From Larkinella soli (GTDB taxonomy: Bacteria; Bacteroidota; Bacteroidia; Cytophagales; Spirosomataceae): 64,000 nt of DNA. Position 1 is the first letter of the stretch; every line of letters begins with the position of its first letter. Shown here piece by piece: positions 1 through 64,000 of this stretch. A model generated the notes under the pieces. That model was given only the letters and a program-made list of their open reading frames with translations, was not told the origin of the DNA and did no database searches. Location: NCBI RefSeq assembly GCF_003703975.1, contig NZ_QTJY01000023.1, positions 1 to 64,000 on the forward strand, given 5' to 3'. The position numbers were made by a program, and so were the translations under genes.

Positions 1-142
1 GGGCGGAGTTGCGCAGGAACTGACGCCGGTCACCGGCGGGCGGGGTGAGCGGCTGGCCGACGGGCTGCACCAGAGGTTGGGAAAGGGTTGAGGGTTCGGG
101 ATGCCGCTTGAGCATCTCCAGCAGGGTTTGCACCTTTTTCAT
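1..142 (-). CDS. Partial CDS, N-terminus of a probable twin-arginine exported protein
   Basis: Only the first 47 codons are inside the window; the gene runs off the left edge. The reading frame opens with an ATG at 142 and MKKVQTLLEML, passes through a Pro-rich stretch, and reaches DRRQFLRNSA, which resembles a twin-arginine (Tat) export motif (RRxFL) at residues 39-47. In Cytophagales this type of start is common in secreted oxidoreductases, sugar isomerases and sulfatases, but nothing here identifies the enzyme. It lies 45 bp downstream of the symporter gene on the same strand and may be the last gene of that operon. Function unknown. Confidence 0.55.
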   Translation of the reverse strand, partial: MKKVQTLLEMLKRHPEPSTLSQPLVQPVGQPLTPPAGDRRQFLRNSA

Positions 143-187
143 CGTAGTGATTAGAGAAAGATTCGGGCAATAACTATCATTTACAGG

Positions 188-1501
188 TTAGAAATCAACT
201 TTTGAGGCTTTCGGCCGGTCGGCGGGTTCGGGCAGCGGCTCCTCCTCTCGGGGCGGGCGGCTGCGCCACCAGTTGGCGAGCATCGACCCGGAGGTGTTCA
301 TCAGCGGGCCGAAAATGGCCGGAGCGAGACCGGTCGTAGCCAGTTGTCCCATCTGGAGCGCCAGCCCGGAAGCCATGCCCGCGTTCTGCATCCCGACCTC
401 GAAAGCCACCGAACGGCTCGACTGATCGTTCAGGCCCACGACCCGGCAGGTCCAGTAACCCAGCAGATAGCCGAGGGTATTGTGCAGAAAACAGGCCAGA
501 ATCAGCAGCAGACCGACTTCCAGCAGGCTCTGCCGACCGGCCGCCGTGATCACCGTCACGATCACCGTGATGCCGACCATCGACAACAGCGCCAGCACCC
601 GGTCGAGCCCCTCGCGCCGGCCGCCGGCGGCTTTGTGAAACGACCAGCCGGCCAGCGCCGGAAACACCAGGAACCACATCGCGTTCCAGACGGCGCCTTC
701 GGCCAGGTCGCCCTCGCCCATGTTCGCACCAAGGAAGTTTTTCAGGAGGATGATCCCGAAGTAAACAATCAGTTGGATGCCCACACTCCGGCGCGTCTGG
801 TTACCGTAGGCGAAGGCGTTGAACGTCAGGCCGGCCACGATGGGCAGAATGGTGATGTTCAGAATCTCCATGACCATCTTCCAGAAATCGACCGGAACGA
901 GCTGGCCCGCCAGCAGTTTCAGCAGCGCAGGCGTCAGAAAGGGTGAAAGCAGGGTCGAGAAGGCGGTTACCGTCACGGACAGCGGCACGTTCGCCCGGGC
1001 GATGAACGCCATGACGTTGGAAGCCAGCCCGCTGGGTGAACAGCCGACCAGCACGATGCCCATGGCGATGGCCGGAGGCAGCGGCAGGAACGTCGCCAGC
1101 ACGAACCCGATCAGCGGCATGATCACGTAATGGCTCACCACCCCGACCAGCACCCCCTTCGGATTCCGGAGAATCCCGGCAAAATCTTCCAGGCTCGACT
1201 GCGACCCCATGCCGAACATGATGATCTGGAGCAACGGGATGATCAGCCGCTTCAGTTCGAAGCCGCCCCAGCGCTGGAACCACTCGGGATGGTACATCGC
1301 CGTCGCGACGGCGGTCAGGATCAGTACCGTGAAGGTCAGGCCGCTCCAGACCGGGTCGTGCCGGATGCCGAGAGCCAGCAGCACCAGCCCGGCCAGAACC
1401 GGCCCGCCCGTCGCACTCCCCTGCCCGAGCAGGGCCAGGACGGCCGCCACCGTCAGCAGGATGACCCCAGCGCCCAGCAGGTAAGGATATAGTCTTTTCA
1501 T
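188..1501 (-). CDS. Bile acid:sodium symporter (BASS/SBF) family transporter
   Basis: A 437-residue polytopic membrane protein. The family imports organic anions (bile acids, pyruvate, pantoate and others) with Na+; the substrate here cannot be read. Family signatures are the GCSPSGLASNV block at residues 153-163 and EVGMQNAGMASGLA near 368-381, which correspond to the two crossover helices that bind Na+ in characterised members. GMGSQSSLEDF near 97-107 is also typical. The first 80 residues add two or three extra hydrophobic segments before the usual SBF core, as in many Bacteroidota homologues. The gene lies 19 bp after the SusD gene, so it is probably co-transcribed with the SusCD pair. 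Confidence 0.85.
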   Translation of the reverse strand: MKRLYPYLLGAGVILLTVAAVLALLGQGSATGGPVLAGLVLLALGIRHDPVWSGLTFTVLILTAVATAMYHPEWFQRWGGFELKRLIIPLLQIIMFGMGSQSSLEDFAGILRNPKGVLVGVVSHYVIMPLIGFVLATFLPLPPAIAMGIVLVGCSPSGLASNVMAFIARANVPLSVTVTAFSTLLSPFLTPALLKLLAGQLVPVDFWKMVMEILNITILPIVAGLTFNAFAYGNQTRRSVGIQLIVYFGIILLKNFLGANMGEGDLAEGAVWNAMWFLVFPALAGWSFHKAAGGRREGLDRVLALLSMVGITVIVTVITAAGRQSLLEVGLLLILACFLHNTLGYLLGYWTCRVVGLNDQSSRSVAFEVGMQNAGMASGLALQMGQLATTGLAPAIFGPLMNTSGSMLANWWRSRPPREEEPLPEPADRPKASKVDF

Positions 1502-1520
1502 CGTCGGATCAGATCGCCGG

Positions 1521-3062
1521 TTATTTATCCCAGAAAACGCGGGTATCCAGATCGTCGGGACCCTGCCGGGCCACGGCCACGTTGTAGTTCTCCGCGTTCA
1601 CCGACTTCTCGTTCAGCGGATAGGTCAGCCGGCGGATAAATTCGCCCTGAAGCGTTTTGCTCGGGTATTTGTTCGGCGTCAGGGCCGGAAAACCGCTCCG
1701 GCGCCAGTTGGCCCAGGCTTCGGGGCCGTTCAGGAACGAGGCCACCCAGTACTGGGTGTTGATCTGCTCCAGGGCTTTGGCCGGGTCGAAGGGGTTGGCG
1801 GTCAGGTAGGTCGTGATGTCGGTGGCCGGGACGGAGGCCGCGGCATCGTATTCCCGCATCTGGTTTAGGTGGGCCGTGACGCCTGCTTTGTAAAAATCCT
1901 CGGCTTTGCCCTGAATCCAGCCGCGCTGGGCGGCTTCGGCCAGCAATAGCTGCGTCTGGGCGTAAGTGACGTAATGCTGCGGGGCATCCACTTTCGCCAC
2001 CGTGCGCCGGTTGAGCTGCGAATATTTCCAGCCGCCGGAGCCGACGTTGCCCGGGTAACCCGTCGCCGTCGCCAGCGTGCCGTTGTCGAAACCCAGCGGC
2101 ATTCCGACCTGGGCGGCCGGGTTGTTGTCTTCGGTCGTGGCGGCCGGGTCTTTCGACGGTTCGGCGTATTTGGTGGCGATCGCCTTCAGGCGCGGGTCGG
2201 CGGTTTTCTTCAGATAATCCACGAAGGGCTGCGCCAGGTAGAAATTGGCCTTTTCCGTCCCGTTGAAGAGGTTCGCGTACGGGCTGGTGTATATGCTCGA
2301 ATACTGAATCTTCGCATTGTCGTCGTTCGACTGGAACACCCCGCCCTGCACGGCCTTCTGCACGTAGGTCTGTGCCTTCTGGGCGTCGACTTTCGTATAC
2401 CGCATCGCCAGCCGCAGGAGCAGCGCATTGCCGAGCCGCTTCCACTGGGCAATGTTGCCTTTATAGAACAGGTCGCCGGCTTCGATCCGCTTCGACGCGT
2501 CGAGGGCGGCCGTGGCCTGCTCCAGTTCGGTCAGCAGGTCGTTGTAAATTTCCGGCTGGGGGTCGTATTTGGGCAGGTTGATGCCGCCCAGAAACGCCTG
2601 CCCGGCTTCCCGGTAGGGCACGTCGCCGTAGGTATCGACCAGCACGCTGAAAACATACGCCCGCCAGATGCGCGACATATTATACAGGTTGCTGCGGGCC
2701 GGGTCGTCCTTCGTTTTGGCCATCACCTCCGACAGCAGCTTGATCGGGCCGTTATTGCCGTTGTTGGTGCCGCTGAAGAGGTTGTTCCAGTTGGCGCGGG
2801 AGTTGTCGCGGTAGTCCTGGTTGTAGTTGCCGCCGGTATTGACCCCGCCGAAGGGCGTCACGATCTGCTGCACGATGGCCGACTCATACATGATGGTCTG
2901 GGCCGAGAGGGTGGTCGAAAACTGGGCGTTCGAGAACAGGTAAATGGGGTCGATGGTGGTCGACTGCACCGGGTTGCGGTTCACTTCCTCGAACCCTTTG
3001 TCGCAGCTGCTCAGGCCCGCTGCCAGGGCGGTGATGGTCAGGAGGGATAGTATTTTTTTCAT
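1521..3062 (-). CDS. SusD/RagB-like outer membrane nutrient-binding lipoprotein
   Basis: A 513-residue lipoprotein that forms the surface lid of a SusCD outer membrane importer. The N-terminus MKKILSLL...GLSSCDKG is a lipoprotein signal with the lipidated Cys at about residue 20. The sequence resembles the SusD_2 (PF12771-like) subgroup: early FEEVNRNP motif, TPR-like helices, and a C-terminal NGPEAWANWRRSGFP segment typical of this subgroup. It starts 20 bp after the SusC gene stop, the standard susC-susD order. SusD_2 systems often import peptides or other non-starch substrates; the ligand cannot be predicted. Confidence 0.9.
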   Translation of the reverse strand: MKKILSLLTITALAAGLSSCDKGFEEVNRNPVQSTTIDPIYLFSNAQFSTTLSAQTIMYESAIVQQIVTPFGGVNTGGNYNQDYRDNSRANWNNLFSGTNNGNNGPIKLLSEVMAKTKDDPARSNLYNMSRIWRAYVFSVLVDTYGDVPYREAGQAFLGGINLPKYDPQPEIYNDLLTELEQATAALDASKRIEAGDLFYKGNIAQWKRLGNALLLRLAMRYTKVDAQKAQTYVQKAVQGGVFQSNDDNAKIQYSSIYTSPYANLFNGTEKANFYLAQPFVDYLKKTADPRLKAIATKYAEPSKDPAATTEDNNPAAQVGMPLGFDNGTLATATGYPGNVGSGGWKYSQLNRRTVAKVDAPQHYVTYAQTQLLLAEAAQRGWIQGKAEDFYKAGVTAHLNQMREYDAAASVPATDITTYLTANPFDPAKALEQINTQYWVASFLNGPEAWANWRRSGFPALTPNKYPSKTLQGEFIRRLTYPLNEKSVNAENYNVAVARQGPDDLDTRVFWDK

Positions 3063-3082
3063 AACAATCGGTCCGGGGGGGC

Positions 3083-6000
3083 TTAGAGTTTGACGTTCAG
3101 GTTGACTCCGAAACTCCGGGTGGTCGGCAGCGAGTGGGTTTCGATGCCCTGGATGTTATCCGAAGCACCCGAGAGGGCTTCCGGGTCCAGGTTGTCGAGG
3201 GACTTCCTGATCAGCAGCACGTTGTTGCAGATCGCCGATACCGTCAGGCCCTTGATGAAGGTCTTGTTGACGAACCGCGACAGGTCGTAGCCGATCGACA
3301 GGGCCCGCCAGCGCACGAAACCCGCGTCGTAGACGAACCGCTCGGCGTTGTTGGTGCTGCGGTAGCTGGAGTAGAAGTCTTCGGCTTCGACCTTCGTCGT
3401 GTTGGCCGAGCCGTCGGAGTTGACCCCGTCGAAGACCACCCCGCCCTCGCGGCCCACCAGCGACGCCTTCGAGAGGCCGTGCCGCAGGAAGTTCAGGTTC
3501 GAATTGGAAATCAGCTTGTGACCGGCCTTGAAGTCGACCTGCGTGAAGACACGGAATCCCTTGTAAGTGAGTGTGTTGAGCCAGCCACCGGTCCATTTCG
3601 GGATGGCGCTGCCGAAGGTGACGATGTCGCCGGCCACCGGCTTGCCGCCCGAGGTGATGATGCGGCCCTGCCCGTCGCGCTTGTAGGCGATGCCCCGCAG
3701 GGAAGCCATCGGCAGTCCGACCTCGTGCCATACCTCGCCGAAGAAGTCGCCCTGGCCCACCTTGAGCCGCTGCTGGCCGCCCGCCAGCGCCAGCACTTTG
3801 CTCTCGTTATAGGTGACATTGAAGGTGGTTTCCCAGTTGAATTTCGGCCGTTTGACCGGCACCAGCGTCAGCAGCACCTCGACGCCCTGGTTGCGCAGCC
3901 GCCCGACGTTGACCTTCGTCTTGTCGTAACCCGACGCGTTGGAGATGTCGACGTTCAGGATTTCATCGACGGTATTTTTCCGGTACAGGGCCAGATCGAG
4001 GCTGACGCGGCTGTCGAGCGCCCGCAGTTCCAGACCGACTTCGGCTTCCTTCACTTTCAAGGGCCGCAGGTTGGCGTTGGGGTTGACGCTGGTCGTCACA
4101 AACCCCAGCGCCTGTCCCTGCAGCGGGTTGGCGTTCAGGCTGTAATACAGGTTGTTCTGATACGGGTCGGTATCCCCGCCCACTTCGGCGTAGGCCGCCC
4201 GCAGCTTGGCGTAGTTCATCCAGACCGGCCGCTCGCGGAGGGCGTCGCTCAGCACGAGGCTCCCGCTGACGGACGGATACAGGTAGCTGTTTGAGGCCGG
4301 GTTGAGGGTCGAGAACCAGTCGTTCCGGGCCGTTACGTTCACGAAGGCGACGTTCTTGAACGAAAACTCGGCCGCGCCGTAGAGTGAGTTCACCTGTTTC
4401 TTGCTGTAGGCATACTGCGGGTCCTTGTTCTGCCCGTTCATGATCGTATACAGCCCCCGGATGTAAAAGTTGGTGGCCGATGCGCTGTTGTTGGTATACA
4501 CCTGCTGAAGCTGGTTGCCGCCCAGCGTCAGGTCAAAGCCGAAATGGCCGAAGTTCTTCGTCGCACCCAGCAGGAAATCCATGTTCCGCTCCCGGAACGT
4601 GATCACTTCCTGATAATAATACCCGTTGAAGCCCGTCGCGGCCGCCGACACCGAGCGCGTCCCGGTCGGGCGGTTGTACTCATACGGGCGGGTGTAGTAG
4701 TCCTGTCCGATGCGGCCCTGCACGTACAGCCAGTCCGTGAACTGGTAGCGAAGGCTGGCGTTCCCGAAAATCCGGTCCCGGCGGGCGTTTTCGAAGCGGT
4801 CGTAGGCCACCCAGTAGGGGTTGTTGCGGTTTGTGAAGCGGGAGGTGGCCCGCTCATAGCCGTTCTCGTCGTAGCGATTGGCCTCCAGCACCTTCATCGA
4901 CACCGTCGTGGCCGTGGTGTAGACCGTCGTGTTGGCGTTCAGGTCCTGCAAACCGACCTGCGGGGGGTTGTGGTTGAACTCGTTGGAATAGTTGGCGTTG
5001 AGCTGGGCCGTGAATTTCGGCGTAAACTGGTAGTTGAGGCCCAGGTTGAGGATTTTCTTGTGGAAATCGGAGTTCGGGATGATGCCGTTGGCGTCGGTAT
5101 TGGAAAACGAGAGCCGGAAACCGCCCTTGTCGCTGCCGCCGGAGAGGGCCACAGTGTTGGTCCAGGTGGTGCCGGTGCGGTAAAAATCCCGGATACGGTT
5201 TTTATAGGCCTGGTATGGGCGCTGCACCCCGTCGAACTGGTAGGTCGGCTTGCCGTCGATCTTCTCGCCGAAGCTGAACACCCCCGAACTCTGGGCCTCG
5301 CCCACGGTGCCCGGCCGCTTGCCGAACTCACCCTGACCGTATTCATACTGAAAATCCGTATAATCCAGCGCCCGGTCGGCCGTGAAGTTGGAGTTGATCT
5401 CCACCCCGATGCCCTGGCCGGTGCGGCCGGTTTTGGTGGTGATGACGATGGCGCCGTCCTTGGCCCGGAAACCGTAGAGGGCCGCGGCCGTGGACCCTTT
5501 CAGGACGGTGATGGTTTCGATGTCGTCGGGGTTGATCGACTGGAGTCCGTCGCCGGCGTCGGCCGCCGAGCCGGAGCGGTTGGTGGTTCCGTCGGTGTCG
5601 CCCTGGCGGCTGGAGAAGTTCGTGTTGTTGATCGGCACGCCGTTGACGATGATCAGCGGGGAGTTGTCGCCCTTGAACGACGACTGGCCGCGAATCCGGA
5701 TTTTGGACGTTCCGCCGGGGCCGCCCGTCGGGGCCGTCACGTTTACCCCGGCCACCTTGCCCTGGAGGCTGTTGCCGAGGTTGACGGTGCGGTTGGTCGT
5801 GATCTGCTCGGTATTGACGGTGGCGGTGGCATAGCCGACCTTTTTGGACTCTTTCCGGATGCCCAGGGCCGTCACAACCACTTCCTCCAGCCCTTTGGTT
5901 TCGGTCTGAAGAATGATGTCGATTACCGTCTGGCTGCCGACCGGCACCTCCTGCGTGGCAAAGCCGATGGAGGAGATGACCAGCACCCCGGTATTGTCGG

Positions 6001-6514
6001 GCAGGTTAAGGGTATATCTGCCTTCGCCGTTGGTGGTGGTGCCGACGCTGCTGTTGCCCCGGAGCCGGATGGTGGCCCCCGGCACGGGAAGGCCCGTATC
6101 GTCGGTGACGCGACCGGTGATGGTGACGGCCGCGCTGGCTTCCCCGCCGGCTTCCGTCTTCCGTAGCACGATGCGGGTGCCGATGACTTCGTAGGAGATG
6201 CCCAGCGGCACCAGCAGGCCGTCCAGCACCAGGGCCAAGCGTTCGTTGGCGACGTTCAGCGAGACTTTTTTACTGATCTGAACCGAGTTCGGGCTGTAGA
6301 CGAACTTCACCCCGATCTGCTTCTCGATCCGGCTCAGGACGTTCCGGACTTCGACCGATTCAAGGGAGAGCGTAATGGTCTTGTTGAGTACTTCCTGTCC
6401 ACGGGCATCGTGAGCGTAAGCGATTCCGCAACAGAGCGTTATGAGTAAAATCTGCGTCAATGAAATCCGCATCGCTTCGTAGAGAATCGTTTTAACGGAA
6501 AAGTTTTTTTTCAT
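3083..6514 (-). CDS. SusC/RagA family TonB-linked outer membrane transporter with STN domain
   Basis: A 1143-residue TonB-dependent transporter. In order: signal peptide ending near the Ala-His-Asp-Ala segment (about residue 36); a secretin/TonB short N-terminal (STN) domain at about 45-115, typical of transporters that signal to a FecR anti-sigma; a carboxypeptidase-like regulatory domain at about 130-205; the GLEEVVVTALG TonB-box-like stretch; a plug with a DGAIVITTK segment; and a beta-barrel to the C-terminal Leu. The STN domain fits the adjacent fecR and sigma factor genes: substrate binding would be relayed through FecR to activate transcription. Its partner is the SusD gene 20 bp downstream. 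Confidence 0.93.
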   Translation of the reverse strand: MKKNFSVKTILYEAMRISLTQILLITLCCGIAYAHDARGQEVLNKTITLSLESVEVRNVLSRIEKQIGVKFVYSPNSVQISKKVSLNVANERLALVLDGLLVPLGISYEVIGTRIVLRKTEAGGEASAAVTITGRVTDDTGLPVPGATIRLRGNSSVGTTTNGEGRYTLNLPDNTGVLVISSIGFATQEVPVGSQTVIDIILQTETKGLEEVVVTALGIRKESKKVGYATATVNTEQITTNRTVNLGNSLQGKVAGVNVTAPTGGPGGTSKIRIRGQSSFKGDNSPLIIVNGVPINNTNFSSRQGDTDGTTNRSGSAADAGDGLQSINPDDIETITVLKGSTAAALYGFRAKDGAIVITTKTGRTGQGIGVEINSNFTADRALDYTDFQYEYGQGEFGKRPGTVGEAQSSGVFSFGEKIDGKPTYQFDGVQRPYQAYKNRIRDFYRTGTTWTNTVALSGGSDKGGFRLSFSNTDANGIIPNSDFHKKILNLGLNYQFTPKFTAQLNANYSNEFNHNPPQVGLQDLNANTTVYTTATTVSMKVLEANRYDENGYERATSRFTNRNNPYWVAYDRFENARRDRIFGNASLRYQFTDWLYVQGRIGQDYYTRPYEYNRPTGTRSVSAAATGFNGYYYQEVITFRERNMDFLLGATKNFGHFGFDLTLGGNQLQQVYTNNSASATNFYIRGLYTIMNGQNKDPQYAYSKKQVNSLYGAAEFSFKNVAFVNVTARNDWFSTLNPASNSYLYPSVSGSLVLSDALRERPVWMNYAKLRAAYAEVGGDTDPYQNNLYYSLNANPLQGQALGFVTTSVNPNANLRPLKVKEAEVGLELRALDSRVSLDLALYRKNTVDEILNVDISNASGYDKTKVNVGRLRNQGVEVLLTLVPVKRPKFNWETTFNVTYNESKVLALAGGQQRLKVGQGDFFGEVWHEVGLPMASLRGIAYKRDGQGRIITSGGKPVAGDIVTFGSAIPKWTGGWLNTLTYKGFRVFTQVDFKAGHKLISNSNLNFLRHGLSKASLVGREGGVVFDGVNSDGSANTTKVEAEDFYSSYRSTNNAERFVYDAGFVRWRALSIGYDLSRFVNKTFIKGLTVSAICNNVLLIRKSLDNLDPEALSGASDNIQGIETHSLPTTRSFGVNLNVKL

Positions 6515-6731
6515 ACTTTTACTACGTTTTCATTCAATTTTTGGGTAAAAACAAGCCCCCTGTTCATCTGCGAAGATGAAGCCGACAAGCGTTCAGGAAG
6601 GGGTTTTTGAAGCCGATGATGCTGGAACCATCATCGGCTTTTTCGTGAAGCGGGAATGTTACGTTTTCAAAAAAGGAATTAAGGGTTTAGGAACAAGTAA
6701 TCAAGGTTTAAGGAATAAAGTAAAAGCTCGT
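6515..6731. promoter_or_regulatory. Intergenic region between fecR and susC, likely sigma-dependent susC promoter
   Basis: This 217-bp gap separates fecR from the STN-type SusC gene on the minus strand. In FecIR-type systems the cognate ECF sigma acts on a promoter in this position. I could not identify a clear consensus by eye. The gap also contains the hairpin at 6610-6640. Confidence 0.35.
6610..6640. terminator. Hairpin downstream of fecR
   Basis: AAGCCGATGATG (6610-6621) pairs perfectly with CATCATCGGCTT (6629-6640) around a 7-nt loop. The T-run follows the stem on the plus strand, although the genes here are on the minus strand, so it is a weak terminator for fecR. It may instead block antisense transcription or act as an mRNA-processing structure between fecR and susC. 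Confidence 0.5.
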
Positions 6732-7733
6732 TCAGGGGCAGCCTTTTCCGTTGATGAAAATGCTGGTTCCCCGGGTTTCATATTTGGCGTTCAATGATTT
6801 GCAGATGAGTTCAAGCTGCGTGAACAGGGGCAGCTCGTTGAGGTCGCCGTTGAACATGCAGCCGCTCAGGGCGTCGTTCTCCAGGAAGATGTCGATTCCG
6901 TAAGCGGCCTCCAGCCGTTTCAGCACGTCGGGCAGCGCCATGTTCTCAAACACGAAGCTACGGGTCGGACCGGGAGCCGCCAGTTTCTCCGGGCGCTCGA
7001 TCAGGGTCGGGATGAGCTGCTTGCTCTGTTTATCGTACGTAATTCGCTGGTTCGGCTTCAGAATCACTTCCTTACGGTCGGGTATAGACGCTTCGGTGTT
7101 CTCATAGACCGACACCCGGCCCGTCGCCACGGCCACCTCGATGGTTTTGGCGCCCTCGTAGGATTTCACGGTAAAGCTGGTGCCCAGCACCTCGGTGGTC
7201 AGATCCCCGGCCTGCACGATGAAGGGCTTGGTGGGGTCTTTCGTCACCTGAAAAAAGGCTTCCCCTTTCAGAAACACCCGCCGGTTTTTCCGGCTGAAGT
7301 GTTCGGGGTAGCTCAGGACGCTGTTCGGCTGCAATACCGCCACGCTGCCGTCTTCGAGCCGAACGGGCTGGGGCTTGCCGGCGATGTTGCGGATTTCGAT
7401 GCTGCCCTGCGCCGGGGCCGACTGCCCCACCGGAGCCGCCGACCGGCGGTATTCGCTCAGGACCCAGACCGCGCCGGCCAGCACGAGCAGCACGCAGGCC
7501 GCCATCGCCAGGCGGGCCCGGGTCAGCAGCGGACGAACCGCCGACGTTCCGACCGTTTTCGTATACAGCCGCTGCCAGATGCGCTGCCGGATGGCTTCCT
7601 TCTCCCCGGCTTCGACCGGCACCGGAACCTGCCCAACCCGCTCGTACCAGTCGAGAATGATCTTTTCCTCCTCCGGATCACAGGCTCCGGCGAGGTACTT
7701 TTCCAGTAATTTATCAAACTCGTGCTGTGACAT
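6732..7733 (-). CDS. FecR family anti-sigma regulator with DUF4974 C-domain
   Basis: A 333-residue inner membrane protein. The N-terminal cytoplasmic part (about 1-75) would hold the ECF sigma. A single membrane helix follows at about 78-96. The FecR domain spans roughly 115-215, with the typical VRLEDGSVAVLQPNS and VFLKGEAFFQVTKDPTKPF segments. The C-terminal DUF4974 domain (about 260-330, ALPDVLKRLEAAYGIDI) resembles an STN domain. It follows the sigma gene by 35 bp and precedes the STN-containing SusC, so the three make a classic cell-surface signalling cassette. Confidence 0.93.
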   Translation of the reverse strand: MSQHEFDKLLEKYLAGACDPEEEKIILDWYERVGQVPVPVEAGEKEAIRQRIWQRLYTKTVGTSAVRPLLTRARLAMAACVLLVLAGAVWVLSEYRRSAAPVGQSAPAQGSIEIRNIAGKPQPVRLEDGSVAVLQPNSVLSYPEHFSRKNRRVFLKGEAFFQVTKDPTKPFIVQAGDLTTEVLGTSFTVKSYEGAKTIEVAVATGRVSVYENTEASIPDRKEVILKPNQRITYDKQSKQLIPTLIERPEKLAAPGPTRSFVFENMALPDVLKRLEAAYGIDIFLENDALSGCMFNGDLNELPLFTQLELICKSLNAKYETRGTSIFINGKGCP

Positions 7734-7768
7734 TCGGATTCGGTTTTCGGCGTCCGGTGCAACCCCGG

Positions 7769-8353
7769 TTAATTATAGTTCTGATAGGCCCGCAACTGCT
7801 CTTTCAGCAATTTCATCGACTTGGTCAGATGGTATTCGATCGCTTTCTCCGACAGATTCAGTTCGTTGGCGATGTCGCGCACCGACCGGTTTTCGAAGCG
7901 GCTCAGGCGAAAAATCTCGCAGGTTTTCTCCGGCAGCTTCTTCATCACTTCCTCCACCGCCTGTGACAGATCGGCGAAATTCACCAGTTCCTCGGTGGAG
8001 AACGACTGCTGCATCTCGTGCAGAATCAAATACTCCTGCAGCCGCCGGTGGTTGATCTGCGACTTGATGTAATTGGTCGACAGGTGTTTGATGGACACCA
8101 CCAGATACATGCCCAGGTGCCGCACCACCAGCTGCCGCCGACGGTGCCACAGGCTCTCGAACAGATCGTGAACCAGCTCCTCAGCCTCCTCCTTCGTTCC
8201 GATCTGGTGATAGGCCACCCCGAAAAGCTTGTACCAGTAGCGGTTGTAGATTTCCTCGAACGCCCCGGCATCGTCGTCCCGGAGAAAACCCACCAACTGC
8301 TCTTCGGGAATTAGTCGATAATTCATCCGAGATACGTTCTGCTGTGATTTCAT
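7769..8353 (-). CDS. RNA polymerase ECF sigma factor (FecI-like, Bacteroidota type)
   Basis: A 194-residue ECF sigma factor. Region 2 is at about 25-95 (FEEIYNRYWYKLFGVAY, then EELVHDLFESLWHRR) and region 4 at about 135-185, with the recognition helix near SVRDIANELNLSEKAIEYHL. It should direct polymerase to the susC promoter and perhaps other targets when released by the FecR protein encoded next. An internal ATG at residue 10 (8326) is an alternative start. No strong TAnnTTTG promoter is visible upstream. Confidence 0.92.
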   Translation of the reverse strand: MKSQQNVSRMNYRLIPEEQLVGFLRDDDAGAFEEIYNRYWYKLFGVAYHQIGTKEEAEELVHDLFESLWHRRRQLVVRHLGMYLVVSIKHLSTNYIKSQINHRRLQEYLILHEMQQSFSTEELVNFADLSQAVEEVMKKLPEKTCEIFRLSRFENRSVRDIANELNLSEKAIEYHLTKSMKLLKEQLRAYQNYN

Positions 8354-8738
8354 GTATAGTCAATCTATCCGACGAAATCCCTAATTCATTTTAAATATTC
8401 TTTGAAAGATATAATTTTATAGAAGGAATTATAATTTTATCAGGATTCCTTCCGATAAATCCTATGTCATTTTTTCAGATGTGTTCCTGGTTTCAATGAG
8501 TTGGGGGGCGGGGCCGGGCTTCACCGGAGCCACCATTTTCCCTGAATGGCCGGCTTTCCGGAATACCTATCCTGACCTAACCCCCGAAAGGAACAAAATA
8601 GTGAAGCGGCCCCACCCCCCCAGACCACCCCCAGCCCCCTCCTTGCTAAGGAGGGGGAGCGCTCCGCCATTTTCAAAACCCTGCGAAGCCACCCCCTCCT
8701 TAGCAAGGAGGGGGCTGGGGGGTGGTCTGTTCCCCAAC
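8354..8738. other. Intergenic region carrying a GC-rich inverted repeat
   Basis: No convincing gene. The first 120 bp, next to the sigma gene, are AT-rich and probably hold its promoter. The rest is dominated by the inverted repeat at 8621-8729. A frame across the repeat is an artefact of Pro-rich translation. Confidence 0.7.
8621..8729. repeat. Long inverted repeat with palindromic core in each arm
   Basis: Left arm 8621-8657 and right arm 8692-8729 are near-perfect reverse complements, ending in CAGACCACCC and GGTGGTCTG. Each arm contains a self-complementary core of C-rich, TTGCTAAG and G-rich blocks (CCCCCTCCTT and AAGGAGGGGG around GC). The layout looks like a multicopy REP- or MITE-like genomic repeat, and the structure could also terminate transcription of the Dabb gene that ends at 8739. 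Confidence 0.8.
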
Positions 8739-9161
8739 TCAGACCGTCACCGCATTGACCGAGTCATAGACGGTTACTTTCGTCCAGAGCCCGGAGCAGT
8801 CCTCGACAAACTTGAGGTGCGTCGGGTGGGTCTGGTAGATGTCCTGGTCCTTGCGGTTGTTGAACACCAGCAGCAGCGAAAACTGGTAGGTGGTGTCGAT
8901 GACCGGCCGATTCGTGTCGGCCGGAACGCCGATGTGGGCGGTCTTGATGACTTCGATGGTCGGAAGCGTCTGGAGGCCCTTCAGGAGCCGGGCGCGGTCT
9001 TCCTTGCTGTCCGGATTTTTCATCCAGAAATAGACGTGGTGGACGAACATGTTGCTGACGGGTACGGCCTGGGCCTCGGTGGCGGCAGCGCCGGCCAGAC
9101 CGGCTCCGGCCAGGGCCAGGGTGGATTTCTGTAAAAATTCGGAACGCGTTACCTTTTTCAT
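8739..9161 (-). CDS. Secreted Dabb (stress-responsive alpha/beta barrel) domain protein
   Basis: A 140-residue protein. The first 35 residues form an export signal: TRSEFLQKSTLALAGAGLAG resembles a Tat signal with only one of the two arginines, and cleavage would fall after the Ala-rich stretch. The rest matches the Dabb family, a small ferredoxin-like dimeric barrel: VHHVYFWMKNPDSKEDRARL at the start, then a central hydrophobic strand (SLLLVFNNRKDQDIYQTHP) and HLKFVEDCSGLW. Family members include stress proteins and some cyclases or decarboxylases; no catalytic role is supported here. It is transcribed divergently from the AraC gene. Confidence 0.85.
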   Translation of the reverse strand: MKKVTRSEFLQKSTLALAGAGLAGAAATEAQAVPVSNMFVHHVYFWMKNPDSKEDRARLLKGLQTLPTIEVIKTAHIGVPADTNRPVIDTTYQFSLLLVFNNRKDQDIYQTHPTHLKFVEDCSGLWTKVTVYDSVNAVTV

Positions 9162-9264
9162 CGGTCGTTGTACGGATTAAGTGGCTGTTATCCATACAAA
9201 GGTGGTAGGATATGCGAAGGATGTACTTGTAAAAATCCATCATTCCTCAGTATTTTGTCGTCTC

Positions 9265-10140
9265 ATGAAGCGTTTCACCCAGCACGAGCCGTTCAACATT
9301 TTCCGCTTCGAGGAAAGCGAATGGCCGTATCCGCTCCACAACCACAGCTATTTCGAGATCATTTTCATCGACGAGGGGCACGGCCGGCACGTGGTCAACG
9401 AGTTTGAGTTCGACTACCGGCCGGGCGACGTGTTTCTGCTGGGGCCGGAAGACCATCACCTTTTCAAAATCGAGGCCCGGACCCGCTTCTGTTACCTGCG
9501 GTTTACGGAGCTGTTCTTCCGGAGCGAGTCGAGGGAGGGGGCCGGAAAATCCTGGGAGCAAACGATGGAATATCTCTTTCACGCGCCCTACCAGTCGGTC
9601 GGCAGCATCGTGAAGGACCCGGCGGAAAAGCAGCGGATCGACCATCTGCTGACGGTCCTGATCGACGAGTACGACCACCGCAAAAACCGGTTTGCCGACA
9701 CCATCATGGGCCACCTCATGCGGTCGATTCTGAGCATTCTGGCCCGCAACATTTACCGGCACACGCTTCAGACCCGACCGGAGGGGCCGGTGTCGCTGCC
9801 CGCGCTGGAGGACCTGCTCGTCTACGTCCGGCAGCACATCGCCGAACCCGACAAACTCCGCATCAACCACCTGGCCCGGCAGTTTCATTATTCGCCCAAC
9901 TACCTGAGCATCTTCTTCAAACGGCAGACCGGCGAATCGCTCCAGCAATATATCCTCCGCTATAAACTGAAGGTGGTGGAAACCCGGCTTCTCTACAGCA
10001 GCTGGAGCATTTCGCAGATTGCCTTCGAGCTGGGTTTCACCGACGAGAGCCACCTGAGCCGCATCTTCCGGAAATATTACCGGCAAAGCCCCGGCCAGTT
10101 CCGGAAAGCCCGGCCCGAACCACAAAAAAGCCGCCCCTGA
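9265..10140 (+). CDS. AraC family transcriptional regulator
   Basis: A 291-residue regulator with an N-terminal cupin sensor (HNHSYFEIIFIDEG, then YRPGDVFLLGPEDHH) and a C-terminal double helix-turn-helix (about 190-285; SPNYLSIFFKRQTGESLQQY, then ISQIAFELGFTDESHLSR). I start it at the ATG at 9265 because the 28 codons upstream, from a GTG at 9181, look non-coding and the cupin begins right after MKRFTQHEPF. The ligand is probably a sugar, as is common for cupin-type AraC proteins. It is divergent from the Dabb gene, which could be a target. Confidence 0.92.
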   Translation: MKRFTQHEPFNIFRFEESEWPYPLHNHSYFEIIFIDEGHGRHVVNEFEFDYRPGDVFLLGPEDHHLFKIEARTRFCYLRFTELFFRSESREGAGKSWEQTMEYLFHAPYQSVGSIVKDPAEKQRIDHLLTVLIDEYDHRKNRFADTIMGHLMRSILSILARNIYRHTLQTRPEGPVSLPALEDLLVYVRQHIAEPDKLRINHLARQFHYSPNYLSIFFKRQTGESLQQYILRYKLKVVETRLLYSSWSISQIAFELGFTDESHLSRIFRKYYRQSPGQFRKARPEPQKSRP

Positions 10141-10166
10141 GACACAGAGACGGCTTTCCGTTTTTT
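10127..10166 (+). terminator. Rho-independent terminator of the AraC gene
   Basis: AAAGCCG (10127-10133) pairs with CGGCTTT (10151-10157), followed by a T-run at 10161-10166. The left arm overlaps the last codons of the AraC gene. The neighbouring gene at 10178 is convergent. Confidence 0.6.
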
Positions 10167-10177
10167 CTTAACCTAAT

Positions 10178-10561
10178 TTATTGAAGCGAAGTCGGGAGCA
10201 TCACGATCTGCCGATTGGTTTCCTTCGGGGTAACCAGGCTGATCTCTTTCCGGATGCTTCCCCTGGAAGATCGGATTTCAAGTTCATACTGCCCGTCGGC
10301 CAGGTCGGCCACTTTCATTTTCAGTGCGTATTTCAGGTCTTTCCGGCCGATTACCTCCCGGAAAAGCAGCTCGTTCCGTCGGTTCCGCAGCAGGACCGTC
10401 ACGGGCTCCTCCGCCGTTTTTTCAACGGAAACCCGGATTTCATTCTTCACCGTGACATAGGCGCTGGCGTCGAATGAGAGGGCTTTCGGGGAAGCCGGAT
10501 CGCTAACGGGTGACGTACTGAACAGGGCAGCGCAAACCAGAGAATTCAGGAGATTGAACAT
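10178..10561 (-). CDS. Small secreted hypothetical protein
   Basis: A 127-residue protein that starts with a hydrophobic signal (MFNLLNSLVCAALFSTSPVS). The remainder reads like a single beta-sandwich: alternating strands such as KNEIRVSVEKTAEEPVTVLL and ADLADGQYELEIRSSRGSIR. The G-x-Y-x-L-x-I pattern near residues 95-105 is like that of DUF3244 and other T9SS-sorting-like folds in Bacteroidota. I cannot assign a function. It is convergent with the AraC gene. Confidence 0.6.
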   Translation of the reverse strand: MFNLLNSLVCAALFSTSPVSDPASPKALSFDASAYVTVKNEIRVSVEKTAEEPVTVLLRNRRNELLFREVIGRKDLKYALKMKVADLADGQYELEIRSSRGSIRKEISLVTPKETNRQIVMLPTSLQ

Positions 10562-10758
10562 GACGTGATGTGTTTAGTATTTGTTGTTGGATGTCTTGGC
10601 AGTTGTTGTTAACCGTTCGCATAGACAAATTCCAAACGCCGTGCCAATCTCTTTAACCACCTGGTTATCAATAATCTGATTTTTTCGCCAATATTTTAGA
10701 ATGTACGGAGTCGGACAAATTCTGTTCGATTGCGGACAGACCGGACGGACGGCCGGTC
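10562..10758. other. AT-rich intergenic region upstream of the small secreted protein
   Basis: About 200 bp with no gene, between the heparinase-like gene and the small secreted protein, both on the minus strand. It is more AT-rich than the flanks and probably holds the promoter of the 10561 gene. No clear consensus was found. Confidence 0.5.
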
Positions 10759-12723
10759 TCAGCGGGCGGCCACCGTAAAGTTGAAGCGGTCGGCGGTTTT
10801 CGGGGCCACGGCCTTGAAACTGATCCGGTAGATGGTATCGCCCCACTTGGTAACGATGCCCTGGTCCTCCGGAGCCTCCAGCTTCACCTTCTCCACCTGC
10901 GGCTGAAATTTCTTCGCATCATACCGCACCACGAAATCCCGGGCGGTGCCTTCTTTCGGCGCGTAGTGGATGATGAGTTCGCCGGGTTTGCCCGGTTCGG
11001 TCGGGTAGCAGGTCATCAGGTGCTGGGTCAGCGATTCGGCTTTTTCGAGCGTGACGGCATCGTCGACCTGCACGTTTTTGCCCCGGTTGAGCCGGATGGT
11101 CCGCTTCCAGCTGTCGATACCGGCCTCCTCGGGATAGGCTCCGGCGATGTCCAGGTCGAACTGGGTGACCGCCGGGCCGGTCTTGTAGGCGATAAGGGCG
11201 GCTTTGTATTTCGCCCCCGGCGGCTGGGTCCGGCCGTTGACGGTGGGCAGGTTGTGGTAGTCCGAACAGTTGTACCAGATCTCGTACCGCTTGCTGCTGA
11301 AGGTCTTGCCGGTGTACGTGCCGCGCCCCACGTCGATCAGCAGGGGCTGGCCGTCGTAATACACCACGTAGTTTCCGACGTCGTTGTGGTTGTGGCTCTC
11401 GTCGTTGTGGCCGCCCTTGGCCGCCACGTAAAAGCCCTTCGTCGACCCGACCTGGTCGCGGGCCGCGAACACCTGCAGGTCGGGCAGCCAGACGTCTTTC
11501 GGCAGCGGCAGGCCCTTTTTGGCCTTGCGGAACTCGTCCTGGATGAATAGGGCGTAGAAGTTCCGGAAATAATGAAACCGGCCGAGGCTGCCGTTCTCCG
11601 GCTGCCGGTAATAGGCCCCGAAACGCATCATGTCCGGGTCCTCGATGTCCTTGCCGAACCGGTAGATCATCGTGGCGGCCATGCCCGGCTGCGGGTCGGC
11701 GTCGGCAAAATTCAGGAAATACTTCTCGCTGATCTGGGCGCGATAGATGAACTTGCCCATATTCCGCACCTTCTCGTCGGCGAAAACGTACCGGAAGGCC
11801 TGGTTGGTGGCCTGGTTCAGCAGGGCGATGTTGTCGTAGAGCGACGCGGCCGCGGCCCCCCAGTAGCTTGGCCCCTCGTCGCAGCCCCCGTCTCTCGGGT
11901 ACGGGTTCAGAAACTGGTCGAGCACGTTCAGGATTTTGGCGACGGCTTCCGTCCGCTTCGCGTCGTCCTTTTCGAGCAGCAATACCGTGTTGAGCCAGTT
12001 GGAGCAGATCCAGGGATTCCAGTTGTTGGGCGGGCGGCCGTTGGAATTCTTCGACATCCAGCCGTGAGGCTGGGTCATGAGCGGCTGAAAGATGCGGTAA
12101 TTCGTTTCATGATAAATCCGCTTCCGGATCTGCGGGGAAACCGCATCGAGCCGGTCGCCCAGGTAATAATCCACCCAGGCCAAATAAGTGGCGGTTTCGG
12201 CCGCAAACAGATCGACGAACGGCTTCGACACGTCCATCAGGCCGGCGAAGTCCCTGCCGCGCGGCAGGTGCGCCGAAGACCCCCAGAACGACTCCTCACA
12301 GATCGACCAGACGCCGTCGATGATCGGGTCTACGAAACGACCCTGATTTTCATAGATTTCGGCCAGAAGCAGGGTGCCGAGCACCTCCCGTTTCTGAAAA
12401 CTGACGGCTTCGTATTCGCTCCGGTTGGCGTTGCGCTCGATCAGCAGCGACTTCGTGGCCGGAACGCTGGGCCAGTTGTAGGTCAGGTAGCCCTCCGCCT
12501 TCTTCAGATATCCCTTCATCATCTCGGGGTCGGCCTTTGCCCAGCCGGCGCGGTCGTCCCGTTTCGGAAACGGTTTCCAGTCGGCCTGGGGAATCAGCAC
12601 TTTGCCGAGTTCTTCCTTCGAATATTTGCCGCTCAGCAGGTCGGGCTGCGCGAGGAGGTCAACGGAGAGGCAGCAGAGAAAAAAGAAAAGAAAGAGGTAA
12701 CGTCGGTGAAGCTGTAGCTGCAT
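10759..12723 (-). CDS. Heparinase II/III family polysaccharide lyase-like protein
   Basis: A secreted protein of about 654 residues. The signal peptide is the Phe/Leu-rich stretch ending in LLAQ (about residue 26). An alpha/alpha-toroid region follows (about 60-380), with blocks such as NNWNPWICSNWLNTVLLLE and NPYPRDGGCDEGPSYWG. The C-terminal heparinase II/III-like beta-sheet domain (about 390-640) contains GGHNDESHNHNDVGNYVVYY, where His and Asn residues are typical of the active-site region. The family cleaves uronic-acid glycans by beta-elimination. I start at the ATG at 12723; a TTG two codons earlier is less likely. Confidence 0.88.
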   Translation of the reverse strand: MQLQLHRRYLFLFFFLCCLSVDLLAQPDLLSGKYSKEELGKVLIPQADWKPFPKRDDRAGWAKADPEMMKGYLKKAEGYLTYNWPSVPATKSLLIERNANRSEYEAVSFQKREVLGTLLLAEIYENQGRFVDPIIDGVWSICEESFWGSSAHLPRGRDFAGLMDVSKPFVDLFAAETATYLAWVDYYLGDRLDAVSPQIRKRIYHETNYRIFQPLMTQPHGWMSKNSNGRPPNNWNPWICSNWLNTVLLLEKDDAKRTEAVAKILNVLDQFLNPYPRDGGCDEGPSYWGAAAASLYDNIALLNQATNQAFRYVFADEKVRNMGKFIYRAQISEKYFLNFADADPQPGMAATMIYRFGKDIEDPDMMRFGAYYRQPENGSLGRFHYFRNFYALFIQDEFRKAKKGLPLPKDVWLPDLQVFAARDQVGSTKGFYVAAKGGHNDESHNHNDVGNYVVYYDGQPLLIDVGRGTYTGKTFSSKRYEIWYNCSDYHNLPTVNGRTQPPGAKYKAALIAYKTGPAVTQFDLDIAGAYPEEAGIDSWKRTIRLNRGKNVQVDDAVTLEKAESLTQHLMTCYPTEPGKPGELIIHYAPKEGTARDFVVRYDAKKFQPQVEKVKLEAPEDQGIVTKWGDTIYRISFKAVAPKTADRFNFTVAAR

Positions 12724-12827
12724 GGTCAATGGGTTTTACCCCAGAAAGTCGCCGGCGCCCGGTTTTTACTACCAACGGCTCCGAAACCGAACGACCGGCC
12801 GGAGTGCGATGAAAAACCGACGGAAAG

Positions 12828-12858
12828 TTGCAAATACCGCTTCGCTTCCTCATTTTTG
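12828..12858 (+). promoter_or_regulatory. Putative Bacteroidota promoter for the sterol desaturase-like gene
   Basis: TTG at 12828-12830, a 20-bp spacer, then CATTTTTG at 12851-12858, one mismatch from the TAnnTTTG -7 consensus. The start codon is at 12895, leaving a leader of about 30 nt. Confidence 0.5.
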
Positions 12859-12894
12859 CCCATAAGAATATATTTCCAATAGATTAACTATTTT

Positions 12895-14109
12895 ATGGAA
12901 ATCAATCTGATTGCGCTCGCCGTACCTTTGTTTCTGTTTTTCATGGGGTTTGAATACTTCCTGGCCCGCCGTTGGAACAAGCCCTATTTCCGCTTCAATC
13001 ATTCGGCCGCCAACCTCACCATCGGCATTGCCGAACGCCTGGCCGACAGCTTCACGGTCGGGGCGTTTTATTTCGTCTACGACTACCTGCACCGGCATTA
13101 CGCCCTCTTCGACCTGCGGCCGGGCATTCTGGGCTGGCTGGCCCTCTTCCTGGCGACGGATTTCGTCTGGTACTGGTACCACCGGCTGGCGCATGAGATG
13201 AACGTTTTCTGGAGCGTCCACGTCGTGCATCACCAGAGCGAGGATTTCAACTACACGGTTTCGGCCCGGATCACGGTCTTTCAGGCGCTGGTCCGGACGG
13301 GGTTCTGGTCCATCCTGCCGGTGATCGGTTTTCCGCCGGAGATGATCACCACGATGCTGCTGATCCACGGCCTCTACCCGTTCTTCATTCACACGCGCCT
13401 GGTCGGCCGGCTGGGTTTTCTGGAATACATCTTCGTGACGCCCTCCCACCACCGCGTTCACCACGCCTGCAACCCGCAGTACCTTGACAAAAATTACGGC
13501 GACGTGCTGATTTTCTGGGATAAACTCTTCGGGACGTTTGCGGAGGAGAAGGAGGAGCCGGTCTACGGGCTGACGAAGCCGCTCAACAGCCACAGCTTTC
13601 TGTGGCAGCATTTTCATTTTCTGCTGGAACTGCTCGAAACCGCCCGGCGCACGCGCGGCTGGGGCGCCCGGCTGCGGCTGCTGTTCAGCCGACCCGACAC
13701 GGTGGACCCGACGGTCCGGACCGGGCTGGAAAAGCGATTTCTGCTGCGGTCGTCGGTTCATGCCACCAGCCGACGGTTTCGGGGTTACGTCACCGGTCAG
13801 TTGGCCGGCACGCTCCTGATCCTGTTCCTGGTGCTGCTGTTCGAACGCTCGATTCCTCTCTGGCCGCAGCTTTCGGCGGCTTTGTTCATTCTGATCACGC
13901 TCGTCAACTGCGGGGCGCTGCTCGAACAGCGGCAATGGGTGTTTTATCTGGAAATCAGCCGGGCGGCCGTGCTGGTACTGGCTCTGCTTCCGTACGTCGA
14001 CCAGCGGGTCATTGCCCTGGTCTACATCGGCGGCCTTTCCCTCTGGGCTTACTTTTCAAATCTCCAGAAGCAGTACCTCCGGCTGGTGTATGGCCCGGCC
14101 GTAAATTGA
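12895..14109 (+). CDS. Sterol desaturase/fatty acid hydroxylase family membrane protein
   Basis: A 404-residue integral membrane di-iron hydroxylase. The three histidine boxes are visible: HRLAH (96-100), HVVHH (109-113) and HHRVHH (185-190), with another conserved His near 166. These coordinate the non-haem di-iron centre in this superfamily, which hydroxylates or desaturates lipids. The C-terminal 130 residues add about four hydrophobic helices beyond the catalytic core, an arrangement common in Bacteroidota homologues. The lipid substrate is unknown. Confidence 0.9.
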   Translation: MEINLIALAVPLFLFFMGFEYFLARRWNKPYFRFNHSAANLTIGIAERLADSFTVGAFYFVYDYLHRHYALFDLRPGILGWLALFLATDFVWYWYHRLAHEMNVFWSVHVVHHQSEDFNYTVSARITVFQALVRTGFWSILPVIGFPPEMITTMLLIHGLYPFFIHTRLVGRLGFLEYIFVTPSHHRVHHACNPQYLDKNYGDVLIFWDKLFGTFAEEKEEPVYGLTKPLNSHSFLWQHFHFLLELLETARRTRGWGARLRLLFSRPDTVDPTVRTGLEKRFLLRSSVHATSRRFRGYVTGQLAGTLLILFLVLLFERSIPLWPQLSAALFILITLVNCGALLEQRQWVFYLEISRAAVLVLALLPYVDQRVIALVYIGGLSLWAYFSNLQKQYLRLVYGPAVN

Positions 14110-14118
14110 GGAATAGGG

Positions 14119-14224
14119 AATAATGAATAGCGAATGTTGAATAACGAATACTGAAGTGGCTCCGCCCTGCTGAATCGGCAGCGCCATTTCGTTATTCAAT
14201 GTTCAGCATTCGCTATTCATTATT
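14119..14224. repeat. Imperfect inverted repeat made of GAATA-type units
   Basis: The left arm (14119-14148) is the reverse complement of the right arm (14188-14224) except for a 7-bp insertion in the right arm. The arms are AT-rich (units like GAATAGCGAATG and its complement), against a GC-rich background. The right arm runs into the 3' end of the next gene. It looks like a dispersed Bacteroidota hairpin repeat and may serve as a bidirectional terminator between the convergent genes. Confidence 0.75.
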
Positions 14225-14600
14225 TATAGACATAGCTTTTCCCAAACGCCCAGGACGGTGTCTGTACCGGCTGCTGCCGTTGCTGGGCGACCAGTTCGGT
14301 TTCGTAGGTTTCCTCGAACAGTACCTGCAATTCATGGACGAACCGGAGGTAGCGCCGGGTGCGGGCGCAGAGCCAGCAGTTGAGCCCCGGAACCAGCCGG
14401 ATGTCCTCAAAAGACCAGGTATGCCCGGACGCATCGGGTTCGAAGCCGAAGGAAGTGAGCCATTGCCGGGTCAGGCGGATGGGTTGGGGTCGGGACGCCG
14501 GCCCCTGGCGGGTAAGTTCTTCAATGGCGGACGGAGTAAGCAGGGTGGGCACCCCATTTGTATAATAATAGTGCCCGGTCGTGGGATGGTTGAGTGTCAT
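14220..14600 (-). CDS. Small conserved Bacteroidota hypothetical protein (VHELQ-type)
   Basis: A 126-residue protein without signal or membrane segments. It resembles a widespread family of small Cytophagales proteins that have a PIRLT...WLTSFGFE segment in the middle and end with a (Y/F)VH(E/Q)LQ.L(F/Y) motif; here the motif is FVHELQVLF near residue 87. I know no assigned function for the family. The start ATG is at 14600. The stop lies inside the right arm of the inverted repeat. Confidence 0.6.
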   Translation of the reverse strand: MTLNHPTTGHYYYTNGVPTLLTPSAIEELTRQGPASRPQPIRLTRQWLTSFGFEPDASGHTWSFEDIRLVPGLNCWLCARTRRYLRFVHELQVLFEETYETELVAQQRQQPVQTPSWAFGKSYVYK

Positions 14601-15002
14601 CGTGCGATCGTTACGGCGGGCCGGATCGCCCCTTGCAGACTACGACGACCGGCCGCTCAGGAGCATTCACTGATCAGGCCTTCCGCTTTTCCGTTTCTGC
14701 CGGCATCCACGATCCGTTCCCTGCCCTTTGTCCGACAAGTACTGTGCCAACCCCTAACGGCAAGCCCTTAAACGTTTCTTTTGAAGCCCCGCAGGCTAAT
14801 TTCAAATTAAGATAAAGGCCGTCCTGCATAATTATTTTACCATTTTCATTAAAATTCTCTAAAAGATGAAGGAAGCGGGGAATATGGCATTGTAATTGGT
14901 AAAACCTGATTGAAAATGGTTACATCCCCTGCTGCCAAACCGCCAAAACCACCGTTTTTTGCGAGATTTCAGGGCTTTGGCAGAGTATTCAACGTGAAAA
15001 AT
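14601..15002. other. Intergenic region before the LytTR pair
   Basis: About 400 bp upstream of the 15003 start. Short frames here translate into Pro- and Phe-rich low-complexity sequence and are not convincing. The stretch from about 14800 to 14900 is AT-rich and is the likely promoter region for the plus-strand pair. If the downstream gene instead begins at 14916, the last 87 bp would be coding. Confidence 0.5.
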
Positions 15003-15440
15003 ATGTCTTTCTGGTTTACTCAACGCACTAGTATTCAAACAGAAACCAGGGAGTCGGAACCCTTGTCGACTCCTCATGTTCAGGAGGTTGCCGAACCGGG
15101 TCTGAACGGCCGGCCTCTCGACCGTTTCATGGCCTGGGAGCAACGGCGGCTGTCTCTGAATCAGATTCTGGCCCAGGCCCGCTGGTTCATCCTGTGGAAC
15201 CACCCCTCCGGCGACACGACGCCCTATGGTTTCGCCGTCCTGGAAGAATGCCCGGAGGCCGTCTACGGGTACAGCCTGTGGGCCCGGCAGAACGGCCGCA
15301 TTCAGCGGATCGCTTCCGTTACCGACAAACTGGTTCTGGCGGATTGCCTCGACGCCGACCGTTGCGAGCTGACGGCCGAAGCCGAAAGAGTACGGCAGTT
15401 TCTTCACGACGTCACCCGACAACTTACGACCGTTTCATGA
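15003..15440 (+). CDS. Hypothetical protein overlapping a LytTR gene
   Basis: About 145 residues from the ATG at 15003 (MSFWFTQR). Earlier starts exist at 14916 (ATG) and 14910 (TTG), but the extra residues look non-coding. The body has AWEQRRLSLNQILAQARWFILW and a Cys-containing centre (CPEAVYGYSLWARQNG), with no signal peptide. I do not recognise a family. Its TGA stop overlaps the ATG of the LytTR gene (ATGA at 15437-15440), so the two are translationally coupled and may act together. Confidence 0.55.
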   Translation: MSFWFTQRTSIQTETRESEPLSTPHVQEVAEPGLNGRPLDRFMAWEQRRLSLNQILAQARWFILWNHPSGDTTPYGFAVLEECPEAVYGYSLWARQNGRIQRIASVTDKLVLADCLDADRCELTAEAERVRQFLHDVTRQLTTVS

Positions 15441-15784
15441 TACAGATGCAAACAGGCTCCCTGGTCCTGCGGGGTTTTAAACCGGCTCTTCCCCTGACCG
15501 AACTGATCTGGCTGGAAGGGAACGGCAACTATAGCCTGCTGCATATGAAAGAAGGCCCGGCCGTCATGATGGCCAAGACGCTGGCCCGCTGGCAGCGCAT
15601 GCTGCCCGACTTTGTTCGGATCAGCCGGGGCGCCCTCGTCAACCCGCGGCATGTCGTCGACCTCCGCCGGATCTCCACCTATCACGTCCAGATCACCCTG
15701 ACCAACGGCAAAGTGCTGCCGGTCGCCCGCCGTCGGATTTCACAGGTCTTTAAAATCATTCAGGACACCGGGAAGGTGTCCTGA
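15437..15784 (+). CDS. Stand-alone LytTR DNA-binding protein
   Basis: A 115-residue protein made of little more than a LytTR domain (about 15-110): PLTELIWLEGNGNYSLLHM, LPDFVRISRGALVNPRHVVD and GKVLPVARRRISQVFKII are the typical blocks. LytTR domains bind DNA by inserting beta-strands and loops into the major groove. No receiver or membrane segment is present, so control may come from the small protein encoded immediately upstream, whose stop codon overlaps this start. A terminator covers its stop codon. Confidence 0.85.
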   Translation: MIQMQTGSLVLRGFKPALPLTELIWLEGNGNYSLLHMKEGPAVMMAKTLARWQRMLPDFVRISRGALVNPRHVVDLRRISTYHVQITLTNGKVLPVARRRISQVFKIIQDTGKVS

Positions 15785-15796
15785 ACTTCGTTTTTT
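15761..15796 (+). terminator. Rho-independent terminator of the LytTR gene
   Basis: CAGGACACC (15761-15769) and GGTGTCCTG (15775-15783) form a perfect stem with a 5-nt loop; a T-run follows at 15791-15796. The stem includes the stop codon of the LytTR gene. Confidence 0.8.
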
Positions 15797-15811
15797 CATT
15801 CCTTTCCCCGC

Positions 15812-17812
15812 TCATTGCACCGCATACTTCAGGTCGACGCCGATGGCGTGTTCCGTTTTGGCTTTGTAGGTGGCTCCGTAAGAATTCGGCTGGGCTCCGA
15901 ACATCACCTGCCCTTTGTCCGTAACCACTTTTCCCTTACAGGTTGAATTGTTGTTCAGCACCTTGAAGTCGAACAACTGGCTGAGGGCCCGCCCCGAGGA
16001 AGGCAGCCCGCTGAATACCGGCCGGTTCGGATTATTGAACATGAAGCCGAACTGCCCGGTCACCGTCACGACATTGTCTTTCTTGGTAATCAGCACCTTG
16101 TCGATGGAATTTTTGGCGGGCTTCTCGCCGGTTTCAGCAATGAGGGTCACGACATCGCTCGCCCGCAGCCCCTGCACGTCGCAGGTTCCCCAGTCGAGCA
16201 GGCGGCCGCCGGCGTAGGATCCGTGCCGCACCAGCGTCATGTGATTGGTGATTTTCAGCGAACCGGAGGCCGTGAATGTATTGTCGCGCACCTTCACGTT
16301 GACCAGCGGAGAGCGGATCTGATCGAAGAAGCACAGCACCGGCTCGGTATCGGCATCACCCAGGGCATTGAATACGAAGCGGTTGCCCTCGATGATACAC
16401 CGCTGCCGGACGCCGTCGGCGTAGATGCCGTAATTCCGGACGAAGTCGAAGGTATTGTTCCGGATCGTCAGCGTACCTTCCGGATGCAGGGCCGCCGACA
16501 GCCCGATCACCGCATGGGGATATTTGTCGTAATTCACCCGTGCCGATTTGTTCTGGTCGAGCAGGGAGGTGTAGATATTATCGGTCACCGTATGGTTCTG
16601 CCCGCCCGAAAGGCTGATGGGCACCAGGCTCATGCCGATGATCCGGTTGCCTTTCACGGTGATGTTCCGGCCCCGGAGCTGAAAACCGGTCTGGCAGTTG
16701 ACGGCGGTATTGCCTTCGATCAGGATGCCGTCGGCCCCGTTGTGGGTGGCTATGCAGAACGACTGGATCGTAAACAGGTCGTTGCCGAGGTTGGTTTCGC
16801 CTTCCCCCACGGCCACGTTGCCCGTCGCCCGGCTCTGGCGGCTGGGGCCGTGGTTGGCGTTGCCGGAGAAGTCGCAGAGTTTGCGGCAGCCGTAGGAACG
16901 GTTGTCATGCACATTGTACAGCATCCCGCCCACCAGCGCGACCCCGTATCCCTGCCCCTGCTCGTTGGCTTTCTCGAAGACACAGTTGCTGATCTCGATG
17001 TTATAACAGCCGTAGTATTCGCTGGAAGCATACTGGGCGTTGCGGATGGTGACCCGGTCGACGGTGCTGTTCTGGAGGTTCAGCAGGCCCAGACCGATCA
17101 CCGATTTATTACCGGTTTTCCGGACGCGGAACTCCAGGTCCTGAAATTCCACGGACGCCGGCAGAAAATGGGCCACTTCCCGCATTTCGTTGGTCGAGTA
17201 GGCATCCTGGCACGCGTGCCGCAGATTGACGACCTTCCCTGAAACGGATTCGACGATGTTGTATTCCGCCTTTTTGGTATCCTCGTCGAGCGGCCAGTTG
17301 GTTTTGGAGCGGATGACGATCAGGTCACCGGCTTTGAGACCGCTGGTGCTGGCCAGGGTGATTGCCTTTTCGCCGGGCTTTATGCTTCTGGTGATCGTAG
17401 TCCGGAGCGGACCTTCCTGGGCCGAGAGCAGAATGGGATACAGTTCGTTGTCGGGCAGGTGAAAAACGGCCGGTTTCCCCACGGTTTTGGACTTGATGGC
17501 GATGGTACCGGTGAAGGCATAATCGAGCGCCGTTTTCAGGAAGTAAGACCGGGTCGGATCGACCAGCAGACCGACCTTGTTGTTCCGGCAATAATCCAGC
17601 GCCTGCCGGAATTTCGGAGAATCGTCGGTGGCCCCGTCGCCGGCGGGTTTGAACTGGGCGAAGTCTACCCAGTTGGTCGCGGCCAGCCGGTACCGCTGTT
17701 TGTCGGACGTCACCACCGCATTGCCGGTTTCGGGTCGGATCACGGGCGCCTGCTGGGCCTGGCCCTTCAGGGCGCTGATCAGAGCAAAAAAGAGAAAATA
17801 GTTCTTTTTCAT
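15812..17812 (-). CDS. Secreted right-handed parallel beta-helix protein (copy 1)
   Basis: A 666-residue secreted protein: signal peptide MKKNYFLFFALISALKGQAQ, a pectate-lyase-superfamily start (FKPAGDGATDDSPKFRQAL, about residues 55-73), then many beta-helix coils with I..N.. repeats (about 200-520). The fold is typical of polysaccharide lyases, hydrolases, epimerases and phage-like depolymerases. A catalytic triad cannot be assigned by eye. It is the last gene of the polysaccharide locus, 88 bp after a paralogue of identical length, which suggests a role in processing or binding the locus' own polymer. Confidence 0.85.
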   Translation of the reverse strand: MKKNYFLFFALISALKGQAQQAPVIRPETGNAVVTSDKQRYRLAATNWVDFAQFKPAGDGATDDSPKFRQALDYCRNNKVGLLVDPTRSYFLKTALDYAFTGTIAIKSKTVGKPAVFHLPDNELYPILLSAQEGPLRTTITRSIKPGEKAITLASTSGLKAGDLIVIRSKTNWPLDEDTKKAEYNIVESVSGKVVNLRHACQDAYSTNEMREVAHFLPASVEFQDLEFRVRKTGNKSVIGLGLLNLQNSTVDRVTIRNAQYASSEYYGCYNIEISNCVFEKANEQGQGYGVALVGGMLYNVHDNRSYGCRKLCDFSGNANHGPSRQSRATGNVAVGEGETNLGNDLFTIQSFCIATHNGADGILIEGNTAVNCQTGFQLRGRNITVKGNRIIGMSLVPISLSGGQNHTVTDNIYTSLLDQNKSARVNYDKYPHAVIGLSAALHPEGTLTIRNNTFDFVRNYGIYADGVRQRCIIEGNRFVFNALGDADTEPVLCFFDQIRSPLVNVKVRDNTFTASGSLKITNHMTLVRHGSYAGGRLLDWGTCDVQGLRASDVVTLIAETGEKPAKNSIDKVLITKKDNVVTVTGQFGFMFNNPNRPVFSGLPSSGRALSQLFDFKVLNNNSTCKGKVVTDKGQVMFGAQPNSYGATYKAKTEHAIGVDLKYAVQ

Positions 17813-17900
17813 AACATCGGTCGGGTTCTGATACCATTCGGTTCCTTAGCAAAGAACAGGCCAGAATTCCCGGCGGCTTAGACGCACCGACGTCCGACAA

Positions 17901-19901
17901 TCAGGGCGTACGGTAACGAATGTCAACGACGAACGTGTATCTTGAGTCCCCGTTAAAAGTACCTCCAAAGGAGCCGGTCTGCGCTCCGAAACCAATCTGG
18001 CCGGCGCCTGCCGCCACTTTTCCCACCAGCAGCCCATCGGATTCGGTCGTTCCAAAGCCGAACTGAACCGGTGAGGCCGGCGGAGCCGCCCCGATCAGCA
18101 CGGGTCGCACGGCCGTCCGAAACCGGAAGCTGAACTCGCCGGTCAGGGAAAATACGTGATCTTTCTGATCAATATACAGCTTTTCAAGCGAAACCTGCGT
18201 GGGCGTCTCTCCGGTTTCGGAACCCACCGTCAGCACGTCGGCGGCCCGTAGCCCCTGCACGTCGCAGGCTGCCCAGTCGAGGAGCGCCCCGGTCGGGTAA
18301 GCGGACGCATTCCGCACCAGCGTCATCAGACCGCTCCCCGGCCCGGCGCCCTCGGCCGACGGGTTGAACGTATTGTCGCGGACGCGCAGCCCCGATACCG
18401 GTGCCCGGACGCCGTCCCATAATACCAGCACCGGGTTGTTGGCCGCCCGGACCGGACCGGCAAATTCGAAATGGTTGTGCTGAATGACGCACCGCTGCCG
18501 CACGTGGTCGGCGTAAATACCGTAGTTACGGACGTAGTCGAAGGAGTTGCCCTTGATCGTCAGATAGCCCGCCGGCAGCAGCGTACCGGCCAGTTCGATG
18601 CCGGCGCCCGGATACGAAGCCGGGTCGGGACTGCCCCCGCCGGCCTTCAGCAGCGAGTGATAGGCGTTATTGGTCACGACGTGGTTCTGCCCGCCGGAGA
18701 GCGAAATCGGCAGCTGGCACTTGCCCAGAATGAGGTTGCCGTTGAGGGTGATGTCCTTCCCCCGAAGCTGAAAACCGGTCTGGCAGTTGGTGGCGGTATT
18801 TCCCTGAATCAGAATGCCCTCCGCTCCGCCGTGGGTAGCTATGCAGAACGACTGGATCGTAAACAGGTCGTTGCCGAGGTTGGTTTCGCCCTCTCCCACG
18901 GCCACGTTCCCCGTCGCCCGGCTGAGCCGCGTCGGCCCCCCGATGCCGCTGCTCGAAAAGTCGCAGAGTTTGCGGCAGCCGAACGAACGGTTGTCGTGGA
19001 CGTTATAGAGCAGCCCGCCCACGGTGGCGATGCCGTAGCCCTGCCCCTCTTCGTTGGCCTTCTCAAACACGCAGTAAGCGATTTCGGTATCGTAACAGCC
19101 GTAAAACTGCGAGGAGGCATACTGGGCATGGCGGATGGTGACCCGGTTGATGATGCTGTATTGCAGATACCGGAGCGAAAGCCCGACCACGGGCCGGTTG
19201 CCGGTTTTCCGAACGCTGAGTTCGATATCCTGAAGAAAAAGCCGGGCCGGGCGGTAACTCGTCACGGATTTGATTTCCGAAACCGTATAGGCATCCTGGC
19301 AGGGCTGTTTCAGGGTAACGGTCGGGCCGGAAATCGCTTCCACGACGTTGAACTCTCCCTTTTTGGTGCCGGTTTCAATGGGCCAGTCGGCCGTCGACTG
19401 GATCAGGAGCAGGTCGCCGACGTTCAGACCGGCGGTGGAAGCCAGACTGACGGTGCGGTCGCCGGCCGCAACATCTCTGGTGATTCGGGTGTTGAGCGAA
19501 CCGGCTCCTGCCGTAAACTGGAACGGAACCTGCTGGGTGTCGGGCAGCAGAAAAACCGCCGGTTTGCCGGGCCGCCGGGATTTGACGGCCACCGTCCCGG
19601 TAAACTGGAAATCGACCGGGGTTCGGAGCAGGTAGGTTTTGGCGGGATCGACCAGCAGGCCGAGGTTGCGGGCCCGGCAGAGGGTCAGGGCCTGAAGCAG
19701 TTTGGGCGTGTCGTCGGTGAGGCCGTCGCCTTTCGGCTGAAACCAGGTAAAATCCATCCAGCCCGACACGTCCATGCCTGATTGATCGACCGTGTCGCTC
19801 GCAATCGTCCGGTCTTCACTCGTCCGAACGGTCTGCCCCCGGCCGGCCAGAGACACGGCCAGCAGACCGAACAGCATCCATTGTCTGATCCCTCCCTTCA
19901 T
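17901..19901 (-). CDS. Secreted right-handed parallel beta-helix protein (copy 2)
   Basis: A 666-residue paralogue of the gene downstream: signal peptide MKGGIRQWMLFGLLAVSLAG, FQPKGDGLTDDTPKLLQAL near residues 55-73, and the same coil order. The most conserved block, NVAVGEGETNLGNDLFTIQS then FCIATH.GA.GILI.GNTA, is nearly identical in both proteins, and part of it is identical in DNA (18838-18890 against 16749-16801). Elsewhere the proteins have diverged clearly. It begins 22 bp after the sugar transferase gene, so it is probably transcribed with the polysaccharide genes. It could be a lyase, hydrolase or surface adhesin. Confidence 0.85.
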   Translation of the reverse strand: MKGGIRQWMLFGLLAVSLAGRGQTVRTSEDRTIASDTVDQSGMDVSGWMDFTWFQPKGDGLTDDTPKLLQALTLCRARNLGLLVDPAKTYLLRTPVDFQFTGTVAVKSRRPGKPAVFLLPDTQQVPFQFTAGAGSLNTRITRDVAAGDRTVSLASTAGLNVGDLLLIQSTADWPIETGTKKGEFNVVEAISGPTVTLKQPCQDAYTVSEIKSVTSYRPARLFLQDIELSVRKTGNRPVVGLSLRYLQYSIINRVTIRHAQYASSQFYGCYDTEIAYCVFEKANEEGQGYGIATVGGLLYNVHDNRSFGCRKLCDFSSSGIGGPTRLSRATGNVAVGEGETNLGNDLFTIQSFCIATHGGAEGILIQGNTATNCQTGFQLRGKDITLNGNLILGKCQLPISLSGGQNHVVTNNAYHSLLKAGGGSPDPASYPGAGIELAGTLLPAGYLTIKGNSFDYVRNYGIYADHVRQRCVIQHNHFEFAGPVRAANNPVLVLWDGVRAPVSGLRVRDNTFNPSAEGAGPGSGLMTLVRNASAYPTGALLDWAACDVQGLRAADVLTVGSETGETPTQVSLEKLYIDQKDHVFSLTGEFSFRFRTAVRPVLIGAAPPASPVQFGFGTTESDGLLVGKVAAGAGQIGFGAQTGSFGGTFNGDSRYTFVVDIRYRTP

Positions 19902-19923
19902 GATTCGCTTCCCGCGAAGCGAT

Positions 19924-21006
19924 TTACTTGCTCCGGGCTCGTTTCCAGAAAATATTATATCCTATTTTTAAAAAATACCGCAGGTCCGTTTTGAACGGAG
20001 CCTGGGCGAAAGCCGCCAGATACCGCCGTTCGGACTCGACAATTTCATCGAAGTTCCGGGGCAGGTCGGCATAATACGGCGGCAGCAGCCCCGGCTTGTA
20101 TCTGACCCGTTCGTTCCGGACCGACTCCGGATACAGGCTGAGGTAGTGCGCGCTGATGGGCCGGACGCCGATCAGCTTCATGTCGCCCTTCAACAGGTTG
20201 ATCACCATCGGAATCTCGTCGATCCAGTATTTCCGCATGAGCCGGCCTACCGTCGTGATGCGGAAATCATCCCGGAATTTTCCGCCGGCTTCGAGCCCGC
20301 TGGTCCGGATCAGATATTCCTGGAGATGTTCGGAATACGGGTGCATCGTCCGGAATTTATAGACGTTGAACAGTTTGCCGCCCTGCCCGACCCGGGCCAT
20401 CCGCAGCAGAACTCCTTCGGAAGAAGCCGGTTTCTCGACGAACGACCCCGCCGGACGCTGCGCCACGATCACCAGCCGGTTGCCCGACTCGAACACGGCG
20501 TTGACCGAAAAACCCGCATAATACAGCCGCCCGATCACCTCCGCCCTGGAGATGGTCCGGAGCGAGGGGAACAGCCGCCGGTACAGAACCTTGACCGGAT
20601 ACACACGGGGCGTAATACGGTGCAGCAGATAGTCGCCCGCATACAGGGATTGCCGGATACCGGCGGGCAGCGGGTCGAAAATCCGCCGTTTGCGCTGCCC
20701 GAGCGTCTCTACCCGGCAGATCAGGAAACCGTCTTTTCGGATCGCTCCGAAAGCCGCCCGAAACACCTGGTTCAGGTCGGTATGCAGTTGCAGCAGGTCG
20801 GGAATGACCAGCGCGGGCACCGGAATCTTGACGGAGCTGATCGCCTGTCCGTCCGGAGAGACGACGATCGGAGCCGCCCGGACGTTACCATTCGCGGCCA
20901 CCCGGATGATCTCCACATCTTCGGGGGAGAAGCCGAAATCCAGCAGCGACGGCAGGTCCGGCCACGGGGCGGTTTCGGCGGCAGGTGTGGTTTGTAAAGC
21001 TTCCAT
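19924..21006 (-). CDS. Initiating sugar-phosphate transferase (bacterial sugar transferase family)
   Basis: A 360-residue protein. The C-terminal half (about 210-345) is a WcaJ/PglC-type phosphoglycosyl transferase domain: KLFNVYKFRTMHPYSE, then FRITTVGRLMRKYWIDEIPM and NLLKGDMKLIGVRPISAHYL. It would move a sugar phosphate from a nucleotide sugar to undecaprenyl phosphate and so start each repeat unit. The N-terminal half (about 1-200) is soluble-looking and lacks the four-helix membrane region of WcaJ, so the enzyme is closer to the variants with an unrelated N-domain. It is placed near the end of the operon, after the DUF354 gene. Confidence 0.88.
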   Translation of the reverse strand: MEALQTTPAAETAPWPDLPSLLDFGFSPEDVEIIRVAANGNVRAAPIVVSPDGQAISSVKIPVPALVIPDLLQLHTDLNQVFRAAFGAIRKDGFLICRVETLGQRKRRIFDPLPAGIRQSLYAGDYLLHRITPRVYPVKVLYRRLFPSLRTISRAEVIGRLYYAGFSVNAVFESGNRLVIVAQRPAGSFVEKPASSEGVLLRMARVGQGGKLFNVYKFRTMHPYSEHLQEYLIRTSGLEAGGKFRDDFRITTVGRLMRKYWIDEIPMVINLLKGDMKLIGVRPISAHYLSLYPESVRNERVRYKPGLLPPYYADLPRNFDEIVESERRYLAAFAQAPFKTDLRYFLKIGYNIFWKRARSK

Positions 21007-21026
21007 ATCTCGCAGTTGATTCGGGT

Positions 21027-22127
21027 TCAGACCGGATTCGCCGTCAGAAGAAAGCGGTTCTGTCGGGCCGGATTTTCTTTCAGTTCCTTCAGGCTGGCCG
21101 GGTAGTTACCCACCAGCCAGGCCATGAAGGCGGTTACGTCGATATTCTCCGACAGCATCCGCTGCCGTCGTTCCTGCCAGTCGGTGCGGGCCGGGCCGCT
21201 CAGGATCTCCACGGCTTTTTCCGTAACGCCGTCGAAGGTGACGAACAGTTCCTGTAAGCCGTACTGCTTCAGTTCGAGGTGGACGCCCGGACAGGTATCG
21301 GGCGCCAGCAGGCTGTTGACCAGGATGTTGGGTACCCCCAGCAGCGCACACTCACTGGCGGTGGTGCTGCCCTCGCCGATATACAGGCTCGCAAAGGCCA
21401 GCAGGTGGTGGAGTTTCTCCGGGGCGACCCGGATCCGGTGGCCCTCCAGCTCGGGCGGCAGGGCACCCTCCGACGAGATGAACACCCGGGCGTGCCGGCT
21501 CAGCCGCTCGACCAGGTCGATCTTCTGATTCCGGCTCAGGCCGTGCTGCCCGACGTCGTGGCTGGCGCCCCACGAGATGAACCGCAGGATCACGAACCGA
21601 TCCTGGCGGGTCAGGCCCATTTCTTCCAGGACGCGCTCGTCGGGCTGGAAGCAGGTCGGGGCCAGATGGCAGAGTTCGATGTATCCCTGATACCGGATCT
21701 GTTTGGCACCCAAGTCCTTGCGGAAGCCGTTCGGCGTCACGACCGTGTCGGTGAAGGGCAGGTACATGAGGTGTTCGAAGCGGGCGTGCTCGGTGTCGTC
21801 GAAGGCGATGTGCGGTTTGCCGAACAGTTTGGACACCTGGGCCGCGTAGGGTGACCCGAAACTCAGAAACAGGTCGGGCCGGAACGAGCGGGCCACCCGG
21901 GCGATGGCCGCATTGCCTTTGAGCAGATACAGCATCTTGCCGACCAGCCCCCGGCCGCCCTTCCCGCGGGAGACATAGGGCAGGTTATAAGCTTTCAGCA
22001 GGTTAAAGGTCACCTCCTTATCGCGGGCCGTGATGGCGACCTGATGGCCCTTTTCCTGCAGCAGCCGGATGGCGTTCCGGAAGTAATGGACGTGGGCGGG
22101 GTGTCCGATGTCGATCAGAATTTTCAT
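21027..22127 (-). CDS. DUF354 protein, glycosyltransferase-B/2-epimerase-like fold
   Basis: A 366-residue protein that begins MKILIDIGHPAHVHYFRNAI, the standard start of DUF354. The family is related to UDP-GlcNAc 2-epimerases and GT-B glycosyltransferases; SFGSPYAAQVSKLFGKPHI and IGEGSTTASECALLGVPNI are typical nucleotide-sugar-binding segments. No member has a firmly known reaction that I can cite. In this locus it may be a glycosyltransferase or, because no separate wbpI-like epimerase gene is present, it might epimerise the UDP-diacetamido uronic acid. It starts 9 bp after hisF2. Confidence 0.82.
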   Translation of the reverse strand: MKILIDIGHPAHVHYFRNAIRLLQEKGHQVAITARDKEVTFNLLKAYNLPYVSRGKGGRGLVGKMLYLLKGNAAIARVARSFRPDLFLSFGSPYAAQVSKLFGKPHIAFDDTEHARFEHLMYLPFTDTVVTPNGFRKDLGAKQIRYQGYIELCHLAPTCFQPDERVLEEMGLTRQDRFVILRFISWGASHDVGQHGLSRNQKIDLVERLSRHARVFISSEGALPPELEGHRIRVAPEKLHHLLAFASLYIGEGSTTASECALLGVPNILVNSLLAPDTCPGVHLELKQYGLQELFVTFDGVTEKAVEILSGPARTDWQERRQRMLSENIDVTAFMAWLVGNYPASLKELKENPARQNRFLLTANPV

Positions 22128-22136
22128 GGTCCGGGT

Positions 22137-22904
22137 TTAGCTGGCAAGGTTAAGCCGGCGCAGCTCGGTCTGGGTCGGGAAGTTGACCAGAACCGCCCGG
22201 CGCGGGCCGTGATAGACAAACATACTTCCGGCCGAGGCCGCCGACGCGCCCCCTTCCGTAACGATCTGCCGGACGTGGTCGAAGGTGCCGCAGCCGCCCA
22301 GCGCCACCACAGGCACCGGCACGGCACCGGCAATTTTCCGCACCAGCTCCGTATGATAGCCGTTCATCATGCCGTCGTGTTCGATGGACTGGACCACCAG
22401 CTCCCCGACGCCCAGATCGGCCATCTGTTTCGCCCACTCCAGCGGAGAGCGGCCGGTCGATTTGCCGCCGGCCTGCGCGTAGACGGATTCTTTCCGGAAC
22501 AGGTTCTTCTTCACGTCCAGACAGACGACGATGGTCGAAGAGCCGAACTCGTCGGACGCCTGCCGGACGAAGTCCGGGTTTTCGAGCGCGTAGGAGTTCA
22601 GGCAGACGCGCTCGGCGCCGGCCTTGATGAGGGTTTCGATGGCTTTCAGCGACCGGATGCCCCCGCCGACCGTGAAGGGCATGTTGGTTTCGTCGCCGAT
22701 CTGCCGCACGAGGTCCGGGTCGATGGTCCGGTTTTCGGCCGTGGCCCGGATGTCGAGAAAGATCAGCTCATCGGCCCGCAGGTCGTTGAACAGTTTGACG
22801 GCGTTGATGGGGTCGCCGATGTAGCGGTGGTTGCGAAACTGTACGCTCTTTACCAGCCCCTTATTCTGTAACAGAAGGCAGGGTATTACTCTCGGTCGGT
22901 ACAT
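22137..22904 (-). CDS. hisF2: HisF-like cyclase-type subunit for sugar amidination (HisF2)
   Basis: A 255-residue (beta/alpha)8 barrel like the imidazole glycerol phosphate synthase cyclase HisF. The segments GDPINAVKLFNDLRADELIF and TVGGGIRSLKAIETLIKAGA are clear. The catalytic Asp of true HisF at position 11 (CLDV) is replaced by Leu (CLLL at 9-12), as in the polysaccharide-locus paralogues. The protein therefore probably does not make histidine but channels ammonia from HisH2 to the WbpG amidotransferase. Its start lies within the end of hisH2 (44-bp overlap). Confidence 0.88.
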   Translation of the reverse strand: MYRPRVIPCLLLQNKGLVKSVQFRNHRYIGDPINAVKLFNDLRADELIFLDIRATAENRTIDPDLVRQIGDETNMPFTVGGGIRSLKAIETLIKAGAERVCLNSYALENPDFVRQASDEFGSSTIVVCLDVKKNLFRKESVYAQAGGKSTGRSPLEWAKQMADLGVGELVVQSIEHDGMMNGYHTELVRKIAGAVPVPVVALGGCGTFDHVRQIVTEGGASAASAGSMFVYHGPRRAVLVNFPTQTELRRLNLAS

Positions 22905-23532
22905 AAGCCGTCTTTTTTACCAGATGGATGAAATTTCTGAACACCTGAATACCGGCGTCCTGGCTCTTTTCGGGGTGATACTGAAACCCGAAAATATTGT
23001 CGCGCTGGACGGCCGACACGAAATCGTAGCCGTAACGGGTCCGGTGCAGGGCATCGGCCGGGTCGGTGAGGCTGACGTGAAAGGAATGCACGAAATAGAA
23101 CAGCTCGTCGGGCGCCAGGCCCTCGCAGATGGGGTGCGGCCGCACCTGCTCGATGCTGTTCCAGCCGATGTGCGGAATTTTGAGCCGGGGCTGGTCGTCG
23201 AGCCGGAACCGGACGGTATTGCCTTTGATCCAGCCCAGCCCTTCGGCGTCCCCTTCCTCGCTGTGTTCCATGAGCAGCTGCATCCCGAGGCAGACGCCCA
23301 TGACGGGCACCCGCTCCTCCAGCACCCGCCGGTTGAGCAGGCTCAGCAGGTCCAGGCTCCGCAGCCGGTCCATGGCCCGCCCGTAATGCCCGACGCCGGG
23401 CAGAATGAGGGCATCGGCCGCTTCGATCTCGGCCGGGTCGGCGCTGATGCCGCACTCGACGCCCAGCTTCCTGAATTTATTATGCACCGAGCGAAGATTG
23501 CCCATGCCGTAATCGATGACGACGATATTCAT
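22861..23532 (-). CDS. hisH2: HisH-like glutamine amidotransferase subunit (HisH2)
   Basis: A 223-residue class I glutaminase. I start it at the ATG at 23532, which gives MNIVVIDYGMGNLRSVHNKF, the standard HisH start; the 15 codons upstream are not conserved. The nucleophile Cys is in GVCLGMQLLM and the catalytic His-x-Glu in FQYHPEKS. It would release ammonia from glutamine for HisF2 and WbpG in making an acetamidino (amidine) group on the sugar. It lies 45 bp after wbpG. Confidence 0.9.
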   Translation of the reverse strand: MNIVVIDYGMGNLRSVHNKFRKLGVECGISADPAEIEAADALILPGVGHYGRAMDRLRSLDLLSLLNRRVLEERVPVMGVCLGMQLLMEHSEEGDAEGLGWIKGNTVRFRLDDQPRLKIPHIGWNSIEQVRPHPICEGLAPDELFYFVHSFHVSLTDPADALHRTRYGYDFVSAVQRDNIFGFQYHPEKSQDAGIQVFRNFIHLVKKTAYVPTESNTLPSVTE

Positions 23533-23577
23533 TCTATTTTGAGTTTGGACCTCGCTCCCGGCCGGGGGTGAGATCAA

Positions 23578-24744
23578 TCAGCTTGCATATTTCAGGTACA
23601 GAATGTGCGGCAGAATTTTCAGGCTGCACGCCACCTTGATGGGCCAGCGCAGAAACCGGATCAGCGGCAGGTAGGTCTGAAAATCTTGGTGCGAGCGCGG
23701 GCTGCGGTTGAAAATTTCCTCCCAATCTTCCAGCGTCCAGCCCAGCTTCGAGATGGCATAGGCCACCACCGACCGGTCGTACTCGTAGGGGCTGGCCTCC
23801 AGCTCCGCGACGGCTTCCTCCCGTGAAATCTGTCCCGAGCGGATCAGGGCCGACAGTTCGGTTTTGCGCTTGTCGATATTGAATTTGCCGGGCAGCAGAT
23901 AAGACTGGAAGAACTTGGTATACAGGTTCTCATGGTGGTGACCCCCGTAGTAAACCCAGCCCAGTTCCCGGCCCAGCACCTCGTCGACCTTCTTTTTGTT
24001 ATAATCGACGTATTCCAGCAGCCGCACCTCCCGGATGCGCCGGACGAAGCTGCAATACAGCAGATAGGGCAGCATCATCACCTTAAAGCTCCGGACCGAT
24101 CCGCTGCCGTGTTTCCGGTGAACGCTCTTGAAATACCGCCCGTCCATGTAGGTCCAGCTGATGGGCGAGGTGCCTTCCGTCCGGAACGAGTGGCCGTTCA
24201 GGATGTAACCGACGCCCTCGCGGGCGGCCGTTTCGTACAGAACGGAGTAGATGGCGTAGTCGGTCGGGATGTCGGCGTCGGGCACGGAGGCTTTCAGGAA
24301 CGACCGTTGCAGGTCCTTGAACTCCTCCCAGTCGGCCACGACCGTATGCAGGTCGACGCCGAGCAGGCTGGTGGCCTTTTTGATGTTCGAGACGGCGATT
24401 TCGGAGTTCCAGCCGTTGTCGAAATGCACCGCCAGGGGCCGCAGACCCAGCTTTTTGGCCATCAGCAGCGTATAGGTGCTGTCGCGGCCTCCGCTGACGC
24501 CCACGATGCAGTCATACGGTTTGCCGGCGCCGTCCTTTTTGATCCGGGCCACGATCTTTTTCAGATCGTCGTCCATGGTTTCCACCGGATGCCGGCGGTC
24601 CATTTCGTCGTGGATGTGGCAGTATTTGCAAACCCCCTTTTCGTCGAACCAGATGTCGGAGACGGTCGTATCCAGCACGCAGCGGCTGCACCGGCGATAC
24701 CCGGTCTGGAGGGTGGTTTCTACAGGCTTGAACGTTGTTTCCAT
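23578..24744 (-). CDS. wbpG: N-acetyl sugar amidotransferase, WbpG/PseA type
   Basis: A 388-residue PP-loop ATPase. The PP-loop SGGRDST is near residue 85 after YDCIVGV. Four Cys (C19, C22, C39, C42) form a CxxC...CxxC zinc-ribbon-like site. Together with HisH2 and HisF2, WbpG of Pseudomonas aeruginosa O5 converts an N-acetyl group of the diacetamido-uronic acid into an acetamidino group, and the same trio is adjacent here. The preceding gene encodes a paralogue that lacks most of these cysteines. Confidence 0.92.
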   Translation of the reverse strand: METTFKPVETTLQTGYRRCSRCVLDTTVSDIWFDEKGVCKYCHIHDEMDRRHPVETMDDDLKKIVARIKKDGAGKPYDCIVGVSGGRDSTYTLLMAKKLGLRPLAVHFDNGWNSEIAVSNIKKATSLLGVDLHTVVADWEEFKDLQRSFLKASVPDADIPTDYAIYSVLYETAAREGVGYILNGHSFRTEGTSPISWTYMDGRYFKSVHRKHGSGSVRSFKVMMLPYLLYCSFVRRIREVRLLEYVDYNKKKVDEVLGRELGWVYYGGHHHENLYTKFFQSYLLPGKFNIDKRKTELSALIRSGQISREEAVAELEASPYEYDRSVVAYAISKLGWTLEDWEEIFNRSPRSHQDFQTYLPLIRFLRWPIKVACSLKILPHILYLKYAS

Positions 24745-24759
24745 GTCGTCGCGGGGGGA

Positions 24760-25914
24760 TTATGCGGCTCTTTCTTCCATTTCGTAAAAAATCTTCGGCT
24801 TGGTCGGCAGCACCCGCTTCAGCACCGGCACCACGAGGTGCAGCAGGCGTTTCATCATCGGGTAATACGAGGGGTAGTCCAGAAAGGACTTGTTGGGCGC
24901 TTTCCATACCGCCAGGAACTCTTCCGGGCTGATATCCAGCTTCTTCATCACGTACTCCCGGTCGGCTTCCATCTGCTCCAGGTCATAAGGCGGCTGCTTG
25001 ATCTGTTCCAGCGCCTGCTCGCGGGTGATCTCTCCGCTGACGGCCTGGGCCGAAAGCGTGATCCGGCGCTTGTCGATGTTGAACTTGCGCGGCAGCCAGT
25101 AGGCCACGGTGAACTTCGTAAACAGGTTCTCGTGGTGATGACCGCCGTAGTATTCCCAGCCGTAGACGTCCTTCAGCAGTTGCTGGGCTTCTTTTTTCTG
25201 GTAGGGCAGGTAGTTGAAGGGCGAAATCAGCTTGATGCCCCGGGCGTACCCGAGGTACAGGATCTGCCAGAGCGAAAGCCGGGGGTAGGTTTTGAGCCGC
25301 CCGCTGCCGAACTGGCGGTAGATGTGTTTCAGCTGACGCAGGTCGGTATAGGTCCATTCGGTGGGCTGCTTGCCCTCCGAGCGGAAATCGCTCCCGATCA
25401 GCACGTATTTGATGTTTTCCTTGGCGGCAATCTTGTACAGCACCGACTGGATGGCGAGGTCCGTCGGGCCGTCGACCCAGGGCATACCGGCCAGCAGATA
25501 CGACCGCAGGATGTCCTTGATCTCCTCGTAGTCGATCACGTAGGTTTCCAGGTCGATGTTGAGGGCCGACACCACCTTCTTGATGTTTTTGACCGAGATG
25601 TCGGAGTTCCAGCCGTTGTCGAGGTTGACGGCCAGCGGGTTGAGACCGTATTGTCTGGCGATGTGCAGCAGGTAGGAACTGTCCGTGCCGCCACTGACGC
25701 CGATCAGGCAGTCGTAGCGGGAGTTTTTGGGAGCCGCCTTTTTGATGCGCTCTACGATGCCCGACCACTCCTCCCGACCCTTTTCCCCTCTCGGGAAGGC
25801 TTCCGACAGCTTTTTCTGGATACGGGCATAGTTGGACACGCCCTGCTCGTCGAACCGGATGCCCGGCACCGACGTATCCCATATTCCTTCCTGACAGATC
25901 TGATATAAAGTCAT
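24760..25914 (-). CDS. Second WbpG-like PP-loop amidotransferase, zinc cysteines mostly lost
   Basis: 384 residues from the ATG at 25914, which overlaps the asnB stop as ATGA; the longer frame upstream lies inside asnB and is not real. The PP-loop (VSGGTDSSYLLHIA) and the YYGGHHHENL block match the WbpG neighbour, so ATP-dependent amidotransfer is likely. Of the four zinc-site cysteines only one remains (C7); the others are Gly10, Ser27 and Ala30 by alignment of IRFDEQGVSNYA with IWFDEKGVCKYC. It may act on a second position or sugar, or take ammonia from AsnB rather than HisH2. Confidence 0.85.
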   Translation of the reverse strand: MTLYQICQEGIWDTSVPGIRFDEQGVSNYARIQKKLSEAFPRGEKGREEWSGIVERIKKAAPKNSRYDCLIGVSGGTDSSYLLHIARQYGLNPLAVNLDNGWNSDISVKNIKKVVSALNIDLETYVIDYEEIKDILRSYLLAGMPWVDGPTDLAIQSVLYKIAAKENIKYVLIGSDFRSEGKQPTEWTYTDLRQLKHIYRQFGSGRLKTYPRLSLWQILYLGYARGIKLISPFNYLPYQKKEAQQLLKDVYGWEYYGGHHHENLFTKFTVAYWLPRKFNIDKRRITLSAQAVSGEITREQALEQIKQPPYDLEQMEADREYVMKKLDISPEEFLAVWKAPNKSFLDYPSYYPMMKRLLHLVVPVLKRVLPTKPKIFYEMEERAA

Positions 25915-27776
25915 ACGCGTTGTAATTCCGTTTGGGGGTGAGTTTTCGCTGAGAATTTGCCCAGAAAATGAGCCGTTTCGATCCACTGCCAGATGTCGCG
26001 GGCCACGTTGATCTTTCCTTCGGTATGCAGCTTCAGCCGCTTCCGGCACTCGTCGATGTTGAAATAGCCCGACTGTACCAGCAGCGGGTCGTGCAGGGCC
26101 GCTTCGGCTTTCCGGCGGAACAGGTCGTGGCGCATCCAGGCGTCGGCCGGGTTTTCGAAGCCTACTTTATCCTGGCGCGTGCGGATTTTTTCCGGCAGGC
26201 GGTTGCGCATGGCTTCCCGCAGAATCCACTTGGTCGTGCCGTCCTTGATAAGCATATGGGAGGGCGACGCCAGCGTTTTCTCCACCAGCCGGTAATCCAG
26301 GAACGGCTCACGCAGCTCGATGGAGAAATACATGCTGTTCAGGTCGTTCCACTTCAGATTGTGTTCCAGCTTGCTCTCAAAATGCTGAAGCAGCGACTCC
26401 TTCAGCGACCGAGGGCTGAACAGCTTCTCGTGGATGGTGGAATGACGGCTCTGCTCGCGGAAAAAGCCGGGGTCGATGAACTGCGCCCGGCGGTGGCCGG
26501 CGGCCGCCTTCAGGCGGTTCGGAGCCATATAAAAGCCCAGGTACCCGAGGGCGCCCAGCGAATGATGGTTGCGGTAATAGCCCTTCCACTCCTTCAGGAA
26601 CCGGCCGTACTGAAAGTCGGACAGGAGTTCGCGGAAGAAGCTGCCGAAGAAGTAGAGATACCCGGCCAGCTGTTCGTCGGCGCCCTGCCCGTCCATCAGC
26701 ACCTTCAGGTAGCGGGAAGCGTCTTTCATCACCTTGAACTGGGAGTAGATGCTCAGCCCGCCGAAGGGCTCGAAGTGGCAGCGCATCAGTTCCTCGAAAT
26801 CTTCGTGGAGGCTCTGCTCGGTGGGCCGGACATACACCAGATTGTCCAGCTGGTCTTTGTATTCGTCGATAAACCGGGTTTCGTCGCCGTGCTGCCCGTC
26901 GCCGTACACCGCCGAGAAGGCGTAGAAATCGGTTTTGCGGTGCCCTTTGATGAGCGTCGAGGCTACCGACGACGAATCGAGCCCTCCGCTCAGGCAGATG
27001 CCCACCGGAACGTCGCTGCGCAGCCGCAGCCCTACCGCCGACTCGAATACCTCGTAATATTCCTGCGGGCTGCGCCAGCCCTGGGTCAGCTGCTCGTCCA
27101 GTTTATACCAGCGGCTGATCCGGACCCGGTTCTGGCGGATGCTCAGGGAATGGCCGTGTTCGAGTTTTTTGATCTGCTGCACGAAAGTATGGCCGTCGAG
27201 GTCCGTCCGGCCGTACATCAGATAATTGTACAGGGAGGTATCGTCGGGGTTCAGCATCCCGCCCCGGCTGCGGACGTAGTCGAACACCGGCGGTATTTCG
27301 CTGGCGAACACGAAGCAGTCGTTCGAGAGGTAGTAATAGAAGGGCTTGACGCCGAAGCGGTCGCGGGCGGCAAACAGCGTCTGTTCGTGCCGGTCGTAGA
27401 TCGCAAAGGCGAACATGCCGTTGAACCGGTGCAGGCAGTCGGGGCCCCAGTGCCGGTAGGCGTTCAGCAGCACCTCCGTGTCGGAGTGCGAGCGAAACCG
27501 GAAGTGCGGGGCGAGCTGCTGCTTCAGTTCGAGGTAGTTATAGATTTCGCCGTTGAAGATGAGCACATACCGCTCGTCGTCGGACACCATCGGCTGGTGG
27601 CCGGCCGGAGAGAGGTCGAGGATGCTTAGCCGCACGAACCCCAGCCCCACGTGGCCGTCGAGAAACGTGCCGCGGTCGTCGGGGCCGCGGTGTTTCTGCC
27701 GTTCGAGCATGGCGCCGAGGGCCGCCGGGTCGGCGGGTTCTCCGGTGAAGTGGACGATGCCTGCAATTCCGCACAT
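25911..27776 (-). CDS. asnB: Asparagine synthase (glutamine-hydrolysing) family amidotransferase
   Basis: A 621-residue AsnB-type enzyme. Cys2 (MCGIAGIVHF) is the N-terminal nucleophile of the glutaminase domain (about 1-200; KHRGPDD and FNGEIYNYLELK are conserved). The synthetase domain follows (about 215-590) with the ATP-binding SGGLDSSSVAS near residue 265. In polysaccharide loci such proteins usually amidate the carboxyl group of a uronic acid and do not make free asparagine; that role fits here between glycosyltransferases and WbpG homologues. Its stop codon overlaps the next start. Confidence 0.9.
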   Translation of the reverse strand: MCGIAGIVHFTGEPADPAALGAMLERQKHRGPDDRGTFLDGHVGLGFVRLSILDLSPAGHQPMVSDDERYVLIFNGEIYNYLELKQQLAPHFRFRSHSDTEVLLNAYRHWGPDCLHRFNGMFAFAIYDRHEQTLFAARDRFGVKPFYYYLSNDCFVFASEIPPVFDYVRSRGGMLNPDDTSLYNYLMYGRTDLDGHTFVQQIKKLEHGHSLSIRQNRVRISRWYKLDEQLTQGWRSPQEYYEVFESAVGLRLRSDVPVGICLSGGLDSSSVASTLIKGHRKTDFYAFSAVYGDGQHGDETRFIDEYKDQLDNLVYVRPTEQSLHEDFEELMRCHFEPFGGLSIYSQFKVMKDASRYLKVLMDGQGADEQLAGYLYFFGSFFRELLSDFQYGRFLKEWKGYYRNHHSLGALGYLGFYMAPNRLKAAAGHRRAQFIDPGFFREQSRHSTIHEKLFSPRSLKESLLQHFESKLEHNLKWNDLNSMYFSIELREPFLDYRLVEKTLASPSHMLIKDGTTKWILREAMRNRLPEKIRTRQDKVGFENPADAWMRHDLFRRKAEAALHDPLLVQSGYFNIDECRKRLKLHTEGKINVARDIWQWIETAHFLGKFSAKTHPQTELQRV

Positions 27777-27800
27777 AATAGCGTCGGGGTTAAGTTCTGT

Positions 27801-28652
27801 TTACGGTTTTCCGATCAGTCGCCGGCGCAGATACGCCCGTTGTTCCTTCCGGATCTGTGCCGTGATGTAACTCGGGAACGGGCGTTCGCGCCGGATGAAA
27901 CGGGTTTTGATGTATCCCCACGACTGGACGAACGGTGCCAGGAACAGGGGGGATTCCAGGAGTTTGGAAAACGCCTTGATGAAAAAATACGAGCCGACAT
28001 ACGGAATACGCCCGTTGGCCAGACCCGTCCGGTAATGATTATACAGCTTCGAGCCGGCTTTGGAGCCTTCCGGTTTGAGGTGTTCGAATTCGTAGGGCAA
28101 AATGCGCGTTTCCCAGCCTTTGGCCCGGGCGGCCGCGTTGTCGATGGTGTCCCAGCTCGTGTAGGGATACAGCCCCCCGATGTCCGTCAGGCAGGTCTTC
28201 CGGTAGCATTTCGTCGCCCCGCGGGTATTGCCGGTGCTGATGTCGAATTTTTCCCGAATGCCGTTGATCGTCAGAAGGCCGGACGCGATGCCGAGCTGCG
28301 GATTCCTTTCAAAATCGCCGAGGATGCGGGCAAAGAAATCGGGGCTGAACTGCACGTCGCCGTCCAGCTTCACGATGATCTCGGCTTCCTTTTCGAGTTT
28401 CTTCAGGCCATAGTTGACCAGTTGCACGACCCGCGAACTGTAGTCGTTGCGGGGCATGTCGGGGGCCGCTTCGAGCCGGATCCAGGGGTGGTCGGGCAGA
28501 TACCGGCGGACGATGTCGGCCGTCCCGTCGGTCGACTGGTCGTCGACGATGATCCACTGCACCGGCCGCAGGGTCTGGGATACAACCGACCGGAGCGTGG
28601 TTTCGACGCGTTCGGCTTCGTTCCGGACCGGGGTGATGATGACGTAGTCCAT
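27801..28652 (-). CDS. Family 2 glycosyltransferase
   Basis: 283 residues from the ATG at 28652; a longer frame upstream is non-coding and lies over the deacetylase gene. The GT-A fold is shown by MDYVIITPVRNEAERVETTL, DDQSTDGTADIV and IVKLDGDVQFSPDFF, where D-x-D would bind the divalent cation and nucleotide sugar. No membrane helices are obvious, so it is probably a peripheral cytoplasmic enzyme that adds one sugar to the lipid-linked repeat unit. The start is 2 bp after the deacetylase stop. Confidence 0.9.
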   Translation of the reverse strand: MDYVIITPVRNEAERVETTLRSVVSQTLRPVQWIIVDDQSTDGTADIVRRYLPDHPWIRLEAAPDMPRNDYSSRVVQLVNYGLKKLEKEAEIIVKLDGDVQFSPDFFARILGDFERNPQLGIASGLLTINGIREKFDISTGNTRGATKCYRKTCLTDIGGLYPYTSWDTIDNAAARAKGWETRILPYEFEHLKPEGSKAGSKLYNHYRTGLANGRIPYVGSYFFIKAFSKLLESPLFLAPFVQSWGYIKTRFIRRERPFPSYITAQIRKEQRAYLRRRLIGKP

Positions 28653-28654
28653 GG

Positions 28655-29557
28655 TTAAAACAGAGCGCGTTTTAGAGGCATCAGATAGAAATAAAACAGC
28701 GACTTCCAGAACGGTTTTTCCATATCTTCCCGCTCTTCGAGTTCGCCGGAGCGCAGCCGGGGCGTGATGCCGAGCGTAGCCTTCAGCGTCCGGCTTTCCT
28801 CCCTGACCCGGCGGTCCCAGTCGGGCCGGGGCCGACGTCCGAACGGATACGACAGAAACCGCACCGGCCGGTCGAACAGAGCGCTCAGGGCCGCCACCGC
28901 ATCGACCGTCTCCTCGCGGAGTTGCTCCCACGAAAGCAGCGAACAGTCGGGATGGCTGCGCGTATGGGCGCCGATGGCGTGGCCCTTCCGGACCATCTCC
29001 GCGATCTGGGCGCGGGTCAGATACGGCTTCCGGGCCTCCAGAAACTCGGCGACGGTTCCGAGTCCGCCCTCCTGCCAGAGCTGGTCGGCCAGTTCGTCTT
29101 TCAGGGCCATCGGCCAGTACTGCGACCAGTCGAGCAGCGTTACGGCATGGGCGGGATGGGGCAGGCGGTATTTTTCGGAAAGTGACCGGATCAGCCGGGC
29201 CTGCTGCCGGGCGTCGAGCCGGTTTCCGGCCAGCAGGACCTTATTCCGCCACATCAGGTTGCGGTTATCGATAAAATCATTGTTCAGAAACAGGGTGAAG
29301 CGGGCCTGGTGGTTTTCCAGAATCTCGGCAAACCGCAGGTTGTCGGCCAGGCCGTCGTCGGTGGTCACGCAGAGCGTCCCCTTCAGTCCGTCCTTTTCCG
29401 TCGACCGGGCCAGAGCCTCGTCGAGAGAGATCAGCTCATACCGACGGCTCAGCAGACGAATCTGCCGCTCGAAATCCTTTAGCGTGAACGCCGGATTCGA
29501 GAACGACAGCTCGGGGCAGCTGCTGTATATGCCGTGGTAGTAGATGAGCTTACCCAT
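28655..29557 (-). CDS. Polysaccharide deacetylase (NodB-like) family protein
   Basis: A 300-residue protein with NodB-type motifs: TTDDG (motif 1, about 65-69, TFDDG in most members) and HTRSHPDCS (motif 2, H-x3-H, about 197-205), which together supply the metal-binding Asp and two His. RFLSYPFG is motif 3. No signal peptide is visible, so it may deacetylate a cytoplasmic lipid-linked intermediate. It could expose an amine for later amidination or acylation. It overlaps the next glycosyltransferase gene by 8 bp. Confidence 0.87.
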   Translation of the reverse strand: MGKLIYYHGIYSSCPELSFSNPAFTLKDFERQIRLLSRRYELISLDEALARSTEKDGLKGTLCVTTDDGLADNLRFAEILENHQARFTLFLNNDFIDNRNLMWRNKVLLAGNRLDARQQARLIRSLSEKYRLPHPAHAVTLLDWSQYWPMALKDELADQLWQEGGLGTVAEFLEARKPYLTRAQIAEMVRKGHAIGAHTRSHPDCSLLSWEQLREETVDAVAALSALFDRPVRFLSYPFGRRPRPDWDRRVREESRTLKATLGITPRLRSGELEEREDMEKPFWKSLFYFYLMPLKRALF

Positions 29558-30434
29558 TCCGTTTGAGCCTGTATTTGAAATAGGTATAAAACGAGCCGGC
29601 CACCAGCGCCGAGTAAGTGATCGGCAGCATCCACTTTCTTCCGTACCGCCGGACGATGTAGAACGTATTCTTCAGGTAGGCCGGCGAATAGCGGTTGAAC
29701 ATCATGCTGACGTAGGTGAAGAAGGCGGGCAGTTTGTAGACGCTGCCCTCGCCGGTCAGTTCTTCGTTGCTGTAGACGACGGCCAGCCAGCAGACACACA
29801 CCTGAAAGCCGAATTTGAGCGCCCGCAGACAGTATTCATCATCGGACGAATACTGCACGAGGTTTTCGTCGAACAGCCCGATGGTGTCGAGTACTTTCGT
29901 ATGGATCAGCATCCCGCGACCGGGCAGCACCTGAGTCGGCAGCATCCGGGCCTGGTCGTCCGGGCGGTAGGGCAGGCCGGGTTTCTGATAAAGCCGGTAG
30001 CTGTAAGTCAGCCAGTTGATGTCGCGAACGCCGGAAAACAGGACCGGGTGCGGGGGCTTCACGGATGCGGTCACCGACCCGACCACCGCCGGCTCCTGAA
30101 GCCGCAGGGCGTGGTCGACCAGCGTGGCGAGGTAATCCGGCCCCACTTCTCCGTCGTCGTTCAGGCAGAGGATGAAGTCCGTGCCCAGCGTCAGGGCTTT
30201 CCGGAAGCCTTCGTTCATGCTGCGGGTATACCACCAGTCGCCCGTTCCGAGAACGATATGCACCTGGGGGTAGTCGCTGCCCAGCATTTCCAGGGTTCCG
30301 TCACTCGAACCGTCGACCACGACGATGATTTCATGGCGGATGTCGGGCAATTGCTGGTCGTGCAGCAGGTCCAGCATCGTTTGCAGATGCCTTTTCCGGT
30401 TAAAAGTGGGAATTACGGTCGTTACGGTGATCAT
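29550..30434 (-). CDS. Family 2 glycosyltransferase
   Basis: 294 residues from the ATG at 30434 (MITVTTVIPTFNRKRHLQTM); the start overlaps the wzy stop as ATGA. GT-A signatures are VVVDGSSDGT and FILCLNDDGEVGPDYL, and WWYTRSMNEGFRKAL resembles rhamnosyl- and dTDP-sugar-transferase-like GT2 enzymes. A short hydrophobic segment near the C-terminus (SALVAGSFYTYFKYRL) may anchor it to the membrane. Confidence 0.9.
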   Translation of the reverse strand: MITVTTVIPTFNRKRHLQTMLDLLHDQQLPDIRHEIIVVVDGSSDGTLEMLGSDYPQVHIVLGTGDWWYTRSMNEGFRKALTLGTDFILCLNDDGEVGPDYLATLVDHALRLQEPAVVGSVTASVKPPHPVLFSGVRDINWLTYSYRLYQKPGLPYRPDDQARMLPTQVLPGRGMLIHTKVLDTIGLFDENLVQYSSDDEYCLRALKFGFQVCVCWLAVVYSNEELTGEGSVYKLPAFFTYVSMMFNRYSPAYLKNTFYIVRRYGRKWMLPITYSALVAGSFYTYFKYRLKRNG

Positions 30435-31708
30435 AGGGGTGCGACGGTTAAAGGGTTTTCCCGCCGTCCGGCCGGCAGATTCCAGCGTTCGATCTGGCGC
30501 AGCCGTTCCGCCAGAAACAGCAGGGCCAGCAGAACGGGCCGGTCCAGAACAACCTGTGAAAACGCGGAAGACATGACGGACAGAAAGCCGAACAGGGCAA
30601 ACAGCTGGGGGCAGCCGGCCCGTCGGCAGTAGCGTCGGAAAAACAGGAAGACCAGCCACAGGTAGGCGACGGTCGCCGGAATCCCGTAAGTGACCAGCAG
30701 GTTGGTGATGCCGTTGTTCCGGTGGACGGCCAGGTCGTGGCTGCGGGCCAGCTGGCCGAACCGGTTCTCGATCAGCCGCCCGAAGCCGATGACCGGACTC
30801 CGGGCCAGATCGACGAAATCCAGATAGGCACTGCCGAAGCGCGAGGAATTGTCTTCCCGCGTCAGGCTGATATTTTCCTCCACCTTTCCGCCCAGAAAAG
30901 CCATCTGGCTGTAGGCGATAACCCCGACGGGAATCATCACCACCATCCAGCTGATCTTGACGATCGGCCGGATGGCCGGGCTGGCCAGCAGGTAGCCGAT
31001 CAGGATGATGAAGAGGGTCAGGTAGCCCGCTGTGGAAAGCGTCGTGAACAGCGCAATGGCCATCCAGACGTTTTCCCGGTTGATCAGCGCCTTTTTCCGG
31101 ATGATGTTGAATACCAGGGCCAGATTCAGAAAAATCCCGAACGCCCCCGGCTCCCAGAACGGGCCGGAATTGCGCTTGACCAGCACCGAACCCACCAGAT
31201 CCTGGGCGAACGGGTTGAAGGTATAGATTATGATGTTCGGGTTATGGGAATAAAGTGAATCCGTGGATGCGATGAGGGGCCGGAAAAGGACCTGGGCGAC
31301 GTTCTGGATCAGAAACTGCTCGGCGGCCGGGAAGAAGGTCAGCGCCCAGACCGGCAGGCTCAGCAGCGCCGAGACGTACAGAATGTCGATGTAACACCGG
31401 ATGAACCGCAGGCCGCAGGTATGAACGACGAGGTAGACCATCGTCAGCCGGACCAGAATGGTTGCCAGCGACGTCGGCACGAAGTTATTGAAATGCAGCG
31501 CGTGGAGCATCTCCAGCAGGAAAACGACGGCGATGATCAGCAACGGTCTGACCGTCAGGTTCGGCTTCCGGAACCAGACCACGCCCAGCACGATCGCGAA
31601 CAGAATAAAGCTGTACTGCTGCGGACGATAATAGTATTCCATCCCCGACACGGCCAGGAGGCCGTAAACGAGCAGATAATCGGTCCAGGAGGCTTTTCGT
31701 GTCGTCAT
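30431..31708 (-). CDS. wzy: O-antigen polymerase-like membrane protein (Wzy)
   Basis: A 425-residue protein with about ten to twelve hydrophobic helices and one large periplasmic loop (about 285-340, with RFGSAYLDFVDLARSPVIGFG), the usual shape of Wzy polymerases and O-antigen ligases. Sequence conservation in Wzy is low, so the call rests on topology, length and position between transferases and the flippase. It would join repeat units in the periplasm. Polymerase is more likely than ligase because the locus contains no other candidate. Confidence 0.75.
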   Translation of the reverse strand: MTTRKASWTDYLLVYGLLAVSGMEYYYRPQQYSFILFAIVLGVVWFRKPNLTVRPLLIIAVVFLLEMLHALHFNNFVPTSLATILVRLTMVYLVVHTCGLRFIRCYIDILYVSALLSLPVWALTFFPAAEQFLIQNVAQVLFRPLIASTDSLYSHNPNIIIYTFNPFAQDLVGSVLVKRNSGPFWEPGAFGIFLNLALVFNIIRKKALINRENVWMAIALFTTLSTAGYLTLFIILIGYLLASPAIRPIVKISWMVVMIPVGVIAYSQMAFLGGKVEENISLTREDNSSRFGSAYLDFVDLARSPVIGFGRLIENRFGQLARSHDLAVHRNNGITNLLVTYGIPATVAYLWLVFLFFRRYCRRAGCPQLFALFGFLSVMSSAFSQVVLDRPVLLALLFLAERLRQIERWNLPAGRRENPLTVAPL

Positions 31709-31747
31709 CGTACAGTGTACTTCTTTCTTTTCTGCGGCAGGGAACTT

Positions 31748-32428
31748 TCAGGAGGCCGCCACCGAATTTTCGCGGGCGGCTTTGCCGGTATAATGCTGCA
31801 GAAATTCTTCATCGATTTTCCGGATAAACCGGGCCGGGTTGCCCGCCCATATTTCGTCCGGCGGTATGGATTTGGTCACGACCGAACCCGACCCGACCAC
31901 CGACCGCGCCCCGATCCGCACCCCCTTCATAACCGTGCAGTGGCTGCCCACGAAACAGTTGTCTTCCAGCACCACGGGCTTCGAAACCACGCTGTCTTCA
32001 TTTTCGGGAATGGCGATCCGGTCCGTATGCCGAAGCGAGTGAAAATCACTGTCGCAGATGCAGGTATTCCCGCCGATGCGGACATTGTTGCCGATGGTGA
32101 TGCTCTGCGTACAGATCACGGCAAACGAGCTGACGGCCACATTGTCGCCGATGGTGAGCGTTCCGCCGGCTTCTACCGAGAAAAGACAGTCCTGCTCCCG
32201 GCCCGCCATGTTGTGATAGCGGCCGTTGTTCAACCGGAAGATGCGACCCACCTTCATTTTTCCGCCTTTCGCGATGTAAACGTCGGGAATGCCGCGGCTG
32301 TACAGGCCCTCACCGAATTCTACGCCGTTCATTTTGAACAGCCAGCGGGTGTAGGCGGGGTCGATCATCTGTCTGATTTTCCGATAGGCCCAGTGGAGGC
32401 TTTTGTAGAAGAAAAAGTCCGGTCTCAT
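31748..32428 (-). CDS. Left-handed beta-helix acyltransferase (WbbJ-like)
   Basis: A 226-residue hexapeptide-repeat O-acetyltransferase. Repeats run from about residue 90 to 200 (IGDNVAVSSF, IGNNVRIGGN, IGARSVVGSGSVVTKSI), and the catalytic His is probably in CDSDFHSLRH. The first 60 residues are helical, as in maltose/galactoside O-acetyltransferase relatives. It would O-acetylate a sugar of the repeat unit. It starts 3 bp after the glycosyltransferase stop. Confidence 0.87.
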   Translation of the reverse strand: MRPDFFFYKSLHWAYRKIRQMIDPAYTRWLFKMNGVEFGEGLYSRGIPDVYIAKGGKMKVGRIFRLNNGRYHNMAGREQDCLFSVEAGGTLTIGDNVAVSSFAVICTQSITIGNNVRIGGNTCICDSDFHSLRHTDRIAIPENEDSVVSKPVVLEDNCFVGSHCTVMKGVRIGARSVVGSGSVVTKSIPPDEIWAGNPARFIRKIDEEFLQHYTGKAARENSVAAS

Positions 32429-32431
32429 CGT

Positions 32432-33616
32432 CTACGATATGCTTTGATATGCCTGAAAGGTCTGATTCAAAATGGTTTGCTTGTCATGCCGTTGCCGCGC
32501 CATCCGGGACGACTCGGCCGAGATGCGGTGCCAGAGGCTGTGATCTTCCTGCAACATCCGGAGTCTCTGGGCCAGTGGGTGCCCCTCGAGGGGCGAAAGC
32601 AGGCCGGTTTTGCCGTCTTCGATCAGCGTCGGGACGCCCCCGACGGCCGAAGCCACCACCGGCAGACCTGCCACCTGGGCCTCACAAATCGAGTTGGGGC
32701 TGTTGTCGATGTAGGACGGATGCAGCAGGCAGAACGACTCCCGCATGGATTGCGCAATACCCTCGGCAGTCTGGAAGCCTTTGATTTCCAGCACCTCGTC
32801 GGTAATCTTCGAGAGCCGGTAGTCCCGAACGATCCGGCGAACACAGTCGGGATCGACAAAGCCGAGCACCGACATAACCGTGGGGCGGTGGTTCTGCAGT
32901 TCGTTCAGGGCGATGAGGGCTTCGCGCAGCCCTTTCAGCGGCTGACTGCCGCCCACGAAGAGGATTTTGCGGCCCGGTTTCTCCAGCGTAAGGTTGAAGA
33001 ACTGGGTGCGGATCATTTCCCAGATGTTGAAGATCCGGGCATCCGGGACCTGCTCGTTGATATAGCCGTTATCGAAAATGGTCCGGCAGATGTAGTTCCG
33101 GAACCGTTTGACTTCAGCGGCTTCGTAATAAGCCGCGATTTTCCAGTCGACGAAATGCTTGGCCGCCACGATTTTGGACGAAAACCCGTATTTCACCCCC
33201 TTCGGCAACGCGTCCAGATACAGGTTGATCACGCCCTGAATGGAGGTGATCACCGGCACGTCGATCCCGGTTAGGGACGAGTGGTACTGGTGCTCGGTGC
33301 CGTGGACATGGATAAGGTCGTACTTCCGGGCGTGTTTCGCCAGGTAGGCGCTTAGCCGCCGGATGCGGATCGAGTACAGGGAAAGCGTTTCGACGCTGCC
33401 CCGGGGTGATTTCAGGTAGATGAACCGGATGCCGTTCCGCTCGAACTCCTCCATGTCGCTTTGCAGACCGCTATGGCAGCTCACCACGGTCAGACGAACG
33501 GCGCCGGATTCGGCCAGCGCATCGGAAAGCGTCTGAAGCCACGGGCCGGGGTGTCCGTCGCCCTTCGGATACGGAAACGGGGCCACCCAGAGAAGATTTA
33601 GCGGTCGGTTGTACAT
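32432..33616 (-). CDS. Family 4 glycosyltransferase
   Basis: 394 residues from the ATG at 33616 (MYNRPLNLLWVAPFPYPKGD), with a 19-bp overlap with the flippase gene; the much longer frame upstream is the flippase read in another frame. The GT-B fold is indicated by KILFVGGSQPLKGL and by HPSYIDNSPNSICEAQVAGL then PVVASAVGGVP, the E-x7-type donor-binding block of GT4. The role is transfer of one sugar to the growing lipid-linked unit. Confidence 0.9.
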   Translation of the reverse strand: MYNRPLNLLWVAPFPYPKGDGHPGPWLQTLSDALAESGAVRLTVVSCHSGLQSDMEEFERNGIRFIYLKSPRGSVETLSLYSIRIRRLSAYLAKHARKYDLIHVHGTEHQYHSSLTGIDVPVITSIQGVINLYLDALPKGVKYGFSSKIVAAKHFVDWKIAAYYEAAEVKRFRNYICRTIFDNGYINEQVPDARIFNIWEMIRTQFFNLTLEKPGRKILFVGGSQPLKGLREALIALNELQNHRPTVMSVLGFVDPDCVRRIVRDYRLSKITDEVLEIKGFQTAEGIAQSMRESFCLLHPSYIDNSPNSICEAQVAGLPVVASAVGGVPTLIEDGKTGLLSPLEGHPLAQRLRMLQEDHSLWHRISAESSRMARQRHDKQTILNQTFQAYQSIS

Positions 33617-34959
33617 AGCGGTGAGGTCATTTGATTCAGTAGTTTCTTCACTTCGACAGGAGCGATCAGGGTGCCGTAGAGCGAGCAGATGGTGATGGCG
33701 GCCAGCACGCCGACCAGCCCGAGGCCGGCCACGCGAACCAGCAGCCACGTCAGCGGAAAAATCAGGGCGATGCCGGCAAAGGAGGTCAGCATCTGGTATC
33801 GCACCCGGCCGATGCCGTTCAGGATGCTGACGTAGATGCTGCCGTAGGCCGTGACGCTGTAGTAGATCATCATGGCGACCGCCAGTTCCGTCGATACCGA
33901 AACCGCATTCCCTACCCAGAGCGGTATCAGTCGGTCGGCGGCCACCACCAGCAGGCCCTGGCCCAGGGTGATCAGGAGCCAGATCTGCCGCGTCCGATGC
34001 AGCGTGCTGCGAATCCAGTCGGCGTCTCCGGTATGATAGGCATGACCGAAGGCCGACCACAGGGGCGTCAGGATGATACTGAACACCATCGACAGCAGAC
34101 CGAAGTATTTATAGGCGACGTCGTATTCGGTCACCAGCGCCGGTTCCAGCAAGCGGGTGATCAGCACGTTGGCCGTCGTAAAAATGGCGACGTAGGCCAG
34201 CTGGATCACGAAGAACGAAAGCCCCAGACTCCCGAATTGACGCAGGTCGGCCGGACGGCTCCAGCGCCACCGCGGAAGAAGATAGTGCAGTTCGTTCCGA
34301 AAAAAATAGACGTGAAACCCCGCCAGCACCAGCACCTGCGGAATCAGCAGCACCAGACCGACCCGCAGAATCGAGCCGTCCACCTGCTCCCGGAAAACCA
34401 GCAGCAGCCCCAGCGTCAGTACGTTGGAAAGCAGCGGAAACAGCGACTGAAAGGCGGCTTTATGCACGGCCAGCAGCACGAAGTTGATGTTCCGCAGCAC
34501 CAGTTGCAGTCCGAACGACGTAAACAGAATGTAGGCCAGCGTACTGACCTGATCCCGCTGCGAAGCCGGCACCTTCAGCAGTGAGCCCCAGTCCAGGAAG
34601 GGATGTACCCCGGTGTAAATCAGCCCGAAACCGAGGCTGATGAGCACCGTAACCGAATACAGGACGCTGACCGATTCCCGGGCTTCTTCGCGACGGCCGC
34701 CGGCCAGCATTTCGGTGACCTTGTTGCGCAGGCCGTTGCCCAGCCCGAAGTCGATGTAGGTAAACCAGGCGACGATGGAGCTGAGCGTCAGCCATACGCC
34801 GTACAGGTCCTTCGTCAGCATACTCAGCGTCAGGGGAACCAGCGCGAGGTTGAGCACCACGCTGGCGGCCTTGATGAGCAGCGAGTAAATGACGTTCTTC
34901 CTGACCGAAATCGTAAGGGCATCCCCACTCCGGTAGTACGTCCGCAGTTTAGCCAGCAT
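33598..34959 (-). CDS. wzx: Polysaccharide flippase (Wzx-like)
   Basis: A 453-residue membrane protein with about twelve to fourteen helices, starting with VRKNVIYSLLIKAASVVLNL, a typical Wzx/MurJ-superfamily beginning (kNv.ysl..k..s...nl...p), and a YGVWLTLSSIVAWFTYIDFG segment that is characteristic of polysaccharide exporters. It would flip undecaprenyl-linked repeat units to the periplasm. The N-terminal 20 residues precede the first helix; an alternative start is not evident. Confidence 0.87.
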   Translation of the reverse strand: MLAKLRTYYRSGDALTISVRKNVIYSLLIKAASVVLNLALVPLTLSMLTKDLYGVWLTLSSIVAWFTYIDFGLGNGLRNKVTEMLAGGRREEARESVSVLYSVTVLISLGFGLIYTGVHPFLDWGSLLKVPASQRDQVSTLAYILFTSFGLQLVLRNINFVLLAVHKAAFQSLFPLLSNVLTLGLLLVFREQVDGSILRVGLVLLIPQVLVLAGFHVYFFRNELHYLLPRWRWSRPADLRQFGSLGLSFFVIQLAYVAIFTTANVLITRLLEPALVTEYDVAYKYFGLLSMVFSIILTPLWSAFGHAYHTGDADWIRSTLHRTRQIWLLITLGQGLLVVAADRLIPLWVGNAVSVSTELAVAMMIYYSVTAYGSIYVSILNGIGRVRYQMLTSFAGIALIFPLTWLLVRVAGLGLVGVLAAITICSLYGTLIAPVEVKKLLNQMTSPLCTTDR

Positions 34960-34998
34960 TCGTCTTTGCGTTGTAAAGGTGTTGAATAGCGTTCGCGA

Positions 34999-36153
34999 TT
35001 AGGGATACACTCGGCGCACTCCGTTGACGGGTCCGGTCAGCAGCGCTTCCGAATCCCGGTTTACCTTGAAAGGCATGATCGTCCGCGACTGTTCGGGAGC
35101 GGAAGCCGCCGGCCGCTGCTCTGCCTGTTCCACCTGGGCGGCCCGGTAGATCCGCTCGATGATGTCGACGACCTTCAGCCCTTCCATGGCGTTGGTGGTG
35201 ATGGTGGCGCGGCCGCGAAGGACGTTCACGACGTTGTCTACCACGTAGTTATGATTCTGGGCCGAGCCTTTGTAGGCGCCGTAGTCGTTGCCGGGGTTGG
35301 TCGGAGCCAGTTCAGGCATGGTGTAGTTGCGGATGTGGCAGTACTCGACTTTTTCCATATACTGTCCGCCCACTTTCACGCTGCCGTTTTCGGCGATGAC
35401 GGTGATGCTGCTTTCGAGGTTGCTGCCCCAGACCGAAGTGGAGAAGTTCATGCAGCCCATGCCGCCGTTCAGGAACTGGAACGACACGAAACCGCTGTCC
35501 TCGAAGTCGGTCAGGTGCTGGTGGTTGAAGTCCATGAGCCGGGCTTCGATCTTGGTCACGTCGCCGAACAGCCAGTACATGATGTCGATAAAGTGCGAAA
35601 ACTGGGTGTAAAGCGTGCCGCCGTCCAGTTCGCGGTGGCCGTGCCAGCTGCCGGTGGTATAATAGCGCTCGTCGCGGTTCCAGTAGCAGTTGAGCTGCAC
35701 GAGAAAGATCTTGCCCAGGACGCCCGAGTCGACCAGTTCCTTAAGCCAGGCCGAGGGGGGCGAATACCGGTTCTGCATGACGGCGAACACGTCCCGACGG
35801 CGCGAAAGGGCTTTGTGCAGGACCATTTCGGCGTCCTGCCGGCGCAGGGCCACCGGTTTTTCGATCACCACGTGCTTGTTGGCTTCGAGGCAGCGCAGCG
35901 CCTGGGAAGCGTGAAGCCCGTTGGGGGTGGCGATGGTGACTACGTCGACGTCCGGCTCAGCCTGGAGCATGTCGTCGAGCGAGCGGAAGAACGGCACGTT
36001 GTAACCGTCCAGATTCAGTTCACGGTGGTGTTTGACGTCCACCAGGGCGGCCAGTTCCGCTTCCGGGTGGTTATTGATCATCTGGGCGTGGCGTTTACCG
36101 ATATGACCGCAGCCCACCACGGCGAAACGAATCGGTTTTTCTGAATTACTCAT
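34999..36153 (-). CDS. wbpB: Gfo/Idh/MocA oxidoreductase, WbpB/WlbA-type 3-dehydrogenase
   Basis: A 384-residue NAD-dependent dehydrogenase. The Rossmann motif is VVGCGHIGKRHAQMI (about 12-26) and the family motif EKPVAL is near residue 100, with the catalytic His-containing stretch GGTLYTQFSHFIDIMYWL near 185. WbpB oxidises C3 of UDP-GlcNAcA, and it is preceded in this locus by WbpE- and WbpD-like genes, so the sequence and context agree. It lies 69 bp after wbpD. Confidence 0.9.
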   Translation of the reverse strand: MSNSEKPIRFAVVGCGHIGKRHAQMINNHPEAELAALVDVKHHRELNLDGYNVPFFRSLDDMLQAEPDVDVVTIATPNGLHASQALRCLEANKHVVIEKPVALRRQDAEMVLHKALSRRRDVFAVMQNRYSPPSAWLKELVDSGVLGKIFLVQLNCYWNRDERYYTTGSWHGHRELDGGTLYTQFSHFIDIMYWLFGDVTKIEARLMDFNHQHLTDFEDSGFVSFQFLNGGMGCMNFSTSVWGSNLESSITVIAENGSVKVGGQYMEKVEYCHIRNYTMPELAPTNPGNDYGAYKGSAQNHNYVVDNVVNVLRGRATITTNAMEGLKVVDIIERIYRAAQVEQAEQRPAASAPEQSRTIMPFKVNRDSEALLTGPVNGVRRVYP

Positions 36154-36222
36154 TGTATTTAAGACAGTTTAGAGGGTAGGGAAATGTTCCTTTCTTTTGT
36201 TAAAACCGGGCGGCACCGACAC

Positions 36223-36807
36223 TCAGTGGACCCGGATGACACGGTCGTTTTCCAGCCGGTATTCCTGGCCGCTCTCGGGACAGATGGCCCGGTGGTCGGC
36301 ATCGAAATGAAGCCGGTGGCCGTATTCGCTCACCCAGCCGGCGAACCGGGCCGGGTTGCCGATCACCAGGGCGTAGGCCGGCACCGATTTCGTGACGACC
36401 GCCCCCGCGCCGATCATGGCATACGGCCCGATCTCATTGCCGCAGACGATGGTAGCGTTGGCACCGATGGAAGCCCCGCGGCCGACGTAGGTCGCCCGGA
36501 ACTGATCCTTACGAACGACGGCGCTTCGCGGATTGATGACGTTGGTAAATACCATCGACGGTCCCAGAAAAACATCGTCGTCGCAGACGACGCCAGTATA
36601 GATCGAGACGTTGTTCTGCACCTTGACGTTCCGACCAAGCACCACCCCCGGCGACACCACGACGTTCTGGCCGATGGAGCAGTTCTCCCCGATCACGCAG
36701 TCGGACATGATGTGTGAAAAATGCCAGATCCTGGTGCCGTTGCCGATGGAACAGCCGTCGTCCACGACGGCGGTGGGGTGAACCGATATGATTTCGAGCG
36801 TCGTCAT
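36223..36807 (-). CDS. wbpD: WbpD-like UDP-3-amino-glucuronate N-acetyltransferase
   Basis: A 194-residue hexapeptide-repeat acetyltransferase: HPTAVVDDGCSIGNGTRIWH, then SIGQNVVVSPGVVLG and ASIGANATIVCGNEIG, all typical of the left-handed beta-helix. The WbpD/WlbB family acetylates the 3-amino group of UDP-GlcNAc(3N)A. The stop of wbpE at 36808 directly adjoins its start at 36807, so the aminotransferase and acetyltransferase are translationally linked. Confidence 0.92.
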   Translation of the reverse strand: MTTLEIISVHPTAVVDDGCSIGNGTRIWHFSHIMSDCVIGENCSIGQNVVVSPGVVLGRNVKVQNNVSIYTGVVCDDDVFLGPSMVFTNVINPRSAVVRKDQFRATYVGRGASIGANATIVCGNEIGPYAMIGAGAVVTKSVPAYALVIGNPARFAGWVSEYGHRLHFDADHRAICPESGQEYRLENDRVIRVH

Positions 36808-37962
36808 CTATTCCTGAGTTGGGTGGTCTTTCATAAAATCGGCGACCACCGCAGCGATCGTTTCCTGTTGCCCGGCGTTCATCTCCGTGTGCATGGGCAG
36901 CGACAGCACCCGGCGGCTGAGCGACTCCGAAACCGGGAAGCTTCCTTCCGGAAACCGGCTGCTCCGGTAGGCCGGCTGAAGGTGCAGCGGCAGCGGGTAA
37001 TAGATCATGGAAGGAATGCCGTGCAGCTGAAGGTGCAGCCGGAGCGCATCCCGCCGGTCTTCCGGTACCAGCAGGGTATACTGGTGAAAAACGTGGGTCG
37101 ACTTCGGCGAGCGGACGGGCGTCGTGATGCCCGGCACCCCGGCCAGCAGCGCGTCGTAACGGTCGGCCGCCAGCCGGCGCCGGTGGTTGAAATCGTTCAG
37201 CTGCTTCAGTTTGACCGACAGAATGGCCGCCTGGAGCGTGTCGAGCCGTGAATTGATGCCGATGATCTCGTGTACGTACTTCTTCCGCTGGCCGTGGTTG
37301 GCAATCATCCGCAGCCGCTCGCCCAGTTCGGGATCGCTGGTGATGAGCGCCCCGCCGTCGCCGTAGCAGCCTAAATTTTTGGAAGGAAAAAAGGACGTAC
37401 AGCCGACCTGCCCCATCGTTCCGGCCGAATGCAGGGTGCCGTCGGCAAAGCGGTATTCGCTGCCGAGGGCCTGGGCGACGTCTTCGATGACGGCAAGCCC
37501 CCGCTCGGCCGCCAGCTTCAGCAGCGGTTCCATATCGGCGCACTGACCAAACAGATGCACCGGCACGATGGCCCGGGTACGGGGGGTCAAAGCCTTCTCG
37601 ACGGCACTAACGGTAAGTGTAAACGTCAAAGGATCTACCTCCGCCCAGACCGGGGTGATCCCGAGCAGGGCCAGCACCTCGGCGGTCGCCACGTAGGTGA
37701 AGGCCGGCACGATCACCTCGTCGCCGGGTTTCAGTCCCAGCCCCATCATGGCAATCTGGAGGGCATCGGTTCCGTTGGCGCAGGAAATGACCCGCCCGGC
37801 CGACAGATACTCCGCCAGATCGCGCTGAAAATCCCGCACATAGGTGCCGTTGATGAAATCGGCGTTATCGAGCGACTGCTGAATGGCCTCGTCGATCTCG
37901 GTTTTGAGCCGAAGGTACTGGCCCTTCAGATCGACCATTTGAATCGTATCAATCGTAGTCAT
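36808..37962 (-). CDS. wbpE: WbpE-like PLP aminotransferase (DegT/DnrJ/EryC1/StrS family)
   Basis: A 384-residue sugar aminotransferase. ANGTDALQIAM (about 67-77) and VIVPAFTYVATAEVL are family blocks. The PLP-binding Lys is in FFPSKNLGCYGDGGALI (about 193-209). Together with WbpB it converts the C3 keto group of the UDP-GlcNAcA intermediate to an amine. The first codon is at 37962; a second ATG at residue 9 (MVDLKGQYL) is equally plausible because homologues usually begin there. Confidence 0.92.
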   Translation of the reverse strand: MTTIDTIQMVDLKGQYLRLKTEIDEAIQQSLDNADFINGTYVRDFQRDLAEYLSAGRVISCANGTDALQIAMMGLGLKPGDEVIVPAFTYVATAEVLALLGITPVWAEVDPLTFTLTVSAVEKALTPRTRAIVPVHLFGQCADMEPLLKLAAERGLAVIEDVAQALGSEYRFADGTLHSAGTMGQVGCTSFFPSKNLGCYGDGGALITSDPELGERLRMIANHGQRKKYVHEIIGINSRLDTLQAAILSVKLKQLNDFNHRRRLAADRYDALLAGVPGITTPVRSPKSTHVFHQYTLLVPEDRRDALRLHLQLHGIPSMIYYPLPLHLQPAYRSSRFPEGSFPVSESLSRRVLSLPMHTEMNAGQQETIAAVVADFMKDHPTQE

Positions 37963-37973
37963 GGAATGGAGTT

Positions 37974-39377
37974 CTACAGGCGGGCATCGACGATGGAGCG
38001 ATCCAGGAAGGCTTTGCTGTCGAAGACGACGGCGACGTCATTTTTCAGACGGGAATAATCCAGGGCCAGAAACTGGTGGTGAGACACGGCCAGGATAATG
38101 ACCTCATAGGGACCCCGGGGGCTGTCGATCAGCTGGATGTCGTATTCTTCGGCCACGACTTCCGGGTCGGCCCAGGGATCGTAGACGTCGACTTCGATGC
38201 CGAACTGGCGCAGTTCCCGGTAGATGTCCACGACGCGGGAGTTACGGGTGTCCGGACAGTTTTCCTTGAAGGTGATGCCCAGCATCAGCGCCCGGGCGCC
38301 TTTGATCCGGAGATCTTTCCCGACCATCAGCTTCACCACCTTGTTGGCGATGAACATGCCCATGTCTTCGTTGATCCGCCGGCCCGACAGGATCACCTGC
38401 GGATAATAGCCCAGACTTTCCGACTTGTGGGTAAGATAGTACGGGTCGACGCCGATGCAGTGGCCGCCGACCAGTCCGGGTTTGAAATTGAGGAAGTTCC
38501 ATTTGGTACCGGCGGCTTCCAGCACGTCGGTGGTGTCGATGCCCATGCGGTCGAACATGATGGCGAGCTCGTTGACGAACGAGATGTTGACGTCGCGCTG
38601 GGCGTTTTCGATGGCCTTGCAGGCTTCGGCCACCTTCAGCGTCGGAGCGAGATGAATCCCGGCCGTTACGATGCTGCCGTACAGGTTCTTAAGCATCTGC
38701 CCGATTTCCGGGGTGCTGCCGCTGACCACCTTTTTGATTTTGGTGAGGGTGTTGACCTTATCGCCGGGATTGATCCGCTCCGGCGAATAGCCGCAGAAGA
38801 AGTCGACGTTGAAGGTCAGCCCGCTGATGGATTCCAGCACCGGCACGCATTCTTCTTCCGTACAGCCGGGGTACACCGTCGATTCGTAGACCACCACATC
38901 GCCTTTCTTCAGCACTTTCCCGACGGTTTCGCTGGCTTTGAGCAGCGGGGTCAGATTCGGGCGTTTATAGCGGTCGACGGGCGTCGGCACGGTGACGATA
39001 TAGATGTTGCAGGCCTGCAGCGCAGTCACGTCGTCGGTCAGCACCAGACGGTCGGACGCCAGCAGTTCGTCCTGATCGGTTTCGCCGGTGGCGTCATTTC
39101 CGGCGCGCAGGTCCTGAATGCGTTTTGAATTGATGTCGAAGCCGACCACCTGAAACCGCTTGCCGAATTCCACCGCCAGCGGCAGACCGACGTAGCCCAG
39201 GCCCAGCACACCGATGACCGGCTGGGAACGTTCGACGGGAAGAGAGAGCGGTACGCCGGCCTGCACCACTTTTCGTCCGGTGTAGGGGGCTGTGATCAGA
39301 TCGGATCCGGCGGGTTCTCCGGCGGGCTGGACCCCAGGGAGGGGTTCGATTACGGGGGAAGTAAAGGTGGTTTCCAT
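37974..39377 (-). CDS. UDP-N-acetylglucosamine 6-dehydrogenase (WbpO/TviB type)
   Basis: A 467-residue nucleotide-sugar dehydrogenase. The Rossmann motif GVLGLGYVGLPLAVEFGKR starts near residue 56, YESTVYPGCTEEECVPVLE near 160-180, and the catalytic Cys is in GLVGGHCIGVDPYYL near 295. These blocks are closest to TviB/WbpO, which make UDP-GlcNAcA or UDP-GalNAcA. The first about 50 residues are an extension not typical of the family (usual length about 420), yet no good internal start is present. It provides the uronic acid for wbpB, wbpE and wbpD. Confidence 0.92.
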   Translation of the reverse strand: METTFTSPVIEPLPGVQPAGEPAGSDLITAPYTGRKVVQAGVPLSLPVERSQPVIGVLGLGYVGLPLAVEFGKRFQVVGFDINSKRIQDLRAGNDATGETDQDELLASDRLVLTDDVTALQACNIYIVTVPTPVDRYKRPNLTPLLKASETVGKVLKKGDVVVYESTVYPGCTEEECVPVLESISGLTFNVDFFCGYSPERINPGDKVNTLTKIKKVVSGSTPEIGQMLKNLYGSIVTAGIHLAPTLKVAEACKAIENAQRDVNISFVNELAIMFDRMGIDTTDVLEAAGTKWNFLNFKPGLVGGHCIGVDPYYLTHKSESLGYYPQVILSGRRINEDMGMFIANKVVKLMVGKDLRIKGARALMLGITFKENCPDTRNSRVVDIYRELRQFGIEVDVYDPWADPEVVAEEYDIQLIDSPRGPYEVIILAVSHHQFLALDYSRLKNDVAVVFDSKAFLDRSIVDARL

Positions 39378-39440
39378 GCGGAAAAATTTGAGTTGAGACA
39401 GAGGTTCTCCTTGGTTCCTGATCGATAGGCTTCCTGCCGG

Positions 39441-41771
39441 TTATTGCAGAAGGTATTTTCGCAAAAGATTGGGTTTACCGCTTCCGTTCCTTCGGTAGTA
39501 GTAATACCGATAATCGTAGGTGTATTTATTCTTTACTGAATTGAGAATCAGGTGCATGTTGGGCAACCGCTTTTCCTGATAAAGCCCGTCGATCAGGGTG
39601 AGGTAGCTGCGGTGCGTGACGTTGTGCCGGATGGAATACAGCGTGACGTCCGCATACCGCCCCAGCAACTGGGCGTCGGTAACCAGCCCGATGGGCGGAG
39701 AGTCGATGATGATGTTGTCGAACCGCGACCGCAGTTCTTCCATCAGAAGCCCCAGCCGCGGGCCGCTCAGCAATTCGGAGGGATTGAGCGGAATCGGGCC
39801 GCAGGAAATCAGGAACAGGTTGCTGAAACCGGGTACCTGCTGCAGCACGTCGTCCAGGGTGGCCTCGCCGGTCAGGTAGCTGCTGTTGCCCCGGAAATTG
39901 AGCATATTCAGGGCCTTGTGCAGTTTGGGTTTCCGGAGGTCCATGTCGAGCAGCACCGTCGGGCGGCCCACCAGCGCCAGGCTGACGGCCACGTTGAGCG
40001 ACAGGAACGATTTGCCCTCCCCGCTCAGGCTCGACGTAAACAGCAGCACCTGACTGTCGTCGGGGTGCCGGCGCATGAACTGGAGGTTGGTTCGCAGGGC
40101 GCGGATCTGTTCGGCGGCCACCGACCGCTTGCGGCCGTTGACGATGACCGGAAATTCGTGCCGGACGTAGGCGATTTCACCAATCAGCGGCACGGCCGTT
40201 TTCTCCACGACTTCCGCCCGGCCGGAGACCCGCTCGTTGAACAGCTTGCGGGCGGTGATGACGGTAACCGGAATCAGGAGACCGATGGTCGAGAACAGCA
40301 ACAGAATCAGCGGTTTGATGGGTTTCACGGGGTCGCTGCTGCTGCTGGCCGGGTCGATGATTCGGCTGTTGGAAACGATGGAGGCATACGCCAGCGCCGT
40401 TTCCTCCTGTTTCTGAAGAAGGTAGGTATACAGATTGTTCTTGATGGCCTGCTGCCGGGTGATGTTCATCAGGGCCCGCTCCCGACCCGGAATGACCCGG
40501 ATCCGGGCTTCATACCGGCTGTTGGTCGCCAGGAGCTGGTTGCGGGTATTGGCCAGCACGTTGCGCAGGGTGCCGATCGTCTCGTTGATACTCGCTTTGG
40601 TTCCCCCGATCTGGTCTTCGACCGTCCGCAGCAGCGGGTTGGATTCGGAGGTGGTCCGGATCAGCAGGTCCCGCTGAAGTTCGAGGTCGGTGGCCTTGCC
40701 GATAAGGGCCGTCAGGGTCGGATCGTTGAAACCGAGGGTGGGCGGCACCATGCCCCGCTCCCGGCCTTTGGCCCGCACGTACCGTTCGACGTCCGCCAGG
40801 GCGCTGAGCTGAATATTGACCTGACTCAGCTGGGCGTCGTTGGCCTGCACGTTGCGAAGCAGCGCCTGGGCGTCCGAACTGATGTCGGTGATCCGGTAGG
40901 TAGCCTTGAACCGTTCGATTGCCTTTTCCAGACCGGCCAGTTCACCGGAAACCAGCCTCAGGCGGCTCTGGATGAAGTTCAGCGTATTGGAGATGACCCG
41001 GTTTTTATCGTCGGTGGCCGCCGAGTTGTAATCGGCAATGAGCTGATTCAGAATGGCTTCGCCTTTCGCCGGAACGGGATCTTCCAGCGTCAGGAGCAGG
41101 ACGGTGGAGGTTTTGCTGCTCGGTTCCACTTTCAGTCTGCCCAGAAACTGCTGAACGGCCTGCTGGCGGGGTATTACCTGCACTACAAACGGCTCGTTTG
41201 AAAACACCGCCGACTCCTTTACCAGAAACTGAAGCCGGCCGAAGGGGGTTGTGATGATCTGATTAGCGGGATAAACGAAGTCGTTCACCCGAACGGTGGT
41301 GGGGCTGATGATGGAAACCTTCAGCTCGGCGCGGTAGATGTTGGAGAGGGCTTCTTTCACCACGAGCCGGAAGGGAATGTCGTCGTACAGCTCACGATTC
41401 CCGAAAGGCGTTGTACGACAATACCGAACGGTCAGGCCGAGCGAATCGACGACCTTCCGCATCAGCGTCTGGGAGCGCAGCACCTCGATTTCGTTCTCCA
41501 CCACCCGGCTCTGGCTGTAGGTGTCGAGTTCTTTCAGGATGTTCTGTTCCGAAATGCCCCGCTGTTCATCCTTGACGAGCAGACTGGCCTGAATCCGGTA
41601 GATGGGCTCGGTAAACCAGATATAGATGTATCCGGCCACAATCATCGTGATCAGGGAAAGGAGGAACCATTTCCAGTGCTTCAGATAATCCCGTAACGTT
41701 CCCTGTACATCGGAGGAATTGATTTCACCCTGAGGATATATGGGGTAACTATACGAATTGGATGACTTCAT
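39441..41771 (-). CDS. wzc: Wzc-type polysaccharide co-polymerase / tyrosine autokinase
   Basis: A 776-residue inner membrane protein. The Wzz domain has its first helix at about 36-53, a periplasmic coiled-coil region at about 270-460, and a second helix near 487-505. The BY-kinase domain follows: Walker A SGEGKS at 583-588, Walker A' VLLDMDLRKP at 605-614, Walker B IIIDSPP at 687-693, and a Tyr-rich tail (YTYDYRYYYY at 750-759) for autophosphorylation. It controls chain length and export. It is the first gene of the locus; no wza-like outer membrane exporter is in the window. Confidence 0.92.
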   Translation of the reverse strand: MKSSNSYSYPIYPQGEINSSDVQGTLRDYLKHWKWFLLSLITMIVAGYIYIWFTEPIYRIQASLLVKDEQRGISEQNILKELDTYSQSRVVENEIEVLRSQTLMRKVVDSLGLTVRYCRTTPFGNRELYDDIPFRLVVKEALSNIYRAELKVSIISPTTVRVNDFVYPANQIITTPFGRLQFLVKESAVFSNEPFVVQVIPRQQAVQQFLGRLKVEPSSKTSTVLLLTLEDPVPAKGEAILNQLIADYNSAATDDKNRVISNTLNFIQSRLRLVSGELAGLEKAIERFKATYRITDISSDAQALLRNVQANDAQLSQVNIQLSALADVERYVRAKGRERGMVPPTLGFNDPTLTALIGKATDLELQRDLLIRTTSESNPLLRTVEDQIGGTKASINETIGTLRNVLANTRNQLLATNSRYEARIRVIPGRERALMNITRQQAIKNNLYTYLLQKQEETALAYASIVSNSRIIDPASSSSDPVKPIKPLILLLFSTIGLLIPVTVITARKLFNERVSGRAEVVEKTAVPLIGEIAYVRHEFPVIVNGRKRSVAAEQIRALRTNLQFMRRHPDDSQVLLFTSSLSGEGKSFLSLNVAVSLALVGRPTVLLDMDLRKPKLHKALNMLNFRGNSSYLTGEATLDDVLQQVPGFSNLFLISCGPIPLNPSELLSGPRLGLLMEELRSRFDNIIIDSPPIGLVTDAQLLGRYADVTLYSIRHNVTHRSYLTLIDGLYQEKRLPNMHLILNSVKNKYTYDYRYYYYRRNGSGKPNLLRKYLLQ

Positions 41772-42443
41772 GGGCTTTGCGCCGGTCGGCGCCGAAGTAA
41801 TGAACTGATATTCAACTATTCATTGTGAAAAAATGGCTGCCTGCTGCCTCGCCGGAAGCCTCTCCGAAGCCGATAAATACCGGTCGGATCTGCCGTCTTC
41901 CCGAATCGTGGCCTACTAAAATGCACAAAAAAAGCAGCAGGGACGTATAAGTATTTTTTCTTAGTGATTCAGGTTGTTGAGAAGTTATTCAGTAGGCGTT
42001 GAGGTGGTGCTTCAGATGATCTTCTGTAAGATTATTCAGAGATTAATTTGGAGTTAATGATCGCTTCAAGCATGAATTTTAACCGAGTATGATCATTTAA
42101 CTATGACAAATCTACATCAATCAGAATCTGTTAAACAAATCCTAAAAGCTAAATTTATTATATGGCGGCAAAAATATTTTACAATAATTTTGCATGTGAA
42201 AACAAGATGAACGGCGCTTGTCCAGTAATGCCGTGGTAAGTACCGGCGCAGGACGGAGTCCTCTCGAAACTGACCTTTCCGAACCAATCGATGTATTTAC
42301 AGCGAGTTATATGAATAAATCAAACAACCGCCGGCTAAGTTTCCGGCGGCTGCACTGGTCGGTTTCGCAAAAATATTTTCTAAGTATCGTCCGACAATTC
42401 GGAAATGGTCGCAGAAGCTGCCCGGGTTACGCGTCGGCCGGAA
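41772..42443. promoter_or_regulatory. Promoter and long leader region of the polysaccharide locus
   Basis: 672 bp without a convincing gene between wzc and the OMP beta-barrel gene. It is AT-rich around 41940-42200. The locus promoter is at 42107-42139, so the wzc mRNA would have a leader of about 330 nt, long enough for attenuation or translational control. A TAATTTTG on the plus strand near 42186 has no matching -33 element. A plus-strand frame at 42218-42475 runs into the beta-barrel gene and looks random. Confidence 0.6.
42107..42139 (-). promoter_or_regulatory. Bacteroidota promoter of the polysaccharide locus
   Basis: On the minus strand TTTG (complement of 42136-42139) is followed by a 21-bp spacer and TAGATTTG (complement of 42107-42114), a perfect match to the TAnnTTTG -7 element. 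Transcription should start near 42100, about 330 nt before the wzc start codon. Confidence 0.65.
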
Positions 42444-45290
42444 TCAGGACTTGTAATGGCGAAGGTTGTAAGTGAACGTCAGCATGAAATACCGCTTCAG
42501 CACCAGCGACCTGTTGTCTTCCAGATAGGTTTCCGAAAAGGTCCGGCTGATGCTGTTGTTCTGGTTAAGAAGGTCAAAAACCGACAGCCGAAGTTCACCG
42601 GACTGGTTTTTAAACAGCTTTTTCGCCAAACTGGCGTTCCAGAGGGTGAAATTCTGATTAAAACCGCCCGTCAGGCCCTGATAGCCCTGATGGCTCAGAT
42701 CCGACCGGACGACGAGACCCTTCCACAACGTCCAGTTCAGCTGCGCCCCGGCGATCCGGGTCGTATAGTCGTTGTTCAGCTGCGCCTGAAGCGAATTAGC
42801 GACATTGCTGTAGTTGAATGAATAGGAAACCGTGAAGTCCAGCTTTTCGCTGATGTTACTGCCCAGCACAACCCCCTGCCCGAACGTATAGGTGTTGGCA
42901 AGATTAGTCCGGTTATTAATGAGGCTCGGTGTCCGGTTATAGTTGAAGGTCGTATTCAGGTTCAGATTGCTCTTGATGAAGGGCAGCGGAGTGCCGAAAG
43001 ACACGAAGGTACGCAGGTTCAGGGCATTCTCCAGATTGACGGGACGAGTCAGCTGCGCGCCTTTGGGCAGAAAGATCCCGCCCGGCAGCCGGGTGGGCTC
43101 ATCGGCCAGAAACAGCGAGGAACCGATGTAATCGCCGGTATAGTTCAGGTTTACCAGCCCGACCAGACTCCGTGCCTTTTCGGGGGTCGTCAGCGTATAC
43201 CGGGCCGTCAGGAAATGGGAATACGTCTGTTTCAGGTCCGGATTCCCGGCCGTCAGCAACAGCGGATTCGAGTTATCGACCACATTTTGCAGCTGATTGA
43301 TGCCGGGAGCCTGGGTGGAGGTCCGGTACATGAGCCGAAGGCGGCTTTCGTCGGTCAGCCGGTAATCGAGCATCAGCGACGGCAGAAAATTGTTGAAAGT
43401 CCGGTCGACCTCGTTCACCCGCGGAAACAGCTGGTTGCTCATCAGGTCGGCCCGCTGGTAGCCCAGGGTGGCGGATAAGCGCAGTTTTTTGCCGTTCAGG
43501 GTATAGCCTGCGCCCGCCCTCTGCGTCAGATAGTCGTTGTCGAAGGTGTTACTCAGCAGCGAATCAAGCCGGTCGTAGTCGTCCGTGGCCGGGTTCAGCC
43601 GGAAGGTCCGGCGGTCGGCATCGGTGTGGTTCAGATTGACGTTGTAGCTGAATTGTAGCAGCCCCTTGCCGACCGGTTCCGTGTAGGTTACATTACCGGA
43701 CAGCTGGTAGCCTCTGTTTTCGTTGCGCGTCTGCTGGTTCAGCAGCTGCGTAGTCGTATCGCCGTTGAAATACCCGTTTTGCGACAGAAGGCTATTGTTG
43801 CCCAGACGGTTGGTCAGGGTGGTTCCGAGGTTCAGGGAAAGCGTCCGGCCACGTTTGGCAAACCGGTGCCGGAACAGAATGTTGTTGTCGAAATTATAGC
43901 CCCGGTTGTTCGACGAATACGTATTGTCGGACGTATTCAGCAACGTCGAATCGAGCAGGGTCCGGCTGTCGGTGACGCTGGTCGAACGGTTTTGCTGCCA
44001 GCTTAGCCGGGGCGTAATCAGAATGGAGTTGTTGCTGTTGATGCGGTAATCGAACCGGAAGTTGAGCCGGTGGTTGAAATTCTGGTTGTTGGTGAAGGAA
44101 TTCTCCCGGTACGACTGCGTCGAATCGCCCGTAGCGTAATACTGCCGCAGCAGCGACTGCTCGTTGCGGTTCTGGCTGTTGTTGAAGAAATAGCTTCCCC
44201 GCACGGTCAGTTTGCTGCCCCATGTATCGGAGTAGTTGATTCCCAGCGAATTGGTGGTGTTGATGCCGTTCTGCTGGCCCACCAGGAAATTGTCGGAAAC
44301 ATTGCCGCCCCCGCCCCCCCCGGGCCCTCCGGAGCCTCCCCCGCCCCGGCGGCCCCCTCCTCCGCGCCCGCCCTGACCACCGCCCCCCGGACGCTGGCCC
44401 GAGCTGCCCAGCACCCCGAGCAGGTCCTGGCTGGAGAAGTTCTGCTGGTTGATGTTGTTCGACTGCCCGATGACGGAAATCCGCCGGTCCTTGTTGAACA
44501 GATTGACGCTGCCCCCGGCGGCATAGGTCCCCTGTGTCCCGACGCCCCCGTAAACCTTCCCGAACTGGCCGTTCTGGCGGTCGGGCCGGGTTACGATGTT
44601 GATGGTTTTGACGGTATTTCCGTCGTTGACGCCCGTAAACTGCGCCTGATCGCTCAGCCGGTCGAAAACCTCGATCCTGGAAATGACCTCGGCGGGCAGG
44701 TTCTTTAGCGCAATGGCCGGGTCGTCGCCGAAAAACGGTTTGCCGTCGACCAGAATTTCCTGCACGTTCTCGCCCTGTACTTTGACGGCTCCTCCGCTGA
44801 CGTCCACCCCCGGCATCTTTTTCAGAAGGTCCTCGGCCTGCGCATCCCGGTTGACTTTGAAGGCGTTCGCGTTGAACTGGAGCGTATCGCCTTTCTGTTC
44901 GGCGGTCGGCAGTTTCCCGACCACCTTCACTTCCTTCAGCTGCCGGGCGCCTTCGACCAGCCGGATGAGGCCCAGATCCAGCCCTTCGCCCAGCACCATG
45001 ACGGTGCGCGTATAGTCGTTAAAACCGATATAGCTGGCCCGCAGCTGATAAGGCTGTACGGGCAGGTTCGAAAACTGGAACACCCCGGCGGTGTCGGTGA
45101 CGGTTCCGAGCCGGTCGGTGCTGTCTTTCTGGTTGATGAGCATGACATTGACACCGACCAGCGGCCGGCTCCTTTCATCCGTGATCGTTCCGCGCAGCTG
45201 GTTCGTCTGGGCGAAGGCGGACGCGCCGAGGAGGGTGGCCGCCAGCGTCAGCAGACTTTCTTTTCCGAAAAGGTTGAGCAGGAGTTTCAT
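42444..45290 (-). CDS. Outer membrane beta-barrel protein with carboxypeptidase-like N-domain
   Basis: A 948-residue TonB-receptor-like protein. After the signal peptide (to about residue 27) comes a carboxypeptidase-regulatory-like domain (about 30-120), then a plug-like domain with VDVSGGAVKVQGENVQEILV and DGKPFFGDDPAIALKNLPAE, and a long OMP_b-brl_3-type barrel. A Gly/Arg-rich insert (about residues 297-333) sits between plug and barrel. There is no SusD partner. It lies downstream of a sigma/anti-sigma/Spy/PepSY group on the same strand, and may be part of that envelope-stress regulon. Confidence 0.88.
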   Translation of the reverse strand: MKLLLNLFGKESLLTLAATLLGASAFAQTNQLRGTITDERSRPLVGVNVMLINQKDSTDRLGTVTDTAGVFQFSNLPVQPYQLRASYIGFNDYTRTVMVLGEGLDLGLIRLVEGARQLKEVKVVGKLPTAEQKGDTLQFNANAFKVNRDAQAEDLLKKMPGVDVSGGAVKVQGENVQEILVDGKPFFGDDPAIALKNLPAEVISRIEVFDRLSDQAQFTGVNDGNTVKTINIVTRPDRQNGQFGKVYGGVGTQGTYAAGGSVNLFNKDRRISVIGQSNNINQQNFSSQDLLGVLGSSGQRPGGGGQGGRGGGGRRGGGGSGGPGGGGGGNVSDNFLVGQQNGINTTNSLGINYSDTWGSKLTVRGSYFFNNSQNRNEQSLLRQYYATGDSTQSYRENSFTNNQNFNHRLNFRFDYRINSNNSILITPRLSWQQNRSTSVTDSRTLLDSTLLNTSDNTYSSNNRGYNFDNNILFRHRFAKRGRTLSLNLGTTLTNRLGNNSLLSQNGYFNGDTTTQLLNQQTRNENRGYQLSGNVTYTEPVGKGLLQFSYNVNLNHTDADRRTFRLNPATDDYDRLDSLLSNTFDNDYLTQRAGAGYTLNGKKLRLSATLGYQRADLMSNQLFPRVNEVDRTFNNFLPSLMLDYRLTDESRLRLMYRTSTQAPGINQLQNVVDNSNPLLLTAGNPDLKQTYSHFLTARYTLTTPEKARSLVGLVNLNYTGDYIGSSLFLADEPTRLPGGIFLPKGAQLTRPVNLENALNLRTFVSFGTPLPFIKSNLNLNTTFNYNRTPSLINNRTNLANTYTFGQGVVLGSNISEKLDFTVSYSFNYSNVANSLQAQLNNDYTTRIAGAQLNWTLWKGLVVRSDLSHQGYQGLTGGFNQNFTLWNASLAKKLFKNQSGELRLSVFDLLNQNNSISRTFSETYLEDNRSLVLKRYFMLTFTYNLRHYKS

Positions 45291-45359
45291 GGAAGAAAGA
45301 AGGTGTGGAGATTGCAGGGAAACGACTGGTTACTACTAAACCCGATTCCGGGAAATTAA

Positions 45360-45402
45360 TCCCGGAAGAACCATTCCCTGAATCCGGGCGGTTCTTCCGG
45401 GA
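45360..45402 (-). terminator. Hairpin between the PepSY-like gene and the OMP gene
   Basis: TCCCGGAAGAACC (45360-45372) pairs perfectly with GGTTCTTCCGGGA (45390-45402). No T-run follows on the minus strand, so it may be an attenuator or an RNA-stability element that lowers expression of the downstream OMP gene relative to the upstream genes. Confidence 0.6.
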
Positions 45403-45410
45403 CCGTTCGA

Positions 45411-45773
45411 TCAGCGACGGCGTTGTCCGCCCCCGCGCGGGCCGCGGCCCATCATCTCACGGTTGTTGACCAGCGCTCCTTTGGCGTCGAAAGTCAGGAC
45501 CCGGCGGGTGTCGCCACTGGCCAGCACGACAAAAAACTTACCTTCGGCATCCTTCGCCATCCGGCGCACTTCGGCGCTCGCATATTCCTTTTTAAGGTAC
45601 GCGGAGGCTTCGGCGGGCAGGTCTTTGGCTTCGATCGGCGTCATGTCCCGGAACCGGTTGAACGAACGACCGTTGGCCGTACTGTCCGCCCGGCGGCCGG
45701 GGTTTTGCTGGGCATATCCTGAGGTTACACCAAGAGCCGTGATCACACACGCCCAGAGAATTACTTTTTTCAT
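45411..45773 (-). CDS. Small secreted PepSY-like protein
   Basis: A 120-residue periplasmic protein with signal peptide MKKVILWACVITALGVTSGYAQ. The body contains LPAEASAYLKKEYASAEVRR followed by a beta-hairpin-like VVLASGDTRRVLTFDAKGAL, as in PepSY-like (DUF2874) proteins in Bacteroidota. The tail is Gly/Arg-rich. A second copy of the sigma-type promoter motif (45803-45832) sits just upstream, so it is probably a direct target of the sigma factor at 46705. Confidence 0.65.
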   Translation of the reverse strand: MKKVILWACVITALGVTSGYAQQNPGRRADSTANGRSFNRFRDMTPIEAKDLPAEASAYLKKEYASAEVRRMAKDAEGKFFVVLASGDTRRVLTFDAKGALVNNREMMGRGPRGGGQRRR

Positions 45774-45802
45774 GATGAAGAAAATTTTGTTGTTACAATC
45801 AC

Positions 45803-45832
45803 TTAGGTCGAATCGACGGGCAAAACCTGCGG
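45803..45832 (-). promoter_or_regulatory. Putative ECF sigma promoter (copy B, before the PepSY-like gene)
   Basis: On the minus strand CCGCAGGTTTT (45822-45832), a 9-bp spacer and TTCGACCTAA (45803-45812). The blocks and the spacing are identical to copy A before the sigma gene. They lie 30 bp upstream of the start codon at 45773. Confidence 0.7.
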
Positions 45833-45848
45833 TCCACGGGAAAAATTT

Positions 45849-46370
45849 TTACCGCCGGATCGAATCCTTCCGCTGAAAGTCGGGCCGGCGGCCGAAAGGC
45901 GGCCCTCCGCCCCGCCCCAGACCGCGCCGGACGAACGGCATGTCGACCAGAATCTTTTTCAGCTTCATACGCTGCTCGGGTGTGCAGATGGCGGCCACCT
46001 GCCGGAAGTGGTTCAGTGTCAGGACGTCGAGCCGGGTCACCTGCGCATTGACGGCCGCGGCTTTTTCGGCCAGCTGCCGGTCGGTGAGCGAATCGTCGAT
46101 CTGTTGGTAAAAATCCTGCCGGGCAGCCCTCATCTGCCGCGCCAGGGGCAGACTCTCCTGAAAATAGGACTTGCGGAGCTGGTTGTACTGTTCACGCTGG
46201 CGGGCCGAGAACCCGAGCGTGTCGGCCAGAAACGTAGCCCGGCCGGTCCGCCGGAACAGGTGTCCCCGCCTTTCATGGCCGAAGCCCATCCAGGCCAGCA
46301 GGGCACCGTTCAGCAGGACCAGCGCCACCACGACGCCGATCAGGATGCGTATTTTTCGTTGGTCATTCAT
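45849..46370 (-). CDS. Spy/CpxP-like periplasmic sensor or chaperone
   Basis: A 173-residue protein with an N-terminal signal anchor (about 9-30, ILIGVVVALVLLNGALLAWM). The rest is helical, with LGFSARQREQYNQLRKSYF and AICTPEQRMKLKKILVDM, which correspond to the two LTxxQ-like motifs (FSARQ, CTPEQ) of Spy/CpxP proteins. Such proteins bind misfolded proteins or metals and modulate envelope-stress signalling. It overlaps the anti-sigma gene by 8 bp and ends in a Gly/Arg-rich tail. Confidence 0.82.
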   Translation of the reverse strand: MNDQRKIRILIGVVVALVLLNGALLAWMGFGHERRGHLFRRTGRATFLADTLGFSARQREQYNQLRKSYFQESLPLARQMRAARQDFYQQIDDSLTDRQLAEKAAAVNAQVTRLDVLTLNHFRQVAAICTPEQRMKLKKILVDMPFVRRGLGRGGGPPFGRRPDFQRKDSIRR

Positions 46371-46704
46371 CGGCCGTGTCCCAGTTATATTGCAGGAGTT
46401 GGTATTCGGTTAAAAAGCCGTCGTAGGTTTCCGATTCGGCGGGGGCGGGGCTGTCGGCCGGGTTCTGATAGCCGACGGCGACGGCCAGATTCAGCAGCAC
46501 CAGCAGCGCCAGTCCGGCCACCGCATAGGCCGGGCGAAACCACCAGGCCGGTACAGGCTGCTGCGGCTCCGACCGGCGAGCCAGCCGGGCCTGAACGCGG
46601 GCATAAAAGAACGGTTTGGGTTCGGCCGGTTCCACCTTCCGGAGCTTCCCGAAAAGCGCTTCCCATTGATCCGGTTTCTCATCCTTTTTCATCGTATCCT
46701 TCAT
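46363..46704 (-). CDS. Probable membrane anti-sigma factor
   Basis: A 113-residue protein with one membrane helix (about 60-80, AYAVAGLALLVLLNLAVAVG). The cytoplasmic N-terminus (about 1-50; WEALFGKLRKVEPAEPKPFF then YARVQARLARR) has a layout seen in short anti-sigma factors of this sigma class. The C-terminus is a short periplasmic tail. Its ATG directly follows the TAA of the sigma gene. The call rests on gene order and topology, with no recognised zinc motif. Confidence 0.6.
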   Translation of the reverse strand: MKDTMKKDEKPDQWEALFGKLRKVEPAEPKPFFYARVQARLARRSEPQQPVPAWWFRPAYAVAGLALLVLLNLAVAVGYQNPADSPAPAESETYDGFLTEYQLLQYNWDTADE

Positions 46705-47268
46705 TTACAGACTACCACTTAACTTCTTTTTCAGATTCTGTCGGGCCCGGTGGATCAGCGATTCGACGGCCGAGACCGTCAGCTGCTGCACGTCGGCAAT
46801 CTCCTGATAGCTCAGCCCGTCGAGGTAATGCAGGGTAAAAGCCACCTTCTGTTTGTCGGGCAGACGGCCGATGGCCCCAAACAGCAGCTGCATTTGTTCC
46901 CGGTCTTCCAGCGCCACGCCCGGATGATGAAAATCCGGCGGGTGATAATTCACCTGGTTGTCGCTCCCGAACAGGCTGGTGAAGAAGGCAAACCGCTTTT
47001 TGGCCTTTCGTTTCTGAATCACTTTCAGGGCGTTGGAGGTGGCGATCCGGTAGAGCCAGGTCCGCAGAGCGGCCTCTCCCCGAAACCGGTCGATGGTTTC
47101 ATACACTTCCACAAACACCTCCTGCGCCACATCTTCGGCCTCTTCCGCATTCTGCACCAGCGCCAGCACCGTATTGTACACCTGCCGCTGGTGGGTCTCC
47201 ACCAGGTACCGGAAGGCTTTTTCGTCCTTCCGTTTCAGGTTTTCAATCAGTTCGGGTTCCGAATACAA
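46705..47268 (-). CDS. RNA polymerase ECF sigma factor
   Basis: A 187-residue sigma factor. Region 2 is near 22-90 (DEKAFRYLVETHQRQVYNTV, then EDVAQEVFVEVYETIDRF), with ALRTWLYRIATSNALKVI as its end; region 4 is near 130-180 (LPDKQKVAFTLHYLDGLSYQ, then EIADVQQLTVSAVESLIHRA). It probably recognises the motif at 47293-47322 and 45803-45832 and so activates its own operon. The membrane protein encoded next would be its anti-sigma. Confidence 0.93.
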   Translation of the reverse strand: MYSEPELIENLKRKDEKAFRYLVETHQRQVYNTVLALVQNAEEAEDVAQEVFVEVYETIDRFRGEAALRTWLYRIATSNALKVIQKRKAKKRFAFFTSLFGSDNQVNYHPPDFHHPGVALEDREQMQLLFGAIGRLPDKQKVAFTLHYLDGLSYQEIADVQQLTVSAVESLIHRARQNLKKKLSGSL

Positions 47269-47292
47269 AGCGTGCGGGATTATTACACGGGG

Positions 47293-47322
47293 TTAGGTCG
47301 AAAAAAGGCGTAAAACCTGCGG
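47293..47322 (-). promoter_or_regulatory. Putative ECF sigma promoter (copy A, before the sigma gene)
   Basis: On the minus strand CCGCAGGTTTT (47312-47322), a 9-bp spacer and TTCGACCTAA (47293-47302), 25 bp before the sigma start codon. The first block would be the -35 and the second the -10 of an ECF-type promoter. The identical arrangement before 45773 supports it. Confidence 0.7.
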
Positions 47323-47412
47323 CTGGTTTGAAAAAATTTGCATTCTTTTTTCCTCCGCCCGGGGCCGGACCCGAACCTTTCCTCCTTTCGGCAGTTCATT
47401 CTTACAAAATAA

Positions 47413-47443
47413 TTGTTCAACTGCCCGAAAGCCGGTAATTTCG
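47413..47443 (+). promoter_or_regulatory. Putative promoter of the terC-like gene
   Basis: TTG at 47413-47415, a 20-bp spacer and TAATTTCG at 47436-47443 (one mismatch from TAnnTTTG). The start codon is at 47476, giving a leader of about 26 nt. Confidence 0.55.
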
Positions 47444-47475
47444 GCCCTGTTCACCAACGTTCAACCGCATCACGA

Positions 47476-48291
47476 ATGGATCAGCTCTTTTCAGCCGAGG
47501 GTATCATCAGTTTATTGACTCTGACCTTTCTGGAAATTGTTCTCGGTATCGACAATATCATCTTCATCTCTATTGCAGCCAACAAATTAACGGCCGCAGA
47601 ACAGCCTAAAGCCCGGAACACCGGTTTGATTCTGGCCATGATTTTCCGGGTGGCCCTCCTGTTTGGAATTTCGGTGCTGATTTCGCTCAGCAAGCCGTTC
47701 ATGACCATCGCCACCGGCTGGTTCGACGCCGAGCCGACCGGGCAGAGCATCATTCTGTTCGTGGGAGGTCTGTTTCTGCTGTACAAAGCCACCTCCGAGA
47801 TTCATCACAAGCTGGAAGGTCACACGGGCGATGAGACCGAGCAGACAGCCACCAAAGGAAAAGCCACTATCAGCGGGGTGATTACCCAGATTGCCATCAT
47901 CAACATCGTGTTTTCCATCGACTCCATCCTGACGGCGGTCGGGCTGACGCAGAATATCACCATCATGATCGTCGCGGTAGTGATTTCCGTCCTGATCATG
48001 ATGTTCTTCGCCGGGCCGGTCGGCCGGTTCGTCAATGAGCACCCCAGTATTCAGATGCTGGGTCTGGCTTTCCTGATCATGATCGGCTTCATGCTGATCG
48101 CCGAGGGAGCGCATCTGGCCGAGGTAGTCGTTTTCAATCAGCACATCGGAACCGTCCCGAAAGGCTATCTGTACTTCGCGATCGCCTTCTCGCTGCTGGT
48201 CGAGTTCCTGAACATGCGGCTGCGCAAAACCATAAAACCCGTCCAGCTGCACGGCTATGAGGAACGGGCGAAACGGGAAGGCGTCATCTGA
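47476..48291 (+). CDS. TerC family membrane protein
   Basis: 271 residues from the ATG at 47476; the longer frame upstream begins within the promoter. Seven or so helices; the two signature acidic motifs are LEIVLGIDNIIFIS (about 18-31) and VFSIDSILTAVGL (about 151-163). Characterised TerC relatives export Mn2+ or act in tellurite resistance and in metalation of exported proteins. The C-terminal tail is short and charged. It is transcribed divergently from the ECF sigma gene. Confidence 0.92.
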   Translation: MDQLFSAEGIISLLTLTFLEIVLGIDNIIFISIAANKLTAAEQPKARNTGLILAMIFRVALLFGISVLISLSKPFMTIATGWFDAEPTGQSIILFVGGLFLLYKATSEIHHKLEGHTGDETEQTATKGKATISGVITQIAIINIVFSIDSILTAVGLTQNITIMIVAVVISVLIMMFFAGPVGRFVNEHPSIQMLGLAFLIMIGFMLIAEGAHLAEVVVFNQHIGTVPKGYLYFAIAFSLLVEFLNMRLRKTIKPVQLHGYEERAKREGVI

Positions 48292-48307
48292 TCGGCCCTA
48301 TGACCGA

Positions 48308-48349
48308 AAAAGGGAAAAAAAGCCGGGATCCCGGTTTTTTTTCCCTTTT
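48308..48349. terminator. Bidirectional terminator
   Basis: A long palindrome with GCCGGGATCCCGG at its centre, flanked by A-run/T-run and GGG/CCC blocks, so each strand ends in a U-tract. It sits between the convergent terC-like gene (ends 48291) and the secreted protein gene (ends 48376). Confidence 0.85.
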
Positions 48350-48375
48350 ACCTATATATAATGTATTGATAGAAT

Positions 48376-49050
48376 TTACTGCAAACCGTTGACGGCCGTT
48401 ACGAGGGCGGACAGGCCGCTTTCCTCATTGAGGCTGATGTCTTTTTCCTTCATCAGCTTTTCAACCCGGTCTTTCTGCTCCGGGAAAGCCGCCAGCACCG
48501 ATTTTTTAGTTTTCTGGATACGTTGCACCGACCCGTCCGGTTTAGCCACGAAATACCAGTCCTGCTTCTGAAACTCGCGGTTGCCGGTTGCCGAATTGTA
48601 CGCTTTGCTTTCCATCAGATTTACCTTATACTGCTTCAGCAGCTTCGTCGGTCCGTCGACCAGGACCTGATAAAAGGTATTGGGGGTGTTGCTGCCGGTG
48701 GCGGCAAAGCCGTTCCGGAACACAAGCTCATTGCCGTCGGCAATCCGGAATTCCTTCACATTTTCGGGGTTGAGCCGGTAGGTCTGACCGTTTTGCAGGT
48801 ATTCGAGTTCTCCGGCGTAGGTATCGAACCGGATCTTCAGCTTGTCGTACGAACGATTCGTAGCGGTCGTAAGCGCTCCGTTTTTCCAGGCTTCGTCCAG
48901 ATAGGGCGAGCCCTGAATATTGACGTACTTGTTCTCAACGAGAACCTGACCGTTGGCGTCGGTCAGGAAGGCGGCCTGGGCCCGGCAGATGCCGGCAGCC
49001 GTCACGCTCAGGATGGCGATGAGCAGGGCGGAACGAACGATTTTCTTCAT
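48376..49050 (-). CDS. Secreted hypothetical protein
   Basis: A 224-residue protein with signal peptide MKKIVRSALLIAILSVTAAG. The body contains beta-rich segments (YAGELEYLQNGQTYRLNPEN, then FRIADGNELVFRNGF) and a helical C-terminus rich in Lys and Glu. It resembles a type of Cytophagales periplasmic protein in which the last third repeats charged helices, but I cannot name a family. It has its own promoter region upstream and is divergent from nuoN. Confidence 0.6.
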   Translation of the reverse strand: MKKIVRSALLIAILSVTAAGICRAQAAFLTDANGQVLVENKYVNIQGSPYLDEAWKNGALTTATNRSYDKLKIRFDTYAGELEYLQNGQTYRLNPENVKEFRIADGNELVFRNGFAATGSNTPNTFYQVLVDGPTKLLKQYKVNLMESKAYNSATGNREFQKQDWYFVAKPDGSVQRIQKTKKSVLAAFPEQKDRVEKLMKEKDISLNEESGLSALVTAVNGLQ

Positions 49051-49165
49051 CTTGATAGGTCGAATGAACTACAGGTTGCAGGAAGAAGCCGGTCAGGCTA
49101 AAAGCAGTAGCCGGCCGGCAAGGTAAAGATAACGAACCGGCCCCAAATCCGGAACGCTTTTTTCG

Positions 49166-49173
49166 TACCTTTG
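49166..49173 (+). promoter_or_regulatory. -7 element of nuoN promoter
   Basis: TACCTTTG is a perfect TAnnTTTG match 33 bp before the TTG start codon of nuoN. No convincing -33 TTG is present at the usual spacing. Confidence 0.45.
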
Positions 49174-49205
49174 CGGCCGTCAGAACCTGCCTATTTCTTT
49201 CCGCT

Positions 49206-50687
49206 TTGCAACTCATTGATCAACTGAATGATATTCTTCAAAGCCTGGCTGGTTTCAGGCCGGAGATGGCCCTGAGTGTTTCCCTGGTGATCGTGGTGCT
49301 GGCCGATCTGATCTATATGCGCCGTTCGGCCCTGCACCGGCCTCTGCTCTACGGCCTGACGCTGGCTCTGGTCGTTCTGGCGGGTGGTCTGGTCGTTGCC
49401 CAGTGGTTTCAGCCCAAAGGTTTTTTATTCAGTTCCCTGCTTTTTCTGGACAATCAGGCGGTTTTCTTCAAGCTGGTGGTGACGCTGGCCGCGGCTTTCG
49501 CGATCCTTCATGCTTGGTTTACCACCCCCGCCCGGCTGCTGATCCCCGACTGGCTGCCGATTCTGCTCGGGCTGCTGCTCGGGCTGTATCTGATGACCAT
49601 GTCGGTCAACCTGCTGACGATCTACCTGAGCATCGAGCTGGTGTCGATCAGCTCCTACCTGCTGACGGCCCTTTCGGCCGACCGGAAAGCGTCGGAAGGC
49701 GGGTTAAAATATCTGCTGTTCGGGGCGGTCAGCTCCGCCATCATGCTTTACGGCATGTCGCTGCTCTACGGTCTGACCGGCACGCTCGACCTGACCAGTT
49801 CGGTGGTGGAAGCGGAGCTGGCCAAAAACGCGCCGTACGTCGTCTATCTGGCCGGTTTTCTGACGCTGGCCGGCATTCTGTTCAAGCTGTCGCTGGTGCC
49901 GTTCCATGTCTGGACGCCCGATGCCTACGAGGCCGCCCCGACGCCGGTCGTCGCCTTTTTCTCCGTCGGCCCAAAGGCGGCCGCCCTGCTGGTTCTGATG
50001 CGGGTTCTGACGGCCCTGCCGGCCAATTTCCAGACCCCGCTGGCCGTGGTGGCGCTGGCGAGCATCACGCTCGGTAATCTCTCGGCCCTCTGGCAGACCG
50101 ACGCCAAACGCCTGCTGGCCTATTCCTCCATCGCCCATGCCGGTTTTCTGCTGGTCGGGGTCATCGCCTTCAACGAAACGGGTTTCCAGGCCGCCACGTT
50201 CTACATGGCTACCTACGTGTTCATCAGCATGGCCGCCTTCCTGCTGATCGACCTGCTGGGCGGTCCGAGGTCGGAAACGCATTCCAACCGGCGACCGGTT
50301 TTGCAGGACTTCCGTGGTCTGGGGCTTACCCAGCCTCTTTTCAGCATTTTTGTCACCGTCGTGATGATCGCCCTGACCGGGTTGCCGCCCACCGTCGGCT
50401 TTACGGCCAAGCTCCTGGCCTTTTCTTCCCTGCTGGAAGCGTATCAGACCAGCGGGAACGGCTGGCTGATCGCCCTGTTCGGCATCGGGCTGCTCAATGC
50501 GGTCATTTCCCTGTTTTATTATCTGCGGATTCCGTTCCTGCTCTTTTTCCGTCCGGCCCCCGAAAGCGCCGGGCCGGAAGCGTCTCCCTCCCGTCCGCAG
50601 CTGGCGCTGGCCGCGATTCTGACGCTTCCGATAATCTTGTTCTTTTTCAAGCCGGAATGGATTCTGCAATGGATTGAAGGATTATAG
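49206..50687 (+). CDS. nuoN: NADH-quinone oxidoreductase subunit N
   Basis: A 493-residue membrane subunit of complex I with about fourteen helices. Proton-antiporter-type signatures include LLTIYLSIELVSISSYLLTA near 137-156, FKLSLVPFHVWTPDAYEAAP near 223-242, and the helix-broken KRLLAYSSIAHAGFLLVGV near 300-318. The key Glu (in SIELVS) and Lys (in FKLSLVPFH, KRLLAYSS) are present. It starts with TTG; the next in-frame ATG is at residue 21, and homologues have the N-terminal segment, so TTG is favoured. No other nuo gene is adjacent, so it stands apart from the complex I operon. Confidence 0.93.
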   Translation: MQLIDQLNDILQSLAGFRPEMALSVSLVIVVLADLIYMRRSALHRPLLYGLTLALVVLAGGLVVAQWFQPKGFLFSSLLFLDNQAVFFKLVVTLAAAFAILHAWFTTPARLLIPDWLPILLGLLLGLYLMTMSVNLLTIYLSIELVSISSYLLTALSADRKASEGGLKYLLFGAVSSAIMLYGMSLLYGLTGTLDLTSSVVEAELAKNAPYVVYLAGFLTLAGILFKLSLVPFHVWTPDAYEAAPTPVVAFFSVGPKAAALLVLMRVLTALPANFQTPLAVVALASITLGNLSALWQTDAKRLLAYSSIAHAGFLLVGVIAFNETGFQAATFYMATYVFISMAAFLLIDLLGGPRSETHSNRRPVLQDFRGLGLTQPLFSIFVTVVMIALTGLPPTVGFTAKLLAFSSLLEAYQTSGNGWLIALFGIGLLNAVISLFYYLRIPFLLFFRPAPESAGPEASPSRPQLALAAILTLPIILFFFKPEWILQWIEGL

Positions 50688-50763
50688 AATTTCATTTTAC
50701 GAATAAACCCTGGTAATCGAAAAAAGAATTTCGGGCGAAAGCCGAAGCCCAACCAGCTTTTCG

Positions 50764-50771
50764 TAACTTTG
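50764..50771 (+). promoter_or_regulatory. -7 element of purF promoter
   Basis: TAACTTTG matches TAnnTTTG perfectly, 66 bp upstream of the purF start codon. A -33 TTG at the usual spacing is not evident. Confidence 0.45.
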
Positions 50772-50836
50772 TCTTAACATCCGCTGAACGAAAAACCCGG
50801 AGCGGCAGTTATCTTCTCAGCAACATAAGACCAAGC

Positions 50837-52729
50837 ATGAGCGACGCCATTAAGCACGAGTGCGGGATCGCCCTGATCCGACTTCGCAAGCCGTATCAAT
50901 ATTACATCGACAAATACGGCACTCACCAGTACGGCGTAAACAAGCTGTACCTGCTAATGGAAAAACAGGTCAACCGGGGCCAGGACGGTGCCGGGGTAGC
51001 CAACATCAAAATCGACGTTCCGCCCGGGCACCGGTATATCAGCCGGTATCGTTCCGTGGAAAACCAGCCGGTGGCGGATATCTTCCAGAAAATCAACAAG
51101 AAATTTCGGAAAGCGCTCAAGAATAACAAGGACAAGGTCCGGGACGGCCGCTGGCTCCAGGAGAACGTCGCCTTTACGGGTGAAGTCTGGCTGGGTCACC
51201 TGCGTTACGGAACCCACGGCGCCAACGAAATCGAAAACTGCCACCCGATGCTCCGTCAGAACAACTGGCGAAGCCGGAACCTGGTCGTTGCCGGGAACTT
51301 CAACATGACCAATGTCGACGAACTTTTCGACAAGCTGGTGTCGCTCGGACAGCACCCCAAGGAGCTGGTCGATACGGTCACGGTCATGGAGAAGATCGGT
51401 CACTTCCTGGATGAAGAAAACCAGCGGGTGTTCGACCGGTTCAAGGGAATCTACGAAAACCCTGATCTCTCGGACATCATCGAGGATAACATGGACCTTC
51501 AGCGGGTTCTGCACCGCTCCTGCCGGGATTTTGACGGCGGGTACGCCATGGTCGGCATGACGGGTTACGGAGCCGCTTTCGTCGCCCGCGATCCGGCCGG
51601 GATCCGCCCGGCCTATTATTACGCAGACGATGAAGTGGTGGTGGTCGCTTCCGAAAAACCGGCCATCAAAACCGCCTTCAATGTCGATTACAGCCAGATT
51701 CACGAAGTAAAACCGGGTCATGCGCTGATCGTCGACAAATACGGCGAGTTCGACGAACGCCAGTTCGTGCAGCCTATTGAAAAACGCTCCTGCAGCTTCG
51801 AACGCATCTATTTCTCCCGGGCGTCCGATCCGGATATCTATAACGAGCGTAAAAAGCTCGGCAAACTGCTCATTCCCCAGATATTACAGGAAGTGGACTT
51901 CGACCTGGAGAATACGGTCTTCTCCTACATTCCGAACACCGCCGAAACCGCCTTCTTCGGGATGGTGGAAGGGATCGAGGAATATCTGGCCAAGCAGCGC
52001 AAAAAAGCCATTATGGAAGGCATCCTGTTCGAACAGGACCTCGACAAGCTGCTTTCCTTCCGCCCCCGCATCGAGAAACTGGTTTCCAAGGACGTCAAGC
52101 TCCGCACCTTTATTACCGATGACTCCCAGCGGGACGAGATGGTGGCGCACGTGTATGACACGACCTTCGAGGTGATCCGCAAAGGGGTCGACAACGTCGT
52201 GGTGATCGACGACTCCATCGTTCGCGGGACGACGCTCGAAAAAAGCATTCTCAAGATGCTCGACCGGCTGGGACCCAAGAAAATCATCATCGTATCGTCG
52301 GCTCCCCAGATTCGCTTCCCCGACTGCTACGGCATCGATATGTCGAAACTGAAGGAGTTCGTGGCCTTCCGCGCCACCCTCCAGCTTTTGAAGGAACGCG
52401 GTCAGGAGAACCTGGCCGACGAGGTCTATGCCGAGTGCGTGGCCGCCATCGAGTCGGGCAACGCCACGGTTAAAAACTACGTGCAGGCTTTGTATGAGCC
52501 GTTCACGCACGACGAGATTTCCCGCAAGGTGGCCGATATCGTCACCCCGAAGGATCTGCAGGCCGAAGTCGCGGTTATTTTCCAGACCGTCGAAAACCTG
52601 CACGTCGCCTGCCCCAACCATCCCGGGGACTGGTATTTTACGGGCAATTACCCCACTCCCGGCGGTAACAAGGTCGTCAACAAGGCTTTCGTCAACTTCA
52701 TGGAAGGCAAGGTGGTTCGCGCCTACTGA
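50837..52729 (+). CDS. purF: Amidophosphoribosyltransferase, long Bacteroidota-type PurF
   Basis: A 630-residue class II glutamine amidotransferase that starts purine synthesis (PRPP plus glutamine to phosphoribosylamine). The nucleophile is Cys9 (KHECGIALI), exposed after loss of a short propeptide. The glutaminase domain has RGQDGAGVA near 48 and GHLRYGTHGANEIEN near 119; the phosphoribosyl transferase PRPP loop is VVVIDDSIVRGTT near 455-467. At 630 residues it is longer than E. coli PurF (505), with several insertions, as is usual for this Bacteroidota version. A strong terminator follows. Confidence 0.92.
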   Translation: MSDAIKHECGIALIRLRKPYQYYIDKYGTHQYGVNKLYLLMEKQVNRGQDGAGVANIKIDVPPGHRYISRYRSVENQPVADIFQKINKKFRKALKNNKDKVRDGRWLQENVAFTGEVWLGHLRYGTHGANEIENCHPMLRQNNWRSRNLVVAGNFNMTNVDELFDKLVSLGQHPKELVDTVTVMEKIGHFLDEENQRVFDRFKGIYENPDLSDIIEDNMDLQRVLHRSCRDFDGGYAMVGMTGYGAAFVARDPAGIRPAYYYADDEVVVVASEKPAIKTAFNVDYSQIHEVKPGHALIVDKYGEFDERQFVQPIEKRSCSFERIYFSRASDPDIYNERKKLGKLLIPQILQEVDFDLENTVFSYIPNTAETAFFGMVEGIEEYLAKQRKKAIMEGILFEQDLDKLLSFRPRIEKLVSKDVKLRTFITDDSQRDEMVAHVYDTTFEVIRKGVDNVVVIDDSIVRGTTLEKSILKMLDRLGPKKIIIVSSAPQIRFPDCYGIDMSKLKEFVAFRATLQLLKERGQENLADEVYAECVAAIESGNATVKNYVQALYEPFTHDEISRKVADIVTPKDLQAEVAVIFQTVENLHVACPNHPGDWYFTGNYPTPGGNKVVNKAFVNFMEGKVVRAY

Positions 52730-52752
52730 TTTCAGCTTTTTGTATATAAAGT

Positions 52753-52785
52753 AAAGAAGCCCGGCTGCAGCAGCCGGGCTTCTTT
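52753..52785. terminator. Perfect bidirectional terminator after purF
   Basis: AAAGAAGCCCGGCTG (52753-52767) and its reverse complement (52771-52785) make a perfect 15-bp stem with a 3-nt loop. It lies between the convergent purF (ends 52729) and the SDR gene (ends 52811). Confidence 0.9.
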
Positions 52786-52810
52786 GTTTCGGTCTTCCGA
52801 CAATCTCCGG

Positions 52811-53821
52811 TCAGGGCTGCCCACCCCCGCCGGCGGCTCCGTAGACCTGACCCGTGGCATAACTGCCGTCGCTGGCCGCCAGCTGCACGTAGATGGAAGC
52901 CAGTTCGACCGGCTGGCCGGGACGGCCCAGGGGGGTATCACCGCCGAAGTTTTTCAGTTTCTCCGCCGTGGCTCCCCCGCTGGGTTGCAGGGGGGTCCAG
53001 ATGGGACCCGGCGCCACCCCGTTTACCCGGATGCCCTTCGGGGCCAGCTGTTTGGCCAGCGACTTGACGAAGTTCGTCGTAGCCGCCTTCGTCTGGGCGT
53101 AGTCATACAGGTTGGGCGACGGGTCATAGGCTTGCTCGGAGGTCGTGCCGATGATGACCGAGCCGGGCGGCATATGAGGCAAAGCCGCTTTGATGATCCA
53201 GAAAGGCGCGTAGATATTGGTCTTCATGGTGGCGTCGAAATCTTCCGAAGAAACCTCCAGAATGGACTGGCGGGTTTGCTGCCGGGCGGCATTGCTGACC
53301 AGAATATCCAGACCGCCCAGCCCTTTCACGGCTTCGTCGACGAGTCGTTTGCAAAAAGCTTCCTCCCGGATGTCACCGGGAATGGCGACGGCTTTGCGGC
53401 CTTCCTTCCGGATCAGCTCGATCACTTCCTTCGCATCCGGTTCTTCAGCCGGCAGATAGTTGATCGCCACATCCGCCCCCTCCCTCGCGTAGGCAATGGC
53501 CGCGGCCCGGCCCATCCCCGAATCTCCTCCGGTGATCAATGCCTTGCGGCCCTGTAAACGGCCTGAGCCTTTGTAACTGGATTCCCCATGATCCGGACGC
53601 GGATTCATTTTGCCCGCCAGGCCCGGCCAGGGCTGCATCGGCGTGTTGAACGGCGGACGGGGATACTTGGTGGTCGGGTCGACCAGGGGGGTCGGAGCAA
53701 CTGCGCCGGGGGCCTTACCCGACGAATCGGCAAACGCCGGGGTAGCCATCACGGTGGCCGCCAGGCCACTTCCTAACCCTCCGATCACCTGGCGTCGGCT
53801 GAGTTGATTTTCATTGATCAT
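52811..53821 (-). CDS. Exported SDR family oxidoreductase (YghA-like)
   Basis: A 336-residue short-chain dehydrogenase with a Tat signal (LSRRQVIGGLGSGLAATVMA at about 8-27). The NAD(P)-binding GGDSGMGRAAAIAYAREGAD is near 97, the NAARQQT strand near 184, and the YAQTK active site (Tyr-x3-Lys) near 245. The Pro-rich region before the core (PLVDPTTKYPRPPF, then PGLAGKMNPRPDHG) and the GRLQGRKALITGG start match YghA. Typical members act on general alcohols or aldehydes; the substrate is unknown. Confidence 0.9.
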   Translation of the reverse strand: MINENQLSRRQVIGGLGSGLAATVMATPAFADSSGKAPGAVAPTPLVDPTTKYPRPPFNTPMQPWPGLAGKMNPRPDHGESSYKGSGRLQGRKALITGGDSGMGRAAAIAYAREGADVAINYLPAEEPDAKEVIELIRKEGRKAVAIPGDIREEAFCKRLVDEAVKGLGGLDILVSNAARQQTRQSILEVSSEDFDATMKTNIYAPFWIIKAALPHMPPGSVIIGTTSEQAYDPSPNLYDYAQTKAATTNFVKSLAKQLAPKGIRVNGVAPGPIWTPLQPSGGATAEKLKNFGGDTPLGRPGQPVELASIYVQLAASDGSYATGQVYGAAGGGGQP

Positions 53822-53959
53822 TTCGTATTCGAACGTTGAGTAAAAGACGGAAAACTAACTACTATGGTTTTTCTGTAGGTTTTGTGATTAACCGCCTGTT
53901 ACAGGGGATAGTTAATTTTTTTCCGGTTTTTAATGTAGCTTCACCGACCCTTTTCCGAT

Positions 53960-54979
53960 ATGCAGACAAGAAGAGAGTTTCTGAAAAATACCACGGTCGT
54001 CGCGGCCTCAGGGCTGACTTCCGCGGACCTGACTGCTTCAGGTGCTGCCCCGGCCAAACGAATCGGTATCCAGACCTATTCGATCCGGCGGCAATTGAAG
54101 CAGGACATGGCCGGTTCGCTGAAAGCGCTGAAGGACATCGGCTTTTCCCATGTCGAGCTGTACGGTTATGAACAGCAGGCGGGCAAAGGCTCCGTTCTCG
54201 GTTACTCGCCCAAAGACTACCGGAAGATATTACGGGATACCGGCCTGGAACCGACCAGCTCGCACCTGGAACCACCCCTGCCAAGCTTCTATAAATTTGG
54301 CGACGGCGGAGGCACCGGCAAGGGAGAGCGGAGCATTCAGATTGCGGCCTATACCAAAGAGAACACCGGCTCCATTCTGGAATTCTGGAAACGGGCCCTG
54401 GCCGACCACCAGGAGCTGGGAGTGCCGGTGGTAGTTCAGCCGGCCATGCCCCAGGTTAACAGCCTGGATGATGCGAAGCGGGTCTGCGAGGTCTTCAACC
54501 AGACCGGTGAACTCGCCCGGAAGGCCGGTATGCGCTGGGGCTATCACAACCACAGCGCCGAGTTCAAGCGGATCGGCGTGAAACGGGGCGAGGACTGGTC
54601 TCCGGAGATGGAAATTACCAAAGACTCCTACCCCAGCGAGATTTTCTATGATTTCCTGCTGAAAAACACCGATCCCGGCCTGGTTTTTTTCGAGATGGAC
54701 GTGTATTGGGCGGTCATGGGCCAGTGCGACCCGGTGGCCTATTTCAACCGCTACCCCGGGCGCTTCCCCCTGCTGCACATCAAAGACCGGGACATTCTGG
54801 GCTCGACCGGGTTCATGAATTTTGAAAACATCTTCCGGGCAGGTTATGCGAAAGGCGGCCTGGAGCGGTATTATGCCGAGCTGGAGTATGCCAATCCGGC
54901 CGGAAGTTCGCCCCTTTCTCAGATGGAGTCGGTCCGGAAGTCGTATGAATACCTGGCGAACGCTGCGTTTGTGAAATGA
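53960..54979 (+). CDS. Secreted sugar phosphate isomerase/epimerase-like protein
   Basis: A 339-residue xylose-isomerase-like TIM barrel (AP_endonuclease_2 family). The Tat signal is TRREFLKNTTVVAAS (about 3-17). Barrel segments are RIGIQTYSIRRQLKQDMAGS, ELGVPVVVQPAMPQ, MRWGYHNHSAEFKRI and GLVFFEMDVYWAVMG. Glu and His of the last two segments are likely metal ligands. In Cytophagales such proteins work in the periplasm on sugars from glycan breakdown. It is divergent from the SDR gene. Confidence 0.88.
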   Translation: MQTRREFLKNTTVVAASGLTSADLTASGAAPAKRIGIQTYSIRRQLKQDMAGSLKALKDIGFSHVELYGYEQQAGKGSVLGYSPKDYRKILRDTGLEPTSSHLEPPLPSFYKFGDGGGTGKGERSIQIAAYTKENTGSILEFWKRALADHQELGVPVVVQPAMPQVNSLDDAKRVCEVFNQTGELARKAGMRWGYHNHSAEFKRIGVKRGEDWSPEMEITKDSYPSEIFYDFLLKNTDPGLVFFEMDVYWAVMGQCDPVAYFNRYPGRFPLLHIKDRDILGSTGFMNFENIFRAGYAKGGLERYYAELEYANPAGSSPLSQMESVRKSYEYLANAAFVK

Positions 54980-55115
54980 CCCTCACAACGTAGACGCCCA
55001 TTCCGGAAAAACGGCCCCATCAAGGCAAGCACTCCCGTTGCGATTCAGTCATAAGATTCGACAGGTCGAACCCCCGTTCGGGCAACTCGGTCATCCGATG
55101 ATTGGGCGGTGTGCG

Positions 55116-55172
55116 GTGTAATTGTTGTTTTGCACAGGTTTTTGAAAGAAATCCTCCAAACAACAACTACAC
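55116..55172 (+). repeat. Long inverted repeat in the leader of the small lipoprotein gene
   Basis: GTGTAATTGTTGTTTTG (55116-55132) pairs with CAAACAACAACTACAC (55157-55172) with one bulge and one mismatch. Flanking GCGGTGT and ACACCGC could extend the structure. It ends 24 bp before the start codon of the lipoprotein and would fold in its leader if the transcript starts upstream of 55116. Confidence 0.55.
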
Positions 55173-55196
55173 TGAACACCGCACCAGCGGACGACT

Positions 55197-55721
55197 ATGA
55201 AAAAAGTACTCCTCTCCCTCCTGGCACTCGTGTGCCTGACTGCCGCCTGTAAAAAGGACGCCGACACCATCGACCCCGCCATCCAGAGCAAAACGCCGGA
55301 AGAAGCTGTCGGAAAATGGATGTACGGCACGTTCTCGATGAGTAACTTCTGGACCTACGACGGCAAATACGGCGGAAAGCCCTATGAACAGGCCCTCGTG
55401 CTGGATTTCAAGGCTAACGGAACGTATGAGCAGTATATCATCAACGCGGTTACGAGTTACAACTGCAAAACGGAAGCCTTCACCTACATGAAAGGAAAGG
55501 TGAAGTTCGATGAGGAGGCCGGAACCTTCACCCTCACGCCCACCGAGGGCAATTACCGGGGCTTCTACTCCTGCTATCCCAGCCAAAACTTCAAACGGGA
55601 TGCCCGCAAAGACGAACTCAGGCAGGAAACGTTCTATTACGAAACGGACGGAGGCCGGGGCGTTCATATCTCGACCGGCGGCAATCAGAAAGGTTATTAC
55701 CTGAAAGGAACCGACTGGTAA
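55197..55721 (+). CDS. Small hypothetical lipoprotein
   Basis: A 174-residue lipoprotein with a lipobox LTAAC (lipidated Cys at about 18) followed by KKDADTIDP. The mature part looks like a lipocalin-like beta-sheet protein: GKWMYGTFSMSNFWTYDG then LVLDFKANGTYEQYIINAV and KVKFDEEAGTFTLTPTEGNY. That pattern (a W..G.....W start with G-x-Y strands) is common in Bacteroidota 'lipocalin-like' proteins. Ligand and function are unknown. A terminator follows at 55735. Confidence 0.65.
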   Translation: MKKVLLSLLALVCLTAACKKDADTIDPAIQSKTPEEAVGKWMYGTFSMSNFWTYDGKYGGKPYEQALVLDFKANGTYEQYIINAVTSYNCKTEAFTYMKGKVKFDEEAGTFTLTPTEGNYRGFYSCYPSQNFKRDARKDELRQETFYYETDGGRGVHISTGGNQKGYYLKGTDW

Positions 55722-55734
55722 AAACCGGCCGACT

Positions 55735-55762
55735 GAAGAACCCCCGGAGCCGGGGGTTCTTC
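55735..55762. terminator. Terminator between the lipoprotein and the haloperoxidase-like gene
   Basis: GAAGAACCCCCG (55735-55746) and CGGGGGTTCTTC (55751-55762) form a perfect 12-bp stem with a 4-nt loop. The T-tract is short, but the position between convergent genes supports it. Confidence 0.75.
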
Positions 55763-55774
55763 ATCATGATGCGG

Positions 55775-57187
55775 TCACATGGTTTTTTTCCATGGCAGGG
55801 CATTCACGTTCCGCCCGATTTTCCGGCCCTCCCGCAGTCCGGTTTCGTTATCCTGCCGTGTATGAATACCGCCCAGGAAACGGGATAGGGCCGATTCCTC
55901 AGCGGCCTCCCAGAACGAACTGAAAGACCGGGCTTTCAAGTCGATATTTCGTTTCGGGTCCCGCACCCGGCTGACGTGGGAATCGTCGGTAAAGGCGAAC
56001 GATTCTCCGTACAGATCCGTCAGCACCGTGGCCGTGGCTGCCGACTGGGTGGCGTGTCCGGAAGGAAAGCCGGGAAAAGGCGGAGCCGGCCAGAAAGGAA
56101 CCCAGGCGGGGTCGATGGCCCGGCGGACGAAGGTATACGGCCGCTCGTTGTTGAAGGTATATTTGCATTTCCAGCAAAGGGTGAAGGCATCGGATACGGC
56201 AAGGCCGGTCCGGGCGAGCGTCTCGGCGGCTTTGGCCAGATCGGCCCGGGCGGTTTGGATGGCGATGCGGGCCAGACTATAGGAGTGGCCCGGGGGCGTA
56301 AATGTTTCGCCCGGATCGTCGGCCCACCAGACCGCTATTTCTTTTTCGGACTGCGTCAGGGACTTGTTTTTGGTATACACCTCCAGATATTGGGCAAAAT
56401 ACTGGGATTTGACGTCGGTCGAAGCAGTCAGCGGCTGGGGCATAGGCATAGCGGAGTTGGCTCCCACCAGAGTCCGGTTTTTGCCCCAGAACGGCTGCAT
56501 GGGAAATTTTCTGCCGTTTTCGGTCGGCTGCCAGCATCCGTTGCAGACCGGCACCGTATAGTTTTCCGGAAAATTTCGGGTGTACCCTTCGTGTCCTCCG
56601 TCGGTTCTGGACCATTCGAAGATGGCCTGGGCGACCTGTTTTCCGAAGGAAACCGACCGCTCTATTTCCTCTTTTTCACCTTCTCCCTGAAAGCGGGTCA
56701 GGAGAGTCCGTTCCAGCGAGTCGATCTTACTTTTATTTCGGGCATCGGTGCTGGCAAACAGGGAGCGCAGGATTTCGGCTTCGGCCGCGTTGCCGGCAGC
56801 CGCCCAGTGATACCCGGTTTTCGGATCGGCCTGTGGGAGACTGTTCAGATCCGGCAGCTGCCCTACCAGCGACCGGTGGGTCGGCGAGCCCGCTACGACG
56901 GCTTCGTACAGAGCCAGTCCGCCGTAGGCCAGCGAGCGTGATGCGACCGGCGGGGTAAAACCGGGCGTGTTCCGGATCAGATACAACTGCATGGCCGACC
57001 ACTGGAGGGCTACATCCGGTTCAAACTGGTCGCTTGTTTTGACAGAGGGGCTTATCACCTCCTGTTCCTTTCCCTGACAACTGCTGAGATAAATCAGGAA
57101 AAGGAGCCAGAAGCATCTATTATTTGCTTTGGCAAGCAATTTAAAGGAGATGTTTTTTTCTGATGGGAGAAATGTCACAGCTTTCAT
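55775..57187 (-). CDS. Vanadium-dependent haloperoxidase/PAP2-type lipoprotein
   Basis: About 470 residues from the ATG at 57187; a longer frame upstream overlaps dnaG and is spurious. The signal (KANNRCFWLLFLIYLSSCQG) ends in a lipobox with Cys near 37. The vanadium haloperoxidase/PAP2 helices are present; FPSGHATQSAA and RFLGGIHTRQDNETG are the phosphate/vanadate-binding motifs (Ser-Gly-His and the Arg...His pair). Such bacterial homologues can be haloperoxidases or acid phosphatases. It is transcribed divergently from dnaG. Confidence 0.87.
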   Translation of the reverse strand: MKAVTFLPSEKNISFKLLAKANNRCFWLLFLIYLSSCQGKEQEVISPSVKTSDQFEPDVALQWSAMQLYLIRNTPGFTPPVASRSLAYGGLALYEAVVAGSPTHRSLVGQLPDLNSLPQADPKTGYHWAAAGNAAEAEILRSLFASTDARNKSKIDSLERTLLTRFQGEGEKEEIERSVSFGKQVAQAIFEWSRTDGGHEGYTRNFPENYTVPVCNGCWQPTENGRKFPMQPFWGKNRTLVGANSAMPMPQPLTASTDVKSQYFAQYLEVYTKNKSLTQSEKEIAVWWADDPGETFTPPGHSYSLARIAIQTARADLAKAAETLARTGLAVSDAFTLCWKCKYTFNNERPYTFVRRAIDPAWVPFWPAPPFPGFPSGHATQSAATATVLTDLYGESFAFTDDSHVSRVRDPKRNIDLKARSFSSFWEAAEESALSRFLGGIHTRQDNETGLREGRKIGRNVNALPWKKTM

Positions 57188-57232
57188 GGCCTGGAAAAGT
57201 GATTGATTGTCTTTTCGCAATGAGCAAAAACG

Positions 57233-57263
57233 TTGCCAAAACCGGGGGGAGTTATGTACCTTT
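57233..57263 (+). promoter_or_regulatory. dnaG promoter
   Basis: TTG at 57233-57235, a 20-bp spacer, then TACCTTTG at 57256-57263, a perfect TAnnTTTG. The start codon at 57269 is only 6 bp after the -7 element, so the mRNA is likely leaderless or nearly so. Confidence 0.7.
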
Positions 57264-57268
57264 GGCTT

Positions 57269-59260
57269 ATGCGCATCCCACAGGAAACCATCGATCGCAT
57301 CCGTCAGTCGGCGGATATTATTGACATCGTCAGTGATTATGTTTCCCTGAAGAAACGGGGACAAAACTGGATCGCCTGCTGCCCGTTTCACAATGAAAAA
57401 ACGCCCTCGTTCAACGTTTCTCCCTCCCGGCAGATTTACAAGTGCTTCGGCTGCGGTAAGGCGGGTGATCCGGTGCGGTTCATCATGGACATTGAAAACG
57501 TGAGTTACCCGGAAGCCCTCCGGCACCTTGCGAAGAAATACGGCATCGAGGTCGAGGAGGAGCAGCTGACGCCGGATGAACTGATCCGGCAGAACGAGCG
57601 GGAAAGTTTGTTTATCGTCCTGAACTTTGCCAAAGAATATTATCGGACCCAACTTCTTGAAACGGAGGATGGGCGCAGCATCGGTTTAAGCTATTTCCGG
57701 GAACGCGGTTTTCTGGACCAGACCCTTCAGGCCTTTGAACTGGGTTTCAGCCCGGATCAATGGGACGGACTGCTTCAGGAAGCCACCCGCCGGGGATACC
57801 GCACCGAACTTCTGGAAAAAGCCGGCCTTATTCTGACGAAGGAGGGCGGCAGCGGTAAACCCTATGACCGTTTCCGGGGGCGGGTCATCTTCCCGATCCA
57901 TAACGTATCCGGGCGGGTCATTGCGTTTGGAGCCCGGATTCTGAAGGCCGATAAAAACCAGCCCAAATACCTGAACTCGCCCGAAACGGAGGTTTACCAC
58001 AAAAGCCAGGTGCTGTATGGCATCTTCCAGGCGAAAAATGCAATCCGTCAGGAGGATGTCTGTTACCTGACCGAAGGCTATACCGACGTAATTTCGCTCC
58101 ATCAGGCCGGAATCAAAAATGTGGTCGCTTCCTCCGGGACTTCGCTCACGATCGAGCAGATCCGGATGATCAGCCGGTTTACGCAGAACATTACCATTCT
58201 GTACGACGGGGATGCAGCCGGGATTAAAGCCGCCTTGCGCGGGCTGGACATGGTGCTGGAGGAAGGCATGAACGTCAGTGTCGCCACCTTCCCGGACGGC
58301 GAGGACCCCGACAGTTACGTGCGAAAGATGGGCGCGGAAGTGTTCAGGCAGCACCTAAGCCACCATACGAACGATTTTATCACCTTCAAAACCGATATTC
58401 TTTTAAAGGATGCGGGAGACAATCCGTTCAAACGGGCGGAAGTGATTTCCGAGATGGTCCAGAGCATTTCCAAAATGCCTGATCCCATCAAACGTCAGGT
58501 GTTTTTTCAGAAAACTGCCCGCCGGCTTCAGGTGGATGAGCAAACGCTGATTTCGGAAAGCAACCGGCTGGTGCTGAAAAACCTGGAGCGACCCCAGGAA
58601 CGTCGGTCTGCGCCGGCCTCCCCGCGACCGGGACAGGGTCCGGAGCCCCCGCCGAACGAACTGACGGAGATCCTGAACGATTTTTCCTCGGCGGACCCGT
58701 ATGAGGCCCCCGTACCGGAAAAACCGGTTACCAGACTTAAATCCCGGACGCCCCTGGCTTTTCAGGAGGAAGAATGCATCCGGATTCTGATCAATTACGG
58801 AGGTTATGAACTGGAGCCGGATATCTCCGTCTGCCATTACATGCTGAGCGAACTGGGGGCTATGGAATTTACCACACCGGTTCTCAGGGAGATGCTGAAT
58901 GAGATCCGGCAGGGCTTTCTGACCAGCGAAATCCGGACAGCAGATTACTTCCTGAATCACCCCAACCAGGATTTTCAGCTTCTGGCCATCGACATGGTGA
59001 CCGTTCGGTACCAGTTAAGCGAAAACTGGGAAAAACACGAGATCTACGTACCGACGGAAGCCGATAAACTGGCGGATGCCGCCTTTACCAATATATTGAG
59101 GCTGAAGAAACTGGTAGCCGAGCAGCGGATGAGTGAAATAAAGCTTCAGATCGGCCAGGCGCAGGAGCCGGAGGAGTGCGACCGGCTTATGCTGGAGTAT
59201 ATGCACTATAAGAAGGTAGATATTGAAATCGGCGGGTTGCTGGGAACCGTGATTTCATAA
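57269..59260 (+). CDS. dnaG: DNA primase DnaG
   Basis: 663 residues from the ATG at 57269 (MRIPQETIDRIRQSADIIDI), which is where primases begin; the 12 codons upstream cover the promoter. The CHC2 zinc domain has CPFHNEKTPSF and YKCFGCGKAGD (about 37-65). The RNA polymerase/TOPRIM core follows: LTEGYTDVISLHQAGI near 272 and ILYDGDAAG near 312. The C-terminal domain (about 480-660) would bind DnaB. It makes RNA primers at replication forks. Confidence 0.95.
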   Translation: MRIPQETIDRIRQSADIIDIVSDYVSLKKRGQNWIACCPFHNEKTPSFNVSPSRQIYKCFGCGKAGDPVRFIMDIENVSYPEALRHLAKKYGIEVEEEQLTPDELIRQNERESLFIVLNFAKEYYRTQLLETEDGRSIGLSYFRERGFLDQTLQAFELGFSPDQWDGLLQEATRRGYRTELLEKAGLILTKEGGSGKPYDRFRGRVIFPIHNVSGRVIAFGARILKADKNQPKYLNSPETEVYHKSQVLYGIFQAKNAIRQEDVCYLTEGYTDVISLHQAGIKNVVASSGTSLTIEQIRMISRFTQNITILYDGDAAGIKAALRGLDMVLEEGMNVSVATFPDGEDPDSYVRKMGAEVFRQHLSHHTNDFITFKTDILLKDAGDNPFKRAEVISEMVQSISKMPDPIKRQVFFQKTARRLQVDEQTLISESNRLVLKNLERPQERRSAPASPRPGQGPEPPPNELTEILNDFSSADPYEAPVPEKPVTRLKSRTPLAFQEEECIRILINYGGYELEPDISVCHYMLSELGAMEFTTPVLREMLNEIRQGFLTSEIRTADYFLNHPNQDFQLLAIDMVTVRYQLSENWEKHEIYVPTEADKLADAAFTNILRLKKLVAEQRMSEIKLQIGQAQEPEECDRLMLEYMHYKKVDIEIGGLLGTVIS

Positions 59261-59263
59261 AAA

Positions 59264-59334
59264 ATGAACAATGAATAAGCAAAAGGAAGAAAGGGCATGG
59301 AATACCGCATTCTTACGGCTTATTCATTGTTCAT
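59264..59334. repeat. Perfect 17-bp inverted repeat after dnaG
   Basis: ATGAACAATGAATAAGC (59264-59280) and GCTTATTCATTGTTCAT (59318-59334) are exact reverse complements separated by 37 bp. It is of the same GAATA type as the repeat at 14119-14224 and may end transcription of dnaG and of the convergent gene at 59374. Confidence 0.75.
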
Positions 59335-59373
59335 GACGTATAAATCGTTGAATAAATCAGAAGTGATCGTACG

Positions 59374-59799
59374 TCAGGCAGCTAAGCTGTCCATTCTGGA
59401 GATTTTCTTTACAAAACGACGCAGAGTATCCTGACTTATAGGCTTCGGCAGCTGGTGATTGATTTGCTGCAGAACCTGACGGGGCTCTTTGGGAAAGCTC
59501 ATAAGGGCCTGCATTACCTTTTCGACGTGCTGTTTGTCGGCAGGATTCAGCTTCGGTTTCAGGCCACGGCCCGGTTTATCCTGAAGCCCCTGCAGGCCAC
59601 CTTTTTGCCAGCGGTTCATCCAATTGTAGATGCTCCGACGATCTACACTGAACATTTCCATCAGTTCGCTGACGGTTAATCCATAGTAGCTGTAAAGAAC
59701 ACATTGGCAACGCTTCTTTAAAACGTTGTTCTGGCTTTCACGAATCGTCTGCCGGAGCAGGTCAACTTCTTGTACGGTTAAATTTTTGATGTTCCGCAT
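59374..59799 (-). CDS. IS630-type helix-turn-helix protein, without a DDE domain
   Basis: A 141-residue protein whose sequence matches the N-terminal half of IS630 transposases: a first helix-turn-helix (LYSYYGLTVSELMEMFSVDR then RSIYNWMNRWQKGGLQGL), the QDKPGRGLKPKL linker, and a second winged helix (HQLPKPISQDTLRRFVKKI). The DDE catalytic half is absent, and only 113 bp separate it from dnaG. It could be orfA of a two-ORF IS630 element that lost orfB, or a domesticated DNA-binding protein. Six copies of a 13-bp motif lie just upstream. Confidence 0.75.
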   Translation of the reverse strand: MRNIKNLTVQEVDLLRQTIRESQNNVLKKRCQCVLYSYYGLTVSELMEMFSVDRRSIYNWMNRWQKGGLQGLQDKPGRGLKPKLNPADKQHVEKVMQALMSFPKEPRQVLQQINHQLPKPISQDTLRRFVKKISRMDSLAA

Positions 59800-60120
59800 C
59801 GCTTTAAATTGTTATGCCCTTAGGTAGTGTCTTTAGCGTATGTTCGTCCAAATCGACAAACGAAACTACAGCGGCAAAGAATATGCACAAAATCACTTTG
59901 CGCGAAATGACCATTTTTATGTGCGAAATCACCAATTTCATTTCAAACGGCGGTAAAAATATTTTACCTCTTCTGAAGGGTCATTTCAGGCAAAAAACAG
60001 GGTTATTTCAGACGTTTTTGGTGATTTCACGCATAAAATTGGTGATTTCACGCAGATTCCCCGGCTTAGTTGGGCCCTTTAATTGTAGCTTTAAATCGTA
60101 TGGCTACTTAAAAATGATGT
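59800..60120. promoter_or_regulatory. Regulatory intergenic region with a six-copy motif
   Basis: 321 bp between the divergent HTH gene and LuxR-type gene. It holds the six 13-bp motif copies at 59900-60053 and a more GC-rich tail to 60120. Apparent frames over the repeats (a 192-codon frame from 59814) are low-complexity and not coding. Confidence 0.6.
59900..60053. repeat. Cluster of six 13-bp repeats, GGTNATTTC(A/G)-type
   Basis: Copies are at 59900-59912 (minus, GGTCATTTCGCGC), 59921-59933 (minus, GGTGATTTCGCAC), 59979-59991 (plus, GGTCATTTCAGGC), 60001-60013 (plus, GGTTATTTCAGAC), 60020-60032 and 60041-60053 (plus, both GGTGATTTCACGC). Starts within each orientation group are 19-22 bp apart, about two turns of the helix, so bound proteins would face the same side. 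Two left copies are inverted relative to the four right copies. Confidence 0.8.
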
Positions 60121-60819
60121 ATGAACTCTTCGAACGAAAATCAGAAACCTGCCGCCCCTTCGTTCTCAATCCGGCGAAAAGATTTTTCAATTTTGGTAGC
60201 ACAATCGGAGCTTTTCACCTGCGAGGTATTGTGCCAGTTATTAAAACAACAGGGATACAATGTAGTTGGGAAAGCCGTGGAACTGGAGGATACGCTCCAG
60301 CAGATCCGGGTCAAGCAGCCGCAGTGTGTCATTCTGGAGTCGGAGATTTCGGGCCGAAGAAGCGTGGATATCGTGCAGCAGGTTCGATCTGATAACGAAC
60401 GAACCAAATTTATTCTGTATACCAGCAAACCTGATCTAAAGCTGGTAGCCAATGCCATGCAGCAGGGCTTTTACGGCTTCCTGTATGCCAATGACGGCCT
60501 GGATGAACTGTATAAATGTTTCCAGACTATCAGCACGGGCGGATACTACTACAGTTCGGGCTTTCTGCTGCTGCTGAAGAATTACGGAATGAATGTCATC
60601 AATGAGGAAACCAAAAGGCAGCTTTCGCGCCTGAGCAGTCGGGAAACGGAGATATTAAGACTGGTTGCGGATGGAAATCCCGGACATGAAATTGCCGACC
60701 AGCTGCACATCAGTTATCGGACACTGGCCAATCATAAAACGAATATTGCCCAGAAACTGGGTCTTGACAGTTGCCGGCATCTGGCCCGGTTTGGGATCGG
60801 GGTCAGAGATTATTTGTAA
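60121..60819 (+). CDS. LuxR-type regulator with degenerate receiver domain
   Basis: A 232-residue protein with an N-terminal receiver fold (about 22-140) and a LuxR HTH (about 170-228: LSSRETEILRLVADGNPGHE, then IADQLHISYRTLANHKTNI). The receiver has lost its chemistry: the acidic pair is Gln28-Ser29 in ILVAQSE, the phosphorylated Asp is Glu73 (VILESEI), and the conserved Lys is Ala123 (GFLYAND). Only Thr101 remains. It probably works without phosphorylation, perhaps locked in an active-like form. The six-copy motif is directly upstream. Confidence 0.87.
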   Translation: MNSSNENQKPAAPSFSIRRKDFSILVAQSELFTCEVLCQLLKQQGYNVVGKAVELEDTLQQIRVKQPQCVILESEISGRRSVDIVQQVRSDNERTKFILYTSKPDLKLVANAMQQGFYGFLYANDGLDELYKCFQTISTGGYYYSSGFLLLLKNYGMNVINEETKRQLSRLSSRETEILRLVADGNPGHEIADQLHISYRTLANHKTNIAQKLGLDSCRHLARFGIGVRDYL

Positions 60820-60837
60820 TCAGTGAGTAGAAAATAA

Positions 60838-60877
60838 AGCAGGGACCGTTTGATCGTAAATCAGAACGGTCCCTGCT
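60838..60877. terminator. Bidirectional terminator
   Basis: AGCAGGGACCGTT (60838-60850) and AACGGTCCCTGCT (60865-60877) make a perfect 13-bp stem. It separates the convergent LuxR-type (ends 60819) and LytTR genes (ends 60895). Confidence 0.85.
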
Positions 60878-60894
60878 ATCGGAATGGATAGTAA

Positions 60895-61863
60895 TTACTT
60901 TTGGGGGGTCAGATCATCCTCCTGAACGGAGAAGCGAACCAGACGGTTTTTAAATTCCTGCAATCGGGCGCGGGGCATTTCGTTTTCGTCCGCTTTGGGC
61001 GTCTGCATCCGGATGATATATTTTCCGTTTTCCCAATAGGAGTAGCTTGCTACAAAACTAAGGTTGATGATGCAGTTGCGTTTGGTCCGGAAAAAGAATT
61101 CCGGATTCAACTCATTCTCGAGTTCATTCAACGTTTTAGTAATGGCAAATCGCCCGGCCGGGTGAACGGCAAAATAATTCCGGTCTTCCGTTTCGAACCA
61201 GTAGCACTCCTGAACGGCCAGGATGGTTTCACCCTGGTTGTTTTTGACCTTTAGGTGGGTTAAGAACTGCCCGGTTTCAGGACTGGGCGTCAGGGCTTCG
61301 AACGGCTTGGGTTCTCCGCCCCGCTTTCTGATCCGGCGTTGTTCCAGAATGTCGGCCAGGAGCGAAGCGTTGACCGACCCATAACCCATGATCAGAATAG
61401 GAATCAGATACAGGAAATAAATTCTGGCGGTATAGGTTTCCTGAATATGAGTGCTGAAGTAAGCATGAAAGTCGTAATTGGGAAACTCAACCAGCAGGTA
61501 CCGGATGGTCTGGGTAATCGGGTTGAACAGGAAAAAAGCGGTCAGCATGACCGGCAGAATCTTAAGCTGATATGTCAGAATGTTTCTGGGGGTCAGTTCA
61601 AGCTTCTTCAACCGGCAGATGTCATGATAGATATTTAGTAAGGAAAGCAGAATAACCAGCGTGGAAATTTCGGGCAGGAGGGCTCCCCGGAGCAGAATCC
61701 ATAAATAGCCGAGGATTCCACCGAATTCCTTAATAATATTCAGTTTTTTCTCAAAGGCAAACAGCCAGCTGAAAGCTTCGAACGTCAGCACTGCCAGAAG
61801 CAGCACGCTCAAGCTCCTGAATGGCCGCTTTACATACTTCAGATTTAGCAGAACTTCAGTCAT
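60895..61863 (-). CDS. Membrane-anchored LytTR transcriptional regulator
   Basis: A 322-residue protein with four hydrophobic segments (about 17-37, 50-80, 105-128, 150-173) and a C-terminal LytTR domain (about 208-310: ECYWFETEDRNYFAVHPAGR, then FFFRTKRNCIINLSFVASYS). The membrane part probably senses a signal in or at the membrane, and the LytTR part binds DNA from the membrane. No receiver is present. It is divergent from the peptide gene at 62100, with a 236-bp gap, and is a candidate regulator of the peptide/acyltransferase pair. Confidence 0.88.
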   Translation of the reverse strand: MTEVLLNLKYVKRPFRSLSVLLLAVLTFEAFSWLFAFEKKLNIIKEFGGILGYLWILLRGALLPEISTLVILLSLLNIYHDICRLKKLELTPRNILTYQLKILPVMLTAFFLFNPITQTIRYLLVEFPNYDFHAYFSTHIQETYTARIYFLYLIPILIMGYGSVNASLLADILEQRRIRKRGGEPKPFEALTPSPETGQFLTHLKVKNNQGETILAVQECYWFETEDRNYFAVHPAGRFAITKTLNELENELNPEFFFRTKRNCIINLSFVASYSYWENGKYIIRMQTPKADENEMPRARLQEFKNRLVRFSVQEDDLTPQK

Positions 61864-62099
61864 TGCTAAATGGATAATTAGACTTCAAAATCGCTTCCCT
61901 TCTGTGAATTCCCCGATTTATCGAACAATAATAGTAAATAGTTACTAAACCGGCAAAAATTTTTAGACAAAATTTGCCATTTCCCCGCCAGTGACGATAG
62001 GGTAATTTTGTATCAGTCAATCGGCAATATAATCCCGGGCTAAAACGACCGATGGCTGTCAGACAATTTACCAACCAATTCTAACATCTATCTATCGTC
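61864..62099. promoter_or_regulatory. AT-rich divergent promoter region
   Basis: 236 bp between the divergent LytTR and peptide genes, more AT-rich than most of the window. Contains TAATTTTG on the plus strand at 62003-62010 and short A/T palindromes near 61965-61975. No gene. Confidence 0.6.
62003..62010 (+). promoter_or_regulatory. Candidate -7 element for the peptide/acyltransferase operon
   Basis: TAATTTTG is a perfect TAnnTTTG match about 90 bp before the peptide gene. The nearest TTTG upstream is 26 bp away, which is longer than usual, so support is partial. Confidence 0.35.
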
Positions 62100-62297
62100 A
62101 TGAAAAAGACCTTCATTATCAACTCCGCTAAGCAACTGTTGGATTCAGCTTCTTCAAACCTGAACATCACGGCCAAGAACGAATCCACTACGATTTTCCA
62201 ACTGAAAGCCGGTACCGGAAAAACCGTATGCTGCGAGTGGGTTCCCCAATTCCTGGGAATGAAGAAGGACGGCCTGGATCAACTGGTGCTTTCCTGA
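62100..62297 (+). CDS. Small 65-residue peptide, possible RiPP precursor
   Basis: The peptide opens with MKKTFIINSAKQLLDSASSN, a helical leader-like part, followed by a polar middle, then GTGKTVCCEW with adjacent cysteines (C44, C45), and ends FLGMKKDGLDQLVLS. It has no signal peptide and no Gly-Gly cleavage site. It lies 37 bp before an acyltransferase with an RRE-like domain on the same strand. I infer that it is the substrate, but other roles such as a small regulatory protein are possible. No family recognised. Confidence 0.6.
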   Translation: MKKTFIINSAKQLLDSASSNLNITAKNESTTIFQLKAGTGKTVCCEWVPQFLGMKKDGLDQLVLS

Positions 62298-62334
62298 ATG
62301 AACTGAACTCCTCTTTCATAATCCTATTTCAACC

Positions 62335-63468
62335 ATGAGTAACTTCGTGCATCGCTATCAACGGGAACTCGAACGCTGCCGACAGCGGTTCGAATCTCTC
62401 GACCTCAGGAAGGAAAAAGGGTACCTTTTCAAATTTACGACGTTCTCGGCAAACATCCAGAACATTTTACCTGAAATTCCTATTGATAAGCACGAAGGTC
62501 TCTTTCAGGAGTTGCTGCTCCAGCAGGTGTATACCACCTTCGACCAACAGTTTTTGAGCGCAAACGACCTGCTTCAAACTAAAGGGCCGATCCGGGACCT
62601 GATTCAAAGCCGGCGCCCTCACATCTATTGCACTTTCCATCTTGGTTCTTACCGCCTGCTGACCAGTTACTTATATCGCAACGGCCTCGACCTTGCCTTA
62701 CTGGTCAGCAGCGGAACGAACCAGGGACAGGGGAAAGAAATCTGGGAGACGATCCGGGGATTGCAGAAAAAGCATAAACTGACCAATTCCTTCCAGATTC
62801 TGGAAGCGGAGCAATCTTCTTCAACTCTTCAGATTATACGTGAACTGAAAGCAGGAACGTCATTGGTCATCTTCATTGACGGGCTGACGAGTACGACCGG
62901 GGTTAACCGCCAGGAAGACAAGGAAATCCAGATTCGCTTCGGGTCCCAGAACCTCTGGGCCCGCAAAGGGGTCGGTTTTCTCTCCTATGTTACTCAAACT
63001 CCGATTGTTCCGGTTATCAGTCACCGGGAGAGAAATTTGAATAATGTCCTGTCATTTCTTGATCCGATCGTTCCCAAAGCCGGCGTCGATCGCGAAACTT
63101 ACTGCCGGCTGAGCCTCCAGTCTCTCTACGATTCCTTCTGGAAGTTCCTGAACCGGTATCCGGGCCAGTGGGAAGGCTGGAATTACATCCACCGGTTTCT
63201 GGACCAGCAACAGCTGGAACAACAGACCGATTATTGCCCCTCTCCGCCGGCCCGCGCCAGAAAACGGGTGGCCTTCAACCAGGAGAGGTATACACTCTGC
63301 GATCTGGAAGATGCACCGATCCTCTTCGACCGCCGGTTGTATGTAACGTATGAAATTTCGCCGGATCTCCGGGATTTCCTGCTCCAGCTGAGCAGTATCG
63401 AAGACCCGGAAGAGGTACTTGGCACGGAAATGTTTCTGGACCTACTGTCCAAACAGATCATTGCCTGA
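62335..63468 (+). CDS. LpxL/HtrB-like acyltransferase with C-terminal RRE-like domain
   Basis: A 377-residue protein. The lysophospholipid-acyltransferase (LPLAT) core spans about 90-290: IYCTFHLGSYRLLTSYLY near 97-114 (the H-x4-D/E site, here H102 with Arg at 107), SLVIFIDGLTS near 176-186, and RKGVGFLSYVTQTPIVPVIS near 210-229. The C-terminus (about 310-377; RYTLCDLEDAPILFDRRLYV, then TYEISPDLRDFLLQL and FLDLLSKQIIA) has the strand-strand-helix pattern of PqqD/RRE peptide-binding domains. Not membrane-anchored. The peptide gene upstream would be its partner. Confidence 0.7.
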   Translation: MSNFVHRYQRELERCRQRFESLDLRKEKGYLFKFTTFSANIQNILPEIPIDKHEGLFQELLLQQVYTTFDQQFLSANDLLQTKGPIRDLIQSRRPHIYCTFHLGSYRLLTSYLYRNGLDLALLVSSGTNQGQGKEIWETIRGLQKKHKLTNSFQILEAEQSSSTLQIIRELKAGTSLVIFIDGLTSTTGVNRQEDKEIQIRFGSQNLWARKGVGFLSYVTQTPIVPVISHRERNLNNVLSFLDPIVPKAGVDRETYCRLSLQSLYDSFWKFLNRYPGQWEGWNYIHRFLDQQQLEQQTDYCPSPPARARKRVAFNQERYTLCDLEDAPILFDRRLYVTYEISPDLRDFLLQLSSIEDPEEVLGTEMFLDLLSKQIIA

Positions 63469-63482
63469 GACGATATCGTATT

Positions 63483-63534
63483 AACGGAAAGCGCTCCCCG
63501 TAGACAGTCTACGGGGAGCGCTTTCCGTTTTTGA
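63483..63534 (+). terminator. Strong rho-independent terminator after the acyltransferase
   Basis: AACGGAAAGCGCTCCCCGT begins a 23-bp stem (63483-63505) that pairs perfectly with 63507-63529, followed by a T-run. One of the longest perfect stems in the window. Confidence 0.92.
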
Positions 63535-63561
63535 ATAATTTAAGTATATATTAGAAAATTT

Positions 63562-63610
63562 TCGGTAACAAAACGGATGAACACCGAATTGGCATATATA
63601 TTGTTACCGA
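63562..63610. repeat. Inverted repeat TCGGTAACAA / TTGTTACCGA
   Basis: Two exact reverse-complement 10-mers at 63562-63571 and 63601-63610, 29 bp apart. The same TTGTTACC core recurs at 63758-63765, adjoining the -7 element of the promoter, and as TGTTACCGG at 63900-63908. This is an operator-like pattern. Confidence 0.6.
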
Positions 63611-63669
63611 TTAGTTAATTCCGGCTCTTTAATTGAGCCTTTGTGTCTGTTAAACTTAGCATAAGCACA

Positions 63670-63753
63670 ATGAAGGCTAAATCAGCAATAGCAGTGGTCA
63701 AAGCCAAATTAGGGGAAGAAAGCACAGAAATGGGGTTAAAATGTTGCCGGTAA
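63670..63753 (+). CDS. Possible 27-residue peptide
   Basis: A short frame with ATG at 63670 reads MKAKSAIAVVKAKLGEESTE then MGLKCCR, stopping at 63753. It has adjacent Cys near the C-terminus like the 65-residue peptide. No ribosome binding site or strong promoter supports translation, so this is only a candidate. Confidence 0.25.
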   Translation: MKAKSAIAVVKAKLGEESTEMGLKCCR

Positions 63754-63773
63754 ACGATTGTTACCTATATTTG
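63744..63773 (+). promoter_or_regulatory. Bacteroidota promoter with an embedded TTGTTACC motif
   Basis: TTG at 63744-63746, 19-bp spacer, TATATTTG at 63766-63773, a perfect consensus match. Transcription would start near 63780 and enter the region to the right of the window. The TTGTTACC motif touches the -7 element, where a bound regulator could block or assist polymerase. Confidence 0.55.
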
Positions 63774-64000
63774 ACAACAGTTCTCAACCCTTCCAATGGT
63801 TGAGGCAGCCAAATCTCCGACTGGTAATTAATAACTTGACCGGCGAGATTTACTGCCGAAAATTTCTGATAATTCCGCCTGCCTACCTACAAAAAGCTCT
63901 GTTACCGGCCGGTTCGATGGAATGAACCCGCGTTTAGTTTGAACAAACTTTATCGGACTGACAACCGCAATGGATACACCATGCAGACGCCTGCCGGATA

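Follow-up and report, generated by a model that had tools for sequence, protein, structure and literature searches.

Does the short open reading frame that precedes an acyltransferase-like gene in Larkinella soli encode the substrate of that enzyme? The window analysed here, a stretch of 64,000 nucleotides of contig NZ_QTJY01000023.1, contains a gene for a 65-residue peptide and, 37 bp downstream of it, a gene for a 377-residue protein (Table 1). From the letters alone, an initial annotation had proposed that the two constitute a peptide-acylation system, the protein combining an LpxL/HtrB-type acyltransferase core with an RRE-like C-terminus. Both open reading frames lie where that annotation had placed them, and so does the strong terminator that closes the pair 3' of the enzyme gene. 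The peptide was also said to be devoid of an export signal, which agrees with its hydropathy profile since this displays no strongly hydrophobic stretch.

Table 1. Features of the locus, with coordinates in the window.
Feature	Position	Strand	Basis or remark
NarL-type response regulator (232 aa) whose phosphoacceptor Asp is replaced by Glu73	60121..60819	+	PF00072/PF00196
Divergently encoded membrane protein with a LytTR domain and four hydrophobic segments, 322 aa	60895..61863	-	PF04397 (3.7e-16); hydropathy; same place in homologous loci
Precursor-like peptide, 65 aa	62100..62297	+	ORF; alignment of 30; 52 distinct homologues
Candidate peptide acyltransferase of 377 aa, with an acyltransferase fold and an RRE-like domain at its C-terminus	62335..63468	+	ORF; AlphaFold model, mean pLDDT 90.6; Foldseek
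Active-site stretch C99-T-F-H102-L-G-S-Y-R107	62629..62655	+	His kept; acid of HX4D/E replaced
D182-G183	62878..62883	+	D 50/50, G 47/50
RRE-like C-terminal domain (predicted), residues 313-377, three strands and three helices	63271..63465	+	Separate model of residues 308-377; Foldseek
Intrinsic terminator	63484..63528	+	20 stem pairs counted, then T-run

The association of the peptide with the enzyme was assessed in homologous loci and then in whole genomes. In a set of 35 loci, a small open reading frame starting like M-K-(K)-x-F-x-I is found just upstream of every close homologue of the enzyme, and is missing upstream of three remote homologues (L017-L019). A profile of the enzyme matched 66 of the 222 genomes of the bacterial family. 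Sixty-two of these carry the close, peptide-module type (>500 bits), while G013, G096, G103 and G162 have remote types only. The peptide gene lies upstream of the enzyme gene in 62/62 genomes with a close-type enzyme, loci having been assigned to genomes by hand, and a profile of the peptide (E <= 0.001) matched the same 62 genomes and none of the other 160. The conservation of the peptide gene beside enzyme homologues, on which the acylation proposal depended, is therefore strict. The two profiles comprise 30 rows each, some of them from the counted genomes; the genomes that contributed rows are consequently not independent tests of the linkage, whereas the remaining ones are. The source genome contains one match to the enzyme, and the seven closest named homologues all come from Larkinella (77-82% identical).

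Conservation within the peptide was quantified on 52 distinct homologues, hand-chosen from 48 loci. They share a leader motif, M-K-K-x-F-x-I, followed by K26-x-E28, then by a Cys (Cys-Cys in the window peptide), and finally by a variable C-terminus. F5, E28 and a Cys are present in all 52 peptides, K26 in 51, I7 in 50 (Leu in the other two) and the Cys-Cys pair in 44, and the variable regions are the segment between E28 and the Cys and the C-terminus. The constant leader and variable core anticipated by the initial annotation are thus seen upon alignment, and a short gene that adjoins a candidate maturase and displays both is what is expected of a RiPP precursor. Since the gene is found upstream of the enzyme in every module genome and has a dN/dS of 0.03-0.20 in the nine pairs computed, it is a real gene. 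Two or three tandem peptide genes accompany a single enzyme gene in seven loci (L011, L030, L032, L034, L035, L066 and L101); several precursor genes in tandem are frequent in RiPP clusters. An NCBIfam scan of the window peptide matched no model, so that no known leader type is seen in it. The Bacteroidota promoter consensus (TTTG, 17-23 nt, TAnnTTTG) was also looked for upstream of the peptide gene and was dropped, being found at 0 of 48 loci.

The AlphaFold model of the enzyme was compared with the PDB using Foldseek. The best match is LpxM (5knk, E 1.5e-11; a second LpxM match, 1.8e-11), followed by PatA and PlsC; these three kinds of LPLAT enzyme account for every one of the 16 matches with E under 1e-3. 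The LpxL/HtrB-type core is hence borne out at the level of the predicted fold. By sequence, the window protein scores below the gathering cut-off of PF01553 (E 0.16, 12.2 bits versus 23), and PF03279 (Lip_A_acyltrans) is absent from its Pfam matches; among 30 homologues, PF03279 is the commonest Pfam family, matching 14 of them at E<=1 (best 2.6e-8). The relationship to acyltransferases is thus real but remote by sequence, and the match of the modelled fold is clear.

The active site departs from the canonical one. H102 is present in 50/50 aligned members, but the position five residues downstream is Arg in 43 of them and Asp or Glu in none, so that the HX4D/E catalytic dyad is absent from all 50; conversely, six of six canonical LpxL-like proteins of related genomes display H-x-G-x-x-E. 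As the catalytic acid is missing from each of these members, the protein is a putative acyltransferase, and membership of the canonical LPLAT enzymes is not claimed: the model describes an LPLAT fold with a non-canonical active site. A tree likewise sets the canonical LpxL proteins apart from the enzyme family (support 100/99); in it the peptide-module enzymes do not form a resolved clade (2 changes, which is compatible with a single origin), and the other branches are not ordered. Other positions are strictly kept, His102, Gly104, Asp182 and Trp279 being invariant in the 50 members and Cys99 being conserved in 46. The D182-G183 pair is what I take to be the equivalent of LPLAT motif III.

One possibility is that the LPLAT domain transfers no acyl groups but acts as a peptide-binding scaffold or as a fatty-acid-binding sensor, the peptide being modified or used in some other manner. 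The systematic replacement of an acid that canonical LpxL proteins retain is what such a pseudoenzyme would display. Yet four invariant residues would be needless for a mere scaffold, and some relatives of the enzyme adjoin arginases or fatty-acid-type genes (see below), a setting in which an acyltransferase makes chemical sense. I therefore consider a pseudoenzyme improbable.

The second part of the fusion, the RRE-like C-terminus, fared differently in structural and in sequence comparisons. When modelled alone (46 rows), residues 308-377 gave a pLDDT of 93.0 and the order strand-strand-strand-helix-helix-helix; the same elements are found in the full-length model and correspond to the three-strand, three-helix winged-helix fold of RREs. 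The top Foldseek match of this domain in the PDB is the RRE of the lasso-peptide protein TbiB1 with its leader (E 0.079, probability 0.99, TMq 0.64). Among the best 50 of 430 matches at E <= 10, the 14 rows with a TMq >= 0.50 are all RRE-bearing RiPP proteins, namely TbiB1, another lasso B1, the PbtF RRE, SuiB and ThcOx; WW domains and unrelated proteins appear among the rows of lower TMq, and no E-value is below 0.05 among the matches. By contrast, profile searches see no RRE: neither Pfam nor NCBIfam recognises one, the PqqD profile PF05402 is absent for 30 full proteins and 46 domains, and a sequence search of the PDB returned nothing relevant. An hhalign comparison with a set of 26 PqqD proteins of related genomes, hand-picked from 36 candidate frames at Pfam hits (two long frames and the rest being left out), gave a weak alignment in full-length register (P 0.0098, probability 4%), to be compared with P values of 0.028-0.64 for four unrelated controls and of 0.011 for a control pair that did not include the domain (neighbour N-termini versus a response-regulator HTH). 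Since sequence profiles are silent and hhalign is weak, the RRE claim rests on predicted structure, where the model is a confident one: the last 65 residues or so of the enzyme are predicted to fold as an RRE. This domain thus resembles TbiB1, PbtF, SuiB and ThcOx in its predicted fold, but shares no detectable sequence similarity with them, and they belong to other pathways and have other catalytic partners. The N-terminal domains of M50 and arginase proteins found next to some homologues were considered as a bridge to known RREs and rejected; they resemble PqqD (hhalign P 2.4e-4, but also 0.011 against a response-regulator HTH) but not the C-terminal domain (P 0.17).

If the enzyme belongs to RiPP biosynthesis, its more divergent relatives might be expected among RiPP genes. 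Twenty-five loci of remote homologues were examined (L067-L080, L126-L128 and L181-L188), G655 and G737, which are of the same genus as five included loci, being left out. RiPP genes are present at 18 of the 25, in 10 genera. The assignment is based on profile scans in 17 cases (L067, L068, L069, L071-L077, L079, L126, L127, L181, L182, L185 and L186) and on precursor-like open reading frames alone in L070. Seven of the 18 come from one genus (L069, L071-L075, L077) and three from another (L067, L068, L076), so these loci are not independent. The genes comprise Lant_dehydr_N/C, TIGR03891, TIGR04192/TIGR04193, radical SAM maturases, daptide-type M50 proteases and repeated precursors of the ...LEERLE... 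type, and in L069, L070 and L074 the RiPP gene is 4-7 kb away from the acyltransferase gene. Lant_dehydr_N, TIGR03891, Arginase, UPF0489 and FlmE/OhkG score above their curated cut-offs; the M50 proteases, GRASP_w_spasm and several radical SAM models score below, and such matches show the kind of RiPP gene, not its exact type. The seven loci without RiPP genes represent three genera (L080, L183, L184, L187, L188, L128 and L078). In the first five of them, all from one genus, the family member is longer and its surroundings, which are constant and devoid of RiPP genes, include a 7TM-DISM/SpoIIE signalling protein next to the acyltransferase (scanned in L184 only); L078 has fatty-acid-type genes only.

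Two of these clusters include an arginase-family gene. In L067 (positions 3098-8052), four tandem precursors containing ...LEERLEMAAADRCNNRCNG... are in a row with an M50-type protease, a protein whose Arginase domain (PF00491, 5.6e-59) is preceded by a long N-terminal extension, as well as the acyltransferase; the L067 precursor starts with MEKQFEI, close to the MEKQFAL and MKKQFAI of the peptide module, and an ornithine lipopeptide is a possible product. In L185 (positions 6272-10752), a PF12640 protein (4.2e-19) directly adjoins the divergent acyltransferase, together with a FlmE/OhkG-family radical SAM protein (4.6e-216, above cut-off) and two precursors ending in DDVLF, a gene content that identifies it as an ohk-like orphan RiPP cluster. 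PF12640 is described as a peptide-arginase family in PMC12703449, which also reports the conversion of Arg to Orn in flm/ohk clusters and places the acyl group of selidamides on ornithine. The presence of two Pfam arginase families beside one acyltransferase family suggests that ornithine is the acceptor at these loci, as it is in selidamides.

Another branch of the family is surrounded by type II fatty-acid-like gene sets (L068, L069, L071-L075, L078, L181), with a lanthipeptide dehydratase alongside in L068, L071-L073, L075 and L181. Ketosynthases, an acyl ligase and the dehydratase adjoin the acyltransferase there (one protein each was scanned for the ketosynthase and ligase labels, the others being assigned by eye), and these loci are possibly RiPP-fatty-acid hybrids. 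The acyltransferase gene of L075 (positions 6795-7997) is split in two frames; intact relatives exist.

An alternative reading of the enzyme starts from its closest folds, since LpxM, PatA and PlsC all act on lipids or glycolipids, and from the predominance of Lip_A_acyltrans among the Pfam families of its homologues: it would acylate a membrane lipid (an ornithine lipid, an aminolipid or similar), and the peptide would be its small regulatory subunit. The genomic setting does not fit well with this. Ten conserved outer neighbours were scanned against Pfam (DnaG, glutamine amidotransferase, PAP2, RNase E/G, TPR, MutY-like, CorC-like, Wzz, DHH and a large surface-type protein) and none of them is a lipid A gene. 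Together with the RiPP clusters at most remote loci, this indicates that the enzyme is not usually found beside lipid A or lipid genes, a situation that the initial annotation had regarded as fatal to its proposal; the fatty-acid-type genes of the one remote branch qualify this statement. The predicted RRE fold, the tandem peptide genes with a variable core and the many divergent homologues in RiPP clusters are likewise hard to reconcile with a lipid substrate, which makes this reading quite improbable.

The data support the peptide-acylation reading of the initial annotation: each of the three outcomes that it had named as refuting failed to occur, in the case of the C-terminus at the level of structure only. 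From this reading I infer both an active enzyme and an acylated peptide. The enzyme is probably a RiPP maturase that acylates the neighbouring peptide, the literature searched describing no RiPP acyltransferase of this fold, and the two genes would constitute a minimal RiPP pathway. The RRE-like C-terminus would grip the leader, most likely by its M-K-K-x-F-x-I strand, F5 and I7 mediating strand addition as in known RREs, which bind leaders in this manner according to PMC7470986. The LPLAT-fold domain would then use acyl-ACP or acyl-CoA as donor and transfer the fatty acyl chain to a peptide side chain, with H102 as base; the near-invariant Lys26 and the invariant Cys are the candidate acceptors. 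The lipopeptide may finally be trimmed and released or exported by proteins encoded elsewhere. That the window module has neither a protease nor an exporter counts against such a pathway.

How does this proposed pathway relate to known lipidated RiPPs? In selidamides and nostolysamides, as described in PMC13060382 and PMC12703449, GNAT enzymes place a fatty acyl group on Orn or Lys side chains. The module resembles them in associating a small precursor with a dedicated acyltransferase, and the arginase-family genes of L067 and L185 extend the likeness, but the enzyme has the predicted LPLAT rather than the GNAT fold, and a predicted C-terminal RRE in addition. Lipolanthines, goadvionins and lipoavitides are N-terminally acylated class III lanthipeptides made with GNAT enzymes (PMC13060382); they too join a lipid to a RiPP, as proposed here, and fatty-acid-type genes occur at some divergent loci, but a lanthionine synthetase is absent from the window module. 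DAG-RiPPs are also from Bacteroidota, but receive their lipid on a signal-peptide Cys through the Lgt/LspA/Lnt lipoprotein pathway (PMC12636315), and no such signal is seen in the window peptide. LpxL/LpxM and PatA share with the enzyme the predicted fold and the conserved His, but the enzyme differs from them by its RRE-like C-terminus, its lost catalytic acid and the absence of lipid A genes from the set of scanned neighbours. The flm/ohk DD(I/V)LF orphan RiPPs of PMC12703449 are matched by L185, with its DDVLF precursors, FlmE/OhkG-type radical SAM protein and PF12640 arginase, to which a divergent acyltransferase is added; the window module has neither DDVLF precursors nor radical SAM protein nor arginase. 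The word acyltransferase is absent from the main text of PMC12703449, as it is from those of the RRE papers PMC7470986 and PMC12710340, and no report of an LPLAT-type RiPP acyltransferase was found among the literature matches listed, which did not extend to subscription papers and supplements. Given this scope, an LPLAT fold with an RRE is likely, though not proven, to be new as a RiPP acyltransferase, lipidated RiPPs as such being already known. If the proposal is correct, RiPP acylation can also rely on a second fold, unrelated to that of GNATs and carrying its own leader-gripping domain. Peptide natural products may gain or lose potency and stability through lipidation; the enzyme would provide a new peptide-lipidation tool, and a genome-mining handle as well since the family would mark several types of RiPP clusters in Bacteroidota.

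The pair does not stand alone. The divergent membrane LytTR gene pointed out in the initial annotation is indeed present (Table 1), and beyond it lies a response-regulator gene, not assigned to the block in that annotation, which completes a set of four genes. In neighbour clustering on 25 named loci and the window, both regulators accompany the enzyme at all but one of these 26 places; L043, where they were missed, is a contig of 4 kb on which part of the LytTR gene is visible. The block is kept in Runella and Rhabdobacter, although the outer neighbours differ there. Among the 222 genomes, the response regulator (1e-30) was detected in 63, i.e. the 62 module genomes and G196, and the LytTR protein (1e-25) in 68, five genomes with other LytTR homologues being added to these. 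LytTR alone was discarded as a marker of the module, being less exclusive. Of 45 distinct response regulators, 44 have Glu at the phosphoacceptor position and the remaining one has a gap there; this replacement of the Asp suggests that the protein may act without phosphorylation.

Small Cys-bearing peptides, encoded in tandem at some loci and flanked by regulators, are reminiscent of toxins or bacteriocins, for which the enzyme would ensure self-protection or activation instead of serving as a RiPP maturase. Across all lineages, however, neighbour clustering found only the two regulators to be conserved with the pair, and no immunity or export gene, and the predicted RRE fold of the enzyme also argues against this explanation, which is the least probable of those considered. 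Under the preferred reading, and as a guess, the product regulates the block or is regulated by it, since the LytTR protein and the pseudo-response regulator are constant companions of the pair. A bolder and rather doubtful extension is that the block serves signalling by a lipidated peptide in Gram-negative bacteria: the acylated peptide would enter membranes and be sensed there by the four-segment LytTR protein, with the pseudo-response regulator as partner, while the same enzyme family would lipidate many other Bacteroidota RiPPs, through acylation of ornithine after arginases or in RiPP-fatty-acid hybrids.

Two minor observations concern the surroundings of the block. In G196, which is of the genus of the Runella loci, the response-regulator gene is accompanied by a LytTR fragment located some 60 bp at most from a contig end (L189, contig G196:C103), and neither peptide nor enzyme is present in the two contigs examined, a pattern that may reflect loss or an assembly gap alike. 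In the window, a 141-aa helix-turn-helix open reading frame (59374-59799) separates the block from the DnaG-like gene; it may represent the N-terminal portion of an IS630-type transposase, the IS630 model scoring below cut-off and HTH_32 matching at 7.7e-13.
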